The position numbers and the translations under genes were made by a program. Shown piece after piece: positions 1 to 64,000 of a stretch of 64,000 bases of DNA. The stretch lies in the NCBI GenBank assembly GCA_017643395.1, contig JAEPNP010000001.1, forward strand, positions 579,806-643,805, read 5' to 3'. The notes beneath the pieces are model-generated. The model was not told the DNA's origin and searched no databases. It was given only the letters and a program-made list of their open reading frames with translations. Positions within the stretch are counted from its first letter, which is position 1; the number at the start of each line of letters is the position of its first letter. Source of the stretch: Rhodothermales bacterium. GTDB lineage: Bacteria; Bacteroidota; Rhodothermia; Rhodothermales; UBA10348.

Positions 1-191
1 CCGTGTGCATAGGCCGTTTCTGCGGCACCGCCTTCGGTCCCCAGCTGGTCCCAGAGCAACTGCTCTGCACGCGCGTTCAACTGGTCCGGCCGCAGGCGCT
101 CCGCACCACGCATCGTATTGAGCGTGTTGAGCAGGGGCTGAACAAACTGGGACGCGTTCCCGCGGCCCGGCCTGATGCGACGCGGGTCCAT
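1..191 (-). CDS. N-terminal part of an unrecognised protein, cut by the left edge
   Basis: Reading leftward from an ATG at 191 the frame stays open for 63 codons to the window edge, so only the N-terminus is present. The nearest in-frame stop upstream is at 231-233 and I see no other start between. The visible part begins MDPRRIRPGRG and is polar, with many Arg, Gln and Leu and no signal peptide or membrane segment. It lies 91 bp downstream of fmt on the same strand, so it may be cotranscribed with it. I do not recognise the family; the call rests on the open frame and position. Confidence 0.5.
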   Translation of the reverse strand, partial: MDPRRIRPGRGNASQFVQPLLNTLNTMRGAERLRPDQLNARAEQLLWDQLGTEGGAAETAYAH

Positions 192-282
192 AAAAGGCGG
201 CCAGAACGGTGCAGAAAGGGGATTCGGACGCTACCTCAGCGACGGGTCCATTGCAAACGGTGTGGGCCGCCTCTCGGATTCT

Positions 283-1206
283 TCAAGCCGGCAGAATCGT
301 GCCCACGTCAACCTGCGTGCCGTTCAGGAATGCCTCGGCTCCCATGCGTCGGCGGCCCTGCGGCTGAACCTCCGTCAACTGCACCGCACTTGTCCCACAG
401 GCCACCACCAGTCTGTCCCTTGCTTCAAGAATCTCACCGGGGAGTCCTGAGCCCTCCGCAATCCGCGACCGGTACACCTTGAACGCCTTCCCACCGAACA
501 CCGTCCACGCGCCCGGTACTGGCGAGTGCCCTCGGATGTGATTGTGCACCTCCGCGTCGGTGAGCGACCAATCGATCTCAGCCTGATCGCGAAACACCTT
601 GGGCGCCGGCGTGGCCTGGGCATCATCCTGGGGAAGGGGTTCCGCCTTGCCCGCGCCGATCAGCCGGACCGTCTCCACCACCGCCGAGGCCCCCAGCAGC
701 ATCATGCGGTCATGCACATCCCCAGTCGTGTCATCGGTGCCGATGGGCATGGCGCGCTGGAGAATCATGTTGCCGGTGTCCACCTTCTTCTTGAGGAAGA
801 AGGTCGTCACGCCGGTGACCGTATCGCCCGCTATGACCGCGCGATGGATCGGCGCCGCCCCGCGATACCGGGGCAGGAGCGAGCCGTGCAGGTTGAACGC
901 TCCCAGGCGCGCAGCCTCAAAGACCGCCGGGGGCAGGATGCGGAAGGCGACGACCACCTGCAGGTCCGCGTCAAGGGCCTCGATCTGCTCCGCGAAGGAC
1001 AGTGCCTTGACCGACTCGGGCTGCAGAATCGTCTCAATTCCGAGCTCCTGTGCGGCCAACTTGACCGGCGTGGGACTCACCTTTCGGCCTCGACCGCGGG
1101 CCTTGTCGGGACTCGTTACGACCGCGATTGGCGTGTAGCCTGCCCGGGCCAGCGCCCGAAGACTCGGGACGGCAAAGTCGGGGGTGCCCATGAAGATGAT
1201 GCGCAT
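283..1206 (-). CDS. fmt: Methionyl-tRNA formyltransferase
   Basis: Formylates the amino group of methionyl-initiator tRNA using 10-formyltetrahydrofolate, in the cytoplasm. The 307-residue length is normal for the family. The N-terminal hydrolase fold opens with MRIIFMGTPDFAVPSL. The formyl-transfer motif SLLPRYRGAAPI (109-120) is preceded by Asn105 and His107, and Asp143 lies in VDTGNM; these match the Asn-His-Asp catalytic set of E. coli Fmt. A C-terminal OB-like domain follows (about 205-307). It is divergent from the histidine kinase gene, with 140 bp between. Def, which often neighbours fmt, is not visible here. Confidence 0.97.
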   Translation of the reverse strand: MRIIFMGTPDFAVPSLRALARAGYTPIAVVTSPDKARGRGRKVSPTPVKLAAQELGIETILQPESVKALSFAEQIEALDADLQVVVAFRILPPAVFEAARLGAFNLHGSLLPRYRGAAPIHRAVIAGDTVTGVTTFFLKKKVDTGNMILQRAMPIGTDDTTGDVHDRMMLLGASAVVETVRLIGAGKAEPLPQDDAQATPAPKVFRDQAEIDWSLTDAEVHNHIRGHSPVPGAWTVFGGKAFKVYRSRIAEGSGLPGEILEARDRLVVACGTSAVQLTEVQPQGRRRMGAEAFLNGTQVDVGTILPA

Positions 1207-1294
1207 GCAGGCAAGATCAGGTGCTGGGTAGCATCAAGGACTGGTACTCCCCCCGGTTCCCGGGTTTGGACCAGCGGCCGGGAACGCCTGCAAT

Positions 1295-1323
1295 TTGCAC
1301 ACCATCGGCCTGGTGGGTAAGAA
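1295..1323 (+). promoter_or_regulatory. Possible sigma70-like promoter for the histidine kinase gene
   Basis: TTGCAC (1295-1300), a 17-nt spacer and TAAGAA (1318-1323) lie just ahead of the ATG at 1347. The -35 is good and the -10 is weak. If used, the leader would be under 20 nt. Offered as a candidate only. Confidence 0.3.
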
Positions 1324-1346
1324 TATGGGTTCAATCCGACCGCACC

Positions 1347-3539
1347 ATGTCCACCCCTGACCCGGACAACCGCGTGGAGGCGCCCCCATTTGTCTCCGAC
1401 GGAACCCCTGCCCTACTGCTCGACCCGGACTCCAAAGAGGTCCTGGACGCGAACCCTGAGGCTTCGCGCCTGCTCGGGTACTCCATAGAAGACCTTGTCG
1501 GGCGGCAGGTTGATGAAATGCACCCTGACGAAGGCGAACTGCTGGCCTCTACCTGGGACCAACTGAACGTCGGAGCCTCCGTACTCTCCAACCAACTGCA
1601 CTGCCAGACGGCGGACGGCGAGCGCATCCCCGTGGTCCTCGCTCTGCACCGGGTGCGAGTTGGGCAGCGTGACTGTGTGCTCTCCGAGATTCGGGACCAA
1701 CGCGGACAGTCCACAGAAAGCGACGTCGCCCAGCATGTTGTTAGGGCCACGGCGCGCTCTTCCGGAGACCATTTTTTTCGCCAGCTGGTTCGCTCACTGG
1801 CGGAGGGCCTCGGAATGGAGACGGCCTTTGTCGCTCGCTGCCGGCGGGGCAGGCAGGCTGAGATGCTGGCGTTCTGGGATCAGGGCGATTGGCAGCCCCC
1901 GGTGACCTACGACACGGAAGGCGGACCGTGCAGCCATGTCCTGACCGGTGGCACGTGCTACTACCCCAGTCGTCTGCGTACGCTGTTTTCCTACGCCTTT
2001 CCGCGCGAATCCTATCTCGGCGTGCCGATCACGTCCGATGATGATCGCGTCATCGGGCATCTGGTGGTGGGTGACAGCCGCTCGCTACCTGCCCTGCCTC
2101 CTCACCTGTCTCTCCTTTCCCTGCTTGCTGACCGGTGCGCCGCGGAGCTGCGTCAAATGCGCACGCTCGAGGGTCTGGTCAGGAGCCAGGAGCGCTATCG
2201 CTTCCTGTTTGACAGCCTGCCGGTGATGGCTCATGCAACGGACTCCGACGGCCGCATTGCCGAGGTTTCACCGTATTGGCTGGCCCGCCTCGGCTATTCA
2301 CGCGCGGAGGTCGTGGGCCACCTGGCGACGGATTTTCTGACGGAGAGTTCTCGACGCTTCGCGGACCGTGTTTGCATGCCACGATACCTCTCGGACGGCC
2401 GGCTCGATGCGGAGCCGCTGCAGTTCCAGACCCGCGATGGGATGGAAGTGGATGTGTTGCTTTCGGCCCGATCCAGGCGAAAGAGCGACGGGTCGATTGG
2501 CCAGTCAGTGGTCGTGTCTGTCGAAATCGGAGAGCACCTGCGGGATCGCCATCGTCTTCAGGCATGCGAAAGCATGTTGTCTGCCGTGCTCAAGGTGGGG
2601 CCCTCTGCTCTGGTCATCGTTCGTCTCTCAGACGGCCAGATCATCGACTGCAACCAGGCCTTCGAGCGGCTGACCGGGCTAGGCCGCACGGAGCTGCTCG
2701 GAAACGATGCGGTGAGCCTCGGACTTTGGAGCAGGGACGCGTTGGGCCTGTCTGTAGAGTCCGCGCAGAGGAGCCCACTGCGCGAAGTGAAGTCCTTCCA
2801 CATCACGGTGCCACCCGGTCGCACCATCCGGACACGCCTGTCGGTGGAGCCCTTCGGAATAAACGAAGACCCGCATGTGGTGCTCACCCTTTCGCCAACC
2901 ACGGACCAGGTGGCTGCAGCCAGAATGGCGGTTGATGCCGCGGACCGTGAACGCAAGCTGGTGGCTGGCGACCTGCACGACGGGCTGGGACCGACGATGT
3001 CCGGCATTCGATTCCGCCTGGCCGGCCTGATAAAGGCCTTGGAGAAGGAAGGGTCAGGCACGACTGACGACGCGCGTGAAGTGGAGCGGCTGTTCGGGCA
3101 TGTGCTAACCGAAATCCGCCGCATAGGCATTTCCGAGGCGACCTCAGAGCTGGGCAGCGACCTTCTTCCCCAGGCACTACGGGAGCTGGCTGCGGACTAC
3201 GAAAAGATCCATGCTGATGACGGACTGACCGTCGAGGTACGCATCGGCCAGTTCCCTCCTCTGCAGCCCCCCATTCCGGGCCAGCTGCTGCGCATCGCAC
3301 AGGAGGCCATGACCAATGCTGTGCGCCATGGCAGGGCGGGGCAGATCGAGGTTCGGCTCCTTAATGACGGTGGTCGCGTTTGCCTGGACATTGCGGACAA
3401 CGGATCAGGGATGCCGGAGACCACATCCAGCGGACTTGGCATCGCCATGATGCGCCATAGAGCCGCCGTGCTTGGGGGGACCCTGTCGGTCACCAGCAAC
3501 GAACAGGGTGGGGTCACCGTCTCCTGTGTACTGCCTTGA
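1347..3539 (+). CDS. Multi-PAS/GAF sensor histidine kinase, NarX/DegS-like (HisKA_3)
   Basis: A 730-residue soluble sensor kinase. Domains in order: PAS (about 15-115, with LLGYSIEDLVGRQ), GAF-like (about 145-290), PAS (about 295-415, with RLGYSRAEVVGH), PAS (about 420-530), HisKA_3 dimerisation domain (DLHDGLGP, phospho-His at 544) and a HATPase domain with N box QEAMTNAVRHG, G1 DNGSGMP and G2 SGLGIAMM. I chose ATG 1347; the frame is open back to 1221, but that stretch looks noncoding and overlaps the promoter-like sequence. HisKA_3 kinases pair with NarL/FixJ regulators, and one follows 116 bp downstream. With no membrane segment, it likely senses a cytoplasmic or diffusible signal, unknown here. 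Confidence 0.93.
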   Translation: MSTPDPDNRVEAPPFVSDGTPALLLDPDSKEVLDANPEASRLLGYSIEDLVGRQVDEMHPDEGELLASTWDQLNVGASVLSNQLHCQTADGERIPVVLALHRVRVGQRDCVLSEIRDQRGQSTESDVAQHVVRATARSSGDHFFRQLVRSLAEGLGMETAFVARCRRGRQAEMLAFWDQGDWQPPVTYDTEGGPCSHVLTGGTCYYPSRLRTLFSYAFPRESYLGVPITSDDDRVIGHLVVGDSRSLPALPPHLSLLSLLADRCAAELRQMRTLEGLVRSQERYRFLFDSLPVMAHATDSDGRIAEVSPYWLARLGYSRAEVVGHLATDFLTESSRRFADRVCMPRYLSDGRLDAEPLQFQTRDGMEVDVLLSARSRRKSDGSIGQSVVVSVEIGEHLRDRHRLQACESMLSAVLKVGPSALVIVRLSDGQIIDCNQAFERLTGLGRTELLGNDAVSLGLWSRDALGLSVESAQRSPLREVKSFHITVPPGRTIRTRLSVEPFGINEDPHVVLTLSPTTDQVAAARMAVDAADRERKLVAGDLHDGLGPTMSGIRFRLAGLIKALEKEGSGTTDDAREVERLFGHVLTEIRRIGISEATSELGSDLLPQALRELAADYEKIHADDGLTVEVRIGQFPPLQPPIPGQLLRIAQEAMTNAVRHGRAGQIEVRLLNDGGRVCLDIADNGSGMPETTSSGLGIAMMRHRAAVLGGTLSVTSNEQGGVTVSCVLP

Positions 3540-3556
3540 GCCCAGTCGAGGTGGCC

Positions 3557-3569
3557 GGGAATCTTTCCC
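3557..3569. promoter_or_regulatory. Palindrome GGGAA-N3-TTCCC upstream of the response regulator gene
   Basis: GGGAATCTTTCCC is a perfect inverted repeat, extended by one C/G pair on each side, lying 17 bp after the kinase stop and 87 bp before the regulator start. The same pattern recurs at 4290-4302. It could be a binding site for the regulator encoded next to it or a short hairpin in the mRNA; there is no T-run, so a terminator is unlikely. Confidence 0.4.
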
Positions 3570-3655
3570 GACCTTAGTTGGGATAAATGCCGGGGGAGCG
3601 ATGGCGGATTGCGCCATACTCTGTGTCGCTGCCCTGTCAAGACGTCTGGTGAACG

Positions 3656-4285
3656 ATGCAGAGACTCTTTCTGGTTGACGACCACCCGATCTTCCGGGAG
3701 GGATTGGCGAAGTTCATTCTTGAGACCGCTGACCTCACCGTGTGCGGAATGGCCGAATCGGCTCCCAAAGCCATGGAGCTGCTCTCCGACTGCCACCCTC
3801 ACCTTGTGCTGCTGGATCTGAAGCTCAGAGACTCTTCCGGGCTTTCCCTGCTTCGGAGCATCCTCGACCGATGGCCGCATCAGCGGGTGCTGGTAGTCAG
3901 CATGTTTGATGAACTGCAGTACGCAACGCGGCTATTCAAGCTGGGAGCCGCCGGATACGTGATGAAGGACGCCGAGCCTGAGGTCCTTCTGACGGCGATT
4001 CGAACGGTGCTGCGCGGCGACAAGTACGCCAGCGACCGGGTCAAGCTTCAGGCGCTCGATGCGCCCGGCCTTCGACTGGGCCCTGAGCAGTTGTCGGACC
4101 GGGAGTTTGAAATGCTGCACCTGATCGGGGAAGGCCTTTCGGTGGATGAGATTGCCGGGACGCTGAACCTGAGTCCCAAGACCGTGCAAAACCACATCCG
4201 ATCGGCGCAGGAAAAAATGGGCAGTCCCAATCGCCAGGCCTTCTATCAGATGGCCCGGGACTGGGCGGGGTCACCGGGACGGTAA
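3656..4285 (+). CDS. NarL/FixJ-family response regulator
   Basis: A 209-residue DNA-binding response regulator. The receiver domain (1-120) has the acidic pair Asp8/Asp9 (VDDHP), phospho-acceptor Asp54 (LLDLKL), Ser82 and Lys104 (VMKDA). The C-terminal LuxR-type helix-turn-helix (about 143-205) carries LSDREFEMLHLI and LSPKTVQNHI. It sits between a HisKA_3 kinase and an HD-GYP gene on the same strand, so it is very likely phosphorylated by that kinase. The shared palindromes at 3557 and 4290 suggest autoregulation and control of the next gene, but that is inference. Confidence 0.95.
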   Translation: MQRLFLVDDHPIFREGLAKFILETADLTVCGMAESAPKAMELLSDCHPHLVLLDLKLRDSSGLSLLRSILDRWPHQRVLVVSMFDELQYATRLFKLGAAGYVMKDAEPEVLLTAIRTVLRGDKYASDRVKLQALDAPGLRLGPEQLSDREFEMLHLIGEGLSVDEIAGTLNLSPKTVQNHIRSAQEKMGSPNRQAFYQMARDWAGSPGR

Positions 4286-4289
4286 GCCT

Positions 4290-4302
4290 GGGAAGCATTC
4301 CC
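4290..4302. promoter_or_regulatory. Second copy of the GGGAA-N3-TTCCC palindrome
   Basis: GGGAAGCATTCCC begins 5 bp after the regulator stop and ends 75 bp before the HD-GYP start. Arms are identical to the copy at 3557-3569 while the 3-nt centre differs, which is what a protein-binding site would show. Confidence 0.4.
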
Positions 4303-4376
4303 GCCCCTGACCGGGAAACCGTCCTATGGAGGCCGGATCGGGAGCGGGCGATCCTTCACAAAAGCAGTGACGGACT

Positions 4377-5582
4377 ATGCCCGGTACCCTTCCCGCGAAT
4401 CTCCACGTGCTTCTGGCTGCGGCCTGCGCCGGCACCCCCAACGCCCTATTGATCTCCGACCGCTCCGGGGTTGTGGTCTGGTGCAACGAGGCCGCGGGTG
4501 CATTGACAGGCTACCCCTGCGAGGAGCTCATCGGACGGAATCTCAGCGTCTTTCGCTCCGGAGCCCATCGGCCGCATCTGTATCAGGAAATCTGGGAAAC
4601 CGTACTTGCCGGACGCGCCTGGAGGGGCAAGTTGCTCAATCGGCATGCTGACGGCTCGCTGCGCTGTGAGGAGTTGACGGCCTTTCCGGTTGGGGAGGAC
4701 GAGCCCGGTGGTCCGAACCATTTTGTAAGTGTCAGACGCGACATCGGAGATGAACTGAAGCAGAAGCGCACGCAGGAAAGCCTGCGCCGGCAATTGACGG
4801 TGGCGATCGGCCGGGTTCAGGATACACTCAGCGGTGGCGTCGAAGTCCTGGCCAATCTTGCGGACCACCACTCGAGCACCTTCGGCAAGCACGCCCATCG
4901 GGTAGCATCCCTGGCCGTCAGCATGGCCCGCCATCTGGAACTGAGTTCTGAGGATGTCCGCACCGTGCGCGACGGAGCGTTGCTCCACGACATCGGGAAG
5001 ACCGTCGAGGCCTACTACCACGGGAAGCAATGTCCGGAGGGTCCGCAGCGATACCTGCACGCCAGCCTGGGCGCGCAGTTGCTCTCGCCGATTCCCGGTG
5101 TCGATGCGGTGGCGGCTATCGTCCGCCACCACCATGAGCACATTGACGGAAGCGGTTTTCCGGATCGCCTATCAGGAGGGCATATTCCGGTTGGCGCCCG
5201 GCTGGTCGCGGCTGCCAACGCGTACGACCGGCTGAATTCGCTACGGCCCGCTCCGGTCGAGCAGATTCTCGAAGCACTGCGTCGCACCGTCGGCATCCGG
5301 CTGGATCCGGTGGCCTTCGAGGCCCTGCGCGTGGTGATAGAAACGGACGCACTCAGCGAGGAGGGATTCCTGGTAAGCCTGCGCGATCTGAAGGTCGGAA
5401 TGACGCTGACGGGGCCGGTGCGCACGGTGTCCGGACGCTTGCTCTGCAGCGGCCGTACCCAGGTGACGGAGACCATTCTCGGTCGCCTGTGTCGGGTGCA
5501 CGTTAATGACCCGGTGATTGATCGAATCCGGATCGAGCAGCCGAATGATGAAAGCCCAGGGCAACGGCCAGAGGCTTCCTGA
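4377..5582 (+). CDS. PAS-HD-GYP protein, probable cyclic-di-GMP phosphodiesterase
   Basis: 401 residues: an N-terminal PAS domain (about 10-125) with ALTGYPCEELIGRN, a short linker helix, then an HD-GYP domain (about 160-300) and a C-terminal extension. Metal-binding residues are visible in LLHDIGK (His204, Asp205) and HHHEH (251-255); the GYP signature reads DGSGFP (257-262), a Tyr-to-Phe variant seen in other members. The usual second HD-GYP acidic motif is altered (AAANAYDRL, with Asn where Asp is common), so metal occupancy and activity could differ. Members of this family hydrolyse cyclic-di-GMP. It is the likely output of the upstream two-component system. Confidence 0.88.
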   Translation: MPGTLPANLHVLLAAACAGTPNALLISDRSGVVVWCNEAAGALTGYPCEELIGRNLSVFRSGAHRPHLYQEIWETVLAGRAWRGKLLNRHADGSLRCEELTAFPVGEDEPGGPNHFVSVRRDIGDELKQKRTQESLRRQLTVAIGRVQDTLSGGVEVLANLADHHSSTFGKHAHRVASLAVSMARHLELSSEDVRTVRDGALLHDIGKTVEAYYHGKQCPEGPQRYLHASLGAQLLSPIPGVDAVAAIVRHHHEHIDGSGFPDRLSGGHIPVGARLVAAANAYDRLNSLRPAPVEQILEALRRTVGIRLDPVAFEALRVVIETDALSEEGFLVSLRDLKVGMTLTGPVRTVSGRLLCSGRTQVTETILGRLCRVHVNDPVIDRIRIEQPNDESPGQRPEAS

Positions 5583-5649
5583 ACCTTCCACCTGGACTTT
5601 CCGCGCGCACGGTCGCCTCCTAGATTTGGCATCCATCCAGCGCACATCC

Positions 5650-6255
5650 ATGTCGAGACTTCTTCGCATCAAAGAGCACCTGAAGGCCCTCAATCCGGTT
5701 GCGATCGTGGTCGAACTGCTCATTGTTTTTGTCGGCGTGTATCTGGCCTTCGCGCTGACAGAAGCCCGAGAGAATCGGCTCATGGAGGAGCGCCGACAGG
5801 TCGTGCTGGAGTTGCTCCGGGAGGGCCTTGTCAGGTTCGAATCCGCGTTCGAAGGGTACGCCCAGTTTCACGGGACCACCAATCCACAAGTCCTGGCGCA
5901 ACTCCGGTCGGGTGAGGTGCCCTACTTCGGCGACCAGCTGTATGTCGCACCGCAGTACCCCATCGAGACCATCGACTACGTGCTTACAGACGAGAGCTTC
6001 GATGTCCTGGACCTCGAGGTGTACGTCCCGCTTTCGCAATATGCCAATCGCTTCCGGCAGGTGATGTACGTGGAGGAATCCCTGACCCGGATTGCCGAAC
6101 AGTATGTGCCCGCGAGCGCGGGCGATCCTCATTACGCCCGGCAGATGCAACTTGCCCAGCGCTATTACCGGCTGCTCGAAAGCAGACGTACCATCTCTGC
6201 CAACATCGCGGAGCTATCGCGGCAATTGCTGGAGGTGCTGCCGGAGAGCCGGTAG
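5650..6255 (+). CDS. Single-span membrane protein of unknown function
   Basis: A 201-residue protein starting MSRLLRIKEHLKAL. One strong transmembrane helix (about 16-36, VAIVVELLIVFVGVYLAFAL) is followed directly by a charged helix and a mostly helical soluble part. The layout resembles small one-span proteins common in Bacteroidota and marine Proteobacteria (DUF6090-like in style), but I cannot assign a family. I chose ATG 5650; the frame is open upstream to 5518, which would overlap the HD-GYP gene. It begins 67 bp after that gene and may belong to the signalling run as a membrane partner; this is inference. Confidence 0.7.
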   Translation: MSRLLRIKEHLKALNPVAIVVELLIVFVGVYLAFALTEARENRLMEERRQVVLELLREGLVRFESAFEGYAQFHGTTNPQVLAQLRSGEVPYFGDQLYVAPQYPIETIDYVLTDESFDVLDLEVYVPLSQYANRFRQVMYVEESLTRIAEQYVPASAGDPHYARQMQLAQRYYRLLESRRTISANIAELSRQLLEVLPESR

Positions 6256-6298
6256 GTGGCGCGGGGCGTGTGGTCCCGCTCGGGGGGGGGGGCGGCAC

Positions 6299-6642
6299 GG
6301 CGCTGGCCGGCAGGTCCGCTCAGAGACCGCCGCAGGCGGCGCGGGCGGGCCGCTCGGGAGTGCCGGCGATGGCGCTGGCCGGCAAGCGCGAGCGGTCCGC
6401 CTGGGAGACTGCCTCAGATGGCGCTGGCCGGCGGGCGCGGGAGGCCCGGCAACCGCCGCAAGTGGCGCTGGCCGGCGGGCGCGGAAGGTCTCGCGGTCGC
6501 CGCAAGTGGCGCTGGCCGGCAAACGCGGGCGGGCCGCTCGGGAGTGCCGGCGATGGCGCTGGCCGGCAGGCGCGAGCGGTCCGGCGACCGCCGCAAGTGG
6601 CGCTGGCCGGCGGGCGCGGAAGGTCCGGCGACCGCCGCAAGT
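6299..6642. repeat. Seven-unit, mostly 44-bp GC-rich tandem repeat
   Basis: Units begin with GGCGCTGGCCGGC at 6299, 6371, 6420, 6464, 6508, 6555 and 6599, and most end in CCGCAAGT. Spacings are 72, 49, 44, 44, 47, 44 and 44 bp. The last two units are nearly identical, and the units at 6508 and 6299 share a variant ending GGGCCGCTCGGGAGTGCCGGCGAT, pointing to higher-order duplication. TGGCCG and GCCGGC cores can pair locally. Repeat and period are directly visible; function is unknown. Confidence 0.85.
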
Positions 6643-6692
6643 GGAATCCGCGGGGGCCAGTCCACAAGTCGCCGCTCCGCCAAACTTCCCGA

Positions 6693-6719
6693 AGTGGGAA
6701 ATAGGGGCCATTTTCCACT
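6693..6719. other. Imperfect hairpin in the repeat region
   Basis: AGTGGGAAAT (6693-6702) and ATTTTCCACT (6710-6719) form a 10-bp stem with one G-T wobble and a 7-nt loop. No T-run follows on either strand, so it is not a standard terminator. Confidence 0.35.
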
Positions 6720-6850
6720 CCGACCCCGGCCTTGCTGGGCCCGGATGCGGAATAAGGGCGTCGCATTCCACCTTGGGCCGCGACACGCTCTTCGCCGAGC
6801 CCGCGTTCACCGCCCCGGTACGCTGCCATCACCCAGGCTACCCGCACCGA

Positions 6851-7117
6851 CGAAGGGGAACGCCGAACCGGCCGCAAAGGGCGAGCCCCGCCAAGGCGGA
6901 GCATGATTTTCGCGAATCAAGGCGCCCGAGGCGAGGGAGGGAGGCGTACTCAAGTACGCCGCACCGACTGAGTCCGAAGGGGAACGCAGAGCTGGCCGCA
7001 AAGGGCGAGCCCCGCCAAGGCGGAGCATGATTTTCGCGAATCAAGGCGCCCGAGGCGAGGGGAATGAGGCGTACCCCGGTACGCCGCAGTGACCCGAGTC
7101 CGAAGGGGAACGCAGAG
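6851..7117. repeat. 125-bp tandem repeat, two full copies plus a stub
   Basis: Copies start with CGAAGGGGAACGC at 6851, 6975 and 7101 (periods 124 and 126). Both full copies contain the 12-bp palindrome CCGCCAAGGCGG and a hairpin GGCGTAC-loop-GTACGCC. The hairpin stem is identical while the loop is TCAA in copy one and CCCG in copy two. A degenerate relative of the hairpin end (CCGGTACGC) lies just upstream at about 6815-6825. The array ends 22 bp before the convergent GWxTD stop codon. Confidence 0.85.
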
Positions 7118-7139
7118 TCGCGGGAATCAGGCCCGCCGA

Positions 7140-8498
7140 CTAGTACAGGCGGGTGCGCTCATCCCATATCGGCACCAACAACTCATAATCCCCGAACCCG
7201 GTCTTGTCCACGAAGATGAACTGGCGCCCGATGCGCTCATAGATCCACACTTCGTAGGGCTCGTAGTTGAAGGTGTGCGGCTTCTTGCGTACAAAGTCGG
7301 GCTCGCCGTAGCGCACGAGCACAAAGCCGCGGTCGGTCTTCCAGCCTTCGATCAGGCTGGTGTAGCGCCGATTTGCGAAGGAGACCCGGTAGTAGTACTC
7401 CTCCATGACCTCGTTGCGGGCCGTGCCGGGAGTTGGATCACGCTTGTCCCAGAACGCCAAAAAGCGGCGGTAGCGGTCGGCCTCGGTGGCACCCTCACGA
7501 ATGAAGGCGATGTCCTTTTTCTTGGCGGTGTACTCGAGCTGCTCGATGGCCTCTTCGACATTGGAGATGTGCTGCTGAAGACCCATCCACCGAGCGGTGA
7601 AGTCCTTGGTAGCGAAGTCCACCGGCACGCCGTCCTGATCCTCGAGGATCACGCGGATGATGTGCGGCCCGGCCTCCATGTCACGAAGCGGGATGTTGAT
7701 GACGTGCTGATTGCGGCCTGACTCCAGCCGGACTTCCTGAGACTCTTCGTGCACCACGTGGCGGTCCACATCCGGCTCGGAGCCCTCTGGAGCCGGCAGC
7801 AAACTGCCATCCGTTTCTCGCACCAAACGCACGACTTCGTGGCGCAAGCGCATGGCTGCTGAGCGATCCGAGTAGGTCTCGTACAGGATCTGCACGCCCA
7901 GTTCGTCCGTCCCGACGTTGCCGGTTACGCGGGGAATGAACTGCAGCGTCGCCTGATCATAGTTGTCGAGGATCGCGATGTCGCTGAGGGACTGCGAGGC
8001 GGAGAAGTCGCGCACCTGCACATCCATCTCCCGCACGAACACCTGATTGGAGTTGCGGTCCTCCACCTGCATGGCCAGTTGGTATACGCCGGCGGGCAGC
8101 TGCAGCGACTGCGTGGTATAGGCCGACAGGTCCTCAGATTCGGTTGCCAGATACAAATCGGCTCGTGCGGTACCCTCCCAGATGCGGGTCTGAACCGGAG
8201 TCGAGGTCAGTTCGTCACCATTGCGCAGCAGCGCATCGACCGTGACCACGTAGTCCGCTCGAAACCCGTTCGACGAACGCACAAACGTAAGCCGGCGAAA
8301 CGGGATACGAGTGTACAGGTCAACGGTGTTGTACCCGGAGTCGTCGCCCGACCACACGGTCATGGCGTCGACATAGAATTCGGGAATGACCTCCTGGGCG
8401 TGAGCGGGCGTGCGGGCCGCAACCAGGAGCAGTATCAGCACGGTTAGACAGCCGAGACAGCGTCTCTGGTGCTGGCTATAACCATGAGGCCTTTTCAC
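7140..8498 (-). CDS. Secreted GWxTD domain-containing protein
   Basis: 452 residues with an N-terminal signal peptide (hydrophobic LTVLILLLVAA, cleavage near AHAQ about residue 35). The C-terminal half carries the GWxTD signature GWKTDRG within a domain that continues RYGEPDFV and YEPYEVWIYE, typical of this family in Bacteroidota, Acidobacteriota and related phyla. The middle is beta-rich and resembles the companion region of the same family. The biochemical role is not established; an envelope location is likely. Its stop abuts the 125-bp repeat. FtsY lies upstream on the same strand with a 214-bp gap, so it probably has its own promoter. Confidence 0.9.
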   Translation of the reverse strand: MKRPHGYSQHQRRCLGCLTVLILLLVAARTPAHAQEVIPEFYVDAMTVWSGDDSGYNTVDLYTRIPFRRLTFVRSSNGFRADYVVTVDALLRNGDELTSTPVQTRIWEGTARADLYLATESEDLSAYTTQSLQLPAGVYQLAMQVEDRNSNQVFVREMDVQVRDFSASQSLSDIAILDNYDQATLQFIPRVTGNVGTDELGVQILYETYSDRSAAMRLRHEVVRLVRETDGSLLPAPEGSEPDVDRHVVHEESQEVRLESGRNQHVINIPLRDMEAGPHIIRVILEDQDGVPVDFATKDFTARWMGLQQHISNVEEAIEQLEYTAKKKDIAFIREGATEADRYRRFLAFWDKRDPTPGTARNEVMEEYYYRVSFANRRYTSLIEGWKTDRGFVLVRYGEPDFVRKKPHTFNYEPYEVWIYERIGRQFIFVDKTGFGDYELLVPIWDERTRLY

Positions 8499-8712
8499 GG
8501 GTGGTAGCTGTCGCTCAGGCGATGGTGGATGACTCGAGGGAGTGGGTCACGAAGAAGCAATCCCGGCTGGTGGTGGGACGGGATGCCGTTGATCCGAATA
8601 TCGGTATGAAAGGCGAGCGGCAAGCACGCCGGCAGACCGATGGTCGGATTGCCAACGTGAACGGTTGCTGCTCAAAAGCGAACTACTGGAAAATCGGGGT
8701 CTGAGCGCCGAA

Positions 8713-9657
8713 TCAAGCGAAAAGCGCGGAGACAAACCGACGGCGGTCAAAGACCTGGAGATCGTCGATGCCCTCTCCGACGCCGATATACTTTACCGGA
8801 ATCCGGAACTCGTTGGAAATGCCAATCACGATGCCTCCCTTTGCGGTGCCGTCGAGCTTGGTAAGAATGAGGCCGGTGACATCAACGGACTTGGTGAACT
8901 CCTCCGCTTGCCGGATCGCGTTCTGACCTGTCGATGCGTCCAGTACCAGGAGCACCTCGTGCGGCGCATCCTCGATCTGCCGGGACATCACGCGCTTGAC
9001 CTTGGACAGCTCGTCCATCAGCCCACCCTTGGTGTGCAGCCGACCGGCGGTGTCCAGCAGGACGACGTCTGCCATTCGGCTCTTGGCCGCCGCAATCGTG
9101 TCGAAGGCCACTGCGGCGGGATCTGCGCCGTGACCCTGCTTGATGATCGGCACCCCCACGCGCTCGGCCCAGATGTCCAGCTGCTCGGTGGCCGCAGCGC
9201 GAAAGGTGTCTCCGGCCCCCAGAAGCACCGACTTGCCGGCCTGCTTGTAGCGATGGGCGATCTTGCCAATGCTTGTAGTCTTACCGACCCCGTTGACGCC
9301 GACGACCATCACCACATGCGGCTTGTTCGGCAACGGCGCGTCAAAGTCGGCGGGTGCCTCGGGTGCGTTGTCCAGCAGCAGGCTGGAGATCTCGTCGCGG
9401 ATCAACTGCTGCAGCTCCCTGGTTGAGACGTACTTGTCCCTGGCCACCCGCTCCTCCACCTTTCCGATGATATCGACGGTCGTCTGCACACCGACATCAC
9501 TCGTGACCAGCGCCTCCTCCAGGTCGTCGAGCACGGTTTCGTCCACCGTGTCCTTGCCACGGACCAGCCTGTTGATCTTTCCGAACAGGCTGCTTTTTGT
9601 CTTCTCGAGACCCGCTTCCAGGGTCTTGTCCTCAGTCTTCGATCCGAACAGGGCCAT
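8713..9657 (-). CDS. ftsY: Signal recognition particle receptor FtsY
   Basis: 314-residue SRP-type GTPase that docks ribosome-nascent chain-SRP complexes at the membrane. N domain (about 15-95), then the G domain with P-loop GVNGVGKTTS, the insertion-box motif DTFRAAA, DTAGRLHTK, the specificity motif TKLDG and the C-terminal GVGEGIDDLQ typical of FtsY rather than Ffh. The acidic A domain is almost absent, as in many non-enterobacterial FtsY proteins. No methionine-rich M domain is present, excluding Ffh. The pgsA-like gene lies 24 bp upstream on the same strand. Confidence 0.97.
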   Translation of the reverse strand: MALFGSKTEDKTLEAGLEKTKSSLFGKINRLVRGKDTVDETVLDDLEEALVTSDVGVQTTVDIIGKVEERVARDKYVSTRELQQLIRDEISSLLLDNAPEAPADFDAPLPNKPHVVMVVGVNGVGKTTSIGKIAHRYKQAGKSVLLGAGDTFRAAATEQLDIWAERVGVPIIKQGHGADPAAVAFDTIAAAKSRMADVVLLDTAGRLHTKGGLMDELSKVKRVMSRQIEDAPHEVLLVLDASTGQNAIRQAEEFTKSVDVTGLILTKLDGTAKGGIVIGISNEFRIPVKYIGVGEGIDDLQVFDRRRFVSALFA

Positions 9658-9681
9658 GCGCCAGCGGCTGGTTGGTGGCCG

Positions 9682-10284
9682 CTATGAACGGGCGGCGATG
9701 GCTTCGGTGCCGTGTCTATAGACTTTCACGAAGCGGATCATGTAGCGGATGAAGGACCAGACGAGAAGCGCGGTCGTGCCCCAGATACACACTTGCATCA
9801 CTTCCGGGTCGGCGCGCAACAGCGCGGCGAGCACGGTGATCGCCAGCGCCGTAACAGCAATCTTGCCGGAGAACATGGAGGACAGCACAACTCCGTCCCG
9901 CTTGGTGATTACGGCACCCCCGGCCAGGATCGCCAGATCTCGCGCGGCGACAACCGCAAGAAGCCATGCCGGCAACGCTCCGCGCACCACCAGGGCCATG
10001 ACAACGAGTCCTCCGGCCAACTTGTCGGCCAGCGGATCCAGCACCTTGCCCCACTCCGAAACGGTCTTGGACCAGCGCGCGATGCGGCCGTCGAAGTAGT
10101 CCGTGGCCACAATGAGCAGGGTCAATACCATGATCCATAGCAGCCGACCGTCTGCCATGATCAGGTACGCCAGCGGAAGCACCAGCACCAGCCGAACCAT
10201 GGACAGTACGTTCGGCACGGTCCATAAATCACCCAGATCCGGCCAGCCTGAGGGAGTTTCCGAGGGGGGAGGGGCATCCGTCAT
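9682..10284 (-). CDS. pgsA: CDP-alcohol phosphatidyltransferase, probably PgsA
   Basis: 200-residue integral membrane enzyme transferring a phosphatidyl group from CDP-diacylglycerol to an alcohol; phosphatidylglycerophosphate synthase is the likeliest identity. The family signature DG(x2)AR(x8)G(x3)D(x3)D is complete: DYFDGRIAR, then EWGKVLDPLADK. Several hydrophobic helices surround it. The N-terminal 20 residues are Pro-rich and cytoplasmic. The exact alcohol substrate cannot be told from the motif alone. It starts a two-gene run with ftsY. Confidence 0.88.
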   Translation of the reverse strand: MTDAPPPSETPSGWPDLGDLWTVPNVLSMVRLVLVLPLAYLIMADGRLLWIMVLTLLIVATDYFDGRIARWSKTVSEWGKVLDPLADKLAGGLVVMALVVRGALPAWLLAVVAARDLAILAGGAVITKRDGVVLSSMFSGKIAVTALAITVLAALLRADPEVMQVCIWGTTALLVWSFIRYMIRFVKVYRHGTEAIAARS

Positions 10285-10377
10285 GGCAGCGAAGATACGG
10301 CGCGCCGCCTAACGCCGGACCTCCTGTACCGCCTCACGCACTCCGGCAGCGGCGCCCCGAAAGAACCGAGCGTGAAG

Positions 10378-10400
10378 AAAGCGCTTCCTGACAGCGCTTT
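10378..10400. promoter_or_regulatory. Inverted repeat AAAGCGCT-N7-AGCGCTTT
   Basis: Perfect 8-bp arms at 10378-10385 and 10393-10400 in the 275-bp gap between the divergent pgsA and HEAT-like genes. Its left half contains AAGCGCTT, the core of the LacI-type operator at 31549-31564. It may be a regulator site or an RNA hairpin; nothing decides between them here. Confidence 0.3.
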
Positions 10401-10545
10401 CGTCGCAGGAACCGCTTCCGATGTGCAACACTTTGGCGCGAATGAAACGTAGTAAATGTGCGATTAAGCGCGACCGGTAAGTTTCCGGAAGCGCAATCCG
10501 CGTAACAATACCGCCGCCGGCACCGCCTGGCGGCATGCTATATAG

Positions 10546-10553
10546 AAGGAGGT
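10546..10553 (+). promoter_or_regulatory. Strong Shine-Dalgarno site
   Basis: AAGGAGGT lies 6 nt before the ATG at 10560. Such a full anti-SD match is rare in this window, where most starts lack one, and suggests high translation of this small secreted protein. Confidence 0.75.
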
Positions 10554-10559
10554 AATCCT

Positions 10560-11000
10560 ATGAAACGACTGTTCATCATTGTTGCCCTGATTGGTCTTTC
10601 TGTCCCCGAAATGAAGGCGCAGACCGCCGAGGATGTGCTGCAGGACCCGGCTGTCGCCGCGTCCTACGCCAGCCGCACCTCGGAATTCTGGAGTGCACTT
10701 GAGAGCCAGCTGGTCTCTCAGTCTCGCGCAGAAAACATCTCAGCAGCAACGCTGCAGAACATCGTGTACTTCGCGAACAACCACAGCGACCGCATCAACC
10801 TCACCCCGGCAGCCGACGCGCTGGTTCAGGTCTACCGGACCCATGACGACGCACGTTACCGGCTTCTGGCTGTTGCCGGCCTGCACGCCATCGGAGATGA
10901 GCGCTCCATGAACGCGCTCTTCCGGAGCTTCAGGTCTGAGGGTACCCCTCAGGTGCGTCACGTGGCCCTCGCAGCGCTGAGGGACTACTACAAGCGCTAG
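10560..11000 (+). CDS. Small secreted HEAT-repeat-like protein, paralogue of 57144-57572
   Basis: 146 residues with a signal peptide (MKRLFIIVALIGLSVPEMKAQ, cleavage after about residue 20). The mature part is all-helical: a Trp-containing first helix (EFWSALESQLV), then helices that look like degenerate HEAT repeats ending RHVALAALRDYYKR. The gene at 57144-57572 shares this design, including LEAQLV, the aligned YFANNHSD/FFAENYDQ segment, and LAALNAIGEE against LHAIGDE. No enzyme motif or Cys is visible. It is monocistronic, with a strong ribosome-binding site and its own terminator, so it is probably abundant in the periplasm or outside. Function unknown. Confidence 0.85.
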   Translation: MKRLFIIVALIGLSVPEMKAQTAEDVLQDPAVAASYASRTSEFWSALESQLVSQSRAENISAATLQNIVYFANNHSDRINLTPAADALVQVYRTHDDARYRLLAVAGLHAIGDERSMNALFRSFRSEGTPQVRHVALAALRDYYKR

Positions 11001-11020
11001 TCCCGAACCGACACACACGG

Positions 11021-11055
11021 AAAGGGGCGGCTCCAAACGGGCCGCCCCTTTTTTT
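11021..11055 (+). terminator. Intrinsic terminator of the HEAT-like gene, possibly bidirectional
   Basis: AAGGGGCGGC pairs with GCCGCCCCTT around an 8-11-nt loop, followed by a run of T to 11055. The amylase gene converges from the right and stops at 11057, so the A-run on the left (11021-11023) may let the hairpin act weakly for that strand too. Confidence 0.9.
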
Positions 11056-11056
11056 G

Positions 11057-12529
11057 TTAGTTCGCCTGGGCGTTGACGTGTATGGCCACGAGACCTCCGG
11101 GCGGCACCGTCGCCGATACCATTCCCGCGTCGACCCGCACCGAGCCACCGGCACATCCTCCATCTGTGTCCGTGGGCGGCCCCTGGGCCACATCACAATA
11201 CCGGGTGCCCGGCAGCCCGGTCTGATGCACCACCTCCCAGGGTTCGGCGCTTCGGTTGAATGCCACCCAGCCGCGATCGCCACGCGTGAACGCAACCCGG
11301 TCGGCGCCACCCTCCTGGAGTCGCATCACGTCCTGACCGCGAGTGGCGGCTTCAAAGCCCACCATGCCGAGCACCATGGGCCAACGGTGCTCGCACACGC
11401 GCTCATCGCCACAGCCGATACCGTCATCCCCATTGACCCGCAGGATGTTCTCATCAGCGTCTGCAGGCGGTCCCTGGTCCCCAAAGTCGAATCGGTAGCT
11501 GGACATCACGCGCGGGCGCCCGTAACCCACGGCCAGGAGCATACCCACGGCCAACGGATAGCGGTCGTCCTTGTAGGACAGCACCCCTCCGTGGCGTTGG
11601 GTGTCGTGGTTGTCGACAAAGGAGAGCGCCCACTCCGAATCCATGTTGTCGGTCTCCCAGAAACGGTCACGCACGATGTCGGAGAGGCTCAGGTCCCGAA
11701 TACCGCGCGAAAGGGCGAATCCAAAATCGAAGTCCGTCACCGCACCGGAGGGCACATAGCGTCGGGCGTGGGCAGACTCTGTGACTTCCTGCACCACGTA
11801 TCCCTCCCATTCCGCCTCCTCGATGATGGCCAGCAGGTCCTCGGCCGCCATGTGTCGTGCGGCGTCAACGCGTAGCGCCTTCACGCCAAGGGCCTGGAGG
11901 TCGGCCAGGTAAGCAGCCAGCGTCGAGCGCACCTTCGGACTGGCCGTATCCAGATCAGCGAGATCCACGAGTTCGCAATTCTCGACCTGCTCCCGGTCAT
12001 TGAAATCGTGGATGTCGTTGTTATCGGTGAGTCCGCAGTCGTGGAAGTCTTCCGGGGTGTACAGACCCGGGAAGTTGTAGCTGCTGAACTCGGTGCCCGC
12101 AGTGCCGCGCGCAGTGAATTCCATGCTGGGATGCTCCAGATCGCCATCGGTCGTGTGATTGATGACCGCATCGACCATGATGTCTACCCCGGCATCGTCA
12201 CAGCGGCGCACCATGTCCGCAAAGTCCTCCCGGCTACCGCTGCGGGTCTCCAACTGGTACGACACCGGCTGGTATCGCTCCCACCAGGGCCGCGTGCCGA
12301 CCACGTGATTCTCGCTGGGAGGCGACACCTGCACGGCGCTGTACCCGGCGGGCCCGAGAACGTCTTCGCACTCGTCCGCGATGTCATCCCATCGCCATTC
12401 AAACAGGTGCACGACGACACCTTCTCCCTGAGACCAGTCGGAAACGGCCACCGGCTCGGAAGCGTCCGGCACAGATTCGGGCTGCGCACAGGCAGCCACC
12501 AGGAGCAGTAGGGGCAGAAATCGTTTCAT
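11057..12529 (-). CDS. Animal-type chloride-dependent alpha-amylase (GH13), lipoprotein
   Basis: 490-residue secreted endo-acting alpha-1,4-glucanase. A lipoprotein signal ends at Cys14-15 (LLLVAACAQ). The GH13 barrel matches the animal-type subfamily: SPPSENHV, RPWWERYQPVSY, VDAVINH, ALRVDAARHM, FVDNHDTQRHGG and RVMSSYRF. Catalytic residues are Asp222, Glu248 and Asp309. The chloride ligands of pancreatic-type amylases are all present as Arg220, Asn307 and Arg340, so chloride activation is expected. The signal predicts anchoring to the periplasmic or surface face. Start and MFS stop overlap as TGATG, indicating translational coupling. It is the last gene of the glucan run. Confidence 0.95.
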   Translation of the reverse strand: MKRFLPLLLLVAACAQPESVPDASEPVAVSDWSQGEGVVVHLFEWRWDDIADECEDVLGPAGYSAVQVSPPSENHVVGTRPWWERYQPVSYQLETRSGSREDFADMVRRCDDAGVDIMVDAVINHTTDGDLEHPSMEFTARGTAGTEFSSYNFPGLYTPEDFHDCGLTDNNDIHDFNDREQVENCELVDLADLDTASPKVRSTLAAYLADLQALGVKALRVDAARHMAAEDLLAIIEEAEWEGYVVQEVTESAHARRYVPSGAVTDFDFGFALSRGIRDLSLSDIVRDRFWETDNMDSEWALSFVDNHDTQRHGGVLSYKDDRYPLAVGMLLAVGYGRPRVMSSYRFDFGDQGPPADADENILRVNGDDGIGCGDERVCEHRWPMVLGMVGFEAATRGQDVMRLQEGGADRVAFTRGDRGWVAFNRSAEPWEVVHQTGLPGTRYCDVAQGPPTDTDGGCAGGSVRVDAGMVSATVPPGGLVAIHVNAQAN

Positions 12530-13983
12530 CAGTGACTCGAGGCTGGTGCGGCGGGTGCGGCGCTGTCCGCATCGTCCTTGACGAGCAGCCAGGCGAAACC
12601 GGAGAACAGCAGGGTGCCCGCGCAGATGAAGAAGATCAGGTTCTTGTTGGTGGCGGCGGCCACGGCGGCGCCAACCCCCAGGCTGGCCACCAGCTGTGGC
12701 AGCACTACCGAGAGATTGAAGAGGCCCATGTATAGCCCCATGCGGGACTGGTTCACCTTGACCGACATGATGGCGAAGGGCAGGCTGACCGTTGCTCCCC
12801 AGCCGATTCCGGCCAGCGCCATGAAGAGATAGATGGTGAACGCCGAACTACCGAAGAGCGCAATACCCGCGTAGGCCCCCGCCATGATGAACATCGAAAT
12901 CAGGTGCGTGCGCACACGGCCGATGCGCTCCGTAATGGGCTCAAGCAGCAGCACCGGCACCAGCGCCCCGACAGCGTTCAGAATCAGGAAGCTGATCGAT
13001 ACGACACGCCCCATCTCATCGTCCGACAGACCCGGAATACGGTACTGGATGAAGGCGAACATGTAGATGAACATGGCCTGCACCCCGATCCACGTAAACG
13101 AGTGGGCAGCGAGCACTTTCTTGAATCCGATCATGCCAGCCTCGTCCTCGCTCTTGCCGTCCTCTGATTTCAGCAAGGCCTGCAGAATCAGGGCCACCGT
13201 AATGATGAGGCAGATCAGCTCCACCCAGTAGCCCTCGCTCTCGACTTCCAGCACACGGGCCGTCATGCCGTACACGGCGTAGATCAGGAAACCCCAGAGC
13301 GGCCGGATGGCCTGCAGGGTCTCCATGGCGGAGAATCCGGGCGTGTCGTCCTCGCTCTCCATGTCCCCCAGCTCACGAGGCTCGTCGATGAAAAAGGGCG
13401 GGATGACGGAGAACACCAGCACAAGCCCCGCGCCGAAGTAGATCAGGACGTAGTTGCCCCAGACAGCACCGATGGCATAGGCCAGCACGCCGAACGTGCC
13501 TGACACCGTCTGCATCCAGGTATACCCCTTGGTACGCGCCACACCCTCCGGAGTGACGTCGGCGATGACCGAGCGGGTAGGATTGAAGCTCACATTGATG
13601 GCCAGATCCAGCGTGAGCGCCACAGCGATCGCGACACCCAGAATACCCTCGATGCCCATCGCGGTCGATATCACGTCAATGCTGGGCAGGGCCAGCAGCA
13701 TGAGCGTGGCCAGCACGCCGCCAATCAGCATGAACGGTCGCCGACGACCGCCCCAGAACCAGACATTGTCGCTGATGATGCCGACCACCACCTGACCCAG
13801 GATACCGGCGATGGGACCTGCGGCCCACACCAGCCCGATCTCGTCAATGGCCAGCCCATATTTGGTGCTGAGAATCCAGCTGAGAGCGGAAATCTGTACG
13901 GACAGGGCGAAGCCCATGGCCGTTGCGGGAAGGCTCAGCAGCGCATAGAACGTGTTGGTGAGCCGCTTCTGGATATCAAGCAT
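12529..13983 (-). CDS. SLC45-like MFS sugar transporter, probably maltose/maltodextrin
   Basis: 484-residue 12-helix major facilitator. Loop 2-3 has the GGRRRPFMLIGG signature of the SLC45/maltose-type branch, and the N-terminus (KRLTNTFYALLSLPATAMGF) also fits. It is predicted to bring short alpha-glucans or maltose across the inner membrane. Its place between two GH13 glycosidase genes (10 bp from the upstream one, 1-nt overlap with the downstream one) supports this substrate; the exact sugar and coupling ion are inferred. A long charged loop (about 200-225, DMESEDDTPG) splits the two halves. Confidence 0.9.
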   Translation of the reverse strand: MLDIQKRLTNTFYALLSLPATAMGFALSVQISALSWILSTKYGLAIDEIGLVWAAGPIAGILGQVVVGIISDNVWFWGGRRRPFMLIGGVLATLMLLALPSIDVISTAMGIEGILGVAIAVALTLDLAINVSFNPTRSVIADVTPEGVARTKGYTWMQTVSGTFGVLAYAIGAVWGNYVLIYFGAGLVLVFSVIPPFFIDEPRELGDMESEDDTPGFSAMETLQAIRPLWGFLIYAVYGMTARVLEVESEGYWVELICLIITVALILQALLKSEDGKSEDEAGMIGFKKVLAAHSFTWIGVQAMFIYMFAFIQYRIPGLSDDEMGRVVSISFLILNAVGALVPVLLLEPITERIGRVRTHLISMFIMAGAYAGIALFGSSAFTIYLFMALAGIGWGATVSLPFAIMSVKVNQSRMGLYMGLFNLSVVLPQLVASLGVGAAVAAATNKNLIFFICAGTLLFSGFAWLLVKDDADSAAPAAPASSH

Positions 13984-13993
13984 CGGAGGGGGG

Positions 13994-15874
13994 TTATTCG
14001 GTTCCGGTGACCAGGAAGGCCGCTCCGGTGAGCGGCTCCAGGGTCACACCGACTTCGGTCACGGTGGGCGCAGTACCAGTGGTGTGCACGACATACAGGC
14101 CCTCATTCGGGGCCAGGGTGGCAGCCAGGGCCTCCAGGCCGATGGTCTGCGGGGAGTCCGAACGGTTCAACAACACAATGACACGCTCATCGTCCAGTGC
14201 GCGCTCAAAGCCTGCCGTGCCGGACGCATCGTCCGCGTGCACGATCTCGAAGGACCCGCGGCGGAGCGACGGATGCGAGCGCCGAAGCGCGATCGCTCGC
14301 TGGTAGTGCTCAAACACGTCCCCATCGAACCCCACCGGAATCGGATCGATCGGTCCCCGCCGGGGATGGAACGAAACCGGATCAAACTCCATCTCCGGCC
14401 ACCACATGGGCTGTCTGTCGTCGGGATCGTCCGCACCCCACATGCCCGCCTCCGTGCCGTAGTAGACCATGGGCGACCCGGGAAAGGTCATCTGGAAGAG
14501 GGCCACCATGCGCTGGATCGCCCGATCCTCGGCGGACGGCGCCTCCACCGGATACGCCTCGTCGGACGCCGAATTCCGCGCACCCCAGTCGTAGTCGAAC
14601 CACACATCCCAGTCCTCCCGCGCGTACGGCAGGTCCCGCCGGGCATTGACAATCATGGAGGCCACCCTGTCGGTGTCATGCGAATCGATGAGATTCTGCA
14701 CGGCATGGGCCACTTCCGGGCGATGGGCTCCCAGGCGCTCCGTCAGCGCCGCGACAAAATCACTTGGCGCCATGCGCCCGTCTATGAGGTACCCCTTGGT
14801 CGGGAACGCGAAGCCGTAGTAGTTCATGCTGGCCGAGAAGCCGCCTGCCTCAATGGTCTCGCTCGCATCCTCCCAGAGCTCCGCTACGGTGTACGCGTCG
14901 GGCCTCAGCGTGCGCAGAAAAGCGTTCCATTCGGCCCAGAAGCCTACCGGCACGTCTGCGACAACGTCCAGGCGCCAGCCGTCCACCCCATCGCTCGTAT
15001 CCCCGTCTCCGTTGGGGTCCATCCACCGCCGGGTGGCATCAAAGACGTATTCCTTGGGGCCGGGATGCAGGTTGGTACCCGCCTCGTTGTCGGCAAACTC
15101 CGGAAGGGACTTGGCGCCCCACCATCCTTCCCAGTCGAATTCTTCTTCCTCGGAAGCCGGGTCGTCCCACGCCAGGATCTTGTACCAATCCACGTACGCC
15201 GACTCCTGCTGCTTCTCCCGGAGATCCGTGAAGGCAAAGAAGTCGCGGCCGGTGTGGTTGAATACCCCGTCGATGATGACGCGCATGCCGCGCTGGTGGG
15301 CGGCATCCACCATGGCGAAGAACAACGAGTCCGCGGCCGTCATGTGCCAGGTGGCCGGGTCCGAGGTCTCGGTGGCCATCAGGGCAAAGTCGCCCTCAGG
15401 GTCAGGACCGAAGTACGGGTCGATGTGGTGGTAGGTATTGCCGTCGTACTTGTGCTCGGAGCGAGCCTGAAACAGGGGATTGAAGTAGATGCCGGTGACA
15501 CCGAGATCCCGCAGATAATCCAGGCCGTCGATCACGCCCTGCAGGTCCCCTCCGTAGCGACGGTCCCGCACGGTGCGAAAATGGTCGGGGTGCCGTTCCT
15601 CCTCCCAGGGCATGCGCTCATACCAGTCGGAGGTCCAGCGACTCAGCTCCCAGGATTCCGGGATGCGCTCGGGAGACGGCAGGGACGTGCGCGGCGGATC
15701 GTTCGTGGGATCACCGTTGCGGAAACGCTCCGGGAAGATCTGATACCAGATCACGTCGGCCGCCCATGCGGGCACCGTGTTGGAGGAGCCGGCCGGCCCC
15801 AGAGCCTGGTCGCCCGGCTGGGCGGCCCCGGCACAACCGATGGCAAACAGAGCAGCAAGGGCGATGCGTTTCAT
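13994..15874 (-). CDS. GH13 alpha-glucosidase/neopullulanase-like lipoprotein
   Basis: 626 residues with a lipoprotein signal (LFAIGC, Cys14). GH13 motifs: DVIWYQIFPERF at the start of the barrel, VIIDGVFNH, GWRLDVV with nucleophile Asp303, AELWE with acid/base Glu332, and IDSHDTDR with Asp400. The long sequence before the first motif and the Glu-rich loop (241-251) fit cyclomaltodextrinase/neopullulanase-like enzymes, which act on maltodextrins, pullulan or cyclodextrins. Likely periplasmic, feeding the MFS transporter encoded next. The start overlaps the stop of the upstream gene as ATGA. Confidence 0.92.
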   Translation of the reverse strand: MKRIALAALFAIGCAGAAQPGDQALGPAGSSNTVPAWAADVIWYQIFPERFRNGDPTNDPPRTSLPSPERIPESWELSRWTSDWYERMPWEEERHPDHFRTVRDRRYGGDLQGVIDGLDYLRDLGVTGIYFNPLFQARSEHKYDGNTYHHIDPYFGPDPEGDFALMATETSDPATWHMTAADSLFFAMVDAAHQRGMRVIIDGVFNHTGRDFFAFTDLREKQQESAYVDWYKILAWDDPASEEEEFDWEGWWGAKSLPEFADNEAGTNLHPGPKEYVFDATRRWMDPNGDGDTSDGVDGWRLDVVADVPVGFWAEWNAFLRTLRPDAYTVAELWEDASETIEAGGFSASMNYYGFAFPTKGYLIDGRMAPSDFVAALTERLGAHRPEVAHAVQNLIDSHDTDRVASMIVNARRDLPYAREDWDVWFDYDWGARNSASDEAYPVEAPSAEDRAIQRMVALFQMTFPGSPMVYYGTEAGMWGADDPDDRQPMWWPEMEFDPVSFHPRRGPIDPIPVGFDGDVFEHYQRAIALRRSHPSLRRGSFEIVHADDASGTAGFERALDDERVIVLLNRSDSPQTIGLEALAATLAPNEGLYVVHTTGTAPTVTEVGVTLEPLTGAAFLVTGTE

Positions 15875-18800
15875 CGGACTACGATCAGGGTTCCGGTTTT
15901 CTGGCCGCGCGGTGCTTCCAGTCGGTACAGGTACATGCCGGCCGGCAGGGCCGAGGTGTCGATCTGGAGGTGATGACTGCCGGCCTGCAGGGTGCGGGCG
16001 GGCACCTGGCCGACCTGGCGCCCCAGCACGTCGAACAGGCTCACGCGAACCTCACCGGCCTCAGGCAACTGAATGCCCAGCGTGGCCTGGCGTGTGGCAG
16101 GGTTGGGCCAGGGTGGGGAGACCTCCAGCCTGCTCGGCACCTCAGCGGCCTCGGCGCTCGTGTAGATGGCACCGAACGGCAGGTCCGGCGGCCGGGCCGA
16201 GATCTGAAAACCCGGATTGTCCTGTGTGATGTAAACCACCGTTTCATACGGCGGAATAGTCACCGTGAACTCGCCCAGGTAGGATGCCGACGTGTCCGCG
16301 AAGATGTCGTAGTAGGGCCACGGGCCGTCGGTGGACATTTCTACGGCAGCGGACGGATCCAGAGTGACCGTTGACGGGGTGTCCTCGAAGTTGATCGCCA
16401 CAACCGCGTTGGCGTCCTGCAGCGGGCGCACGTAGCTGTAGACGATGGGCTCGCCAGCAAGGCGTCGGCCGGAGAAAATCACATCGTAACGCTGCGACCA
16501 GAACGCCTCGAACTGGGAGCGCGCCTGGGCCAGCTCCTGGTAGTGGCGCGCGAGGTCTCCGTTGTCCGTGGTATTCCAGTTGACCACCGTGCGGCGGGTG
16601 TCCCCGCTTCCACCTCCGTAGCCGACCTCTTCGCCTGCGTATACCATCGGAATACCGGTCGTGGTCAGCAACATGCCCGCCAGCGCCTTCTGCTGGCCCG
16701 TGGTCACGCGCTTGGCCACACGTTCCTCATCATGGTTCTCCAGGAAGCGGAAGTACCGGGCGTTCGGTCCTGGCCAGAAACCGCCGTTGCGGATGGCCGA
16801 GTCGTAGACCGAGATATTGCCGAAGGTGGCCCCTCGGATGGCGTTGTGGTAGAAATTCCAGTCGTACGCGGCGTCAAGTCCACCGACCAGGGCCGTGCCG
16901 CGATCATCATCCGCATAGTAGACCTCCGTGCCTCCGCCGGTCCCGGCTATCTCGCCCAGGATCCAGGCGTCCGGCCGCTGGCGCCTGATCACGTCGCGGG
17001 TCGGCCGGGCAAACCGCTCGGCACCGTAGCGGCGAACCGGGCCCCACCAGACGTCCATGCGGAAGCCGTCTATGTTGTACTCGTCGAGCCAGTACGCGAA
17101 GACGTCCAGCATCTCTGCCTGCAGATCGTCGTCGTCCCAGTTCAGGTTCGCCAGATCGCCGAAGCCATCATACTTGCGATACAGGTTCTCGCCGTTCTCG
17201 ACCTGCCAGATCTCCGCCAGATTGGCGCCACGTCCGTCCTGGCCACTGTTGTGGGAGTTGGGGGTGGTCTGGATGTAGCTGGAGTAAGGCCCGTCATTGC
17301 GCAGGCTATTCACCCACGGATGGTCGGGAGACACGTGGCTCTGGGTGATGTCCAGCACCACCCGAATGCCCAATTCGTGGGCCCGGTCCACCAGTGCACG
17401 CAGATCTTCATTGGTGCCAAGGCGCTCATCGACCGTATAGAAATCGATGATGTTGTAGCCGGCCCCGATGGGCGTCATGCCGTTGCGATTGCGCATGATG
17501 GGCATGAACCAGATGGTATTGAAGCCCATCTCGGCGATGTAGTCCAGCTCGGCGGTGATCTCGTTCAGCCGGTTGCCGGGGTTGGCCGTGCTGCCAGTGG
17601 CCGTCGGTCCGAATTGCAGCGGGAAGATTTCGTAGACAACCGCTCCGTCGATCCATGACGCGGTCTCGGCGTAGTCGAGCGCTCGCACGCCACCGTCCAG
17701 TTGGACCACGGCCGCAAGTCGCAGGCGGTCGATAACATCGCCATCGGCGACCACCTCGACGTTTGCGTACACCTCCCCGGGTCCTGTCGCCGTGCCGGTG
17801 GCAGAGAGTCCGGAGCCCGAAAACCCGGCGACGTCCGTGGTGCTCAAGGTCTCGTCCAGGCTCCAGTTGACGGTATAATCAGCGGGGAGCAGCGCCGTAC
17901 CCTGCAGATCGAAGATGATGCCGAAGGCGCTTCCACGCACCGTGCCGGTCACTGCGTAGGCTTCCTGGGGGTGCAGTCGGCGGGTAATGGTGATGGGGTC
18001 GGATGTAAACGTCTGGCCGTCCACCTCGGCTTCGAGGCGGAACGTGTTCGCGCCCAACTCGAGGGTGGCCGTGACGTCCACATCGCCATTGGTGACCGGA
18101 GCAAATGCTTCTCCGCCTCCCTCCCGCAGAACAGTCGCTCCGGTGACTGCCGGGTCGATGGATCCGTCAAGGCGCGTGATTACGCCGGTAAGGCGCGCGG
18201 TCTCAGTGACCGTTCGGAAGGCCGGAACCGTCCATTCCACCGGCGGCTGAAGTTCACCAATCTCGGCCGAGAGCTGGCGTCCCTGCCCATCGGTGGCATC
18301 GATGCGAAACTGCGCCCCGCTGCGCACCTCGCGGTCCAGCTGGAACCGGAATACGCCGGCTGCGGCATCGAAGAAATCCAGACCGTCGGTGCGCGTCACG
18401 CCATTCACCACAAAGGAGATGTCCGTGATGGCGGCCGTCGACACCAGTGACGCGGAGAAATATTGCACCGTGCCGTCGGCCGACAGCTCCTCAGCCGTCT
18501 GGAAGACCATGGGGTCCGAGACCACCAGCACGGAATTGTTGTTGTCGCCGGTATTGACCTCCGGGTTCAGGGGGTCTGTCAGCCAGTCGCAACTGGTCCC
18601 GGCAATGTTGCGATGCACCTGAATCTTGTACTCATAACGCTCGCCGACATTGAGCGTCATGGTCTTGCGCCAGTAGTTCTGGAAGCGCACGAATTCCATG
18701 GCCGACTCGTGCGTGTCGCCAATGCAGTTGCCGCTGGCATACGGTTGCCCCCAGGAATTGAAGCTCCCCGGGACAAATGCCGCCTCCACGACGCCCGAAG

Positions 18801-18882
18801 GGACGTAGCGGAAGGTCACATTGGTTTGCTGGGCGGCCGCCGGTGCGGCCAACAGGGCGAGTGCGATCAGGAGTGCACGCAT
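15871..18882 (-). CDS. T9SS-secreted multidomain GH13 amylase
   Basis: 1003 residues. Signal peptide (MRALLIALALLAAPAAAQ), an N-terminal E-set/starch-binding-like domain (about 20-120), further beta-sandwich modules (about 130-400), the GH13 barrel (about 410-800) and a C-terminal T9SS type A sorting domain (about 920-1003) with SPPWPNPA, VRVSLFDVLGRQV and LPAGMYLYRL. Catalytic residues: Asp610 in DGFRMD, Glu644 in ILGE, Asp718 in FLENHDEE. The sorting domain predicts export through T9SS to the cell surface or medium, making this the probable outermost starch-degrading enzyme. Its gene overlaps the next GH13 by 4 nt. Confidence 0.94.
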   Translation of the reverse strand: MRALLIALALLAAPAAAQQTNVTFRYVPSGVVEAAFVPGSFNSWGQPYASGNCIGDTHESAMEFVRFQNYWRKTMTLNVGERYEYKIQVHRNIAGTSCDWLTDPLNPEVNTGDNNNSVLVVSDPMVFQTAEELSADGTVQYFSASLVSTAAITDISFVVNGVTRTDGLDFFDAAAGVFRFQLDREVRSGAQFRIDATDGQGRQLSAEIGELQPPVEWTVPAFRTVTETARLTGVITRLDGSIDPAVTGATVLREGGGEAFAPVTNGDVDVTATLELGANTFRLEAEVDGQTFTSDPITITRRLHPQEAYAVTGTVRGSAFGIIFDLQGTALLPADYTVNWSLDETLSTTDVAGFSGSGLSATGTATGPGEVYANVEVVADGDVIDRLRLAAVVQLDGGVRALDYAETASWIDGAVVYEIFPLQFGPTATGSTANPGNRLNEITAELDYIAEMGFNTIWFMPIMRNRNGMTPIGAGYNIIDFYTVDERLGTNEDLRALVDRAHELGIRVVLDITQSHVSPDHPWVNSLRNDGPYSSYIQTTPNSHNSGQDGRGANLAEIWQVENGENLYRKYDGFGDLANLNWDDDDLQAEMLDVFAYWLDEYNIDGFRMDVWWGPVRRYGAERFARPTRDVIRRQRPDAWILGEIAGTGGGTEVYYADDDRGTALVGGLDAAYDWNFYHNAIRGATFGNISVYDSAIRNGGFWPGPNARYFRFLENHDEERVAKRVTTGQQKALAGMLLTTTGIPMVYAGEEVGYGGGSGDTRRTVVNWNTTDNGDLARHYQELAQARSQFEAFWSQRYDVIFSGRRLAGEPIVYSYVRPLQDANAVVAINFEDTPSTVTLDPSAAVEMSTDGPWPYYDIFADTSASYLGEFTVTIPPYETVVYITQDNPGFQISARPPDLPFGAIYTSAEAAEVPSRLEVSPPWPNPATRQATLGIQLPEAGEVRVSLFDVLGRQVGQVPARTLQAGSHHLQIDTSALPAGMYLYRLEAPRGQKTGTLIVVR

Positions 18883-18940
18883 TCAGTCTGGAATTGCTGC
18901 CCGGAGCCGCCGGCCCGCGGGATTAAAATGGCCCCAGACA

Positions 18941-18981
18941 CGGAGGGGCCGACTCACGACATGCGCGGGCCGGCCCCTCCG
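18941..18981 (-). terminator. Hairpin between the binding-protein and amylase genes
   Basis: CGGAGGGGCCG (18941-18951) and CGGCCCCTCCG (18971-18981) form a perfect 11-bp stem with a 19-nt loop. Reading leftward, a short T-rich stretch (CATTTTAATC) follows about 10 nt later. It may be a partial terminator or mRNA-stabilising hairpin setting different levels for the binding protein and the enzymes. Confidence 0.55.
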
Positions 18982-19003
18982 CTCTGGTCAGAGCCAGGTT
19001 CGC

Positions 19004-20977
19004 TTACTTGAGCAGCACCATGGTGCGGGTAAGCGTCTGCGTCGGTGTGGTCAGGCGGTAGATGTAGGTACCGCTTGCCAGGCTGGACGCGTCAAACGAG
19101 AGCCGGTAGGTAGCCGGCTGTTGGACACCGTCCACCAGCGTGGCCACTACACGACCAAGCACGTCGAACACCTGAACCTGCACGTCGGCCGTCTTCGTGA
19201 GGGAGTACTCGAACGAAGTGGTCGGGTTGAACGGGTTCGGGAAGTTTTGGCTCAGCTCGACCCGCTGCGGGAGCTCGTCACCGATGGTCTCGATGGACGT
19301 ACCCACGGCAGGATTGGTCTCAAACGGAAGGGCGCCGTCGGGCTGGTAGGTCTCGACTTCCAGCTGCTGGGCGGCGGGCCAGGAACCGTCGGAGTTCGGC
19401 ACGACGAAGCGCGAGCGACGACGACCAAGGCCGTCGAAACCACCACCTGCTTCCTCACCGGCGCGAGTGTCGCCGTCGACGCCGTAGGCGTAGGTGTACT
19501 GGATGGCCGAGTAGGTCGGGCCGTTGATGGTGATCGTCACGGAGTAGACGCCGTCTCCGTCCGGATCACTCATGAAGTGCTCGGTCGGCACGCCGGTCCA
19601 GCCCTGCGTGAAGCTGAAGATCGGGTCACCGAACAGCGGGAACGGCACGTGCGTGGCTGGATCGAAGGGATCTGCCGCGGAGGCCGCGCCGCTCATGTCC
19701 ACGTTGAACGTGACGTCGATGCTGGTACCGGCCGGAATCACGTTGTCCTCAAGCACGTCGTTGAAGCGCACGTCGCCGAGGAACTGCTCGTTATTCGGGT
19801 CGCCCTCGAACGTCAGCACACGGTTGGCACCGGTCGTAGACAGGGGCTCCTCCCATCCACTCGGAGGGTCGGCGCCGAAGTCGGCTATGAAGTTCTCATT
19901 GTTGAAATCAATAAAGAACTTGTACGACTGCTCCGAGCCGGGAAGCGCCGTCAGCGGAATGGCCGCCTCGAAGATGTTCGTGCCCGGGAACGGCAGCAGC
20001 AGGCTGCGATCCGGGTTGTCGCCGCTCCAACCGTTGAAGCCACCACGAACCTGCAGGGTATCACCACGGGCCTTGTCGAACAGGCCGATGTCCTGCAGCG
20101 GCGTCAGGTCTACCGAGAAGATGACCGTTGAGGTCTCCGGCTGCGCCGAACAGGAAGTCGGATTGGAGTCGCCGTAGTACACCCACGCGAGCGTGGTGTC
20201 GCTGGACGGAATGGTGAAGGTCCGGTTGTTGGAGTCTTCCCAACCGGTCACGTCCGTTTCCACGACGAACTTGTACTCCTGGGCATTGCCCGCCTGAGCC
20301 TCATCGTAGAAGGCCGTACCGGACCAGATGTCCCATCCCGGAGAGCCGTCTACATCGCTCTCCTGCGAAAGCACCACATTGGTGGCACCCCAGTCCAGCA
20401 CGCCTGGCTCCGGTGCACCACGCACACCGACGAACATGCTCGGGTTGCTGGGCACGTAGCCGTCATTGGAGCCGTCTTCCGTACAGGCGAAAACGCGGTA
20501 GTGTACCGCAACCTGGCCGGCGGGGGCCTCGAACGGACGCCAGTCATAGGCGGCGCCACTCCCTTTGCGGAAGTAGTGAAGCGGCATCACCACGTCACCG
20601 GTCCCGCCGGCAATCATGTGGTTGTCACCGTCTTCCCATCCACCGAGGCCATCGTCCTCGAGCAACTGGGAGTAGAATTTGAACTGGAGATCGTCGTTCT
20701 CCGGAATCTGGAAGTTGATCTCCCAGTAGTCGCCGCCCACGTTGGTCGGCTTCAGCGTAGTCGCGTCGTTCCAGTCGATGACGCCACCGCCGGGGAGGGC
20801 GGTACCGCTGCCGAGCTGGCCGCGAATCTGGATCTCGTCAAGCGCATTGAGGGTGTCCGCAGCGGTCGCCGTGTTCAGCGTCAGCGTCACATTGCGCTGC
20901 GCCAGGGCATCGCTTGTGAACGCCAGCATCAGGAACGCGGCAAACAGCCCTCGCGCCAGCTTTGTAGAGGTGTGCAT
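19004..20977 (-). CDS. T9SS-secreted, multi-module starch-binding-like protein
   Basis: 657 residues: signal peptide (cleavage near DALAQ, about 27), four beta-sandwich modules (about 28-138, 155-270, 282-400, 405-530) and a T9SS sorting domain (about 575-657) with NFPNPFNPTTSFEYSL and VQVFDVLGRVVATLVDG. Three modules carry CBM20/E-set-like pieces such as QFKFYSQ, EYKFVVETDVTGWED and SYKFFIDF with Trp-rich ends. No catalytic motif is present. By design and context it is a surface glucan-binding protein, a functional analogue of SusE/SusF exported by T9SS rather than lipidated. A GAGGAG site precedes the start. A 110-bp gap to porV suggests a separate promoter. Confidence 0.82.
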   Translation of the reverse strand: MHTSTKLARGLFAAFLMLAFTSDALAQRNVTLTLNTATAADTLNALDEIQIRGQLGSGTALPGGGVIDWNDATTLKPTNVGGDYWEINFQIPENDDLQFKFYSQLLEDDGLGGWEDGDNHMIAGGTGDVVMPLHYFRKGSGAAYDWRPFEAPAGQVAVHYRVFACTEDGSNDGYVPSNPSMFVGVRGAPEPGVLDWGATNVVLSQESDVDGSPGWDIWSGTAFYDEAQAGNAQEYKFVVETDVTGWEDSNNRTFTIPSSDTTLAWVYYGDSNPTSCSAQPETSTVIFSVDLTPLQDIGLFDKARGDTLQVRGGFNGWSGDNPDRSLLLPFPGTNIFEAAIPLTALPGSEQSYKFFIDFNNENFIADFGADPPSGWEEPLSTTGANRVLTFEGDPNNEQFLGDVRFNDVLEDNVIPAGTSIDVTFNVDMSGAASAADPFDPATHVPFPLFGDPIFSFTQGWTGVPTEHFMSDPDGDGVYSVTITINGPTYSAIQYTYAYGVDGDTRAGEEAGGGFDGLGRRRSRFVVPNSDGSWPAAQQLEVETYQPDGALPFETNPAVGTSIETIGDELPQRVELSQNFPNPFNPTTSFEYSLTKTADVQVQVFDVLGRVVATLVDGVQQPATYRLSFDASSLASGTYIYRLTTPTQTLTRTMVLLK

Positions 20978-21075
20978 GTGGTGCTCCTCAGGTGGTTGTG
21001 TGATTGGGAATATCGGGTCTGTTCGGGGGGAAAAGACCGTTTCTATGATCAGGTGTGATCGTCAGGGGAGTACGG

Positions 21076-21093
21076 TTTTGACGGGTGTCAAAA
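21076..21093. promoter_or_regulatory. Inverted repeat TTTTGAC-N4-GTCAAAA
   Basis: A perfect 7-bp inverted repeat overlaps the stop codon of the porV-family gene and lies about 100 bp upstream of the starch-binding-like gene. On the minus strand it contains TTGACA, a good -35 element, so it may be an operator over a promoter. No T-run follows, arguing against a terminator. Confidence 0.4.
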
Positions 21094-22137
21094 TAGAATC
21101 GAGAGGGTAAGCCTGTTTACGTCCTGGAAGAATTCCTGCTGCTCCCAGGCATAGTCGAACGCGAAGTTCAGGGGGGCAAAGCGGTACCGCAGGCCGGCAC
21201 CCAATGTGAGCGCGCGCACCGCATCGTCCAGCAGGAGCTCGGAGTAGCCACCCCGCAGCATGACCAGGTCATTCAGCAGGCCGAGTTCGGCCCCCAGGTT
21301 GACGTACTGCTCGCTGCTGTTGGGGTTGAGGGCCTCAACGGCCATGGTGAGTCGAGTGCTGCCCGCTTGATAGATTTCGCCCGCAAGCCCGATGCGCATG
21401 GTCAGCGGCAGGTCGTACGTGTCGGTGCGCAGGAAGGCGCGGTTGGACTCGTTGTTGCCGGCGTTGACGGGATCGATGTCCACGCGAACCAGCAGGTCGT
21501 CCCCGTCCAGCTGCAGCTTGGAGCCGAAGTTGGATATGGATGCCCCGAGGCGGATTCCGCGGAACGGCGTCACGAACTGGGTCCCGATGTCCACGGCTGT
21601 GCCGGAGGCCCCGGAATTCCAGATCCGCTCGTTGATGCGCTTGACCGTGCCACCGATCGAGAATCGATCCGTCAGCGCCCGCGCATAGGAGACCGCCACG
21701 GCATAGGAAGCGGCGTCGAACTTCTCGCCCGTCCCGTTGGGACTGGACACGGTGGTCACCTCCATCTCCGGCGTGCGCATGCTGGTGACGCCGAACGCCA
21801 CCTTGCCGCCCGCCATGGGGAGAACCACCGAAACAAAGTTGAACTCGACGCCGGCCAGCCACTGGGCGTACTCGCCCACGAAGCCGCCGCCAGTGAGTCC
21901 TGTCAGACCGGCAGGGTTCCAATACACGGACGTCGCGTCGTCTATCGTCGCGGTCACCGCGTTGCCCATAGCCGTCGCCCGCGCGCCGACCGGGATGTTG
22001 AGGAAGTCGGCCGCGGTGGTTCCGCGCTTGGTTACCGATCTGGTAGTGGTTTCGAACTGTGCCTGGGCATCAACGGCCAGCAGCCCCATCATCAGCGTCA
22101 GCAGGCCCGCCCGTGCGATCGTGTGTGTCTTTGACAT
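21088..22137 (-). CDS. PorV/PorQ-family outer-membrane beta-barrel protein
   Basis: 349 residues, signal peptide (LLTLMMGLLAVDAQAQ), then the family opening FLNIPVGARATAMGNAVTA and DATSVYWNPAGL, seen in PorV-type and UPF0164-like barrels; the end (NRLTLSILF) is a typical outer-membrane beta strand with terminal Phe. PorV binds T9SS cargo and shuttles it to the attachment complex, but other members serve as general porins. Here it lies 8 bp after a large surface-protein gene and two genes after a TBDR. I chose ATG 22137; the open frame continues into the upstream gene but without a plausible signal peptide. Confidence 0.88.
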   Translation of the reverse strand: MSKTHTIARAGLLTLMMGLLAVDAQAQFETTTRSVTKRGTTAADFLNIPVGARATAMGNAVTATIDDATSVYWNPAGLTGLTGGGFVGEYAQWLAGVEFNFVSVVLPMAGGKVAFGVTSMRTPEMEVTTVSSPNGTGEKFDAASYAVAVSYARALTDRFSIGGTVKRINERIWNSGASGTAVDIGTQFVTPFRGIRLGASISNFGSKLQLDGDDLLVRVDIDPVNAGNNESNRAFLRTDTYDLPLTMRIGLAGEIYQAGSTRLTMAVEALNPNSSEQYVNLGAELGLLNDLVMLRGGYSELLLDDAVRALTLGAGLRYRFAPLNFAFDYAWEQQEFFQDVNRLTLSILF

Positions 22138-22145
22138 GGCTTCGC

Positions 22146-25100
22146 TTACTTGATGATGGCAAAGGTGCCGGTGCGTTCTCCAATTCCGGGCGCCTCCACG
22201 TGGTAGAGGTACACCCCATAGGCCACCGTCAGCCCATCGTCCGATTCCAGATCCCAATCCAGCGTGCCGTCCAGCAGGGCCGCAGCGGACATCGGGTCCG
22301 CCATCACGCCGTCATTGGTGCCTTCGTCCCTGCGCAGCGTAGTGATTTGCTTCCCGCTGAGGGTGAAGATGCGCACCGTGGCATCCGGGGGCAGATTGAT
22401 GAACTTGATGACCCTCGGCCCACGTCCTGTGGCAAACGGGTTGAGGGGCTCGAACGAGTTGGTCACCACGTAGGGGTTGGGCACGACCCGGATCTGCTCC
22501 AGCAACGAGTCCGGATTCACCGCGTCGACGCCGGGTGCCTTCGTGGTGAATTCGAACGCATCACTCGCCAGGAACGGCTTGCGGGTGATGACCTCCATGA
22601 CGTCTCCCTGCTGGGGATTGTCGTTGTCCTGGAAGACGAAGTTCATGCCGATGCGCCACGTGACGAGCTTGTCCGCATCCTCCTTGCCGACCTGCCGCTC
22701 GTACAGAATGATCAGATCGGATTCGCCGACCGAGGGATCGGTGGAGAACGTGGCGGGCGCTGTCGACGTGGAGGACACGAAGTCCGGACCCGTGAGATCC
22801 CAGAAGGCATAGTCCACCGGGGTCTCCGTTCCGTCCGGATTCACCCGCACCACCTCGACGTTGGTAGGCCGTGCCGGTAGGGTCAGGCGGCGAGCTACCT
22901 GTAGCTCGATGGACTGACCCTGCCCATCACCGATGATGCGCACCCGGTAGTCCGCGGGGTTGCGCAAGCCCTTCAGGAAGCCGGCAGACAGGTACGGCTC
23001 GAGGGTGGGAGGATAGATGCCCTCCCTGTTCCATCCCGAAGCAGACTTGTTGAGCACAATGAAGGGCTCCAGGAAGAAGTCCAGCTTGAAGCCAATCGGA
23101 TCCCCCTCCTGGTCGAAGATCGGAAACTCCTTGCCGCCCAGGAACGAGTTGGAACGGTCGATGAGCACCTCGCCGCTCGTGACATTGGTCAGCGAATAGC
23201 TGCGCGTGGTCAGCGTATCCGGGAAGTTGCGGCCGCCAAGTCGCAGCGTGTCCTCGAAGGTCACTCGGTAGCGCGCGCCGTCGTCAATCACCGTCGGGTC
23301 AATGATGCTGTACCCGATGCGGCTGGAGGTGGCGCCTTCCACCCTCGCCAGATCCACGATGTCGGCTCCTACGAACCCGGAAACCGGGGCCGTTGGCGTG
23401 ATCGCGACCACGTTGCGACCGGTGCGGATGGTACCGTCGGCCAGCCTCTGGATGCGGATCGGCGTTTCCGTCGGCGGGATGTTGTCGATGGTGGAGCCGA
23501 AGTCGTAGGCCGTCACGGCATAGAAATACTGAATGCCGTTGGTGACATCGGTATCCACATACGAGTGCGCCAGACCTGTCGCGTCTTCGCCTTCGTCCCG
23601 CCTGTTGGTGCCCAGGAAGAACTTGACGCCGTTGACATCCACCGGGTGGAAGTCAGCGAAGCCGTTGATCTTGTCGAACTGGGCAATCGGTTTGCGAAGC
23701 AGCGCGTTGCCGAAGCCGTCCGTAATGGTCAGGGCATCCAGGAAAGCCGGGTCGGTGGAGCGGTAGATGCGATAGCCCTCGAAGTCGTTCGGGTTGCGCC
23801 CGAGTCCAGCCAGGAAGTTGTCAAAGGAGTCTTCCGCGTCAGAATCCCAATAGAGCGTCACCCGGCCGTCTCCCGGAACCGCGCTCAGTTCCGGCGTGAT
23901 CGGTGCCTGGGCAAACTGGTAGTCCTCCTGATAGGCCTGCAGCGCCTTGTCGCGGGAGCCCAGCACTTCGTCATCGGTGATTCCCAGGATGATGGCCAGG
24001 GAGATGCGCTCCGTCTGGCCGGCCTTCAGCGGGAAGAGCGAACTGGAGACCACGATGTCGTTCTCGCCCGGCTCCGGAATGTTCTCGTCGAACTCACCCG
24101 GAATCATGAACGAGTTGAACAGGAACCGGTCGGTCTGGGAGTTCAGATTCAGGAAGAAAGCCGGAATGATCTGAACGTTGGTAATACCGATCTGGTCGGA
24201 CTCGGAGATGTCCGTGATGTCGATGTTCTTCTCGCCCGGGAAGCTGGTGCCGGCACCGGTGGTCGGCACGCCGTCGCCGTCACCAGGGTCTCCGGAGAAG
24301 CCGACACCGTCCAGGCCCACGTCGTCCTGAAGGAAATTCCAGTCGCCATCATTGTCGATGCCATCCGCGCGGGACTCATCGATCATCTCGTCGATGCCCT
24401 CGTCGATGCCTTCATCAACCGCGCCATCCTCATCGTTGTCCACGCCGTCGGCATAGGCCTTGCCGAGGTCCTCGGCGCCCACCTGGTACAGGATGATGTC
24501 CGTGCCGGGCACGCGATAGCGGCCATATGGATCGGACGCGGCCTGATTGACCATCTCCTGCGTCACAACGGGTGAACCAGGCTCGGAGAGCAGCGGGTAG
24601 TTGGCGGTGGGCGTCTCGTTGGAGCGATCGTTGTCGATGCCGTCGGCGAATGGGAGTCCGACATCCCCATCGTCCACGCCCAGCAGGCCAACCAGCGGAC
24701 GTCCGTTGGAGTCGGTGGAGATCGCATCCATGCCGGGATTGGGCGGCCAGCGCAGGAACGCATTGGAGAGGGCTTGCGAGACCATTTCCTGGGTCACCAC
24801 CGGACCGTCGCTTTCTCCATCGCTGTCATTGTCGATGCGGTCCGCGTATCCCACACCAACGTTGGAGGCCTGCTCACCGATGAACGGCGTGTGCGTGCGG
24901 TTCTCGTCGACCAGACCATTGCCGTTGTCGTCGATGCCGTTGATGGGATTCTCACCGGCCAGGAAGCTCTCCGGTACCACCGGGCTGTTGCACTCGCCGA
25001 TAGCCGGATCACAGTCGTCTTCGGTGGAGCCGTCGGCATCATTGTCGATGCGGTCCGTGGCATTGCCCGGCGTCTCCAGAAAGGCGAATACGGCCTGCCC

Positions 25101-25994
25101 GACAGGATCCGAACCGAAGAACTCATCCCCGACCCCATCGGCGTCCGTCATGAAGGCGACGTCCTCGAGCAGGTCAAAAAACGGGATATCGTCCTGGCTG
25201 TCACCGCCGACCAGGTCTGCCAGCCACATCGAAAGGCCGACCTGCCCCAGGTCCTCGGTGCCGTCGTTCTTGATGCCGTGGATGTGGAAGACCACATCGT
25301 CGATCAGAATCTGGCTCCAGGCCATCGTGCGCACCTCCGCGACGATGCCCATGCCCTTCCGGGTCGGGTCGGAAGCGTCAGGGAAGTAGTTCGGGTACCG
25401 GTTGTACTGGTCGTCGCCGACCTTGTAGAAGAACTCCTGATCGGCGTTGAACACGTTCTTGCCGAAGAAGCCGTTCCAGGATCCGGACCAGCCGGGGTCG
25501 CCGGCATCGCCGAGCTTGTCGGGCCAGAAGGGAGGCCACGACTCGAACTCGTCAGACTGGGCGATGCCCAGCTCGGCGCCCGCCGGGTTAACGTATCCCT
25601 TGATGGGCTCGAACGTCCAGGAGATGTTCTCATCGACCGGGTTCGTGCGGAAGTTGGGCACGTCCACGATGAACAGGGAATCGCCCTGGGAGTCCTGGAC
25701 GCGCGCGCCTACGAACAGCTGGGTCAGCGCGATGTAGCGGCGCCCCGTGTTCTTGGGCCACTCGTACCAGAAGTCGCCCGGGTCGCCGGTCTGCGCCGTC
25801 TGGGCATAGTTGGTGATCGACGCACGAATGTTGTTGCCGTCGATGTTGTCCCGACGGCGCTCGAACGGATCCACGCGCTCATCGGAAGGCACGTGATTCC
25901 GGTCAATGACCCCCTGAGCCAGCGCCAGGTCGGCGCTGAAGATCAGCAGCAGGGCGGCAGCCAGAAGTCCTCGCATGGTATGCATGGTTGTCAT
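22146..25994 (-). CDS. Large secreted protein with Ca-binding-type Asp loops and a sorting-like tail
   Basis: 1282 residues with a signal peptide (LLAAALLLIFSADLALAQ). Residues about 300-580 hold a chain of Asp-rich loops such as RIDNDADGSTEDD, GIDDNGNGLVDEN, RIDNDSDGESDG and DGVDNDEDGAVDEG, like thrombospondin type 3 or EF-type calcium loops. A fibronectin-like region follows (about 650-800). The end (WDLESDDGLTVAYGVYLYHV) resembles a FlgD/T9SS-type C-terminal domain. No catalytic motif was seen. It starts 6 bp after the TBDR gene and ends 8 bp before the PorV-family gene, so the three are surely cotranscribed. Likely surface-exposed and calcium-stabilised; function unknown. Confidence 0.85.
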   Translation of the reverse strand: MTTMHTMRGLLAAALLLIFSADLALAQGVIDRNHVPSDERVDPFERRRDNIDGNNIRASITNYAQTAQTGDPGDFWYEWPKNTGRRYIALTQLFVGARVQDSQGDSLFIVDVPNFRTNPVDENISWTFEPIKGYVNPAGAELGIAQSDEFESWPPFWPDKLGDAGDPGWSGSWNGFFGKNVFNADQEFFYKVGDDQYNRYPNYFPDASDPTRKGMGIVAEVRTMAWSQILIDDVVFHIHGIKNDGTEDLGQVGLSMWLADLVGGDSQDDIPFFDLLEDVAFMTDADGVGDEFFGSDPVGQAVFAFLETPGNATDRIDNDADGSTEDDCDPAIGECNSPVVPESFLAGENPINGIDDNGNGLVDENRTHTPFIGEQASNVGVGYADRIDNDSDGESDGPVVTQEMVSQALSNAFLRWPPNPGMDAISTDSNGRPLVGLLGVDDGDVGLPFADGIDNDRSNETPTANYPLLSEPGSPVVTQEMVNQAASDPYGRYRVPGTDIILYQVGAEDLGKAYADGVDNDEDGAVDEGIDEGIDEMIDESRADGIDNDGDWNFLQDDVGLDGVGFSGDPGDGDGVPTTGAGTSFPGEKNIDITDISESDQIGITNVQIIPAFFLNLNSQTDRFLFNSFMIPGEFDENIPEPGENDIVVSSSLFPLKAGQTERISLAIILGITDDEVLGSRDKALQAYQEDYQFAQAPITPELSAVPGDGRVTLYWDSDAEDSFDNFLAGLGRNPNDFEGYRIYRSTDPAFLDALTITDGFGNALLRKPIAQFDKINGFADFHPVDVNGVKFFLGTNRRDEGEDATGLAHSYVDTDVTNGIQYFYAVTAYDFGSTIDNIPPTETPIRIQRLADGTIRTGRNVVAITPTAPVSGFVGADIVDLARVEGATSSRIGYSIIDPTVIDDGARYRVTFEDTLRLGGRNFPDTLTTRSYSLTNVTSGEVLIDRSNSFLGGKEFPIFDQEGDPIGFKLDFFLEPFIVLNKSASGWNREGIYPPTLEPYLSAGFLKGLRNPADYRVRIIGDGQGQSIELQVARRLTLPARPTNVEVVRVNPDGTETPVDYAFWDLTGPDFVSSTSTAPATFSTDPSVGESDLIILYERQVGKEDADKLVTWRIGMNFVFQDNDNPQQGDVMEVITRKPFLASDAFEFTTKAPGVDAVNPDSLLEQIRVVPNPYVVTNSFEPLNPFATGRGPRVIKFINLPPDATVRIFTLSGKQITTLRRDEGTNDGVMADPMSAAALLDGTLDWDLESDDGLTVAYGVYLYHVEAPGIGERTGTFAIIK

Positions 25995-26000
25995 GTCCTG

Positions 26001-28847
26001 CTAGAAGCGAAAGTCGATGCCGAGCTGGATGCGGCGCGGCTCTCGGAAGTGTTCGGGTCGCACGAAATAGCCGGGGTCGACCTGGCCTGTGCGCAACTGA
26101 TCGAGGGTGACGTCGGGCTCACCGGTGTCTGCAAACACGCCGTTGACATTGCGTGTGTCCAGCACGTTGAAGACGTCCAGGGTGACCCGGGGCTGGATGC
26201 GACCCAGGTCAAACTGCTTGTAGAGATTGATGTCTGCCTCGAAGGTCGGAGCGATCCTGCGGGAGTTGCGGGGGAACTCGGGCTGAACGTCATTTCCGAC
26301 AAGCGCGGCCTGCGCGAACGAAGGCGTGTACGGGAAGCCGGACTCGGCGCGGAAGCGAATGGATCCGCCCCAGTCAGAGCCGCCGCCGTAGACCGCACCG
26401 GCGATCTTGTGTCGCTGGTCCCAATCGAGCGGCAGCAGGGCCAGAGTGGGCTGGTTGTTGCCCAGCAGACTGAAGAATTCGTCCGCCGGGTTCGAATTGG
26501 AGCCCTCGGCAACCTGGAAGGTGTAGTTGAGGTCGAAGCCGTACCCCCCACTGAAGTTCTTCTTGAGGCTTGCAGTGAGTCCGCGTGTGTTGGCGTAGTC
26601 GCGGTTGGTGAACACCACGTAGTTGATGCCCGGCAGCGCGGCCAGAATCGGGCGTGACGTCGATACCCAGCTGCGCACGTCGCGGTAATACCCGGTGATG
26701 TCGAGCACGAAGTCCCCAAAGCCCTGCTTGAAGCCGATCTCGTACATCGTGGTCTTCTGGGCATCCAGGTTCGGGTTGCCAAACGGACCGTAGCTGCCGG
26801 ACGAGTTCGGAATCTTGAATCCGAAGTTGGCCGACATCTGGTCCACGGTCGGCACCTGGAAGAAGATGCCATAGGAGAAGTGGATGACGCCCTGCTCGGT
26901 GATCGGATAGGCAACGCCGAGGCGTGGCGACAGCTGCCAGTTGCTCTTCGAGGGCTCCCACCAGTAGGATTCCCTGTCTGCGACGGTGAGGCGGTTGTCC
27001 AGGCGCTCCTCATCTACGGTGATCACGCCGTCCCCGTTGGTGTCCCGGAACCGGTTGATCTTTTTCAGCGGGCTGTAAATGTTCGGATCGGTGGGGTCGA
27101 CCGGTACCTCGGCTCTGGCGTCGAAGTAGTCGAATCGAAGGCCCGCGTTCACGATGAAGTTCTCAAACTCGATCTTGTCCTGGGCATAGGCGCTGATCGA
27201 GATCGGGCTGAAATCCTCAAACCAGGTATAGCGAGAGGAAGCCGAGTCCGGAATGGCCGGCGCGAACGGTTCGACGAACCCTCCGCTCTGGTCCACGGCA
27301 GGCTGCAGCCCGAACCCGCCCAGGTTCATCCTGTCTACCTTGACCTGGAAGCCGGCTTTGGTCAGGTGCACACGACCCAGCTGGCTGGAGATATCGCCCT
27401 TGAGCAGGATGGTGTCCGTGGAACGCTCGAAGCGACCCAGGTCCGTTCCGCCGCGACCATATCGCCCGAATCCAGTGACGACCGGGACGAAGACGCCCGG
27501 GGAATACTCAACCGAATCCGGCGGCGTGATGTTGAACCCGTTGTAGCGCTCGTCAAACGGGTCTTCGTACAGGTAGGACTCGTTGTCGGCGCGGAAGGTG
27601 GAGACGTTGAGCGTGTAGAACGTGGTGGCGCTGACCAGATGGGTCATCTTCAGCATCACGTTGTACCCGTTGTTGAACCCGAACGAGCGTCCCTCCGGTG
27701 ACCAGCGACGGAACAGGTTGTAGCCGCGGCTCTCCGAATTCTGTCCCTGACCGATGAGGTTGAAGATGATCTTGCCGGACGCCCGGTAGCGCAGGTTGCC
27801 CTGCCAGGAGAGGCGTGAGAAGTTGTTCATCGGGACCAGCGACGAATCACCGGCCTGCCCATTTCGGTCGTAGATATTGGCGCCGTACAACCAGCCGTCG
27901 TTGTTGAAGTAGCGCCCCAGTGCGAAGAAGGTCAGCTTGTCGCCAAGCACCGGGCCCTCGACCGCCAGCTGGGCGTTGTAGAACTGCCCCGGGCTGAACG
28001 GCAGGTAGGAGTAGGGGTCCACGTCGCGATACTCGATGCCGGCGCGCCTGAACTCTTCCACGTTGGTGCCGCGCAGGAAGTCTTCGCCGCCGTCGCCGCC
28101 GACCGCATAGCTGCCCACGTAACTGGAGAAGCTGCCGCGGTATTCGCTGCCCCCTTCCTTGGTCACCACGTTGATGACGCCGGACATGGCATTGCCGTAC
28201 TCCGCGTTGAAGGTACCGGAGATGACCTGAAGCTCCTCGATCCCGTCGTTCTCCAGCTGCACGGAGCTCGATCCGTCATAGGAATCGGTCACGGGCACGC
28301 CGTCCACCATGAAGACCACCTCACTGGAACGGCCACCACGAATGTGCAGCCCGTTCCGGTTGGTGATACCGGCCTGTACCTCAAGCACCTGGCCCAGTTC
28401 TGTGACCGGCAGGCGGTCGAGGGTCTCGGAGGTCACCCGCGCCTCGGAGCTGGTCACGTCCTTGCGCACCGCGTCCTGGGTGGCGGTCACCACGATTTCC
28501 TCGCCCTGGAAGACCTCCTCGGCCATCGTGAAGTCGATCGTGGTGGTCAGATCAACGTTCACCCGCACGCCCTCTCGCACCTGTGTGGAGAAGCCGATGA
28601 ACGAGGCCTGGATTGAGTATGTCCCGGGACGCACCCCGATGATCACATACTCACCGTCCAGATCGGTCACCGTGCCCTGCTGGGTCCCGGCGATCAGCAC
28701 GTTCACACCGGGCAAGGGCAGGCCGGTGTCGTCCACAACCGTTCCGGCAATCTTGCCCGTCTGGGCCGAAGCCGGTGCAGCAAGGAACAGAACCAACAGG
28801 ATCCCCAGGGGGATCGCGAATGTGGATCTCGTAACGATCTCAGGCAT
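26001..28847 (-). CDS. TonB-dependent outer-membrane receptor with N-terminal CarboxypepD_reg-like domain
   Basis: 948 residues: signal peptide (cleavage near PASAQ, about 29), a CarboxypepD_reg-like domain (about 31-115, GKIAGTVVDDTGLPLPGVNV), the plug (about 125-235, with LHIRGGRSSEVVFMVDGVP) and a 22-strand-type barrel ending IQLGIDFRF. Predicted to import a bulky substrate, here probably maltodextrins, using TonB energy. There is no SusD homologue beside it; a large Asp-loop protein and a PorV-family protein follow instead. The start overlaps the parvulin gene by 8 bp. Substrate assignment rests on neighbours only. Confidence 0.93.
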   Translation of the reverse strand: MPEIVTRSTFAIPLGILLVLFLAAPASAQTGKIAGTVVDDTGLPLPGVNVLIAGTQQGTVTDLDGEYVIIGVRPGTYSIQASFIGFSTQVREGVRVNVDLTTTIDFTMAEEVFQGEEIVVTATQDAVRKDVTSSEARVTSETLDRLPVTELGQVLEVQAGITNRNGLHIRGGRSSEVVFMVDGVPVTDSYDGSSSVQLENDGIEELQVISGTFNAEYGNAMSGVINVVTKEGGSEYRGSFSSYVGSYAVGGDGGEDFLRGTNVEEFRRAGIEYRDVDPYSYLPFSPGQFYNAQLAVEGPVLGDKLTFFALGRYFNNDGWLYGANIYDRNGQAGDSSLVPMNNFSRLSWQGNLRYRASGKIIFNLIGQGQNSESRGYNLFRRWSPEGRSFGFNNGYNVMLKMTHLVSATTFYTLNVSTFRADNESYLYEDPFDERYNGFNITPPDSVEYSPGVFVPVVTGFGRYGRGGTDLGRFERSTDTILLKGDISSQLGRVHLTKAGFQVKVDRMNLGGFGLQPAVDQSGGFVEPFAPAIPDSASSRYTWFEDFSPISISAYAQDKIEFENFIVNAGLRFDYFDARAEVPVDPTDPNIYSPLKKINRFRDTNGDGVITVDEERLDNRLTVADRESYWWEPSKSNWQLSPRLGVAYPITEQGVIHFSYGIFFQVPTVDQMSANFGFKIPNSSGSYGPFGNPNLDAQKTTMYEIGFKQGFGDFVLDITGYYRDVRSWVSTSRPILAALPGINYVVFTNRDYANTRGLTASLKKNFSGGYGFDLNYTFQVAEGSNSNPADEFFSLLGNNQPTLALLPLDWDQRHKIAGAVYGGGSDWGGSIRFRAESGFPYTPSFAQAALVGNDVQPEFPRNSRRIAPTFEADINLYKQFDLGRIQPRVTLDVFNVLDTRNVNGVFADTGEPDVTLDQLRTGQVDPGYFVRPEHFREPRRIQLGIDFRF

Positions 28848-30480
28848 GGGCGCTTCCAGTTAGCGGGAGGCTGTCCAGTGATTCGATGACAATGCGGACC
28901 GGGTACCGGGCGCGCAGCTCCTGTACATGGCTCCGGAGGAAGTCCTGCTGGCGCTCGCGGCGCAGCATGGCTTCCACCTGGTCCCGAGCCTCTTCAAAGG
29001 TGGCCGGCCGAGGGGCTTCGAAGCCCTCGACCTGAAGCGTGATGTACTTGCCGGCCGCGGGAAGTGGGCCGAGGATTGCTCCAGGCCGGGCAGCAAACAC
29101 ATCGTCCGCCCAAGGACCGAGTTCGTCGGCGCTGAAGAGTCCAAGTCTGCCACCGTCGGCGGCGGACTCGGGGCGAAGTGAATGCGCGCGGGCCAGCTCA
29201 GCGAAGTTGGACCCGTTGAGTCTGGCGCGGAGCGCATCGCCCTCCTCCCTGGAGGCCGTTACGATTTCGCTGACTCGGGCTCGGCGGGGCTGCTGGAATT
29301 CATCCTGGTAGGTCTCGAAGTAGGTGCGCAGGTCCGCTTCGGAGAGTTCCATGCCCTTGACCAGATCGTCGAACGCGTGCTCGTAGATCCATTCGGACAT
29401 GGCTGCGTCCAGACCCTGCCGGACCCGGTCGTCGCGGCCGAGTCCTGCGTCTACAGCGCGCTCGAGGATGATGCTCCGGGTCACCAGCCCTTCCACAAAG
29501 GCCTGCAGGTCAAGCAGGTTGTCCACGGATCGGCGCTGGCGCTCTGATGTGAACCGCGCCGCTTCCCGCAGCTGATCCGGGGTCCACTCAACCGTGGAAT
29601 CTCCGTTTCGGAACGTGACCAGCGTACGGCCTTCACCGTCACCGGTCTGTTCCAGGCTCGCGCCGAGGATGCCCGCGGCGACCTCTTCATTCAGCTCCAC
29701 ATCGGCATCAGAAACGACGGCGTCGAGATATGCGCGGCGGGCAAGATTCTGCTTGCGCTCGAGCACATAGCCCTCGAGTTGCGGCCGCTTCTCGGCGAAC
29801 TCGGTCTCCGTCATGATGGGCTTGGTGAACCGGTCCTCCACCTTGATGACAGACCAGCCCTGGGACGTGCGCACGGGATCGCCCACCTCCCCCACACGCT
29901 GTTCGAAGGCGGCGTTTTCAAAGTCCGGGTCCATCTCGTCAAACCCGAAGGTGCCGAGCAATCCTCCGTTCTCGGCCAGCACCGGGTCCGCGAAGGTTTC
30001 CCGGGCGATGGACTCGAAGGACTCTCCGCCGTCCAGCCGGGCCTTGAGGGCCTGTGCTGCCTGCTGCGTCGGAGCAAACAGGTGTCGCGCGGTGGTCTGC
30101 GTATTGACACGCACGAACTGATCCACCAGATCGGCTTCCGTGGCTTCAATGTCAGCGTAGACCACATCGGCCAGCCAGGCCTCGATCAGCAGCTTCTGCC
30201 GGGCGCGCTCGCGAGCCTCACCGAACGCTTCGGTCTCTTCGATTCCGTTGTCGCGGGCCTCGGCCGAAATCAGTTCGACCGCGATCATGCGATTGAGGAA
30301 TGCCGAACGGCGCGTCGGCTCGTCCTCCAGGCCGCCTGAGAACAGATAGTCGCGGTAGCTCCGCTGGTACTGATCGACGCTGATGGTGCGCCCGTTCACC
30401 ACTGCGACAGGCTCCGGGCGGTCCGTAGCGGGCGTGCAGCCGACAAGCACGCAGAGCAAGAGGACGAGCAGCGATCTCAT
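28840..30480 (-). CDS. Parvulin-type peptidyl-prolyl isomerase lipoprotein (SurA/PrsA-like)
   Basis: 546 residues with a lipoprotein signal (LLCVLVGC, Cys15). A SurA N-like helical region (about 25-130) is followed by one parvulin domain (about 130-225, with ARHLFAP, FADPVLAENGGLLGTFG) and a second (about 385-490, with FAELARAHS and DGGRLGLFSADEL). Such periplasmic chaperones help outer-membrane barrels fold. Lying directly between the regulator and the TBDR with overlaps on both sides (4 and 8 nt), it probably services this locus's own barrel proteins. That dedication is inference. Confidence 0.9.
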   Translation of the reverse strand: MRSLLVLLLCVLVGCTPATDRPEPVAVVNGRTISVDQYQRSYRDYLFSGGLEDEPTRRSAFLNRMIAVELISAEARDNGIEETEAFGEARERARQKLLIEAWLADVVYADIEATEADLVDQFVRVNTQTTARHLFAPTQQAAQALKARLDGGESFESIARETFADPVLAENGGLLGTFGFDEMDPDFENAAFEQRVGEVGDPVRTSQGWSVIKVEDRFTKPIMTETEFAEKRPQLEGYVLERKQNLARRAYLDAVVSDADVELNEEVAAGILGASLEQTGDGEGRTLVTFRNGDSTVEWTPDQLREAARFTSERQRRSVDNLLDLQAFVEGLVTRSIILERAVDAGLGRDDRVRQGLDAAMSEWIYEHAFDDLVKGMELSEADLRTYFETYQDEFQQPRRARVSEIVTASREEGDALRARLNGSNFAELARAHSLRPESAADGGRLGLFSADELGPWADDVFAARPGAILGPLPAAGKYITLQVEGFEAPRPATFEEARDQVEAMLRRERQQDFLRSHVQELRARYPVRIVIESLDSLPLTGSAHA

Positions 30481-31484
30481 GCCGGCACCTCCGTGGTCTG
30501 TCGCACAACCAGGCGCGGAGACAGCACCGTCTGCGCCTGAACCTGGTCCGGGTTCTCGATTCTCGCAATCAGACGCTCCGCTGCAATCACACCCATCTCA
30601 TACATCGGTTGCCGCACGGTGGTCAGCCCCACGTGGCGTGAGATCAGGATGTCGTCAAATCCAACCAGCCGCGTGTCGCTTGGCACGGACCGGCCGGCCT
30701 CCCGCAATGCACGGAGAGCGCCGATCGCCTGAATGTCGGACGTGGCGAATACCCCGTCGGGCGGCTGCGGGCGATTCAGCAGTGAGCGCATGGCCTGATA
30801 GCCAGACTGCTCCGAGTAGCCGTGGAGTACCGGTTCGTTGCTGGTTTCGATCAGCGAAGGATCCACATCGATGCCTGCCTCGGCCAGTGCGTGCAGGTAT
30901 CCCGTGTGCCGGTCCCTGGCCGGCTCGGACTCGGGATTGGCCATGATCAGGCCCACGCGCTTGCAGCCGCAGGTAATCAGGTGTTCCGTGGCCAGTCGTC
31001 CTCCATGCTCGTTGTTGATACTGACCGCATCCATGTCTGCGTGGAAGCAGTCGACAAGCACGATACTTCGTCCGCTTCGCTGCAGCCGCTTGACGCGCGC
31101 CTCAGGCATCGGGCTCGAGAACACCAGGATGCCGGCGGATTGGCCGCGCTGCAGGGCCCGGTCCATCTGCATGTCCACCTCGTCGAGGGTGCGAGCCGCG
31201 AACACCAGAAGATCGTATTCGCTCTGGGCCATGCGATCCTGCAGGCCGCGCAGGATCTCGACAAAGAAGTAGTTGGTCAGCATCGGGATCACCGCTGCCA
31301 CCACGCTGGATCGGCGCCTGGCGAGCGACCGGGCCGTGGCGTGCGGCGAGTACCCAAGGTCCTCAGCCACCGCAAGCACATTGCGCTTGGTGCGGTCCGA
31401 TACCCGCGGCGACCCGTTGAATACACGAGACACCGTGGCTATGGACACGCCCGCTCGGCTAGCGATGTCGTAGATGGTGGGCAC
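30477..31484 (-). CDS. LacI-family transcriptional regulator of the alpha-glucan locus
   Basis: 335 residues from a GTG start. N-terminal helix-turn-helix TIYDIASRAGVSIATVSRVF, hinge helix ATARSLARRRS, then a periplasmic-binding-protein-like effector domain with NYFFVEILRG and VGLIMANPES. The GTG is chosen because the LacI signature begins at the second codon; the frame is open far upstream but runs through the operator and repeats. Perfect palindrome 31549-31564 lies 65 bp upstream, so autoregulation is likely. The stop overlaps the parvulin start (ATGA), making it the first gene of the operon. The effector is probably a malto-oligosaccharide, by context. Confidence 0.92.
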   Translation of the reverse strand: MPTIYDIASRAGVSIATVSRVFNGSPRVSDRTKRNVLAVAEDLGYSPHATARSLARRRSSVVAAVIPMLTNYFFVEILRGLQDRMAQSEYDLLVFAARTLDEVDMQMDRALQRGQSAGILVFSSPMPEARVKRLQRSGRSIVLVDCFHADMDAVSINNEHGGRLATEHLITCGCKRVGLIMANPESEPARDRHTGYLHALAEAGIDVDPSLIETSNEPVLHGYSEQSGYQAMRSLLNRPQPPDGVFATSDIQAIGALRALREAGRSVPSDTRLVGFDDILISRHVGLTTVRQPMYEMGVIAAERLIARIENPDQVQAQTVLSPRLVVRQTTEVPA

Positions 31485-31548
31485 GGACAGGAAACCGCCG
31501 ACAGTGGGAGTTCGGCAGATGGATGGTGGGTGATCCTGCGCGTCCCGA

Positions 31549-31564
31549 GTGTAAGCGCTTACAC
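31549..31564. promoter_or_regulatory. LacI-family operator
   Basis: GTGTAAGCGCTTACAC is a perfect 16-bp palindrome with the central CG typical of LacI/GalR/CcpA-family sites. It lies 65 bp upstream of the regulator's GTG codon, where it would overlap the promoter region of the operon. It is the only full copy I found in the window. Confidence 0.85.
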
Positions 31565-31681
31565 GCCGGTTTCGCAAGGCAATCACAAAGAATCGATAAT
31601 CTTCACGGGGATTCTTCGATAACCGGCAAGCGCAAGGGCAATTGCGCGTGGGGTCGGGCCGGGGGATTCCGGCGGGGCGCG

Positions 31682-31741
31682 GGGGGCGATCGCCCGCCGG
31701 GCTGTGGGCGTCGTCGGGGTGCCGGGGGCGATCGCCCGCCG
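31682..31741. repeat. Two copies of an 18-bp sequence containing GGGCGATCGCCC
   Basis: GGGGGCGATCGCCCGCCG occurs at 31682-31699 and 31724-31741, 42 bp apart. Each holds a 12-bp perfect palindrome with GCGATCGC at its centre. Purpose unknown. Confidence 0.7.
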
Positions 31742-31800
31742 ACCGTGCGACGCCCCCGAACGTTCGAAAGGGGCGAATTCTCGACCTCGGCGCCGCCAAA

Positions 31801-32088
31801 GACGCCCATTAGGTTCAATCACGGCCGATATGGAACCTTTGCCTCCCCAAAGACGCCCATTAGGTTCAATCACGGCCGATATGGAACCTTTGCCTCCCCA
31901 AAGACGCCCATTAGGTTCAATCACGGCCGATATGGAACCTTCGCCTCCCCAAAGACGCCCATTAGGTTCAATCACGGCCGATAATGGAACCTTTGCCCGG
32001 CCAAAGACGCCCATTAGGTTCAATCGGGGCCGATATGGAACCTTTGCCTCCCCAAAGGCGCCCAAGAGGTTCAATCAGCGCCGATTTC
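31801..32088. repeat. Six-copy 51-bp tandem array with an internal hairpin
   Basis: Units begin with GACGCCCATTAGGTTCAATC at 31801, 31852, 31903, 31954 and 32006, and a degenerate sixth unit starts at 32057. Each unit has AGGTTC and GAACCT arms around CGGCCG, forming a short stem. Units one to three are almost identical; unit four has one extra A (52 bp); unit five has GGGG in place of CACG; unit six has lost the right arm. The bases before 31801 (CGCCGCCAAA) are the end of an earlier partial unit. No spacers are present, so this is not a CRISPR array. Confidence 0.9.
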
Positions 32089-32196
32089 AATGCGCGCCGT
32101 GGAACCGTGACCTGAGGGCCAGGGCCCGCCGACGCGGGGTCCGACCCTGCATTCGCACGCGGACCCCGGGCGCCGCGCGGGGGTTCTCGCCCCGGC

Positions 32197-33333
32197 ATGA
32201 CCACTTCCGCCCCGACTGATCTCCTCTTCATGATGGCTGGCGACGTGCACCGAAATGCACGTGCGCTTCGCCAGTTGGGAGCACTGGCTGCAGATGGCAT
32301 GTCGGTGCGGGTTCTCTGCCTACCCGGGCAGGCCACTTCTCCGCTCCCGGATGGCGTCTCCGTAGAGCCAATAGCCGTGCAGGGCAGCGGCGGGCCGGGC
32401 TTCTTCCGGCGCCTGCATCGGCAGTTTGCGGAGGCCGCAGCCGCGCACGCCGCGAAGCTGGTCCACGCCTCCGACCTTTACGTACTTCGCGCCGCGCGCC
32501 AAACCGCAAGAGCCCGCGGCGTCCCCTACACCTTCGACGCGCGCGAGCTCTACACGCACGTCGCGGCGACGGCCGGGAGACCCCACGTGCGATTTTTCTG
32601 GGATGTGGTCCAGCGTGGTGCCATCCGTCAAGCCGCTCGCGTGTGGACGGTCAGCAACCATATCGCAGACTTCCTGGCCGAGCGGTACGGGATCACTCGC
32701 CCGGACGTCCAGCTCAATGCGCCCGCATTCCGGGAAATAACGCCGGACCCGTTCCTCAGAAACACGCTCGGTCTGATGCCGGATCAGCCCATCCTGCTCC
32801 ATCTGGGACAGTTGAGAAGGGATCGTGGAGCGGAGGTGTTGATCCAAGCGATGGCAGAGTGGCCGACCACCGCCCCGGATGCTCAGCTGGTATTTCTCGG
32901 CTACGGACCCCATCGCAAGACGCTGGAACGTTTGGCGAATGGGCTCGCACGCGTGCACTTCCTGGACCCGGTGCCGCCGAATCGGGTGTTGCCGGTTACT
33001 GCAGGGGCAGACCTGGGCGTGACGCTGCTGCAGCCGACTTGCCTGAATCACCGGTATGCGCTGCCGAACAAGCTCTTCGACTATCTCGCGGCCGGCCTGC
33101 CGGTGGTTGCTTCGGATCTCGAGGAAACGGGGGCGATGGTGCGGCGATTCGATTGCGGCCTGACGGTGGAGCCGAACCGCCCGGACGCGGTTCGCGACGC
33201 CCTGCTCAAGGCATGCACCCGAAGCGCCGATACCCTTCGTTGGAAGCGTAACGCGCGCGTTGCTGGCGAAACATTAGACTGGAACGCGGTTTCAGACCGA
33301 TTCGCGCGGCAGATGCGCAGCCTCATCCCATGA
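32197..33333 (+). CDS. GT4-type glycosyltransferase
   Basis: 378 residues with two Rossmann-like halves. The C-terminal half has LLHLGQLRRDRGAEVLIQA, VFLGYGPHRKTLERLA, and the donor-binding stretch LPNKLFDYLAAGLPVVASDLEE, which places it in the retaining GT4/GT-B group. No membrane segment or signal is present, so it acts on the cytoplasmic face, probably in surface polysaccharide or glycoconjugate synthesis. Donor and acceptor are unknown. The stop overlaps the next start as ATGA. Confidence 0.88.
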   Translation: MTTSAPTDLLFMMAGDVHRNARALRQLGALAADGMSVRVLCLPGQATSPLPDGVSVEPIAVQGSGGPGFFRRLHRQFAEAAAAHAAKLVHASDLYVLRAARQTARARGVPYTFDARELYTHVAATAGRPHVRFFWDVVQRGAIRQAARVWTVSNHIADFLAERYGITRPDVQLNAPAFREITPDPFLRNTLGLMPDQPILLHLGQLRRDRGAEVLIQAMAEWPTTAPDAQLVFLGYGPHRKTLERLANGLARVHFLDPVPPNRVLPVTAGADLGVTLLQPTCLNHRYALPNKLFDYLAAGLPVVASDLEETGAMVRRFDCGLTVEPNRPDAVRDALLKACTRSADTLRWKRNARVAGETLDWNAVSDRFARQMRSLIP

Positions 33334-33851
33334 CACGACTTTTCTCTACCGTAGTACTTCTGCTCGCCATGGCCGGCACCGCCCTGGCGCAGTCGCCGCG
33401 TGCTGCGGTGTGGATTCCGTTTGAGGAGGCCCTCGAGATGGGCAAGAAGGCGGAAAAGATGGTCCTGGTAGACATCTGGTCGCCGCGATGTGGCTGGTGC
33501 CGCAAGATGCAGGAAGAAGTCTATACGCGCGATGACGTACTGGACTACCTGGACGAGCACTTCATCACCGGCCGCCTCAACATCGACGTGCGTGACGACA
33601 CGCTGTCGTACCTGGGTTACGAGCTTTCGTCTGCGGACTTGTCGGTCGGATTCGGGGCGCGTGGAACGCCGACCACCGTTTTCCTGACACCTGACGGAGG
33701 CTACATCACCCGCCTACCCGGGTATCACGACTACGATTCCTACTGGCCGGTGCTGCAGTTCATCGGGTCCGAATCGTTCCGGGACATGAGCTTCCAGGAG
33801 TTCATGGAGAAACGCGGAACGCCGCTGAAGCAGGCCGAGGGCCAGCGCTAG
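33330..33851 (+). CDS. Secreted thioredoxin-like protein with a CGWC active site
   Basis: 173 residues: signal peptide (LFSTVVLLLAMAGTALAQ) and a thioredoxin fold with VDIWSPRCGWCRKMQEEVY, so the redox pair is CGWC at about 52-55, and the cis-Pro region GTPTTVFLTPDG. It matches the thioredoxin_7/DUF255-like group found in Bacteroidota. It probably acts as a periplasmic disulfide oxidoreductase. It overlaps the glycosyltransferase gene by 4 nt, though a functional link is not obvious. Confidence 0.88.
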   Translation: MTRLFSTVVLLLAMAGTALAQSPRAAVWIPFEEALEMGKKAEKMVLVDIWSPRCGWCRKMQEEVYTRDDVLDYLDEHFITGRLNIDVRDDTLSYLGYELSSADLSVGFGARGTPTTVFLTPDGGYITRLPGYHDYDSYWPVLQFIGSESFRDMSFQEFMEKRGTPLKQAEGQR

Positions 33852-33983
33852 GGCTTCAGCGCCAGGGCCTCAGCGCTAGGGCCGCAGCGCCAGGGCCGCA
33901 ACCCCACGGCTTCAGCGCCAGGGCCTCAGCGCCAGGGCCTCAGCACCAGGGCCTCAGCACCAAGGTTCAGCCCCAGGGCCTCA
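33846..33983. repeat. 14-bp minisatellite, about ten units
   Basis: The unit AGGGCCTCAGCGCC is repeated about ten times with substitutions (CTTCAG, CCGCAG and CACC variants; one 13-bp unit). It starts at the stop codon of the thioredoxin-like gene and runs into the stop of the convergent nitrilase-family gene, filling the intergenic space. Confidence 0.85.
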
Positions 33984-34823
33984 GCCCTCGGAGACCACGC
34001 CCCGAGCCACGGCGCCCCCGGCATACTGGTCCTCCCGGCGGTGTTGCAGGAACAACTGTCGGGCGTGAGAAGCGTCGCAACGGCTGAGGTCAAGGTCAGC
34101 GTACAGAATGTGCTCCTCCATCTCCGGCGCCCGAGCGACCACACGACCGTCCGGGTCAGTCACGAAAGATCCACCGCCAAACGTAAGCACGTCCTCTTTG
34201 CCCACCCGGTTGGCCAGCGCGCAGAAATAGCCGTTGTGAAATGAGGCCACACGCACCTCGGCCTCAAACAGCCCTTCCGGCCACTCGCCCAACGCCCCGG
34301 CCTGCGGGATGAGCACCAGATCGGCCCCGTCCAGCGCTATGGCACGCATGTACTCCGGGTAATGCCGGTCGTAACAGATGGCTATGCCGATGCGCCCGGC
34401 TGCCGTCTCGAAAACGGGAGCCCCCGTATCGCCCGGGTCGTAGTAGTCCTGCTCCCAGAACCCGTCGTATTGCGTGATGTGCATCATGCGGGTCGTGCCG
34501 AGGAGCGTGCCGTCGGCATCGATGACGGGGCTGCTGTCGAAGGCCTGGTCGCCGTCCTGCTCAAACAGGTTCAGCACCACGACAACGGCGCATTCCCGTG
34601 CTACGTCCTGAAATTGACGCACGGTGTCGCCGCGCAGGCTCTCCGCGTGCTCCAGGCGATCCCCGGTCCGCCTGTGCTGCGGAAAAAACGGCGTGAAGGC
34701 CAGCTCTGGGAATACCACCAGGTCTGCTCCACCGCGGGCCGCCTCCCGGACGGCTTCAACACCGCGGGCAACATTCTCGTCGATGCGGTCACTCACCGCA
34801 TACTGAACCAGGGCAATACGCAT
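33981..34823 (-). CDS. Nitrilase-superfamily (carbon-nitrogen hydrolase) protein lacking the usual Lys
   Basis: 280 residues with the alpha-beta-beta-alpha nitrilase fold. Glu40 lies in VFPELAFTP and Cys150 in GIAICYDRHYPE, matching the Glu and Cys of the E-K-C triad. Where relatives such as N-carbamoylputrescine amidase have YRKMHIP, this protein has TTRMMHIT, putting Met113 in place of the catalytic Lys. Other features (WEQDYYDPGDTGAPVFET, GALGEWPEGL) fit a distinct subfamily I have seen with a TRM-HI motif. Substrate unknown; activity by a modified mechanism or loss of activity are both possible. Cytoplasmic. Confidence 0.85.
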   Translation of the reverse strand: MRIALVQYAVSDRIDENVARGVEAVREAARGGADLVVFPELAFTPFFPQHRRTGDRLEHAESLRGDTVRQFQDVARECAVVVVLNLFEQDGDQAFDSSPVIDADGTLLGTTRMMHITQYDGFWEQDYYDPGDTGAPVFETAAGRIGIAICYDRHYPEYMRAIALDGADLVLIPQAGALGEWPEGLFEAEVRVASFHNGYFCALANRVGKEDVLTFGGGSFVTDPDGRVVARAPEMEEHILYADLDLSRCDASHARQLFLQHRREDQYAGGAVARGVVSEG

Positions 34824-34878
34824 GGACTGAGGCGTTTGTGGCCCCCGAAAAACTCCTCAGTCGGCCGGGCGATCCCCG

Positions 34879-35520
34879 CTAGCGGCTACTGGACGGGCTG
34901 AGCACTCCCGCGGCGAGCGTCGCGGCGAAGAGAATGGCGCCGACAATGCCGACGGCGCGGAGCCCGCTGCCCAGTTGATCCTGGCGGCCGGCGGACTGCC
35001 CGGGCAGGTCTGCGTTCGCCAGCGCCTGATTGTAGGTCTCCGCCGAAACGCGCTGCAGATAGTCGGAGCCCAGTTCGCGAGCCATGTCGTCCGCGAGGCG
35101 CTCCATCCAGTACAGGCCCATGAGCCCATCCGGGGCCTGTCCGTCCTGCATGCGCTGGAAGTTGCCCTTGATCTGCACAAAGCGCACATCGCCCCGATCG
35201 TCCGCGTTGACGGTGAGGCGCATGTACAGCTCATTCAGCGCCGGATGGGCGAGTCCTGAATCGGCCCGCATGGCCTCAATTCCCGCCACGGACGTATAGT
35301 CGGTCTGCAGCAGCCCCAGGCGCTCGTTGGCGAGCGTGATGGTGAAGTCATGGGCCACCAGCACGGCGGTCGCCACATCGACGACATCGATCTGCTCGGC
35401 GTCTGTGGTGAAGGCTACCGTCTCCACTCCGGCATCTCGTGGTACGGCAACGCGCGCGGCCGACGAGCATCCGGCCACGAAGACCGAGAGAACTGTCAGT
35501 GCGGTAAGGGCTGCTTTCAC
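34879..35520 (-). CDS. Lipoprotein of unknown function with a C-terminal membrane helix
   Basis: About 213 residues. A lipoprotein signal (KAALTALTVLSVFVAGC) precedes a mixed alpha/beta domain (DAEQIDVVDVATAVLVAHDF, then VRFVQIKGNFQ) and a C-terminal hydrophobic helix (VGIVGAILFAATLAAGVL). I chose GTG 35520, which starts a normal signal; a GTG at 35541 would add seven residues. The domain recalls small lipoproteins of the Bacteroidota envelope that look like DUF4410/LPP20-style folds, but I cannot name a family. Its neighbours are on the same strand but separated by more than 25 bp. Confidence 0.7.
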   Translation of the reverse strand: MKAALTALTVLSVFVAGCSSAARVAVPRDAGVETVAFTTDAEQIDVVDVATAVLVAHDFTITLANERLGLLQTDYTSVAGIEAMRADSGLAHPALNELYMRLTVNADDRGDVRFVQIKGNFQRMQDGQAPDGLMGLYWMERLADDMARELGSDYLQRVSAETYNQALANADLPGQSAGRQDQLGSGLRAVGIVGAILFAATLAAGVLSPSSSR

Positions 35521-35569
35521 GGGACTACGGCTGGTTAACACGTGAGGGATCGTCCCTACGGAGCGTGGC

Positions 35570-36697
35570 TTAAGCGTCGTCCCAGGCGGTCAGCACCTCC
35601 GCCTCCCGATCGGCGGGGAGTCCGGCGCGCGGTTCGGCACGCTCCGCCTCCGGGCGGGCCTTGTGCCACGCCAGGGTGTCTCGAAACGTCTCTCCAATCG
35701 GCCGGAAAGTGAGTCCTGCCTGCACGGCGCGCTCCACCTGCACAAAGGTCAGCGGATTGGACGGAATCCAGACCGGCATGTCTCCCCATGGACGCACACC
35801 ATGTTCGGACAGGAAATCCGCGGGCACCCACTCAAGAGTGGCATCCTTGCCGACGGCCTCCTGCCCGGCCTCCAGCATCCCGCGCATGCTCAGTCGACCC
35901 GCCGGGCCGGTGCCGTTGAATACACCCGCGGTTCCTCCCTCGGCCAGCCTCACAATCCAGGCGGTGAGGTCTCGAGCATCGATGAACTGAACCGGGTCCC
36001 GACCATCTCCGGGAGCCAGCACTCGACCGCCGCGATCCAGACGGGCAGGCCAGTAGGTGAAGCGATCTGTCGGGTCTCCCGGGCCCACAATCAGTCCCGG
36101 CCGCACAATGGTTGTACGCTCGTCACCGAAGGCCTGGCGAGCCTCACCCTCGGCCATCCACTTGAACGGCCCATATGTGGCGCCCGTAACCTCCTCCCCG
36201 CCATCGTGATCGGCCGGAAGCTGCGAAAGCGGCGAGTCCTCATGGATGCGCGCAGCCTGCTCCGCGTCGGAGCCGGGCTCTGCCCCGTCGAACGAGGCCG
36301 GCGCGTAGACCGAGATCGTGGACACATGCACGTACTGATCCGCCGCGTCTTTGAGCATCCCTGCAGACCGACGCACCCAACCGGGCAAGGTCGCATGGTT
36401 GTCGATGACCACATCCCAACGCCTGCCTTCCAACGCCGAAAGGTCTCCGGCACGGTCTCCGACCAGCTTCTCCACGTCAGGAAACAGGTGGGTGTTCGTG
36501 CGACCACGATTGAAAATGGTCACGTCATGTCCGCGCTCAAGCGCGTATCGCACCATGTGGGGGCCGATGAAACCTGTGCCGCCCAGAATCAGCAGTCTCC
36601 GCGGCTTTGTGAATGAGCCCATCGCACGAGACGGAAACGCGGAGAGGCCCGCGCCGACAAGCGCGGCTGATTGCAGGAACTGGCGGCGGGTGGTCAT
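35570..36697 (-). CDS. Tat-exported NAD-dependent epimerase/dehydratase-like protein
   Basis: 375 residues. A twin-arginine signal (TTRRQFLQSAALVGAGL) is followed by an extended SDR Rossmann domain with LLILGGTGFIGPHMV, VIFNRGRTN-like strand-two residues and the Tyr-Lys pair in TYGPFKWMAE. The Tat signal implies export of a folded protein with its nucleotide bound. The Tyr-x3-Lys arrangement is kept, so it may be active. I chose ATG 36697, 5 bp after prmC, over ATG 36727, which would overlap prmC and put ten residues before the Tat motif. Substrate unknown. Confidence 0.85.
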   Translation of the reverse strand: MTTRRQFLQSAALVGAGLSAFPSRAMGSFTKPRRLLILGGTGFIGPHMVRYALERGHDVTIFNRGRTNTHLFPDVEKLVGDRAGDLSALEGRRWDVVIDNHATLPGWVRRSAGMLKDAADQYVHVSTISVYAPASFDGAEPGSDAEQAARIHEDSPLSQLPADHDGGEEVTGATYGPFKWMAEGEARQAFGDERTTIVRPGLIVGPGDPTDRFTYWPARLDRGGRVLAPGDGRDPVQFIDARDLTAWIVRLAEGGTAGVFNGTGPAGRLSMRGMLEAGQEAVGKDATLEWVPADFLSEHGVRPWGDMPVWIPSNPLTFVQVERAVQAGLTFRPIGETFRDTLAWHKARPEAERAEPRAGLPADREAEVLTAWDDA

Positions 36698-36702
36698 GGC
36701 GG

Positions 36703-37575
36703 TCAGAACGGTTGTCGGGTGGCGCACAAGACGCGCGGCCTGCCGGAGAGGTCCCTGACGATGCGCTGGGCACCCAAGTGAGTACTCCGAAGCAACTCCA
36801 GAAGACGCGCCGCATCCGGCGCATGGGTCTCAACAAGCAGTCGGCCACCGGGCACCAGGAGACGGCCGGCCCACCGGACAAGCGCACGGACATACGCCTC
36901 ACGATCGCCGTCCACAAAGAGCGCCGTCTCCGGCTCATGTGCGAGTTCGGGTTGCAGATCCGGGGCGTCCTCGCGCGGTACGTACGGGGGGTTACTGGCG
37001 ATGAGGTCCAGCCCCCGCGGGAGCACCTGCTCCGGATTCAGCATGTCTCCCTGGATGTGGGTCACACGCGCGTCCAGCTTCTGCGTATTTCGCCGCGACC
37101 AGTCCAGCGCCACCGGACTGATGTCCAGGGCAAAGACACTGACATCGGGCCGTTCCAGCGAGATCGTACAGGCGATGCAGCCGCTGCCGGCGCCTGCGTC
37201 AAGTACGCGCGCATTCCCGGGCAGCCCCTGCAGGGCCTCTTCCACCAGGTGCTCGGTCTCCGGCCTGGGAATCAGCGCTCCGGGACCGACCTCGAACGTG
37301 CGACCGAAGAAATCAGCCCGCCCAAGGATGTACTGCAGGGGCTCGCGAGTCGCCCGGCGCATCGCAGCTCCCATCGCCCGATTCGCCTGATCGGAATCGA
37401 GCGGCGAATTCCCGGCAACAAGCAGTCGGGCCCGGTCCAGGCCCGTGACCCATTCAAGGATCCAGTCGGTCTCTCTCGCAGCCGTTTCCGGGGCTGCAGG
37501 TTCGATCAACGCCCGGATGCGGGTTCTCGCCTCTTCTACGGTCGTTGGCAGCGCTTCCAGCGATTTTGGGGCCAC
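36703..37575 (-). CDS. prmC: Peptide chain release factor N5-glutamine methyltransferase
   Basis: About 290 residues. Methylates the Gln of the GGQ motif in release factors RF1 and RF2. The helical N-terminal domain (about 10-90) is followed by FGRTFEVGPGALIPRPETE, SAM-binding DAGAGSGCIA (126-135) and the NPPY catalytic motif (195-198). No ATG lies near the expected N-terminus; GTG 37575 gives MAPKSLEALPTTVEEART, which fits homologous lengths. Further upstream the frame is open but runs into the divergent phosphorylase gene. The Tat-signal SDR gene follows after 5 bp. Confidence 0.93.
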   Translation of the reverse strand: MAPKSLEALPTTVEEARTRIRALIEPAAPETAARETDWILEWVTGLDRARLLVAGNSPLDSDQANRAMGAAMRRATREPLQYILGRADFFGRTFEVGPGALIPRPETEHLVEEALQGLPGNARVLDAGAGSGCIACTISLERPDVSVFALDISPVALDWSRRNTQKLDARVTHIQGDMLNPEQVLPRGLDLIASNPPYVPREDAPDLQPELAHEPETALFVDGDREAYVRALVRWAGRLLVPGGRLLVETHAPDAARLLELLRSTHLGAQRIVRDLSGRPRVLCATRQPF

Positions 37576-37719
37576 AGGACGTGATTTGAATGTTTTGTTG
37601 CGATCCGGGCCGGACCGGAACCGCCCGTATTTCCCGCGTTCGTTGCACGAAATGGCGCGCCTGCCGTTTCCGGCCGCCGTGCGCATACGGCGACCCGTCG
37701 ACCCACCTGGCCCAGAGAT

Positions 37720-39756
37720 ATGGACACCCTGCAGAAACTGGAAACGCTCTCCCGCAACCTGTGGTGGAGCTGGCACCCGGAAGCTATAGAGCTCTTTCGT
37801 CAGCTGAATCCCGGAGCGTTCCGCGCCGCCGGCAACAGCCCGGTCGCCGCCCTGCGGCAGGCGGACCCGGCCGTTCTGGCGCAGAAGTCGTATCAGGCGG
37901 AGGTCGATGAGGTCTTTGCAGACTTCGACGGCTACATGACCTCGCGCGGAAAGCACGCCGATGCGCCCCGCACGGCCTACTTCTGCATGGAGTTCGGCCT
38001 TCATGAGAGCCTGCCCCTCTATTCCGGCGGTTTGGGCATCCTGGCCGGCGATCACGTCAAGGCGGCGTCTGATGTCGGCCTTCCGTTTGTGGCGGTCGGC
38101 CTTTTCCTGCGTGACGGCTATTTCAAGCAGTATTTCGACCCCAAGGGCTGGCAGCAGGACGAGTATCCGTCAATAGACGCCACCCGCCACCCGGTCGAAC
38201 TGGTGCGTGGTCCTGACGGCTCCGAGGTCGTGGTCACCGTGCATTCTGGATGGCAGACGGTACACCTTCGCGCATGGCGTCTGAAGGTCGGCCGTTCTAC
38301 GCTGTACCTGCTGGACACCGACTTTGACGAGAACCCCTACGAACTCCGTTTCCTGACGCGCCGCCTGTATCAGGGCAACCGTACCACGCGTCTGCAGCAG
38401 GAAATCATCCTGGGTATCGGTGGTCTGCGCATGCTGCGTGCGCTTGGCGAGCAAGCCGACGTGTACCACATGAACGAGGGGCACTGTGCCCTCATGGCGC
38501 TGGAGCTCCTGCGCGAGCGTCGCGGCTGGGATCACCAGGCCGAGGATTGGGTGCGCCAGCACTGTGTGTTCACCACGCATACGCCCGTGGCGGCCGGTCA
38601 TGACCGTTTCGACCCTGCGCTCTTCCTGGAGCAGATGGCGCAGTTCCGCGAGCAGATCGGCTTCTCCGAGCACGAACTACTCGGCTGGGGTCGGGTGAAT
38701 CCGCACGACATCTCCGAGCAGTTTACGATGACGGTGCTCGGGCTCAAGCTGGCCCGCTCGTCCAACGGCGTGTCCCGGCTCAACGGCGAGGTCGCCCGCC
38801 GGCAGTGGCACCACCTGTACGCCGACCGCGCAGTGGAGAACGTGCCCATCGGCCATGTGACGAACGGTATCCACCTTCCCACCTGGACTTCGCCGAAAGC
38901 GCGAGGCTTCCTGGCCGACAAGCTGGGCGAGGACTGGATGGACAACCGCGAAGAATCCGCCGTTTGGGATCGTCTGAGCGGCGCCTCCGACAGGGAACTC
39001 TGGGCGTACCGCTCGGGACTGCGTACAGCGCTGATCGACTACGTGAAGCACCACATCCGGTACCAGACCATGCCGCAGACGGCCAATCTGGATCCGGACG
39101 TATTGACCATCGGCTTCGCGCGCCGGTTCGCGACCTACAAGCGTGCGCCGCTCCTCTTCTCGGACCTCGATCGTGCGGCCGCGCTGTTCAATGACCCCAA
39201 ACGTCCGATCCAGGTCATCTACGCCGGCAAGGCCCATCCCGCCGACAAGGAGGGCCAGCGGTTCATCCACCAGATCTTTGAGCTGACGCAGGACCCGCGC
39301 TTCAACGGTCGCCTGGTCTTTCTGGAGAACTACAACATGGAGGTCGGCCGCATGCTGGTTTCCGGATCCGACGTCTGGCTCAACAACCCGCGGCGCCCCT
39401 ACGAGGCCAGCGGTACGAGCGGCCAGAAGGTGGCCATCCATGGCGGCCTCAACCTGTCCATTCTGGATGGCTGGTGGCCGGAAGGCTATGACGGGACCAA
39501 CGGCTGGGCCATCGGCAGTGATGCGGGGCACGAATACAAGGATCCTGCGGTTCAGGACCCGGAAGACGCCAACTTCCTGTATCAGACCCTCGCCGAGTCC
39601 GTAGTGCCGGAGTTCTATGATCGGAAGAGCGGCGTGCCAGAAGCCTGGGTAGCCCGCATGCGCAGCGCGATGAGCAAACTCAGCTATGAGTTCTCGGCCC
39701 ATCGCATGATCTGCGACTACATCGACACCATTTACGCCGACGGCGTAGAGGCCTAG
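37720..39756 (+). CDS. glgP: Alpha-glucan phosphorylase (GT35)
   Basis: 678 residues, the shorter bacterial/archaeal form lacking the long N-terminal domain of classical phosphorylases. Releases glucose-1-phosphate from glycogen or maltodextrins with pyridoxal phosphate. Motifs: YFCMEFGLHESLPLYSGGLG, VGLFLRDGYFKQ, HMNEGHCAL, and the PLP-Lys segment GTSGQKVAIHGGLN with its Lys in GQK. It is divergent from prmC. It lies 6 kb from the glucan locus and is a plausible intracellular end point for imported maltodextrins. Confidence 0.95.
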   Translation: MDTLQKLETLSRNLWWSWHPEAIELFRQLNPGAFRAAGNSPVAALRQADPAVLAQKSYQAEVDEVFADFDGYMTSRGKHADAPRTAYFCMEFGLHESLPLYSGGLGILAGDHVKAASDVGLPFVAVGLFLRDGYFKQYFDPKGWQQDEYPSIDATRHPVELVRGPDGSEVVVTVHSGWQTVHLRAWRLKVGRSTLYLLDTDFDENPYELRFLTRRLYQGNRTTRLQQEIILGIGGLRMLRALGEQADVYHMNEGHCALMALELLRERRGWDHQAEDWVRQHCVFTTHTPVAAGHDRFDPALFLEQMAQFREQIGFSEHELLGWGRVNPHDISEQFTMTVLGLKLARSSNGVSRLNGEVARRQWHHLYADRAVENVPIGHVTNGIHLPTWTSPKARGFLADKLGEDWMDNREESAVWDRLSGASDRELWAYRSGLRTALIDYVKHHIRYQTMPQTANLDPDVLTIGFARRFATYKRAPLLFSDLDRAAALFNDPKRPIQVIYAGKAHPADKEGQRFIHQIFELTQDPRFNGRLVFLENYNMEVGRMLVSGSDVWLNNPRRPYEASGTSGQKVAIHGGLNLSILDGWWPEGYDGTNGWAIGSDAGHEYKDPAVQDPEDANFLYQTLAESVVPEFYDRKSGVPEAWVARMRSAMSKLSYEFSAHRMICDYIDTIYADGVEA

Positions 39757-39789
39757 GCCGAAAGACGTGAGCCGCGAGAGGAAGCTGCC

Positions 39790-40608
39790 CTACAGCAGCC
39801 CTTTCGCGTGCGTCCAGTCTCGGAAGCTCTCCACGAGCTGTTCGAAGCTTTCGAGCTCGAACAGAATGGGCTGCAGGTGCCAGACGTCGTAGTCCTGCTC
39901 GACGATGCGCTCGACATCGAACGACAGGCGCTCCACCTTGTCTGAGAGCGCGTTCAGGACCTCGTTCTTCGAGGACATCACGCCCGCGCCGAAGATACGA
40001 GTGCCCTCTTCCTGCTTGATGAGCCCGAACTCCACCGTGAACCAGTGGAGGCGCTCCAGCCGAGGTCGATCGGCACCCTCCGCGTGCAGGGCTGCCTGGC
40101 CGAAGAGCTGATAGAAGTCGGCAAAGGCCGGCTCGGTCAGCATGGGCATGTGGCCGAAGATGTCGTGGAAGCAGTCCGGGGCCGGCGTGTAGTCCAGTTC
40201 TTCGACACCGCGGATATAGTCCGTTGACGGAAACGTGCGCTCCGACAGAAGTCTGAAGAAGTCGCGCTCGTGCAACAGCCCCGGGATGCGGGCGATGCGC
40301 CAGCCCGTAGCCTCCTCCATGCGGGCGCTCAGGTCTGCCAGACGCGGGATACGGTCCGGCGTCATGTGCAACACCTCGACGCCTTCAAGGAAGGCCTGAC
40401 CGGCCCTGCCGGGCAGAAGCTTCATCTGCCGGTCAAACAGGAAGCGCCAGTTGTCGTGCTCCAGAGCCGAGTATTCCGGAGCCACGATGTCCGGACCGAT
40501 GGGAGGATTGTCCTCCAGGTTCTGTGGCACGCAACGCGGATCAATGCCCTCGTCAGCGGCCTTTTCGTACGCGGATCGTGTGTCTTCCAGGTTCAGGACG
40601 GCGTCCAT
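39790..40608 (-). CDS. phhA: Phenylalanine 4-monooxygenase
   Basis: 272 residues, the bacterial single-domain size. Converts phenylalanine to tyrosine with tetrahydropterin and O2. The iron ligands are His148 and His153 (CFHDIFGHMP) and Glu193 (WFTVEFGL). The core signature PDCFHDIFGH is intact. No regulatory ACT domain is present. It ends 33 bp from the convergent phosphorylase stop. No pterin-4a-carbinolamine dehydratase gene is beside it in this window. Confidence 0.96.
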   Translation of the reverse strand: MDAVLNLEDTRSAYEKAADEGIDPRCVPQNLEDNPPIGPDIVAPEYSALEHDNWRFLFDRQMKLLPGRAGQAFLEGVEVLHMTPDRIPRLADLSARMEEATGWRIARIPGLLHERDFFRLLSERTFPSTDYIRGVEELDYTPAPDCFHDIFGHMPMLTEPAFADFYQLFGQAALHAEGADRPRLERLHWFTVEFGLIKQEEGTRIFGAGVMSSKNEVLNALSDKVERLSFDVERIVEQDYDVWHLQPILFELESFEQLVESFRDWTHAKGLL

Positions 40609-40648
40609 CAGCAGGGGATAATGCAGCCTAGCGAAATTTCGCTATTCG

Positions 40649-40864
40649 CTACTCATCTGCCGGGAGCGGGTTCCTGTTCAGCCACCCGCCGATGATCAGA
40701 TATCCGCCCAAAACCAGGCCGGACAGCGCCAGCGTCGAACCGTCGGCCAGGGTCGGCATGCCGATGACCAGTCGCCCCATCATATGCATGAGGCCGAACA
40801 ACCCGGCCAAAAGCGTCGCCCCCGCCACAATGCGCCCCCAGTTCTCAAACGCCCAGTTCGTCAC
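40649..40864 (-). CDS. 71-residue two-helix membrane protein overlapping nhaC
   Basis: A GTG start overlaps the TGA of the NhaC-type gene as GTGA, which signals translational coupling. The protein has two hydrophobic helices (about 11-32, RIVAGATLLAGLFGLMHMMG, and about 45-63, ALSGLVLGGYLIIGGWL) with a short loop between and a charged tail NPLPADE. The reading frame is in phase only from this GTG onwards, because the earlier part of the same frame lies inside nhaC. It could be a small auxiliary subunit of the antiporter. No family recognised. Confidence 0.65.
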   Translation of the reverse strand: MTNWAFENWGRIVAGATLLAGLFGLMHMMGRLVIGMPTLADGSTLALSGLVLGGYLIIGGWLNRNPLPADE

Positions 40865-42282
40865 ACCACCAGTCCCGCCACCAGATAGGCTGCAAATGCT
40901 ACCCCGCCAATCGCAAAGGCGTAAGGCATTTGGGTGCGCACGTGGTCCACGTGGTCGCAGGCCGCGGACATGGATGATATGATGGACGTGTCGGACAGCG
41001 GCGAAGCGTGATCGCCCCAGACACCCCCCGACAGCACGGCGCCGAGCATCAACGCCTCCGGCAGATTGAGGCCGGTAGCGAGCGGAAGGGCGATGGGCAG
41101 CAGGATGGCAAAAGCCGTCCAGGAGGACCCGAGCGTGAATGAGATGAAGGAGGTGACCACAAACACCAGCGCCGGGATCCACCAGGTCGGGACCCCATCG
41201 CCCACGAGACTCACCACGTAGGGACCCATCTCGAGGGCACGGGACACCTGCCCGAGGGCAAACGCAAAGACAATCAGAACCGTTACGCCCACGAGCCCGG
41301 CCGAACCCTTCAGCACAAGCGCGCTGGCTTCCATCGGGGTCATCACCCTGCGCCCGTTGCGGGGGATCAGGTACAGAATCGAGGCCACAAAAATGGCCGT
41401 GCCGACTGCCCAGAGCACGGATGTTGAGCCGGACCCCGCCATCATGTCACCATCGCCCGTGATGTAGAGCCCGACAAAGATCATCAGGACCATGGCACCC
41501 AGCGGAATCAGGAGATCCCGTGCCTGCCGAGGCGACCCTTCCACCGGCTCCAGCTCGGCGATCTCCTCCGCGACCAGCGGGGTTGAGCCGGGCCGGGTCA
41601 ACTGGCCGGTTTCCAGCGCGCGCGTCTCTGCTGCTTTCATGGAGCCGAACCGCCATCCGAACAGCGCAACGCCGAGTGCGAAGAGAATGGCAAACCAGCT
41701 ATAGAAGTTGAACAGCAGGCCGGAGACCAACAGGCCTACCGCGCCGGCCGTAATGCCCTGAGCCGCGAGAAGTCCCAGGATGTAGGCTCCCCAGCCGTTG
41801 AGCGGAAGCGTCATGCAGACGGGGGCGCTGGTCGAGTCACAGTAAAAGGCCAGCTTCTCCCGAGGAATCTTGAGCTTGTCGAAGAACGGCCGGCTCACGG
41901 CACCCACCACCAGACACGTGATGGATGACTCCACAAACACAATGAGGCCCACGACCCACGCGAGCAGTTCGGCGCCACGACGTGTCTGCCCCCAGCCCCT
42001 GCGTTGAGCCCACTCCACAAAGCCCGTCACACCGCCGGAAGCCTGAACAAGGGCCATCAAACCACCAACGAGCAGGCAGAAGAAGACGATGCGGGTATTG
42101 CCGGCATCCTGAAAAACCAGAACCAGCTGTTCCACCAATTCCCGCATTCCGTGAATGGGATTGCCACCGACGAGAATCGTCGTGCCGATCCAGAGGCCGG
42201 CAAACAGCGACAGATAGACCTCCTTGGTCCAGAGTGCCAGCACAATTGCGGCAATTGGGGGAAGCAGTACAATCCAGTCCAT
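40861..42282 (-). CDS. nhaC: NhaC-family Na+/H+ antiporter
   Basis: 473 residues with about 11-12 hydrophobic helices. Starts IVLLPPIAAIVLALWTKEVY; family motifs include GGLMALVQASGG, FVESSITCLVVGAVSRP, YCDSTSAPVCMTLP and TSFISFTLGSSWTAFAI, GAVLSGGVWGDHASPLSDTS. The last, with GDHxSPLSDT, is diagnostic for NhaC. Predicted to exchange Na+ (or a related cation) for protons at the inner membrane, fitting a saline habitat. A short acidic loop (about 232-250) lies mid-protein. The 71-aa gene is coupled downstream. Confidence 0.93.
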   Translation of the reverse strand: MDWIVLLPPIAAIVLALWTKEVYLSLFAGLWIGTTILVGGNPIHGMRELVEQLVLVFQDAGNTRIVFFCLLVGGLMALVQASGGVTGFVEWAQRRGWGQTRRGAELLAWVVGLIVFVESSITCLVVGAVSRPFFDKLKIPREKLAFYCDSTSAPVCMTLPLNGWGAYILGLLAAQGITAGAVGLLVSGLLFNFYSWFAILFALGVALFGWRFGSMKAAETRALETGQLTRPGSTPLVAEEIAELEPVEGSPRQARDLLIPLGAMVLMIFVGLYITGDGDMMAGSGSTSVLWAVGTAIFVASILYLIPRNGRRVMTPMEASALVLKGSAGLVGVTVLIVFAFALGQVSRALEMGPYVVSLVGDGVPTWWIPALVFVVTSFISFTLGSSWTAFAILLPIALPLATGLNLPEALMLGAVLSGGVWGDHASPLSDTSIISSMSAACDHVDHVRTQMPYAFAIGGVAFAAYLVAGLVV

Positions 42283-42375
42283 GGGCGCTCCGGTTGGGGA
42301 TCAGGAAACTACGCACAGTTCGTGGCCCGGCACTGCACCCAATCGATGCCCGGTTCGTAGAAGGCCCATCCCTCC

Positions 42376-43515
42376 ATGTCGCAGGCACCAGAAACAGAGA
42401 CCGTTTACGAGAAATCGGCCCGCTTCGCGGAGTCGGTGTTCCGCGATTTCAGCTCGGGCGAGATCCCGCAGACCCTGCGACAGGACCTCCAGGAGACGTA
42501 CGATTTCTATCTGGACGGCGAGACCCGGGAGCGCCTCTCAGAGATGCACCCCATCAAGCGCTGGGCCTTCTCCACCTGGTATCTGTGCAAGAATCTTGTC
42601 CTGAAGCTCACCCCGACCCGCCGCATCATTCTGCTCGTGGGTGTCGTGCTGGCCATCGATGGCGCCGGCGGTGACACCACCAATCTGCTTCTGGGCTTTT
42701 TGGCTCTCCTGTTCATCCTCGGGCTGGAACTGAAAGACAAGCTCCTGGCGCACGATGAACTCGAGGCCGGCCGAGTCGTCCAGTCAGCTCTCATGCCGGA
42801 GCGCAGACCCAAGTTTTCGGGTTGGGATATATGGCTGTACACGGCACCGGCCAACGACGTCGGCGGTGACCTCGTGGACTGCCAGAAGGTGGACAAACAG
42901 CGGTTCGCGGTGTCCCTCGGAGACGTTTCTGGCAAAGGACTCGGAGCGGCCCTGTTCATGGCCAAGCTGCAGGCGACCGTTCGGGCGATCTCGCCGTCCA
43001 TCCGTTCCCTTGCCGAGCTCGGCGCCCGCGTGAATGAAATCTTCTGCCGAGACGGCCTGCCGGGGCGCTTTGCAAGTCTTGTCTATGCGGAGTTGACCCG
43101 GGATGCCGGTGAGGTTCGTTTTGTAAACGCCGGCCATTTGCCACCGCATCTGGTGAAGCGGGAAGGCGTGGTGGAGACCGACAAGGGAGGCCCGGCGATC
43201 GGCCTGTCGGTCAATGCGCGCTACACCGAATCGGACCTCCACATGGAGCCGGGCGAGGTTCTGGTGCTGGTCAGCGATGGGGTCACCGAAGCCCGCGACC
43301 AGTATGGGTCGTTCTTTGGCGATGACCGCTTTCATCGACTGCTGGAGTATGCCTATGGCCATTCCGCAGCAGAAGTTGGCGAGCAGATCGTAGACGCCGT
43401 CGAGGCCTTTGTAGGAGCCGCCAGACCAAGTGACGACCTTTCTGTGGCGGTGATTGCCAGACGTCCGGCGCGCGTGCTGGGGTCCGGCCCTCCCCCCGGG
43501 AAGTCCCGGGTTTAG
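42376..43515 (+). CDS. Membrane-linked SpoIIE/RsbU-type protein phosphatase
   Basis: 379 residues. An N-terminal helical part with two hydrophobic segments (about 85-120, IILLVGVVLAIDG and LLLGFLALLFILGL) precedes a PP2C-like SpoIIE domain (about 135-365) with metal-ligand motifs VGGDLVDC, LGDVSGKGLGAAL, NAGHLPP, LVSDGVTEARD and PSDDLSVAVIAR. Such phosphatases dephosphorylate anti-sigma-factor antagonists. No anti-sigma or STAS gene is next to it, so its target is unknown. It is divergent from nhaC. Confidence 0.93.
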   Translation: MSQAPETETVYEKSARFAESVFRDFSSGEIPQTLRQDLQETYDFYLDGETRERLSEMHPIKRWAFSTWYLCKNLVLKLTPTRRIILLVGVVLAIDGAGGDTTNLLLGFLALLFILGLELKDKLLAHDELEAGRVVQSALMPERRPKFSGWDIWLYTAPANDVGGDLVDCQKVDKQRFAVSLGDVSGKGLGAALFMAKLQATVRAISPSIRSLAELGARVNEIFCRDGLPGRFASLVYAELTRDAGEVRFVNAGHLPPHLVKREGVVETDKGGPAIGLSVNARYTESDLHMEPGEVLVLVSDGVTEARDQYGSFFGDDRFHRLLEYAYGHSAAEVGEQIVDAVEAFVGAARPSDDLSVAVIARRPARVLGSGPPPGKSRV

Positions 43516-43911
43516 CAGCGCAAGCGAACCTGACCACCTGCGATGGCGTTGGGGCGTGATGAGCACCTTGACCCCCCCCGATCGGTCTTGGTATACTCAC
43601 CCGGTTCCGCGGGCCTTATCCCCCGGGACTAACCCCTCAACCGAAACGCACGCCTCCGACCCGCTTCCACCCCCCATACCCCCGGCAGACTGACAGGAAC
43701 GCCTGACGCTGCTGAGTCAGGTCTCCAACCCCCGGATTTGCCCCACAATCTTCGTCATACCTCTTCTGGTACCAGCGGCACCCACACCGCGGGAGGACGA
43801 AATGCGGGGCGGGTTAATGCGTCGCAAATTCGATCGGTTGCTTCCGAAACATTCTTCTCGGCCGATACTCCCCACCAAAGTACCCGGTCGAAGGTCGCTC
43901 CCCGTCGACGC
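43516..43911 (+). other. Gene-free interval upstream of the M23 peptidase gene
   Basis: 396 bp with several C-runs (for instance near 43569 and 43669) and a small hairpin-like stretch around 43608-43634 (CCGCGGG/CCCGGG). TTGGTATAC near 43589 could be part of a promoter. A frame is open from 43738 into the peptidase gene, but its residues are not protein-like and the peptidase starts cleanly at 43912. I see no gene. Confidence 0.5.
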
Positions 43912-44889
43912 ATGGCTAAACACCGCTACTACTATTACGACTCCGAGTCCTGCTCCTTTGTTGAGCTGAAGAGCCGGAGGAAGCGCCTGCAAATGCAGGT
44001 GGCTGGAGTCGTGTCGGTTGCGCTCCTTCTTGCCCTCGGACTCACCTGGGGTATGGATCATGTGGTAGAAACGCCACAGGAACTCGCGCTTCGCGCAGAA
44101 AATGAAGCGCTGCAGCAGCAGTTGGCCGACTTCGATGCGCGCATCTCCGCCGTGACCGGTCAGTTGGCGGAGCTGAGTGAGAAAGACCAGGAGCTGTATC
44201 GCTCCATCTTCCAGGCAGATCCCATCTCTGACGACGTGCGCCAGGTGGGTGTCGGTGGTACCGACGCCTACGCAGCGTTCGGACGGTTCAGCCCGAATGC
44301 GGCTTCGCTTCTGCGCAATACCGCTCAGGGACTGGATCGGTTGGAACTCCAGATCGGACTGCAGACGGACAGCTACCGCGAGCTCACCCGGTTCGCAGGC
44401 GAGTATGATCGCCAACTGGACGAAATGCCGGTCATCATCCCCTCGGAAGGCCGGGTCATCTCCGGCTTCGGCATGCGCTACCATCCGATCCTGAAGGTGC
44501 GTCGCATGCATTATGGCGTGGACATCAACGTCAACACCGGCACGCCGGTGGTCGCCGCTGGCGATGGCGTCATCATGGAGGCCACCCGCGGTAACGGGTT
44601 CGGCAACTACATCAAGATTCGACATGAGACGGCAGGGTACGTGACCGTCTACGCGCACCTGCGCAGCTTCGCGCCCGGTCTGCGCAAAGGCCAGAAGGTG
44701 GAGCGTGGAGACCTGATTGCCTACAGCGGCAACACCGGACTCTCCAAGTCACCGCACCTGCACTATGAGGTCCGGGATCTGGACGGCCGAGCCCTGAATC
44801 CGATCTACTTCCTGGCCCCGAGCCTCACCCCGGCGGCCTACAAAAAGATTCTCGAGGAAGCGGAAAACACCACCGTCATATTCGACTGA
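43912..44889 (+). CDS. M23-family (LytM-like) peptidoglycan endopeptidase
   Basis: 325 residues. A short basic N-terminus with a Tyr run (KHRYYYYDSES), a transmembrane anchor (about 31-48, VAGVVSVALLLALGLTWG), a coiled coil (about 58-95, ELALRAENEALQQQLAD), a linker, and a C-terminal LytM domain with MHYGVDINV (zinc ligands His and Asp), TVYAHLRSF and HLHYEVRD. Predicted to be anchored in the inner membrane and to cut or regulate cutting of peptidoglycan crosslinks. The layout matches the MepM/M23 proteins common in Bacteroidota. Confidence 0.93.
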   Translation: MAKHRYYYYDSESCSFVELKSRRKRLQMQVAGVVSVALLLALGLTWGMDHVVETPQELALRAENEALQQQLADFDARISAVTGQLAELSEKDQELYRSIFQADPISDDVRQVGVGGTDAYAAFGRFSPNAASLLRNTAQGLDRLELQIGLQTDSYRELTRFAGEYDRQLDEMPVIIPSEGRVISGFGMRYHPILKVRRMHYGVDINVNTGTPVVAAGDGVIMEATRGNGFGNYIKIRHETAGYVTVYAHLRSFAPGLRKGQKVERGDLIAYSGNTGLSKSPHLHYEVRDLDGRALNPIYFLAPSLTPAAYKKILEEAENTTVIFD

Positions 44890-44984
44890 CGGCGGCCGCA
44901 CAGCCCCTCATCCTTCGCAGAATCTGCAGGAACGGAACGCGTAGTTCCGGCTCTAACCCTCGGTTTTCGGGAGCCCGAAGACCG

Positions 44985-45013
44985 TTGCATTTGAAGAATC
45001 AGCATCCTATAGT
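44985..45013 (+). promoter_or_regulatory. Sigma70-like promoter of the DUF2795-tamL operon
   Basis: TTGCAT (44985-44990), a 17-nt spacer and TATAGT (45008-45013) lie ahead of the start at 45048, giving a predicted leader of about 28 nt. Both hexamers are close to consensus and spacing is ideal. Confidence 0.65.
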
Positions 45014-45047
45014 GACCGGCGAGCACGTTGCTCCTGCCGGATAGAGC

Positions 45048-45266
45048 ATGTACTGGACTCTTGACTTGGCCTCCTACCTGGAGGATGCCCCTTGGCCCGC
45101 CTCGCGCGTGGAGCTCATGGACTATGCGGAGCGCACCGGCGCGCCGCAGGAAGTCGTGGACAATCTTCGCGCCATGGAAGATGACGGAGAGCCGTACGAA
45201 AGTATTGAGGAAGTCTGGCCCGATTACCCGACGGGCGATGACGACTTCTACTACGAGGAAGACTAG
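45048..45266 (+). CDS. Small DUF2795-family protein
   Basis: 72 residues, acidic, with the family core PWPASRVELMDYAERTGAPQ, a following helix (EVVDNLRAMEDD) and IEEVWPDYP near the end. The family has no firm function and is small and cytoplasmic. The start is supported by the promoter at 44985-45013. The downstream TamL-like gene begins inside this gene, 29 nt before its stop, in another frame, so expression of the two is probably linked. Confidence 0.88.
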   Translation: MYWTLDLASYLEDAPWPASRVELMDYAERTGAPQEVVDNLRAMEDDGEPYESIEEVWPDYPTGDDDFYYEED

Positions 45267-47679
45267 GCGCCGGCACACCGCCCCCGACCGGACGCGCGGA
45301 CTACTCAGGCGGGCTGCCTGGTTCTTCTTTCTGGTCGCCGCGCTGCCGCACTCTGCCTCCCAGGCGCAAACGGCATCGCCCGAATACCGTGTGGCCCATG
45401 TGCGCTATGAGGGCGACCTCATCTTTTCGCGCGAGCAGTTGGAGCTGCGCACACGTACGCGCGGCAACCGTCGACTTCTGAACATCCCTGGAGCCACCTG
45501 GTGGCTGTGGCTGCACCAGTTCGGCGGATGGATTGGAGGCAGCTTCGGTCGCGGCCTGCAGAGCACCGGTCAGCCACCGCGCGAGCTGGACCTGGACGTC
45601 GTCGAAGCAGACGTGCAGCGCCTGGAGCTCTTCTACAACCAGGAGGGGTTTCGCCGCGCTGCCATCGATGCCGTCATCGACTCGACTCGCGGGGCCGAGA
45701 AGGTGCACGTCCGGTTCCAGATCGACCCGGGTCCGCCGACGTTCATCCGAGAAGTCCGCTACGAAGGGCTGGATCCGCTGGACACCGCACGTCGTCGGGC
45801 GCTGGTAGAAGGCAGCCTGCTGGGCGATGCGCGGGCCGCGGGGCCGGAGGTGGATGGTGACGAGCGCTACTCGGAACCGCTCTTGCTGGAAGAAGGCCGG
45901 CGTATCCTGACGTTTCTGCGAAACACCGGCTACGCGTTCATCAACCGGGACTCGATCCACGCGGTCGTGATTCCGGTAATGCCGGACTCGTTTGACGTGG
46001 TGATGGACATTCGCCTGGGTCAGCGCTATCGGTTCGGTGACCTGGCCTACCGCGTTACGGGTCCGGAGACCGGAGTCGCGACGCGCCAGGATACCCTCGT
46101 TCTGCGCAGGGCCGGTACATCGTTCGAAATGCCCGGTTCAGTCGAGGGCGACACCCAGGTGGACCCCGACCTGCTGCGTCGCACGTTGCGGTTTCGCCCC
46201 GGTCAGTGGTTCGACCAGAGCCTGGTGGACGCGACCAAACGGCGCCTGGACGCCGTCGGCGTGTTCGCCTTCACGGATGTCCGGCCGCTGCCGCCGGACT
46301 CCGGTTCCATCGCCATTCCCCACCTGTTTGACCTGCAGACCAGGGACCGCCACCGCATTCAGCTTGAGACCTTCATGCTCCAGCGCAGCGGAGGGTTCGC
46401 CGACAGTGACAACGAGATCGGGACGGGTATTGGTGTCAGCTACTCCAACCTGAACATCTTCGGCGAGGGAGAGGCCTTCCAGTTGCGCTCTACCGGCACC
46501 ATAGCGGCAGACCTCGGACTCCAGAAAGGCTTCACCAGCACGCAGTGGGACATTTCAGGCACATTCTCCTTCCCCTATCTGACGTGGCCGGTCGGCGGAC
46601 TTGACCGTCGGCTGGGACTGTTCGATGCGCGCACGCGGGTCTCGGTCAGCTTCCTCGCGGCCCGGCGCGACGCCCTCCGCCTGGTGCTCAGGGGGCGGGG
46701 CAACCTGAGCTATCGCTACGAACTGCGCCACACGCCAACGCTGACCAGTTTCGTGGATGTACTGGACGTCAGCGTATCCAACCCGGACACCCTGGCGGGC
46801 TTTGGAGACATATTTCTGGACGATGTGCTGGCCAGCATTGACGACCCGGTGCAGCAGGGCCAGATCGTGGAGGACTATACCCAGCCACAGATCAACAACG
46901 CGCTCCGATACACCCTGCGGTCCGGTCGTGTGGACCCCTTCCGGCGCGACGACGGGCATGCCTACGAGGGTTCGGTCGAGATCGGGGGCAACCTGCCGTA
47001 CCTCCTGGACCGCTTTGTATTTGATCCCGGTCCTGCCCAGGGCACCCTGCCTGGATTGCCATTCTTCGGAGGGTCCAGCAGCGACGACCGCCTCATCTAC
47101 CGCCAGTACCTGCGGGGCGCTGTGGACCTGAGACGTTATCACACGATCGCTCCCGGACGCGTACTGGCCTGGAAAACCGTTGTGGGCGTTGCCCGGCCCA
47201 TCGGACAGGCGGACGTGGTCCCCTTCGACCGGCGGTTCTATTCGGGTGGTGCCTCGAGTGTCAGGGCATGGCGTCTCCGCGAGCTCGGACCTGGCTCTGC
47301 CTCGTTTTCGGACTCGGTCGGTGTGGGTGGCACGAACATTCTGGGCGGCGAGGTGAAACTGGAGGCATCCGTAGAGCACAGACTTGTCGTCATCCGCAGC
47401 CTTTTCGAAGCCGCCTGGAGCCTGGCCCTGTTTGTGGATGCGGGTAACGTCTGGTCCGGCCCCCGAAACCCGGGCCCAGACGCCGGCCGCTTCCGTCTGG
47501 ACCGCTTCTACAAAGAGATCGGTGTGGGGTCCGGCGTCGGACTTCGGCTGGGCTGGGACTATCTCATCGTGCGGCTCGACCTGGCGTTCAAGGTGCACGA
47601 TCCCTTGAGAAGTGGCGAATTCCTGCCCGATGGGCTGTCCAATTTTGTGCCCCAGTTCGGCATCGGCCATACCTTCTGA
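45238..47679 (+). CDS. tamL: Omp85-family outer-membrane protein, TamL-like
   Basis: About 813 residues. A positively charged start and hydrophobic WFFFLVAALPHSASQAQ form a signal peptide. POTRA-like repeats follow (first with VAHVRYEGDLIFSREQL, next with FIREVRYEGLDPLD), then a long beta-barrel. The barrel carries FYSGGASSVRAWRLRELGPG, the Omp85 loop motif in its TamL form (VRAW rather than VRGF/Y), and ends FVPQFGIGHTF. TamL and TamB together assemble or traffic outer-membrane components; no tamB is in this window. ATG 45238 is chosen because it gives a normal signal sequence. Confidence 0.88.
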   Translation: MTTSTTRKTRRRHTAPDRTRGLLRRAAWFFFLVAALPHSASQAQTASPEYRVAHVRYEGDLIFSREQLELRTRTRGNRRLLNIPGATWWLWLHQFGGWIGGSFGRGLQSTGQPPRELDLDVVEADVQRLELFYNQEGFRRAAIDAVIDSTRGAEKVHVRFQIDPGPPTFIREVRYEGLDPLDTARRRALVEGSLLGDARAAGPEVDGDERYSEPLLLEEGRRILTFLRNTGYAFINRDSIHAVVIPVMPDSFDVVMDIRLGQRYRFGDLAYRVTGPETGVATRQDTLVLRRAGTSFEMPGSVEGDTQVDPDLLRRTLRFRPGQWFDQSLVDATKRRLDAVGVFAFTDVRPLPPDSGSIAIPHLFDLQTRDRHRIQLETFMLQRSGGFADSDNEIGTGIGVSYSNLNIFGEGEAFQLRSTGTIAADLGLQKGFTSTQWDISGTFSFPYLTWPVGGLDRRLGLFDARTRVSVSFLAARRDALRLVLRGRGNLSYRYELRHTPTLTSFVDVLDVSVSNPDTLAGFGDIFLDDVLASIDDPVQQGQIVEDYTQPQINNALRYTLRSGRVDPFRRDDGHAYEGSVEIGGNLPYLLDRFVFDPGPAQGTLPGLPFFGGSSSDDRLIYRQYLRGAVDLRRYHTIAPGRVLAWKTVVGVARPIGQADVVPFDRRFYSGGASSVRAWRLRELGPGSASFSDSVGVGGTNILGGEVKLEASVEHRLVVIRSLFEAAWSLALFVDAGNVWSGPRNPGPDAGRFRLDRFYKEIGVGSGVGLRLGWDYLIVRLDLAFKVHDPLRSGEFLPDGLSNFVPQFGIGHTF

Positions 47680-47681
47680 GC

Positions 47682-48293
47682 ATGGCCATCGGCTCCACCA
47701 TACTGGATGCGCTCCGGCGCCTTGCAAATCGTGTCTTTCGGCGCGAGGAGGATGCCCGTGTACGCGCGATGGCCGAACTGCTGGACGAGATCCCGCTCTT
47801 TCGGCCGCTGCCTCGCGGCATGCTGCTGGATCTGGCAGCCGCGTTTCACGAGCGGTCGTATCGAAAGGACGAGTTTCTCTACTACGAGGGCGACCCCGGC
47901 ATCGGCCTGTATGTGGTACAGTCCGGTAACGTACGGTTGCTTGTGGAGGACCCCGAAGGCACCACCCACGAGATCTGCGAGGTGGGGCCGAATGAGATTC
48001 TAGGCGCGACCTGTCTGCTGGGAGGCGGCGTGATCAAGCGCACGGAAAGCGCGCAGGCCACCGTGCCCACCCAGGTGCTCGGCCTGTTCAGCCCCGAATT
48101 CCGCACCTTGCAGCGCCGTCATCCCAAGACCGGAGCCGCGGTCGCCACCTTGCTGGCCCGGCACTTTGCCCAGCGTCTCACCGAGACGCGAAAACTGCTC
48201 ATCGAAGAGAGCGGCTCCATCGAGACGGCCACCTGGCTGGCACAGGCTGCACGCAGCGCGGCCGAACACGCCGATCCGCCACCAGGCTGGTAG
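47682..48293 (+). CDS. Cyclic-nucleotide-binding-domain protein without a DNA-binding domain
   Basis: 203 residues with a Crp-like beta-roll (about 35-150): FYYEGDPGIGLYVVQSGNVRLL, then NEILGATCLLGGG and a phosphate-cassette-like KRTESAQA. A helix follows, but there is no helix-turn-helix. The protein may bind cAMP or a related nucleotide and act through protein contacts. It begins 2 bp after tamL and ends 39 bp before rlmD, so it is probably cotranscribed with both. Ligand unverified. Confidence 0.82.
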   Translation: MAIGSTILDALRRLANRVFRREEDARVRAMAELLDEIPLFRPLPRGMLLDLAAAFHERSYRKDEFLYYEGDPGIGLYVVQSGNVRLLVEDPEGTTHEICEVGPNEILGATCLLGGGVIKRTESAQATVPTQVLGLFSPEFRTLQRRHPKTGAAVATLLARHFAQRLTETRKLLIEESGSIETATWLAQAARSAAEHADPPPGW

Positions 48294-48332
48294 CCACTCT
48301 TTCCAACGGGTCCGTTGCGACCCCTATCGCGC

Positions 48333-49733
48333 ATGAAGAAAGGAGCCCAACTGGAGCTCTCCATCGAGAAATTCGCCGACCGCGGTAAATCCCTGTCCCG
48401 CGTGGATGGATACGTGGTGTTTGTCCCAGGGGGTGTCCCGGGCGATGTGGTGCGCGGCACCCTGATCCGAAAGCGCAAATCCTTCGGGGAGGCCCGTATC
48501 GATGAGGTGCTGACGCCGAGCCCGCTGCGAACCGATCCACGCTGCCGATACTTTGGCACATGCGGCGGATGCAAATGGCAGCACGTGCAGTACGAGGCGC
48601 AGCTCGAGGCCAAGACCCAGAGTGTACGGGAGGCGCTTGAGCACGAGGGCGGACTGACCGGCATCACCATGCGGCCGACGCTCGGCTCCGAGCAGATCTA
48701 CGAGTACCGCAACAAGATGGAGTTCTCCTTCAGCGCCGAACGGTGGCTGACCAAGGAGGAGATCGCCAGTGGCGAACCGTTCAATCTGCAGTTTGCCCTT
48801 GGCCTGCACGCCCCGGGCTATTTCAACAAGGTGATCGACCTGGAGGAGTGCCACCTGCAGTCGGGCCTGAGCGCCCGGCTGGTAAATGCAGTTCGCGGCT
48901 TCGCACAGGAGCGCGGCTGGAAGCCCTGGCATATTCGAAAGCATACCGGCTATCTGCGACACCTGGTCATCCGGCAGGCGGGCAACACGGATGAGCTACT
49001 CGTCAACCTCGTAACGAACCGGTACGACGCCGAGCGCATGGTCGAATTCGGGGCGTGGCTGCAGGAGGAGTTTCCACAGGTGACCACGTTCGTCAACGCC
49101 GTCAATTCTGGCGTGGCCCAAACGGCGTTCGGGGAGGAGATCCACGCCGTGTTTGGCCCCGGGGTCTATCATGACATGATCGGGGGTCTCACATTCGAGA
49201 TCGCACCGAACGCCTTCTTCCAGACCAACACAAAGCAGGCAGAAACCCTGTACAAGGTGGCCCTGGAGGCCGGCGACCTGACGCCGGAGGATCACCTGTA
49301 TGACCTGTACTGCGGTGCAGGCTCCATCAGCCTCTTTGTAGCCCCTCACGTCAAGCACGTGATCGGCGTTGAACTGGTCGAGGATGCCGTCGTGAATGCC
49401 CGCGCCAACGCGAAGGCCAACGGGATCGAGAACGTCACGTTCGAATCGGGCGACATGCTCAAGCTGCTCACGCCCGAGTTTGTGCGCAAGCACGGAAAGC
49501 CGGATGTGATGATTGTCGATCCACCACGCGCCGGCATCCACCCCAAGGTGGTCAAGCAGATTGCTCAGGTCCGTCCGGAGCGCCTGGTGTACGTGAGTTG
49601 CAACCCCCGCACGCAGGCCCGGGACATCGCCCTGCTCGGAGATGCCTACCGCGCCGAGTGGTCCCAACCCGTCGATCTCTTCCCCCACACCCACCACATA
49701 GAGAATGTGGTCCGGCTGACTGCCAATGGCTGA
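48333..49733 (+). CDS. rlmD: 23S rRNA (uracil-C5)-methyltransferase, RlmD/RumA type
   Basis: 466 residues. A TRAM domain (about 5-60), the iron-sulfur ligands Cys71, Cys77 and Cys80 (CRYFGTCGGCKWQH) with a further Cys in DLEECHLQ, then a SAM-binding domain with YCGAGSISLF and VGVELV-like residues, and the catalytic Cys in YVSCNPRTQARD. The cluster and length separate it from TrmA. U1939 or U747 specificity cannot be told. I chose ATG 48333; a TTG 18 nt upstream is in frame. It overlaps the next gene by 8 bp. Confidence 0.92.
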   Translation: MKKGAQLELSIEKFADRGKSLSRVDGYVVFVPGGVPGDVVRGTLIRKRKSFGEARIDEVLTPSPLRTDPRCRYFGTCGGCKWQHVQYEAQLEAKTQSVREALEHEGGLTGITMRPTLGSEQIYEYRNKMEFSFSAERWLTKEEIASGEPFNLQFALGLHAPGYFNKVIDLEECHLQSGLSARLVNAVRGFAQERGWKPWHIRKHTGYLRHLVIRQAGNTDELLVNLVTNRYDAERMVEFGAWLQEEFPQVTTFVNAVNSGVAQTAFGEEIHAVFGPGVYHDMIGGLTFEIAPNAFFQTNTKQAETLYKVALEAGDLTPEDHLYDLYCGAGSISLFVAPHVKHVIGVELVEDAVVNARANAKANGIENVTFESGDMLKLLTPEFVRKHGKPDVMIVDPPRAGIHPKVVKQIAQVRPERLVYVSCNPRTQARDIALLGDAYRAEWSQPVDLFPHTHHIENVVRLTANG

Positions 49734-50712
49734 TCGACGCCCCGTTTTCGTCACCGGCGGCACGGGGTTCGTCGGAAGCCATCTCGTGGAGGCCCTGCGA
49801 GCCCGCGGGTATGAGGAGATCCGTTGCCTGGTGCGCAACAAACCGGGCTGGCTGGAGCACATCGCCCACACGCCGGTGCGCGGAGACCTGACGCACGGTC
49901 CGACCCTGGCGCAGGCCATGCAAGGTTGCAGCGTGGTCTTCCACGTGGCCGGCCGCACGCGGGCGCGAACCTGGGAGGAATTCGAGGCGGCCAACATAAC
50001 GGGCACGACCAATCTGTTGGAGGCAGCCGCCACACTGGACCAGCCGCCCCGCATCCAGATCGTCAGCAGCCTGGCCGCCGTCGGCGACGTGGCGGCGGAC
50101 ATCGCGGACGAGTCCACTCCGCTCAATCCCGTGTCGCAATACGGGCGCAGCAAGGCCCTGATGGAGGTCGCCATCGAGCCCTGGCGGCAGCAACTGGACC
50201 TCAGCGTGGTTCGGCCGCCGGCCGTCTACGGGCCACGCGACTCCGACATCTTTACCGTTTTCCAGGCTGCTTCCCGCCGGCTGTTCGCCGTGGTAGGCGG
50301 CGCCAAGGGGCCCGCCATGACCCTGGTCCACGTACGGGATCTGGTTCGGGGCATGATCGATGCCGCAGAGACTGCCGAAACGCGGAATCAGACCTACTTC
50401 CTCGGAGCGGACCCGCCGTACAGTTGGGATCAGGTCCGGGATGCCGCAGCACAGGCCCTGGGGCGCCGCGTCGCGACGCTCCGCATTCCTCGCCCGCTCA
50501 TCGTTCCAGTCGGCACGATGGTGGAGAAAGTCGGGGGCCTCTTCGGCGCATACCCTCCGCTGAATCGGGAGAAGGCGCTCGAAATACGGGACGCCTGCAT
50601 CATGTGCACCTCCGGGGCGGCACACCGTGATTTTGCCTACCAGGCGTCGGTGCCGCTTCAGGAAGGCTTCGACGAAACTGTTACTTGGTATCGGGCACAC
50701 GGCTGGCTGTGA
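49726..50712 (+). CDS. NAD(P)-dependent extended SDR, epimerase/dehydratase-like
   Basis: 328 residues, cytoplasmic. Cofactor loop FVTGGTGFVGSHLVEAL, DLTHGPTLAQAM, HVAGRTRARTWEEF and the catalytic YGRSKALME (Tyr-x3-Lys) place it in the extended SDR family, near 3-beta-hydroxysteroid-dehydrogenase or dihydroflavonol-reductase-like members. The substrate cannot be inferred. It starts before rlmD ends (8-nt overlap) and precedes the fused oxoglutarate dehydrogenase gene. Confidence 0.88.
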   Translation: MADRRPVFVTGGTGFVGSHLVEALRARGYEEIRCLVRNKPGWLEHIAHTPVRGDLTHGPTLAQAMQGCSVVFHVAGRTRARTWEEFEAANITGTTNLLEAAATLDQPPRIQIVSSLAAVGDVAADIADESTPLNPVSQYGRSKALMEVAIEPWRQQLDLSVVRPPAVYGPRDSDIFTVFQAASRRLFAVVGGAKGPAMTLVHVRDLVRGMIDAAETAETRNQTYFLGADPPYSWDQVRDAAAQALGRRVATLRIPRPLIVPVGTMVEKVGGLFGAYPPLNREKALEIRDACIMCTSGAAHRDFAYQASVPLQEGFDETVTWYRAHGWL

Positions 50713-50833
50713 CGCCCGACCAAAGGGGGGAATCAAAGCCCAAACCGCATCGTTCACGCTGGAATTGACCAACTCCCAGGCGTGCACACCCTCGCGCCTT
50801 CCTGCACCTCACCCGCTCAGACTTCCGCCACTA

Positions 50834-53800
50834 GTGAGCAACCTCGGATTCAACACCGGCTACATTGAAGACCTGTACCGGCAGTACCTGGAAGACCCGA
50901 ACAGCGTCAGCGAAAGCTGGCGAGACTTCTTCCAGGACTACAACCCAGGAGAAGAGTTTGTAGCGGCAACGCCCGCCCAGCCCGCGACCGCCCCGGCTCA
51001 GACGCCGACTGCGACGGCCACGCAGGCCCCGACCGGCCGGGGGGACGGTGCCACGGCGGCAGCCGACCTGCAGGAAGGTGCAGAGGCCAAGGCCATCCGT
51101 GGCCCGGCCGCCAAAATCGTCGAGAACATGGAGGCCAGCCTCCAGGTCCCGACGGCCACCTCGGTACGCTCGGTTCCGGTCAAACTGCTGGCCGAGAACC
51201 GCCAGCTGATAAATGCCCACCAGCGCGATGTGGGCGGCAACAAGGTGTCCTATACGCACCTGATCGCGTACGCGATCGTCAAGGGCATTGCCGCCTTCCC
51301 GAACATGAATACCACGTTCCGTCAGCAGAACGGAACGCCCGAACATGTCATCCCCGGATCGGTCAACCTGGGACTGGCCATCGATGTCGAGCGCCGAGGC
51401 CGACGCAGTCTCCTGGTGCCCAACATCAAGGGTGCTGACGGCCTCAGCTTCCGCGAGTTTTTGGGTCACTACAATGACCTCGTGCGCCGTGCCCGCGACA
51501 ACAAGCTCGAGATCGCGGATTTCATGGGCACGACCGCATCGATCACGAACCCGGGCATGATCGGTACGGCGCTCTCGGTGCCCCGCCTCATGCAGGGCCA
51601 GGGCCTGATTGTCGGTGTCGGCTCAATCGGTTACCCCACGGAGTACCACGCCTTCCCGCCAGAGGTCATCGCGCGGACCGGCATCTCCCAGGTGATGAGC
51701 ATCACCTCGACCTACGACCACCGCGTCATCCAGGGCGCCGAGAGCGGGGCGTTCCTGAAGCACGTGGAAGAGCTCCTGACCGGGCACCACAGCTACTACG
51801 AGGAGATTTTCCAGAGCCTGGGGATCCCGTACCAGCCGTATGTCGGTGCCGTGGACTCCACTCCCATGGTGGGTGGACAACGCGCCGACGAGCTGGACAT
51901 GGTGCGCAAGCAGGCCAAGGTGCTGCAGCTGATCCGCGCCTATCGGGTACGGGGGCACCTGCAGGCGGATGTGAATCCGCTGGGCTACAACTGGCGCTAC
52001 CATCCGGAACTGGATCCCAAGGAGTACGGACTGACCATCTGGGATCTGGACCGCGAGTTCGTCACAGGCGGCCTCGCGGGGCACGACATGCTGCCGCTCC
52101 GGGACATCCTGGAAATCCTGCGGCAGACCTACACCCGCAAGGTGGGTGTCGAGTTCATGCACATCTCGGATCCACAGGAGAAGCGCTGGCTGGTTGAACG
52201 CATCGAGCCCGTGCGTGGTGTCGAGCCGATCTCGGAGACGGCGAAGAAGCGCATGCTGGAGAAGCTCAACGGAGCGGAGGCGTTTGAGAACTTCCTGCAC
52301 ACCAAGTATATCGGTCACAAACGATTCAGCCTGGAGGGCTCCGAGACGGTCATTCCCATGCTGGACATGATCCTGTCGGATGCGGCCAACCAGGAGACGG
52401 CCGAAGTGGTGATCGGCATGGCCCACCGCGGGCGCCTGAATGTGCTCGCGAACATCCTGAACAAGCCCTACGAGGTCATTTTCTCGGAGTTCGAGGGCAA
52501 CATCGATCCGAATACGACGCAGGGCTCGGGCGATGTGAAATACCACCTCGGCGCGCGGGACGAGCACGAGTCGCCCTCCGGGTCGAAAGTGAAGGTGACG
52601 CTGGCCTCCAACCCCAGCCACCTGGAGGCCGTCAATCCTGTCGTTGAGGGCATGGCGCGCGCCAAGCAGGAGGCCATTCGGGACGAACGTGGTGACTCCG
52701 AGCGCCGCGACTATCACGATGCCGTGCTGCCGATTCTGATTCACGGCGATGCGGCCTTCGCCGGCCAGGGCGTGGTCGGAGAGACCCTGCACCTGTCGCA
52801 GCTCCCCGGTTACGAGACCGGCGGAACGGTGCACATCGTCATCAACAACCAGATCGGATTTACCACAGGGCCCGAGTCCGCGCGGTCTTCCACATACGCG
52901 AGCGACATCGCCCGCATGATCCAGGCGCCCATCTTCCACGTCAATGGCGACGATCCGGAAGCGTGCGTGCGGGTGGCCCGCCTGGCCCTGGACTTCCGGC
53001 AGGTGTTCAACAAGGACGTGGTCATCGACCTCCTGTGCTACCGCGTGCGCGGGCACAACGAGGGTGACGAGCCGACCTATACCCAGCCGCTTCTCTACAA
53101 GAAGATTGAGGCCAAGCGCTCGGTGCGCAAGCTGTACACGGAGCTGCTGCTCCGCCGCGGCGACATGAGCCCCGAAGAGGCAGAGCAGGTCCTGGAGGAT
53201 TACCGCAATCGCCTGAACGATGCGTTTACGCGGACCAAAGAGGTCACGGCAGAAGAGCCTGCACCGCCGCCGCGAGCACCGCTAAGGTCCAACGAGCCCG
53301 AGGGTCCGGTCAAGATTGAGACCGCTGCCTCCCAGGATTTGATCGATGCGGTCATCAAGTCCCTGATGACATTTCCGGAGGGCTTCAACGTGCACAAGAA
53401 GCTGCTTCGCCAGTTTCAGCGGCGCGAGAAGCTGTACCACGACGAGCGCAAGGTCGATTGGGGTTTTGCGGAGGCACTGGCCTTCGGCACCATCCTCGCC
53501 GAGGGTCGCCACGTGCGTCTCAGCGGGCAGGATTCCCGGCGAGGCACGTTTTCGCACCGTCACGGCGTGGTCTACGACCAGGAGAACGCCGACGAGTACA
53601 TCCCGCTCAACCACGTGGCGGAGAAACAGGGCCGGCTGTACATCTACGACAGCCTGCTGTCGGAGTACGCCGTCACCGGTTTCGAGTATGGCTATTCCGT
53701 GGCCTCGCCCGATTCACTGGTAATCTGGGAGGCCCAGTTCGGCGACTTCGCCAACGGTGCCCAGATCATCTTTGACCAGTTCCTGTCGGCAGCCGGCGAG

Positions 53801-54496
53801 AAATGGGGGCAGGAAAGCTCGCTCGTCCTACTGCTGCCGCATGGGTACGAGGGACAGGGACCCGAGCACTCTTCCGCGCGCCTGGAGCGCTTCCTGCAGC
53901 TGTGTGCCGAGGGCAACATGCAGGTCTGCAACATCACCACGCCTGCAAACATCTTCCACGCGCTGCGTCGGCAGGTGCATTCAGAGAAGAAGCTGCCTCT
54001 GGTAGTAATGTCGCCCAAGAGTCTGCTGCGCCACCCGCTGGCGGTCTCCGACCCGGCCGACTTTACGGAGAGCGCATTCCGGCCGGTGATTCCGGCTGAT
54101 GTCGACGATCCATCCTCCGTGGAGCGCCTGGTCTTCTGCAGCGGGAAAGTGTACTACGACGCCCTTCAGAAGCTGAAAGAGACCGGAGCCCCCGTGGCGC
54201 TGGCCCGGGTCGAGGAGTTGTATCCGCTCGATCGCGCCGCGATCAGGGAGGAACTGTCGCGGTTCCCTTCAGCCAAGGTGATCTGGCTCCAGGAGGAACC
54301 CGCCAACATGGGCGCCTGGCAGTTCATCCGGTACCCGCTGGAGGAGCTGCTTGCCGAGGTGCGCGGAGACGACTGCGAGCGAATCGGCTACGCCGGTCGG
54401 CCGATGTCCGCATCGCCCGCTACCGGGTCGCATCACGTGCACGCGGTGGAGCAGGACGGGATTGTCGCGCGGGCACTTGGACTTGAGTCGGAGTAG
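50834..54496 (+). CDS. kgd: Fused 2-oxoglutarate dehydrogenase E1 / succinyltransferase E2 (Kgd/OdhA type)
   Basis: About 1220 residues from a GTG start. An E1o N-terminal segment (GYIEDLYRQYLEDPNSVSES), a Pro/Ala/Thr linker (44-75), an E2-like acyltransferase domain (about 90-325) with YDHRVIQGAESG, then the thiamine-diphosphate E1 with HGDAAFAGQGVVGETL and GHNEGDEPTYTQP. The His-Arg-x-x-Gln-Gly at 296-301 (Gln where free-standing E2 has Asp) is also found in mycobacterial Kgd. No lipoyl domain is present, so another protein must carry lipoate. GTG 50834 yields the typical N-terminus; the open frame upstream overlaps the SDR gene. Confidence 0.93.
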   Translation: MSNLGFNTGYIEDLYRQYLEDPNSVSESWRDFFQDYNPGEEFVAATPAQPATAPAQTPTATATQAPTGRGDGATAAADLQEGAEAKAIRGPAAKIVENMEASLQVPTATSVRSVPVKLLAENRQLINAHQRDVGGNKVSYTHLIAYAIVKGIAAFPNMNTTFRQQNGTPEHVIPGSVNLGLAIDVERRGRRSLLVPNIKGADGLSFREFLGHYNDLVRRARDNKLEIADFMGTTASITNPGMIGTALSVPRLMQGQGLIVGVGSIGYPTEYHAFPPEVIARTGISQVMSITSTYDHRVIQGAESGAFLKHVEELLTGHHSYYEEIFQSLGIPYQPYVGAVDSTPMVGGQRADELDMVRKQAKVLQLIRAYRVRGHLQADVNPLGYNWRYHPELDPKEYGLTIWDLDREFVTGGLAGHDMLPLRDILEILRQTYTRKVGVEFMHISDPQEKRWLVERIEPVRGVEPISETAKKRMLEKLNGAEAFENFLHTKYIGHKRFSLEGSETVIPMLDMILSDAANQETAEVVIGMAHRGRLNVLANILNKPYEVIFSEFEGNIDPNTTQGSGDVKYHLGARDEHESPSGSKVKVTLASNPSHLEAVNPVVEGMARAKQEAIRDERGDSERRDYHDAVLPILIHGDAAFAGQGVVGETLHLSQLPGYETGGTVHIVINNQIGFTTGPESARSSTYASDIARMIQAPIFHVNGDDPEACVRVARLALDFRQVFNKDVVIDLLCYRVRGHNEGDEPTYTQPLLYKKIEAKRSVRKLYTELLLRRGDMSPEEAEQVLEDYRNRLNDAFTRTKEVTAEEPAPPPRAPLRSNEPEGPVKIETAASQDLIDAVIKSLMTFPEGFNVHKKLLRQFQRREKLYHDERKVDWGFAEALAFGTILAEGRHVRLSGQDSRRGTFSHRHGVVYDQENADEYIPLNHVAEKQGRLYIYDSLLSEYAVTGFEYGYSVASPDSLVIWEAQFGDFANGAQIIFDQFLSAAGEKWGQESSLVLLLPHGYEGQGPEHSSARLERFLQLCAEGNMQVCNITTPANIFHALRRQVHSEKKLPLVVMSPKSLLRHPLAVSDPADFTESAFRPVIPADVDDPSSVERLVFCSGKVYYDALQKLKETGAPVALARVEELYPLDRAAIREELSRFPSAKVIWLQEEPANMGAWQFIRYPLEELLAEVRGDDCERIGYAGRPMSASPATGSHHVHAVEQDGIVARALGLESE

Positions 54497-54525
54497 CCGT
54501 CTTTCGGGAACGGCCGAGCCAGCCT

Positions 54526-55524
54526 CTACAAGGCGAAACAGACGAGGCGTGTCTGACGATCGTCCGCACACAGTCGCCTGCTGTTTGCCCCCAGTGCGTT
54601 TGCCCGCTCCACGGGAAGAACCAGCTCCTGGGTGTCGCCTGTAGCCAGGTCGAAACGAAAGGCCGTGCGATGGGGCATGCGCGCCTTGTGAGCACCCAGC
54701 ATCCAGACCTGCTCGCCCCCGCTGCTCATGTGAGAGACCAGAAGATTGGTCGGGTACGCACTCAACCCTGCCGTGACGGGCGATTGCCTCATACCTGCAC
54801 CGACTTCTGCGGAATCGGCCTGCGCCGGCAGTCCGGCCAGCCGGTGCACGCTCGAGGCACTTCCCGCGTGCACTTCCGTGCGATTCAGAAACCGGTACTG
54901 AACGACCAGAGCACCTGAGGGCGCGACGTCGAAAAAGATGCTGCTCCAGGGTCCCTTTCGCGGGGGGTGTATGGGTTGGAGCTCGACCTCCTGGCCGTCC
55001 CGGAGTTCGACAAAATGCGCCCCGAGGAGTCCCGATCGCACTACCACAGGATGACCTCCCCCGGAGATCGCCAAACCATTCGTAGGCCGAACCTCCGGGT
55101 TCAGCGAATGTGTGGCAATCCAGTTGAGGTCCTTGTCGAACTCGTGCATCCGGTCGGAGCCAACCTCGCCTTCCAGAACGAAGACGGAGGCATTGCTAAC
55201 GCGAAGAAACCGTGGCCCCACCGCGAACTCGCCCGGACCAGCACCACGCTGCCCAACTCTCTTCAGGATCTGGCCATCCGGCGACACCTTGATCACCTGA
55301 TGAAAGCCGCGGTCGGCGATATAGACGGTGCCGTCTTCGTCCACCTCAATCGCCTCAATCACCCCAAAGTCGGCTGATTCGGCGGAACCAAGCGCCCAAA
55401 CGCGCTCGACCTGAACCGTCGGCTGGCCATCCTCGTCAGCACCGGAGTCGCCCGACGAGCAGGCTGTTGCCCCGAAGAGCAACAGCCCGCAAGCCAGGAT
55501 CCAGGTGGTCAGGCGGCGAGGCAC
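54526..55524 (-). CDS. 6-bladed beta-propeller lipoprotein
   Basis: 332 residues with a lipoprotein signal (LLLFGATACSSG). The mature part has NHL/6-bladed-propeller blades, for example IEAIEVDEDGTVYIADRGFHQ, VSPDGQILKRVGQRG and GPGEFAVGPRFL, a pattern widespread in Bacteroidota. The GTG start overlaps the last base of the TAG of the upstream Cys-rich peptide gene (TAGTG), which shows coupled translation. In Bacteroidales, related propellers neighbour small leader-type (NVEALA) peptides; the layout here is similar. No catalytic motif seen. Probably outer-membrane-anchored. Confidence 0.85.
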   Translation of the reverse strand: MPRRLTTWILACGLLLFGATACSSGDSGADEDGQPTVQVERVWALGSAESADFGVIEAIEVDEDGTVYIADRGFHQVIKVSPDGQILKRVGQRGAGPGEFAVGPRFLRVSNASVFVLEGEVGSDRMHEFDKDLNWIATHSLNPEVRPTNGLAISGGGHPVVVRSGLLGAHFVELRDGQEVELQPIHPPRKGPWSSIFFDVAPSGALVVQYRFLNRTEVHAGSASSVHRLAGLPAQADSAEVGAGMRQSPVTAGLSAYPTNLLVSHMSSGGEQVWMLGAHKARMPHRTAFRFDLATGDTQELVLPVERANALGANSRRLCADDRQTRLVCFAL

Positions 55525-55790
55525 TAGATCACGCCTCCGTGACAGGTTTCATCGATGACCACGAACGCGTAGGCAAACTCGTCTCCCGCGCAGCAATCGC
55601 TGCAGTAGGATACCTCCTGCTGACCCAGAATGTTGTAGATGCCCAGATCTCCCCCGGAGCATGCATACAGATAGAGGCCGTCTTGCAGCCCGCCACAGTC
55701 ACCCGCGGGTACGCGCGCTGTTGCGTCTGAAGAAATGTCCAGCACAAGAACGAGGGCCAAAGCAGAAAGAAGCAGTAGAACGACTCGCAT
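55524..55790 (-). CDS. Small secreted Cys-rich peptide, partner of the propeller
   Basis: 88 residues. MRVVLLLLSALALVLVLDIS is a signal or membrane segment. The mature region of about 68 residues has six Cys (32, 44, 63, 66, 67 and 83) and Gly/Asp-rich loops, as in DCGGLQDGLY and CSDCCAGDEF. The even number and the CxxCC arrangement suggest disulfides or a bound metal. I chose ATG 55790, since upstream codons look noncoding. Its stop overlaps the propeller start. No family name can be given; a modified or disulfide-stabilised secreted peptide is a reasonable guess. Confidence 0.7.
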   Translation of the reverse strand: MRVVLLLLSALALVLVLDISSDATARVPAGDCGGLQDGLYLYACSGGDLGIYNILGQQEVSYCSDCCAGDEFAYAFVVIDETCHGGVI

Positions 55791-55884
55791 GGGTAACCTC
55801 AGGGTTGGTGATAGTGTCCCGGAGATTAGCGCTATCATGTTCCGGTGGATGGCACTTTCGGTGGGAATTGAGTCCGCACTTTTG

Positions 55885-56682
55885 TCAGGAATTCTGATCC
55901 AGTGAGCGGGATAGCGCCTTCCGTCCAGCAGATTCGCTGGCATATCCGGCCCAGGCTGCGGCTTCGGATATACTGAGCCCACACTGGTTTCGCAGATCCA
56001 CCAAGGCTCGCACCCGGATCATCTGCAAGTACTCCTTGGGGTACTTGCCCACATACCGCCTGAATCTTCCGGGTACTCCGCGACCTGAACGAGTGCTGCG
56101 AATTGCACTGCTGATCGTGCAGTGTTCACTCCAGACATGGGCATTCAGGTAGATCAGAAGCTCCTGCACATCCGCCGGCCATGAAACCTCCGGCAAGTGG
56201 ATCAGGTCGTCCTCAATATCCCGCAAGACTGCGCGGGGATCGTTGATTCGCTCCAACCATGCTCGGACCGCAGGAGTCACAGCCCGCTCGACTCTCCGTA
56301 AACCCAGATCCTCGATGCTGGAGAGCAGCGTATTCAGGCTATCACCCTTATACGCCAGGCCGGAGACTATTCCTGCCTGCCAAAGCGACAACGTGGGGAG
56401 AGACAGCTGTGCCGTGTACAGGAGAATGCGTGTATCGGGCCGGAAGCGCCCGGCTATTTCCTCCAGCTCCTCCGTCGCCATGCTTGTGATTCGACCGCCG
56501 GGTAGATTGGGAAGTCGAACGTCCAGGACGACTATGTCCGGCTCCTGGTCTGCGGATATTCCGTTCCGCGTAAAGGCAGGGTCCAGGAGAACAATTTTGC
56601 CTGACTTTGCTGCCAGCAGCGACAGGGTTTCGTGGACGGCCGGATGGTCGTCCGCCACCAATACGCTGAGGGGCAGGCGCAT
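55885..56682 (-). CDS. Response regulator with AraC-type DNA-binding output
   Basis: 265 residues. Receiver domain with Asp11/Asp12 (VADDHP), phospho-acceptor Asp54 (VVLDVRL), Thr90 and Lys112, carrying an extra loop about 60-82. The C-terminus (about 165-262) is an AraC-family pair of helix-turn-helix units (GRFRRYVGKYPKEYLQMIRV and LSISEAAAWAGYAS). No kinase gene is adjacent. It lies 94 bp upstream of the Cys-rich peptide on the same strand, so control of that pair is plausible. The AraC output on a receiver with this loop is uncommon. Confidence 0.85.
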   Translation of the reverse strand: MRLPLSVLVADDHPAVHETLSLLAAKSGKIVLLDPAFTRNGISADQEPDIVVLDVRLPNLPGGRITSMATEELEEIAGRFRPDTRILLYTAQLSLPTLSLWQAGIVSGLAYKGDSLNTLLSSIEDLGLRRVERAVTPAVRAWLERINDPRAVLRDIEDDLIHLPEVSWPADVQELLIYLNAHVWSEHCTISSAIRSTRSGRGVPGRFRRYVGKYPKEYLQMIRVRALVDLRNQCGLSISEAAAWAGYASESAGRKALSRSLDQNS

Positions 56683-56790
56683 CGTCGGTACTTGTGATCC
56701 AGGACTTCACCATGGAACACGTAGAATCGCGGCGACCTACGACACGGGCCGAGGTTTGAACTGCCACCGCGCGGAATCTGCCGCCATAAG

Positions 56791-56824
56791 AAAAGGGGTG
56801 CCACCCAAGGTGACACCCCTTTTT
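56791..56824 (-). terminator. Intrinsic terminator downstream of rpsU
   Basis: AAAAGGGGTGCCACC pairs with GGTGACACCCCTTTT across a short loop, with one mismatch. Leftward reading places a T-run at the end, and rpsU stops 36 bp upstream. The symmetrical A and T runs could also stop transcription coming from the left. Confidence 0.85.
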
Positions 56825-56859
56825 CAATCTATGCGGAGCCGTAGCTCCTGCCGATGCGC

Positions 56860-57054
56860 CTAGTAGTAGCGATTCCGCTTGCGTGCGTTCCGAAGCGCCT
56901 TCTGGCGTGCGAGGCGACGCTCCTCGGATGGCTTGGTATATGCCATGTTGGAACGGTAGATGCGAAGCACTCGGCTGCGGTTCACAGCGCGCTTGAAACG
57001 ACGGAGGGCGCGATCAATCGACTCGTTGTCGCGGACTTTTATTCCTACGGCCAC
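56860..57054 (-). CDS. rpsU: Small ribosomal subunit protein bS21
   Basis: 64 residues starting MAVGIKVRDNESIDRALRRF and ending ARKRNRYY, matching bS21. It binds the 30S platform near the anti-Shine-Dalgarno end of 16S rRNA. I chose GTG 57054 although a TTG frame extends to 57120: that TTG coincides with the -35 box of a strong promoter, so the longer product could not be made from it. The resulting length is normal for the family. It ends at a clear terminator. Confidence 0.93.
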   Translation of the reverse strand: MAVGIKVRDNESIDRALRRFKRAVNRSRVLRIYRSNMAYTKPSEERRLARQKALRNARKRNRYY

Positions 57055-57091
57055 AGGTTCTGAATCAGCAAAAGGGTTGGTGGAGCCTTTC

Positions 57092-57120
57092 AATGTAGGC
57101 GTATCGACCCGCTTTGTCAA
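57092..57120 (-). promoter_or_regulatory. Strong sigma70 promoter of rpsU
   Basis: On the minus strand TTGACA (57120-57115), a 17-nt spacer and TACATT (57097-57092) form a near-consensus promoter. Expected transcription start is near 57085, giving a leader of about 30 nt to GTG 57054. Confidence 0.8.
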
Positions 57121-57143
57121 CTCGAAAGCCTGGCCCGCGGAAC

Positions 57144-57572
57144 TCAGCCTGCGGCGTGATTGAGCAGCACCTTGGCAGCAACGGCTCTCACGCGCTCAGA
57201 AGATTCGGCGTCAGCGACTTCCATAAGACGGGAAATCGTGGCCTCTTCGCCGATTGCGTTCAATGCGGCCAGTGCGAGCAGACGCTCCTCAACGGAATCC
57301 GAAGCTTCGAAGCGGCCCATGATCTCAAACGCTGCGTCGTCAAAGTTGACGAATTGATCATAGTTCTCCGCGAAGAAGATGATGTGCTGGAAGGCCTCAT
57401 GGCGCACCTGATCAATGTCGGACTGGGCTGACTCGACGAGCTGGGCCTCGAGCATATTCCACCACTGCTGATCCTTTTCGGCGTAGGCCTGTGCGAATGC
57501 AGTTGATGAGCCGACGAGGGCAACTAGAAGAGCGAGGCAGGCGCCCCGGCGAACGGTGTTAAGAATCTGCAT
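57144..57572 (-). CDS. Small secreted HEAT-repeat-like protein, paralogue of 10560-11000
   Basis: 142 residues. Signal peptide (CLALLVALVGSSTAFAQ), then helices QQWWNMLEAQLV, AFQHIIFFAENYDQF, LLALAALNAIGEE and VRAVAAKVLL. The order and spacing match the protein at 10560-11000, so the two are dispersed paralogues. No active-site motif or Cys is seen. The gene is monocistronic. ATG 57572 is chosen for the signal sequence, with GGGAGGG 6 nt upstream; the frame is open further up but lies in the intergenic region. Confidence 0.82.
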   Translation of the reverse strand: MQILNTVRRGACLALLVALVGSSTAFAQAYAEKDQQWWNMLEAQLVESAQSDIDQVRHEAFQHIIFFAENYDQFVNFDDAAFEIMGRFEASDSVEERLLALAALNAIGEEATISRLMEVADAESSERVRAVAAKVLLNHAAG

Positions 57573-57746
57573 TATGACCCTCCCCAGAGTTAGCAGATGA
57601 TTTGGCAATTGGTAACAGACCCAGCTACGGGGCGACCGGCCACCGGTTACTGCAACGGGACGAACGGTCGGTAACGCACGGCGAACGGCCACCCGGTTGG
57701 GACAGGCGGTGGCCCAGGGGGCCTGCCGGTAGCTAGCTTTGGCGCC

Positions 57747-58322
57747 ATGAACCAATTGGTCGTGGCCACAGGCAATCCGGGCAAACTCGCCGAGTTCAGG
57801 CAACTGCTCTTGGGGAGGGTGGAGCACATCCTGTCCTCAGCAGATGTTGCGGCCCCTGAGGTCGTGGAAGACCAACCAACGCTCGAAGGCAATGCGCTGA
57901 AGAAGGCTCGAACGCTGCACCGCTTCACGGGCCTCCCCGCTCTGGCAGACGATACGGGCCTCGAGGTCACCTCTCTTGATGGGCGGCCCGGAGTGTACTC
58001 GGCCCGCTACGCCGGCCCGGACTGCTCGCCTCAGGACAACATCCGCAAACTGCTTGGCGAGTTGGAGCATGCCTCCGACCGGAGCGCCCGCTTCCGCACC
58101 GCCATCGCACTTGTTTCGGACCAGGGCGAAACAGTCGTCGAAGGAATCTGCGCCGGCACCATTCTCAGGTCTCCCCTTGGAGAGGGCGGCTTCGGCTACG
58201 ACCCGATCTTTCAACCTGACGGAGAGACGCTCACCTTTGCCCAATTGCCGGCTGAGCGCAAGAATGTCATCTCCCACAGGGGACGCGCCCTGCAGGCGCT
58301 CCTGGAGGCCATTCCATGGTAG
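57747..58322 (+). CDS. rdgB: Non-canonical purine NTP pyrophosphatase (RdgB/HAM1)
   Basis: 191 residues. Removes ITP, XTP and their deoxy forms from the nucleotide pool. Motifs: [47 protein letters not shown] and [10 protein letters not shown]. The length matches the family. It overlaps the dtd gene by 7 bp and starts a long rightward run reaching at least 63857. Confidence 0.96.
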
Positions 58323-58771
58323 CCCTGCTGCAGCGCGTCTCTCAGGCCTCGGTCGCCGTCTCGGGAGACGTGGTCGGAGAGATCGGGAAGGGCCTTCTCA
58401 TCCTGCTGGGTGTGCATCGCACCGACACGGCTGCCGAAGTCGAGTGGCTGAGCCGCAAGTGCGCGAACCTGCGCATCTTTCCGGATGAGAACGGCTTGAT
58501 GAACCGGAGTGTGGCCGATGTCGGAGGCGAAGTCCTGGTGGTGTCTCAGTTCACGCTGTACGGCAATACGCGAAAGGGCAATCGCCCATCGTTCGTCGAA
58601 TCCGCGCCACCTGAAACGGCCGAACCGCTCTACCTGGCCTTCGCGCAGCGCATGGCGGAACACATCGGAAAGTCCGTGCCCACAGGCCGCTTCGGTGCAA
58701 TGATGGATGTTCGACTTGTCAACGACGGCCCGGTGACGCTCTGGGTAGAACGGCGCGCCGAGCAGGGGTGA
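58316..58771 (+). CDS. dtd: D-aminoacyl-tRNA deacylase
   Basis: 151 residues. Hydrolyses D-amino acids mischarged on tRNA. The start [13 protein letters not shown], the SQFTLYG active-site segment and the Gly-cis-Pro motif in NDGPVTL are all present. ATG lies inside the end of rdgB (7-nt overlap), so the two quality-control enzymes are translationally linked. Confidence 0.96.
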
Positions 58772-58881
58772 CCGGACGGCCACCGAGCCCCCGTTAGGCA
58801 GTGATTGTCTCGGGCATGCTCACCAGCCCGACTGAAACCCTTTCGCCCCGACGCGTTCAGGGATGTCCCACCCACCTTGTG

Positions 58882-60528
58882 ATGATGCGTCGACTGATCC
58901 CCCTCCTCCTCCTGGGGCTTGCCGCGTGTGCCCAACAGGCCCCGGAGCCCACTCCCACGCTCTTCCACTCCGGTGTGATCTACACCGTTGACGAGGACCA
59001 GCCGCAGGTCAGCGCCATGCTCGTCCAGGACGGCGTGATCACGGCCGTCGGCGAGACCGAGGAGCTGCGCGCCCAGGTCGATGACGCCGACGAGGTAGAT
59101 CTCGGCGGTGCGGTGGTCATCCCCGGCCTGGTCGATTCCCATGCGCACGTTCGCAATCTCTCGACCATGCGCCTTTCGGCAGACCTGGTGGGCACTCAGA
59201 GTGTGCAGGAGATCATTGCTCGCCTCCAGGCGCATTCCGAGCGCGTTCCAGACGATGCGTGGCTGCTGGGCCGAGGCTGGGATCAGAATGATTGGGCCGT
59301 AACCGATTTTCCGACCCGTCTCGATCTGGATGACGCGTTTCCCGACCGGCCGGTGTGGCTGGAGCGCATCGATGGTCACGCGATGTGGGCCAACACCGCA
59401 GCCATGCGGGCAGCAGGATTTGAAACCATCGCCGAATCCGAGGACCCGCCCGGGGGAGTGATTCTGCGCGACGCGTCCGGGGCGCCGACCGGCGTCTTTA
59501 TCGACAATGCTGAACACCTCGTCGGCGAGTACCAGCCCTCGTTTTCCGAGGAGGATTTGGAGCGTGGACTGGAGGCCGCGTTATCCGAAATGGCTCGGTT
59601 CGGGATCACCTCGGTTCACGAGGCCGGCGCGGACATGGCGTTCCTGGAGCGCGTCAAGCGATTCATTGATGAGGACCGATTCACCGCTCGCCTGTATGCG
59701 ATGACGGAGCCGGGGCCGAGTTTTGAGCACTACTGCAACAACCACCTGATCGACTACGGTGACCGTCTCACGGTCCGTTCGGTCAAAATGTACCTGGACG
59801 GTGCCCTGGGCAGTCGCGGGGCCGCCCTGCTGGAGGACTACGCCGACGATCCGGGCAACCGCGGCCTGCTCCGAACGACGCCTGCGGACTACGCCGTCCT
59901 TGTCCAGCAGGCTCTCGACTGTGGATACCAGATAAACAGCCACGCCATTGGCGATGCGGGCAACCGCCTGCTGCTCGACACCTACGAGCAGGCCGGCATC
60001 AGTCCGGACCAGCGCCACCGCAACGAACACGCGCAGGTCGTAGCCCCCGGTGACATCGAGCGTCACGCCCAGCTCGGCGTCATCGCTTCCATGCAGCCCA
60101 CCCACGCCACCAGCGATATGTACTGGGCGGAGGATCGCGTCGGGCCCGGCCGCATCCGGGGAGCCTATGCATGGCGCACCATGCTGGATTCCGGCGTTCG
60201 TCTCGCCCTCGGCTCCGATTTCCCGGTGGAGCAAGTCGACCCGCTGCTGGGTTACTACGCAGCCGTAACCCGCCAGGACGCGGCAAGCTGGCCGGAAGGC
60301 GGATGGTATCCGGGCGAGGCCCTGAGCCGTGAGGAGGCCCTTCGCGGATTCACGATCGATGGGGCCTATGCCGCCTTCCAGGAGGACAAACTTGGTTCGC
60401 TGTCTCCCGGCAAGTGGGCCGACTTCGTCGTCCTGAGCGCCGACATCATGCGCCTGCCGGGCCCTGACATTCTGGACGCAGAGGTCCAGGCTACCTACGT
60501 CGGTGGAGAGGCAGTCTATCAGCGTTGA
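58882..60528 (+). CDS. Lipoprotein amidohydrolase of the YtcJ-like (Amidohydro_3) family
   Basis: 548 residues from ATG 58882. Lipoprotein signal LLLLGLAAC, then IPGLVDSHAHVRNLS (metal His-x-His), a carboxylated-Lys-type barrel, DGHAMWANTAAM, HAIGDAGNR and RNEHAQV. Members hydrolyse amide-like or cyclic substrates but most have unknown targets. An ATG three bases downstream (58885) is equally usable. It ends overlapping moaA by 4 nt (TTGA). Confidence 0.92.
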   Translation: MMRRLIPLLLLGLAACAQQAPEPTPTLFHSGVIYTVDEDQPQVSAMLVQDGVITAVGETEELRAQVDDADEVDLGGAVVIPGLVDSHAHVRNLSTMRLSADLVGTQSVQEIIARLQAHSERVPDDAWLLGRGWDQNDWAVTDFPTRLDLDDAFPDRPVWLERIDGHAMWANTAAMRAAGFETIAESEDPPGGVILRDASGAPTGVFIDNAEHLVGEYQPSFSEEDLERGLEAALSEMARFGITSVHEAGADMAFLERVKRFIDEDRFTARLYAMTEPGPSFEHYCNNHLIDYGDRLTVRSVKMYLDGALGSRGAALLEDYADDPGNRGLLRTTPADYAVLVQQALDCGYQINSHAIGDAGNRLLLDTYEQAGISPDQRHRNEHAQVVAPGDIERHAQLGVIASMQPTHATSDMYWAEDRVGPGRIRGAYAWRTMLDSGVRLALGSDFPVEQVDPLLGYYAAVTRQDAASWPEGGWYPGEALSREEALRGFTIDGAYAAFQEDKLGSLSPGKWADFVVLSADIMRLPGPDILDAEVQATYVGGEAVYQR

Positions 60529-61538
60529 CGGCCCCTTCTGAACATAGCCCGGCGCCGCTTCTGACGGACACGTTTGCGCGCTTCCACGACTACCTGCGCA
60601 TCGCCCTCACGGAGCGGTGCAACCTGCGCTGCGTCTATTGCATGCCGGCCGCCGGCGTGCCACTCAAGCCTCGAGCCGACATGCTCACGTTTGAGGAGAT
60701 CGAACGCCTGGCCCGGTTCTTCGCCGAGCGCGGCGTTCGCAAGATCCGGCTGACCGGCGGCGAGCCGCTGGTGCGCAAGGACGCGGTGGAGCTGGTCCGC
60801 ATGCTGGCTGCGCTGCCAGGCATCGAGACGCTAGCCATGACCACAAACGGCCTGCTGCTCGAACAGAAACTCCCTGACCTCAAGGACGCGGGCCTGACCC
60901 ACCTCAACATCTCTCTGGACACGCTGCGCGAGGATCGATTCCGTGAGATGACCCGGCGACCAGGCCTGGACCGCGTATTGGGTGCCATCGACGCGGCGCT
61001 GGCCCACGGCTATTCCGGCACCAAGGTGAATTGCGTGGTGCTACGCGGCAGCAATGAGGACGAGCTGCTCGACTTCGCTGCCATGTCCATCGACCGGCCA
61101 CTCGGTATGCGCTTCATCGAGTACATGCCTTTCTCCGGCAACGGGTGGGATTCCGGCGAGCTGGTTCCGTATGCGGAGATGCTGGAGCGGGTGCGAGACC
61201 GGTGGCCTCGGCTGGAGCCCATCGCCCGTGGGGCCAACGCAGTCAGCACAGATTGGCGCATTCCCGGGGCGCGTGGCACCGTGGGCTTCATCAGTTCGAT
61301 GACGGACAAGTTCTGCGGCTCGTGCAATCGAATTCGTCTCACGGCCGATGGACGGTTACGCAACTGCCTGTTTGGCCAGGATGGAGTCAGCTTGCGCGAT
61401 GCGCTGCGAGCCGGTGCGACGGACGCGGAACTGGAGCAGCTCGTCGCGAGCACGGTGCGTGCCAAGAAGGCCGCACACGCGGGCATGTTTGCGCTGGCCG
61501 ACCGCCCAGATCGCCCCATGATTCTGATCGGAGGCTGA
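60525..61538 (+). CDS. moaA: GTP 3',8-cyclase MoaA
   Basis: 337 residues. Radical-SAM enzyme that, with MoaC, makes cyclic pyranopterin monophosphate for molybdenum cofactor. N-terminal cluster CNLRCVYC (Cys32, Cys36, Cys39), the C-terminal cluster in FCGSCNRIRL with a third Cys in LRNCLFGQ, and the conserved C-terminal Gly-Gly (MILIGG). The start is TTG 60525, overlapping the upstream TGA. The near-start sequence before DYLRIALTERC is short and variable, as usual. Confidence 0.95.
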   Translation: MTAPSEHSPAPLLTDTFARFHDYLRIALTERCNLRCVYCMPAAGVPLKPRADMLTFEEIERLARFFAERGVRKIRLTGGEPLVRKDAVELVRMLAALPGIETLAMTTNGLLLEQKLPDLKDAGLTHLNISLDTLREDRFREMTRRPGLDRVLGAIDAALAHGYSGTKVNCVVLRGSNEDELLDFAAMSIDRPLGMRFIEYMPFSGNGWDSGELVPYAEMLERVRDRWPRLEPIARGANAVSTDWRIPGARGTVGFISSMTDKFCGSCNRIRLTADGRLRNCLFGQDGVSLRDALRAGATDAELEQLVASTVRAKKAAHAGMFALADRPDRPMILIGG

Positions 61539-61616
61539 CCTCTTGTGGTGCGCCGAATCACGTTGCCGCTCCCGACCCGTCCCGCTATCTTGAACGCCTT
61601 CCTTTCCGCCTGATTC

Positions 61617-62114
61617 ATGGACACCCCGGACGCCCCGATTCTGACTCACCTGGACCCCGAGGGTGGGGTTCACATGGTCGACACTTCCTCCAAATCCGAT
61701 ACCGTGCGCACGGCGGTGGCTGAGGGCAAGGTGCTGCTGGGTGCCGATGCATTTGAGGCAGTCAAGGAGCAGCGCATCCGGAAGGGCGACGTGATTTCAA
61801 CGGCCCAGCTCGCCGGGATCATGGGGGCCAAGGAGACCAGTCGGCTCATTCCGCTCTGCCACGCGGTAAACCTGCGGGGCATCGATGTGGACCTGAGCCT
61901 GGACGAGGACACAGACTCGGTCACGATTCGTGCGTTCGCCAAGACTGTCGGCGCAACCGGCGTCGAGATGGAAGCCCTGACGGCCGTCTCCGTGGCCGCG
62001 CTCACCCTGTACGACATGTGCAAGTCGGTGAGCAAGGGCATCCGCATTCATGACATTCATCTGGTGGCCAAGACCGGCGGCCAGAGCGGCAATTACCGCA
62101 AGGACACCCCCTGA
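61617..62114 (+). CDS. moaC: Cyclic pyranopterin monophosphate synthase MoaC
   Basis: 165 residues. Rearranges the MoaA product into cyclic pyranopterin monophosphate. Motifs: [54 protein letters not shown] and [12 protein letters not shown]. Completes the first step of molybdenum-cofactor synthesis with the gene just upstream; a 78-bp gap separates them. The remaining moa/moe genes are outside the window. Confidence 0.96.
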
Positions 62115-62116
62115 CC

Positions 62117-63106
62117 ATGGACGTAGTGTTTTCGGCCGGCGGCCTGCTCTTGATCGCGCTGATCCTGATCGGCGTGATGATTTTCCTGTACTTCATCCCG
62201 GTCGGGCTCTTTGTGACCGCCTACTTCTCCGGAGTGCGGCTCAAGCTCTTCAGAGATCTTGTGGGCATGCGCCTTCGCAAGGTGCCGCCGACCCAGATCG
62301 TGCGCCCTCTCATCACGGCGTACAAGGCGGGGATTTACCTGGACACCCCGCAGCTGGAGGCGCATTACCTGGCCGGGGGGCACGTGCAATCGGTCGTGAA
62401 CGCGCTCATCTCGGCCGACAAGGCGAACATCGACCTGTCGTTTGAGCGGGCCACCGCCATTGATCTGGCTGGTCGCGACGTGTTCGAGGCCGTTCAGGTG
62501 TCTGTGAACCCGAAGGTGATTGAGACCCCGGCCGTGTCCGCAGTGGCCAAGGACGGCATTCAGGTGCGCGCCATTGCCCGCGTGACGGTGCGAGCCAACA
62601 TCGAGCGACTCGTCGGTGGAGCCGGGGAAGAAACCATCATCGCCCGTGTCGGCGAGGGTATCGTATCGACGATTGGCTCGTCTGCGACCCATGCCGTGGT
62701 GCTCGAGAATCCGGACTCCATCTCGAAGGTGGTACTGGCCAAGGGGCTCGACTCCGGCACGGCATTCGAGATTCTGTCCATCGACATCGCAGACGTGGAT
62801 GTCGGCGAGAACATCGGAGCCAAGCTGCAGACCGATCAGGCCGACGCCGACCTGAAGATCGCACGCGCCAAAGCGGAAGAGCGTCGCGCCGCCGCCGTGG
62901 CCGCCGAGCAGGAGATGCGTGCCTCCGTCCAGGAAGCCCGCGCCAAAGTGGTCTTGGCCGAGGCCGAGATCCCGAAGGCCATCTCCCAGGCGTTTCTCGA
63001 CGGCAATCTGGGTGTAATGGACTACTACAATCTCAAGAACATCCAGGCCGATACGAACATGCGTACGTCCATCGGCCGCACGGAAGAAGACCAGTCAGAG
63101 GAATAG
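62117..63106 (+). CDS. floA: Flotillin-like protein FloA
   Basis: 329 residues. An N-terminal membrane hairpin (about 5-40) then [30 protein letters not shown], an SPFH-like domain ([22 protein letters not shown]) and an Ala/Glu-rich coiled coil (about 245-295, [19 protein letters not shown]). FloA-type proteins scaffold membrane microdomains. It starts 2 bp after moaC and ends 1 bp before the dodecin gene, so all are likely cotranscribed. Confidence 0.95.
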
Positions 63107-63107
63107 C

Positions 63108-63305
63108 ATGTCGATCGCCAAAGTCATCGAAGTGATCGCAGAAGGCTCCACCATCGAGCAGGCCCTGGAGGCTGCTGTCGCTGAAGCGGGGAAGTCCGTT
63201 CGCGGAATCCGAAGCGTGTACGCCAAGAACATTCAGGGCCGGGTACGCGACGGCAAGATTGTCGAGTATCGCGTCAACGCAAAGGTCACGTTCGTCGTCG
63301 ACTAG
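63108..63305 (+). CDS. Dodecin-family flavin-binding protein
   Basis: 65 residues: IAKVIEVIAEGSTIEQALEA, then VRGIRSVYAKNIQGRV and KIVEYRVNAKVTFVVD. Dodecins form 12-mers storing or protecting flavins. At the position where many have Trp stacking on the flavin, this one has Tyr (SVYAK), as in other bacterial members with this sequence pattern. It begins 1 bp after the floA stop codon. Confidence 0.92.
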   Translation: MSIAKVIEVIAEGSTIEQALEAAVAEAGKSVRGIRSVYAKNIQGRVRDGKIVEYRVNAKVTFVVD

Positions 63306-63344
63306 ACCGTCTGGACGTCTGTCCAGAAGTCCGAGACTAGCCCT

Positions 63345-63857
63345 ATGACGGCAACCCTCACATCGTTCGCCGTCCTGGGAGCGGTCACCACAGCGCAGCA
63401 GATCGCCGGCCGGTGCCTGGAATCCATGGAGGGGGCAGACCCCGAACTGGTGGCGGAAGAGACGCTGGCGCTCCTGTCTGTCACCACGGCCAGGACGCTG
63501 CGCGAACATGCTCTGGTTGCCGAGACTCTGGCTCAACTACCACTCACCTACCGCGACTACGTGGTGGGAGGTGCCGTGCTGTCGGCTGAAGATCAATCGG
63601 AGGCGATTCTGAGCGCCGAGACCGCCTCCTACGAACGATTGGGTCGCAAGCTCTCGTTCTATGAAGCACACTTCCCTCCGGGAAAACTGCCCGGCCCGCG
63701 CGCGCTCAAAGACAAGATGGAACTGTGGATGGGGCGCATATCGCCCCCGGGGCTGCCGGAGTCTCCCAGGAAGCGCATGGAAAAGCTGCAGCTGGTAAGC
63801 GTGGTCGAAACCCACCTCAAGCTGGTGCGCGCCTTCGCCGAGCAGGACCGGGCATAG
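63345..63857 (+). CDS. Unrecognised helical protein
   Basis: 170 residues, no signal peptide. The first part (about 1-65) is Ala/Leu-rich and helical (LTSFAVLGAVTTAQQIAG), followed by LPLTYRDYVVGGAVLS, a basic part (RLGRKLSFYEAHFPP) and a final helix LVSVVETHLKLVRAFAEQDR. I recognise no family. It lies 39 bp after the dodecin gene on the same strand and converges with the CorC-type gene. Confidence 0.7.
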   Translation: MTATLTSFAVLGAVTTAQQIAGRCLESMEGADPELVAEETLALLSVTTARTLREHALVAETLAQLPLTYRDYVVGGAVLSAEDQSEAILSAETASYERLGRKLSFYEAHFPPGKLPGPRALKDKMELWMGRISPPGLPESPRKRMEKLQLVSVVETHLKLVRAFAEQDRA

Positions 63858-63890
63858 GGACCATCAAGGACCTGCGGGCCGCGCCCCCGC

Positions 63891-64000
63891 CTACTCGCCC
63901 TCCAAATGCCGGATGCGCAGCAGCTCAAGGCGGTTGGCCGTCGCCTCCAGCACCGTGAAGCGGAAACCATCTTCGTCGAACTCCTCCCGCATCGCCGGAA
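63891..64000 (-). CDS. C-terminal end of a CorC/HlyC-family transporter-associated protein
   Basis: The last 36 codons of a leftward gene whose start is beyond the window. The visible end reads PAMREEFDEDGFRFTVLEAT, then ANRLELLRIRHLEGE and stop. This matches the transporter-associated (CorC_HlyC) domain that closes hemolysin/CBS-domain membrane proteins of the CNNM/CorC type, involved in metal-ion (Mg or Co) transport. Only the tail is seen, so the full architecture is inferred. Confidence 0.75.
   Translation of the reverse strand, partial: PAMREEFDEDGFRFTVLEATANRLELLRIRHLEGE

Follow-up and report, generated by a model that had tools for sequence, protein, structure and literature searches.

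An Orphan Cys-Rich Peptide Gene Overlapping a Predicted Propeller Lipoprotein Gene in an Accessory Cassette of a Rhodothermales Bacterium

Introduction

Among the described systems, the closest to the locus analysed here are the NVEALA peptides (PF14055) of Bacteroidales and the 6-bladed propeller lipoproteins, both of them family names with no described function in the literature searched, where no paper mentioning NVEALA and nothing on a peptide/propeller pair could be found. In a genome of the same phylum as our locus (G329), each of the six NVEALA genes precedes a gene for a lipoprotein of 336-393 aa. The propeller profile matches four of these lipoproteins, and the NVEALA cluster also holds a thioredoxin-like lipoprotein with a CTSC motif and a signal peptidase I-like gene. 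Other families that offer points of comparison are the DUF5128 or "6-bladed beta-propeller" proteins (PF17170) and the NHL-repeat propellers, the small proteins of the DUF6520 family (PF20130), the halocin C8-like peptides (TIGR04449), and methylamine dehydrogenase (MauB/MauA/MauD/MauE), in which a Cys-rich small chain sits on a propeller, that of MauB having seven blades, and dedicated disulfide helpers are present.

The locus described here lies in a window of 64,000 nucleotides from a Rhodothermales bacterium, the window being the whole stretch of DNA that was analysed. An initial annotation of this DNA had been reminded by its layout of the NVEALA/propeller pairs, while setting the peptide apart from them by its sequence, and both observations hold. 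The likeness consists of the position of a gene for a short, secreted peptide with Cys residues immediately before the gene for a propeller-type lipoprotein, of the multiple divergent copies per genome, and of the presence of thioredoxin-like genes, the CTSC lipoprotein in the NVEALA cluster and those found in the sister cassettes of our locus. In contrast, the window peptide has a longer mature part with six Cys and neither the NVEALA motif nor its leader, an AraC/receiver regulator belongs to the window unit, and the window copy has no thioredoxin-like gene. Assignment of the peptide to NVEALA was rejected, as it has no PF14055 match and no NVEALA-type motif in its leader; PF14055 matches above the cut-off were found in none of the 114 genomes of the order. 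The window pair is NVEALA-like in layout without being an NVEALA member by its sequence, and by analogy it looks like an unstudied counterpart, in function, of the Bacteroidales NVEALA peptide systems.

Results

The Cys-Rich Peptide Gene and Its Overlap with the Propeller Gene

The peptide ORF runs on the minus strand from an ATG at 55790 to a TAG at 55526-55524 (Table 1). As had been annotated, it encodes a short peptide with a signal and six Cys arranged as CxxCC plus three singles, every detail of which was borne out by the ORF and the Cys positions (residues 32, 44, 63, 66, 67, and 83). The N-terminus shows a basic start, then a long hydrophobic stretch and an AxA site, the leader being ...LALVLVLDISSDATARVPAGDC, and from these features of the sequence the signal is predicted to span residues 1-25, with the site lying between ...DATA and RVPAGDC. 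The predicted mature peptide, of about 63 aa, is acidic and contains all six Cys. The TAGTG that the same annotation had assigned to both the peptide stop and the propeller start was also found as described, the propeller starting with the GTG at 55524 and having one base in common with the TAG of the peptide, so that translational coupling of both genes is likely.

Table 1. Positions of the features of the locus within the window.
Feature	Position	Strand	Basis or remark
Three-gene segment flanked by the 2-oxoglutarate dehydrogenase E1 (kgd-type) and S21 ribosomal protein genes	54497..56859		Absent here in relatives
NHL-type six-bladed beta-propeller lipoprotein (predicted), 332 aa	54526..55524	-	AF2 model and lipobox-like sequence
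TAGTG, peptide stop/propeller start with one common base	55522..55526	-	Sequence
Cys-rich secreted-type peptide, 88 aa	55524..55790	-	ORF and Cys positions
Shine-Dalgarno-like GGAGG, within the peptide gene	55534..55538	-	9 nt before the propeller GTG
Shine-Dalgarno-like GAGG	55797..55800	-	6 nt before the peptide ATG
AraC-type (HTH_18) regulator, N-terminal receiver-like domain	55885..56682	-	Sub-cut-off Pfam matches; gene upstream of the peptide

Searches with the peptide gave no Pfam and no NCBIfam match at E 1, no match to TIGR04449 at E 1, and none to DUF6520. No homologue was detected as a second copy in its own genome, in the 114 genomes of the order, or in a scan of genome contigs, and the exact peptide/propeller pair is therefore known from one genome only. 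Thus, the possibility raised in the initial annotation that no other genome has the pair turned out to be true for the exact peptide over these 114 genomes, but pairs of this kind do occur elsewhere. A profile of the Cys-peptide family "CDG", defined in this analysis by the peptides L086A/B, L177, L179, L180, L182, and L158, reached the window peptide at E 4.3, which leaves it outside this family. In a single-sequence AF2 model, the mature part of the peptide forms four beta strands (pLDDT of about 70-83 there, 65.9 overall), and a fold search with this low-confidence model returned no significant solved match (best E 0.4).

Regarding codon usage, the peptide frame ranks first among its six frames, although narrowly (0.11 versus 0.07 for the best antisense frame), with a score that resembles those of its neighbours (0.14 for the propeller and 0.075 for the regulator) and falls short of what typical window genes reach. 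By chance, about 0.02 short ORFs combining a hydrophobic N-terminus with four or more Cys are expected per 340-nt upstream window.

A Predicted NHL-Type Propeller Lipoprotein

The signal of the propeller protein reads (V/M)PRRLTTWILACGLLLFGATAC22SS, and because of its lipobox-like Cys22 the protein is predicted to be a lipoprotein. It also contains the motif GQRGAGPGEF, conserved as GxxGxGPGEF among its relatives. Sequence profiles gave only weak NHL and PF17170 matches below the cut-off, with a score of 12.6 bits on PF17170 against a family cut-off of 22.9 that leaves it outside the family by profile; a paralogue in the same genome scores 21.0. The AF2 model, obtained from an alignment of 55 relatives (pLDDT 80.5, pTM 0.78), has six-bladed NHL domains as its top solved matches, over residues 34-332, the best of them being the Brat NHL domain (1q7f, Z 24.1, rmsd 3.0 over 257 residues), and it matches Pizza6 with a Z of 19. 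The window lipoprotein models as a full NHL-type six-bladed propeller, similar in predicted fold to the DUF5128 and NHL-repeat propellers to which its sequence matches only below the cut-off, and this model, together with the lipobox-like Cys, agrees with the 6-bladed propeller lipoprotein that had been annotated. Direct propeller homologues were not found in the genome contigs by tblastn (1e-3), and a whole-genome search for propeller homologues retrieved many.

A Three-Gene Segment Absent from Relatives

The initial annotation was limited to the peptide and the propeller (54526-55790). The feature is larger, as the regulator gene belongs to the same inserted unit. In the window, 2,364 bp separate the end of the 2-oxoglutarate dehydrogenase gene from the end of the S21 gene, with exactly three genes between them, whereas the distance between the same two gene ends is 71-325 bp in 17 of the 18 same-family genomes in which both flanking genes were found, both congeners included. 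In the eighteenth genome, an unrelated ORF of 361 aa lies between the two flanking genes. Since the regulator, peptide, and propeller genes are missing as a block at the syntenic place in relatives, the trio is an accessory cassette whose limits are set by this comparison, and the simplest reading of this synteny would be that it was gained in this lineage. The GC content of the segment is 0.603, compared to 0.633 in the flank, and no match of the cassette to a defence system was found by PADLOC. The neighbouring 2-oxoglutarate dehydrogenase gene (50627-54496, plus strand) resembles the fused actinobacterial-type enzyme, with an E2-like catalytic stretch before E1 in one ORF.

The regulator matches HTH_18 (1.7e-5, 25.5 bits) and Response_reg (2.2e-5, 25.0 bits) in Pfam, below the respective curated cut-offs of 33.6 and 30.2 bits, and both cut-offs are reached by a paralogue encoded in the same genome (33.6 bits for HTH_18 and 75.5 bits for the receiver). 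Only two other full-length homologues were found in the 114 genomes (E 1e-6), one in its own genome and one in a congener, and both of them adjoin Cys-peptide/propeller pairs. In addition, three HTH-only homologues in genome G018 head other secreted genes. One of these AraC HTH genes, at locus L195 (C247, 6306-7875), precedes the genes for a secreted peptide with four Cys and for a 227-aa lipoprotein without Pfam match that is not a propeller; therefore, a propeller is not the sole possible partner of a Cys peptide. Homology between the L195 peptide, encoded after this related regulator, and the window peptide was considered and found to be unsupported (BLAST E 0.35). A homologous HTH regulator at locus L194 (C134, 715-2891) is followed by a secreted trypsin-like gene with SASHCTG and GDSGSALF motifs.

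Pairing of Cys-Rich Peptides and Propellers across the Order

About 0.98 Mb of sequence around propeller genes of the order was fetched and scanned for short ORFs whose products begin with a hydrophobic segment, carry a basic residue close to the start, and have four or more Cys in their mature part. The end of the ORF had to fall between 300 nt ahead of and 40 nt past the start of the following gene. Such ORFs were found upstream of 34 of the 177 propellers with enough room, versus 4 of 373 other long ORFs taken from the same loci as the propellers (Fisher p 3.6e-14), and one of these four (L058) lies itself within a propeller cassette. The same scan at the propellers yielded, as controls, four ORFs on the opposite strand and four downstream. 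When similar peptides were collapsed, which was the sole way in which genome kinship was handled, 26 unrelated clusters remained, spread over 20 of the 39 genomes and over five families (p ~1e-10). Some of the 34 are probably chance finds, as about 0.02 per place predicts 3-4 of 177, and L168 and L123 are weak-looking members of the set.

Orthologous peptide pairs, from loci other than that of the window, showed dN/dS values of 0.10-0.24 for most and of 0.48 for one, and these low values indicate that the orthologous Cys peptides are translated. On the other hand, such an upstream peptide is lacking at about 80% of the propellers of the order and is hence not demanded by the propeller fold as such. 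With relatives of a second propeller of the same genome, the pattern reaches further into the phylum (L180, L185, and L187). In summary, the window peptide is an orphan, yet the Cys-peptide/propeller arrangement recurs in the order with many unrelated peptides. The surface partner proposed for the peptide in the initial annotation is supported in that the pairing recurs, although the unit is wider than a pair and adds an AraC-type regulator and, elsewhere, a thioredoxin-like protein.

Some peptides of the set gave sub-threshold matches to known small proteins: two peptides matched DUF6520 (best E 0.053), and the L067 peptide weakly matched the halocin C8-like family (E 0.002, 19.1 bits versus a cut-off of 24). 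The latter is a seven-Cys peptide encoded before a propeller (5179-5466).

Sister Cassettes and Thioredoxin-Like Proteins

A second cassette of the same genome (L086) contains, from 6746 to 3469, the regulator, peptides of 71 and 83 aa, the propeller, and a thioredoxin-like lipoprotein with CSSC. The two peptides of this locus (C2:120000-134000) are different from each other, have eight Cys each, and lie in a row before the single propeller (5321-5536 and 5046-5297, minus strand); another propeller is found upstream of the regulator. In the congener (L087), the regulator homologue adjoins a thioredoxin-like protein, a Cys peptide ending at 7371, and a propeller (7375-8451), and in a genome of another family (L058), an AraC HTH gene, a Cys peptide, a DsbA-like protein (PF13462) with CDGC, and a propeller follow in a row. 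At the more distant locus L187 (G116:C20, 1156-3308), a six-Cys peptide and a propeller are followed by a MauE/DoxX protein that ends in a thioredoxin-like CPPC stretch, to which its MauE domain (PF07291, 2.6e-16) is fused; this row is reminiscent of the mau gene cluster.

More generally, the neighbours of Cys-peptide/propeller pairs repeatedly include small anchored proteins in which C-x-x-C is followed further on by TP, with the variants CSSC, CYSC (twice), CGTC, CEAC, and the MauE fusion with CPPC, the L087 copy being degenerate. Because Pfam misses most of these proteins, the term "thioredoxin-like" is based on the motif, and on PF13462 for L058. A profile built from the recurring C-x-x-C proteins matched near 6 of the 34 peptide-bearing propellers versus none of the 143 peptide-free ones (p 3e-5), with two of the six matched loci being part of the seed; when these two were not counted as matches, the figures were 4 versus 0 (p 0.001). 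No thioredoxin-like gene adjoins the window cassette. An ORF with the thioredoxin-like motif IWSPRCGWC is encoded at 33330-33848 (plus strand) of the window, far from the cassette.

Discussion

We consider it probable that the trio constitutes a regulator-controlled accessory cassette whose exported, disulfide-rich peptide acts on a surface propeller as its cognate ligand or as a subunit. According to this proposal, the AraC-type regulator with its receiver-like domain would control the coupled peptide and propeller genes, and the overlapping start and stop would keep the synthesis of both products in step. The peptide would be exported by Sec and cleaved after ...DATA, its six Cys forming disulfides outside the cytoplasm; in the sister cassettes, the anchored thioredoxin-like protein probably forms or proofreads these disulfides. 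The propeller would be lipidated and displayed on the outer membrane, where the peptide may dock on one of its faces as a ligand or small subunit, acting as its cognate partner. As the peptides differ from genome to genome and the chassis stays the same, a specific recognition task at the surface is the most likely role of the pair, which could be signalling or competition between cells, or the binding of an outside molecule. In favour of this proposal are the statistical link of such peptides to propellers, the low dN/dS values of the orthologous pairs, the absence of the trio as a block in relatives, the regulator homologues and thioredoxin-like genes beside other pairs, and the NVEALA layout. 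Against it stand the lack of homologues of the window peptide, the missing thioredoxin-like neighbour in the window, the many propellers without a peptide, the sub-cut-off scores of the regulator domains, and the non-propeller partner at L195.

The main rivals of this cognate-partner reading are toxin-immunity and independent co-expression. In the first, the Cys-rich peptide would kill or inhibit close relatives, and the propeller lipoprotein would bind and neutralise it on the producer. Adjacency, coupling, accessory character, and diversity are typical of toxin-immunity pairs and are all present here, and the sub-threshold halocin C8-like match of one peptide of the set is also in agreement with such a role. 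However, the net charge of the mature peptides is negative in 31 of 36 of the set, which weighs against a membrane-active bacteriocin, as most pore-forming bacteriocins are not acidic in this way. Moreover, conservation is in some cases higher for the peptide than for its propeller (72-75% versus 50-52% identity), no dedicated exporter adjoins the pair, and the response-regulator link would be unusual for an immunity gene, so we regard a bacteriocin with its immunity protein as unlikely.

We judge it equally unlikely that peptide and propeller are separate outputs of one regulator that do not bind each other, for instance a periplasmic thiol or metal buffer expressed along with an unrelated propeller. 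The adjacency to propellers is strong and specific over the 26 unrelated peptide clusters, and the one-base overlap in the window and the same pairing in NVEALA also argue against it, even if the regulator precedes non-propeller secreted proteins in one genome (G018), the peptides have no common fold motif, and many propellers have no peptide.

Markedly less probable is that the peptide is the disulfide-stapled light chain of an enzyme with the propeller as its heavy chain, as in methylamine dehydrogenase. The combination of a Cys-rich small chain, a propeller, and a thioredoxin-like protein recalls MauA, MauB, and MauD, and a MauE domain fused to a CPPC stretch is encoded beside peptide and propeller in L187. 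However, none of the 88 residues of the window peptide is a Trp, so it has no tryptophan tryptophylquinone cofactor, its propeller is of the NHL type with six blades and not of the seven-bladed type of MauB, and no enzyme family was matched. Finally, that the peptide ORF is not a gene, with the regulator and the propeller alone being real, is hardly credible, because the lack of homologues and a codon score barely above that of the best antisense frame are outweighed by the signal sequence, the two Shine-Dalgarno sites, the one-base overlap, the low chance expectation, and the same layout at other loci with the regulator, where the peptides are unmistakable.

Coming back to the peptide as cognate partner of its propeller, a broader and more tentative extension can be put forward. 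The cassette could be part of a modular surface system that extends across Bacteroidota and combines an AraC-type regulator with rapidly exchanged disulfide-rich peptides, an NHL propeller lipoprotein, and, as folding helper, an anchored thioredoxin-like protein. NVEALA would be only one branch of this system, and the peptides might be messengers or weapons between cells recognised by their own propeller. If the pairing is general and comes with a dedicated regulator and disulfide helper, many orphan small ORFs would gain a partner and a testable function; were this true, the role of these peptides would become an ordinary pull-down or knock-out question.

As a separate observation on the genomic neighbourhood of propeller genes, those of L047, L051, and L055 are located directly after a gene with an RND efflux transporter-like end (MSLTGCVVLVGIVVNDAIIKVDFINQRRE...).
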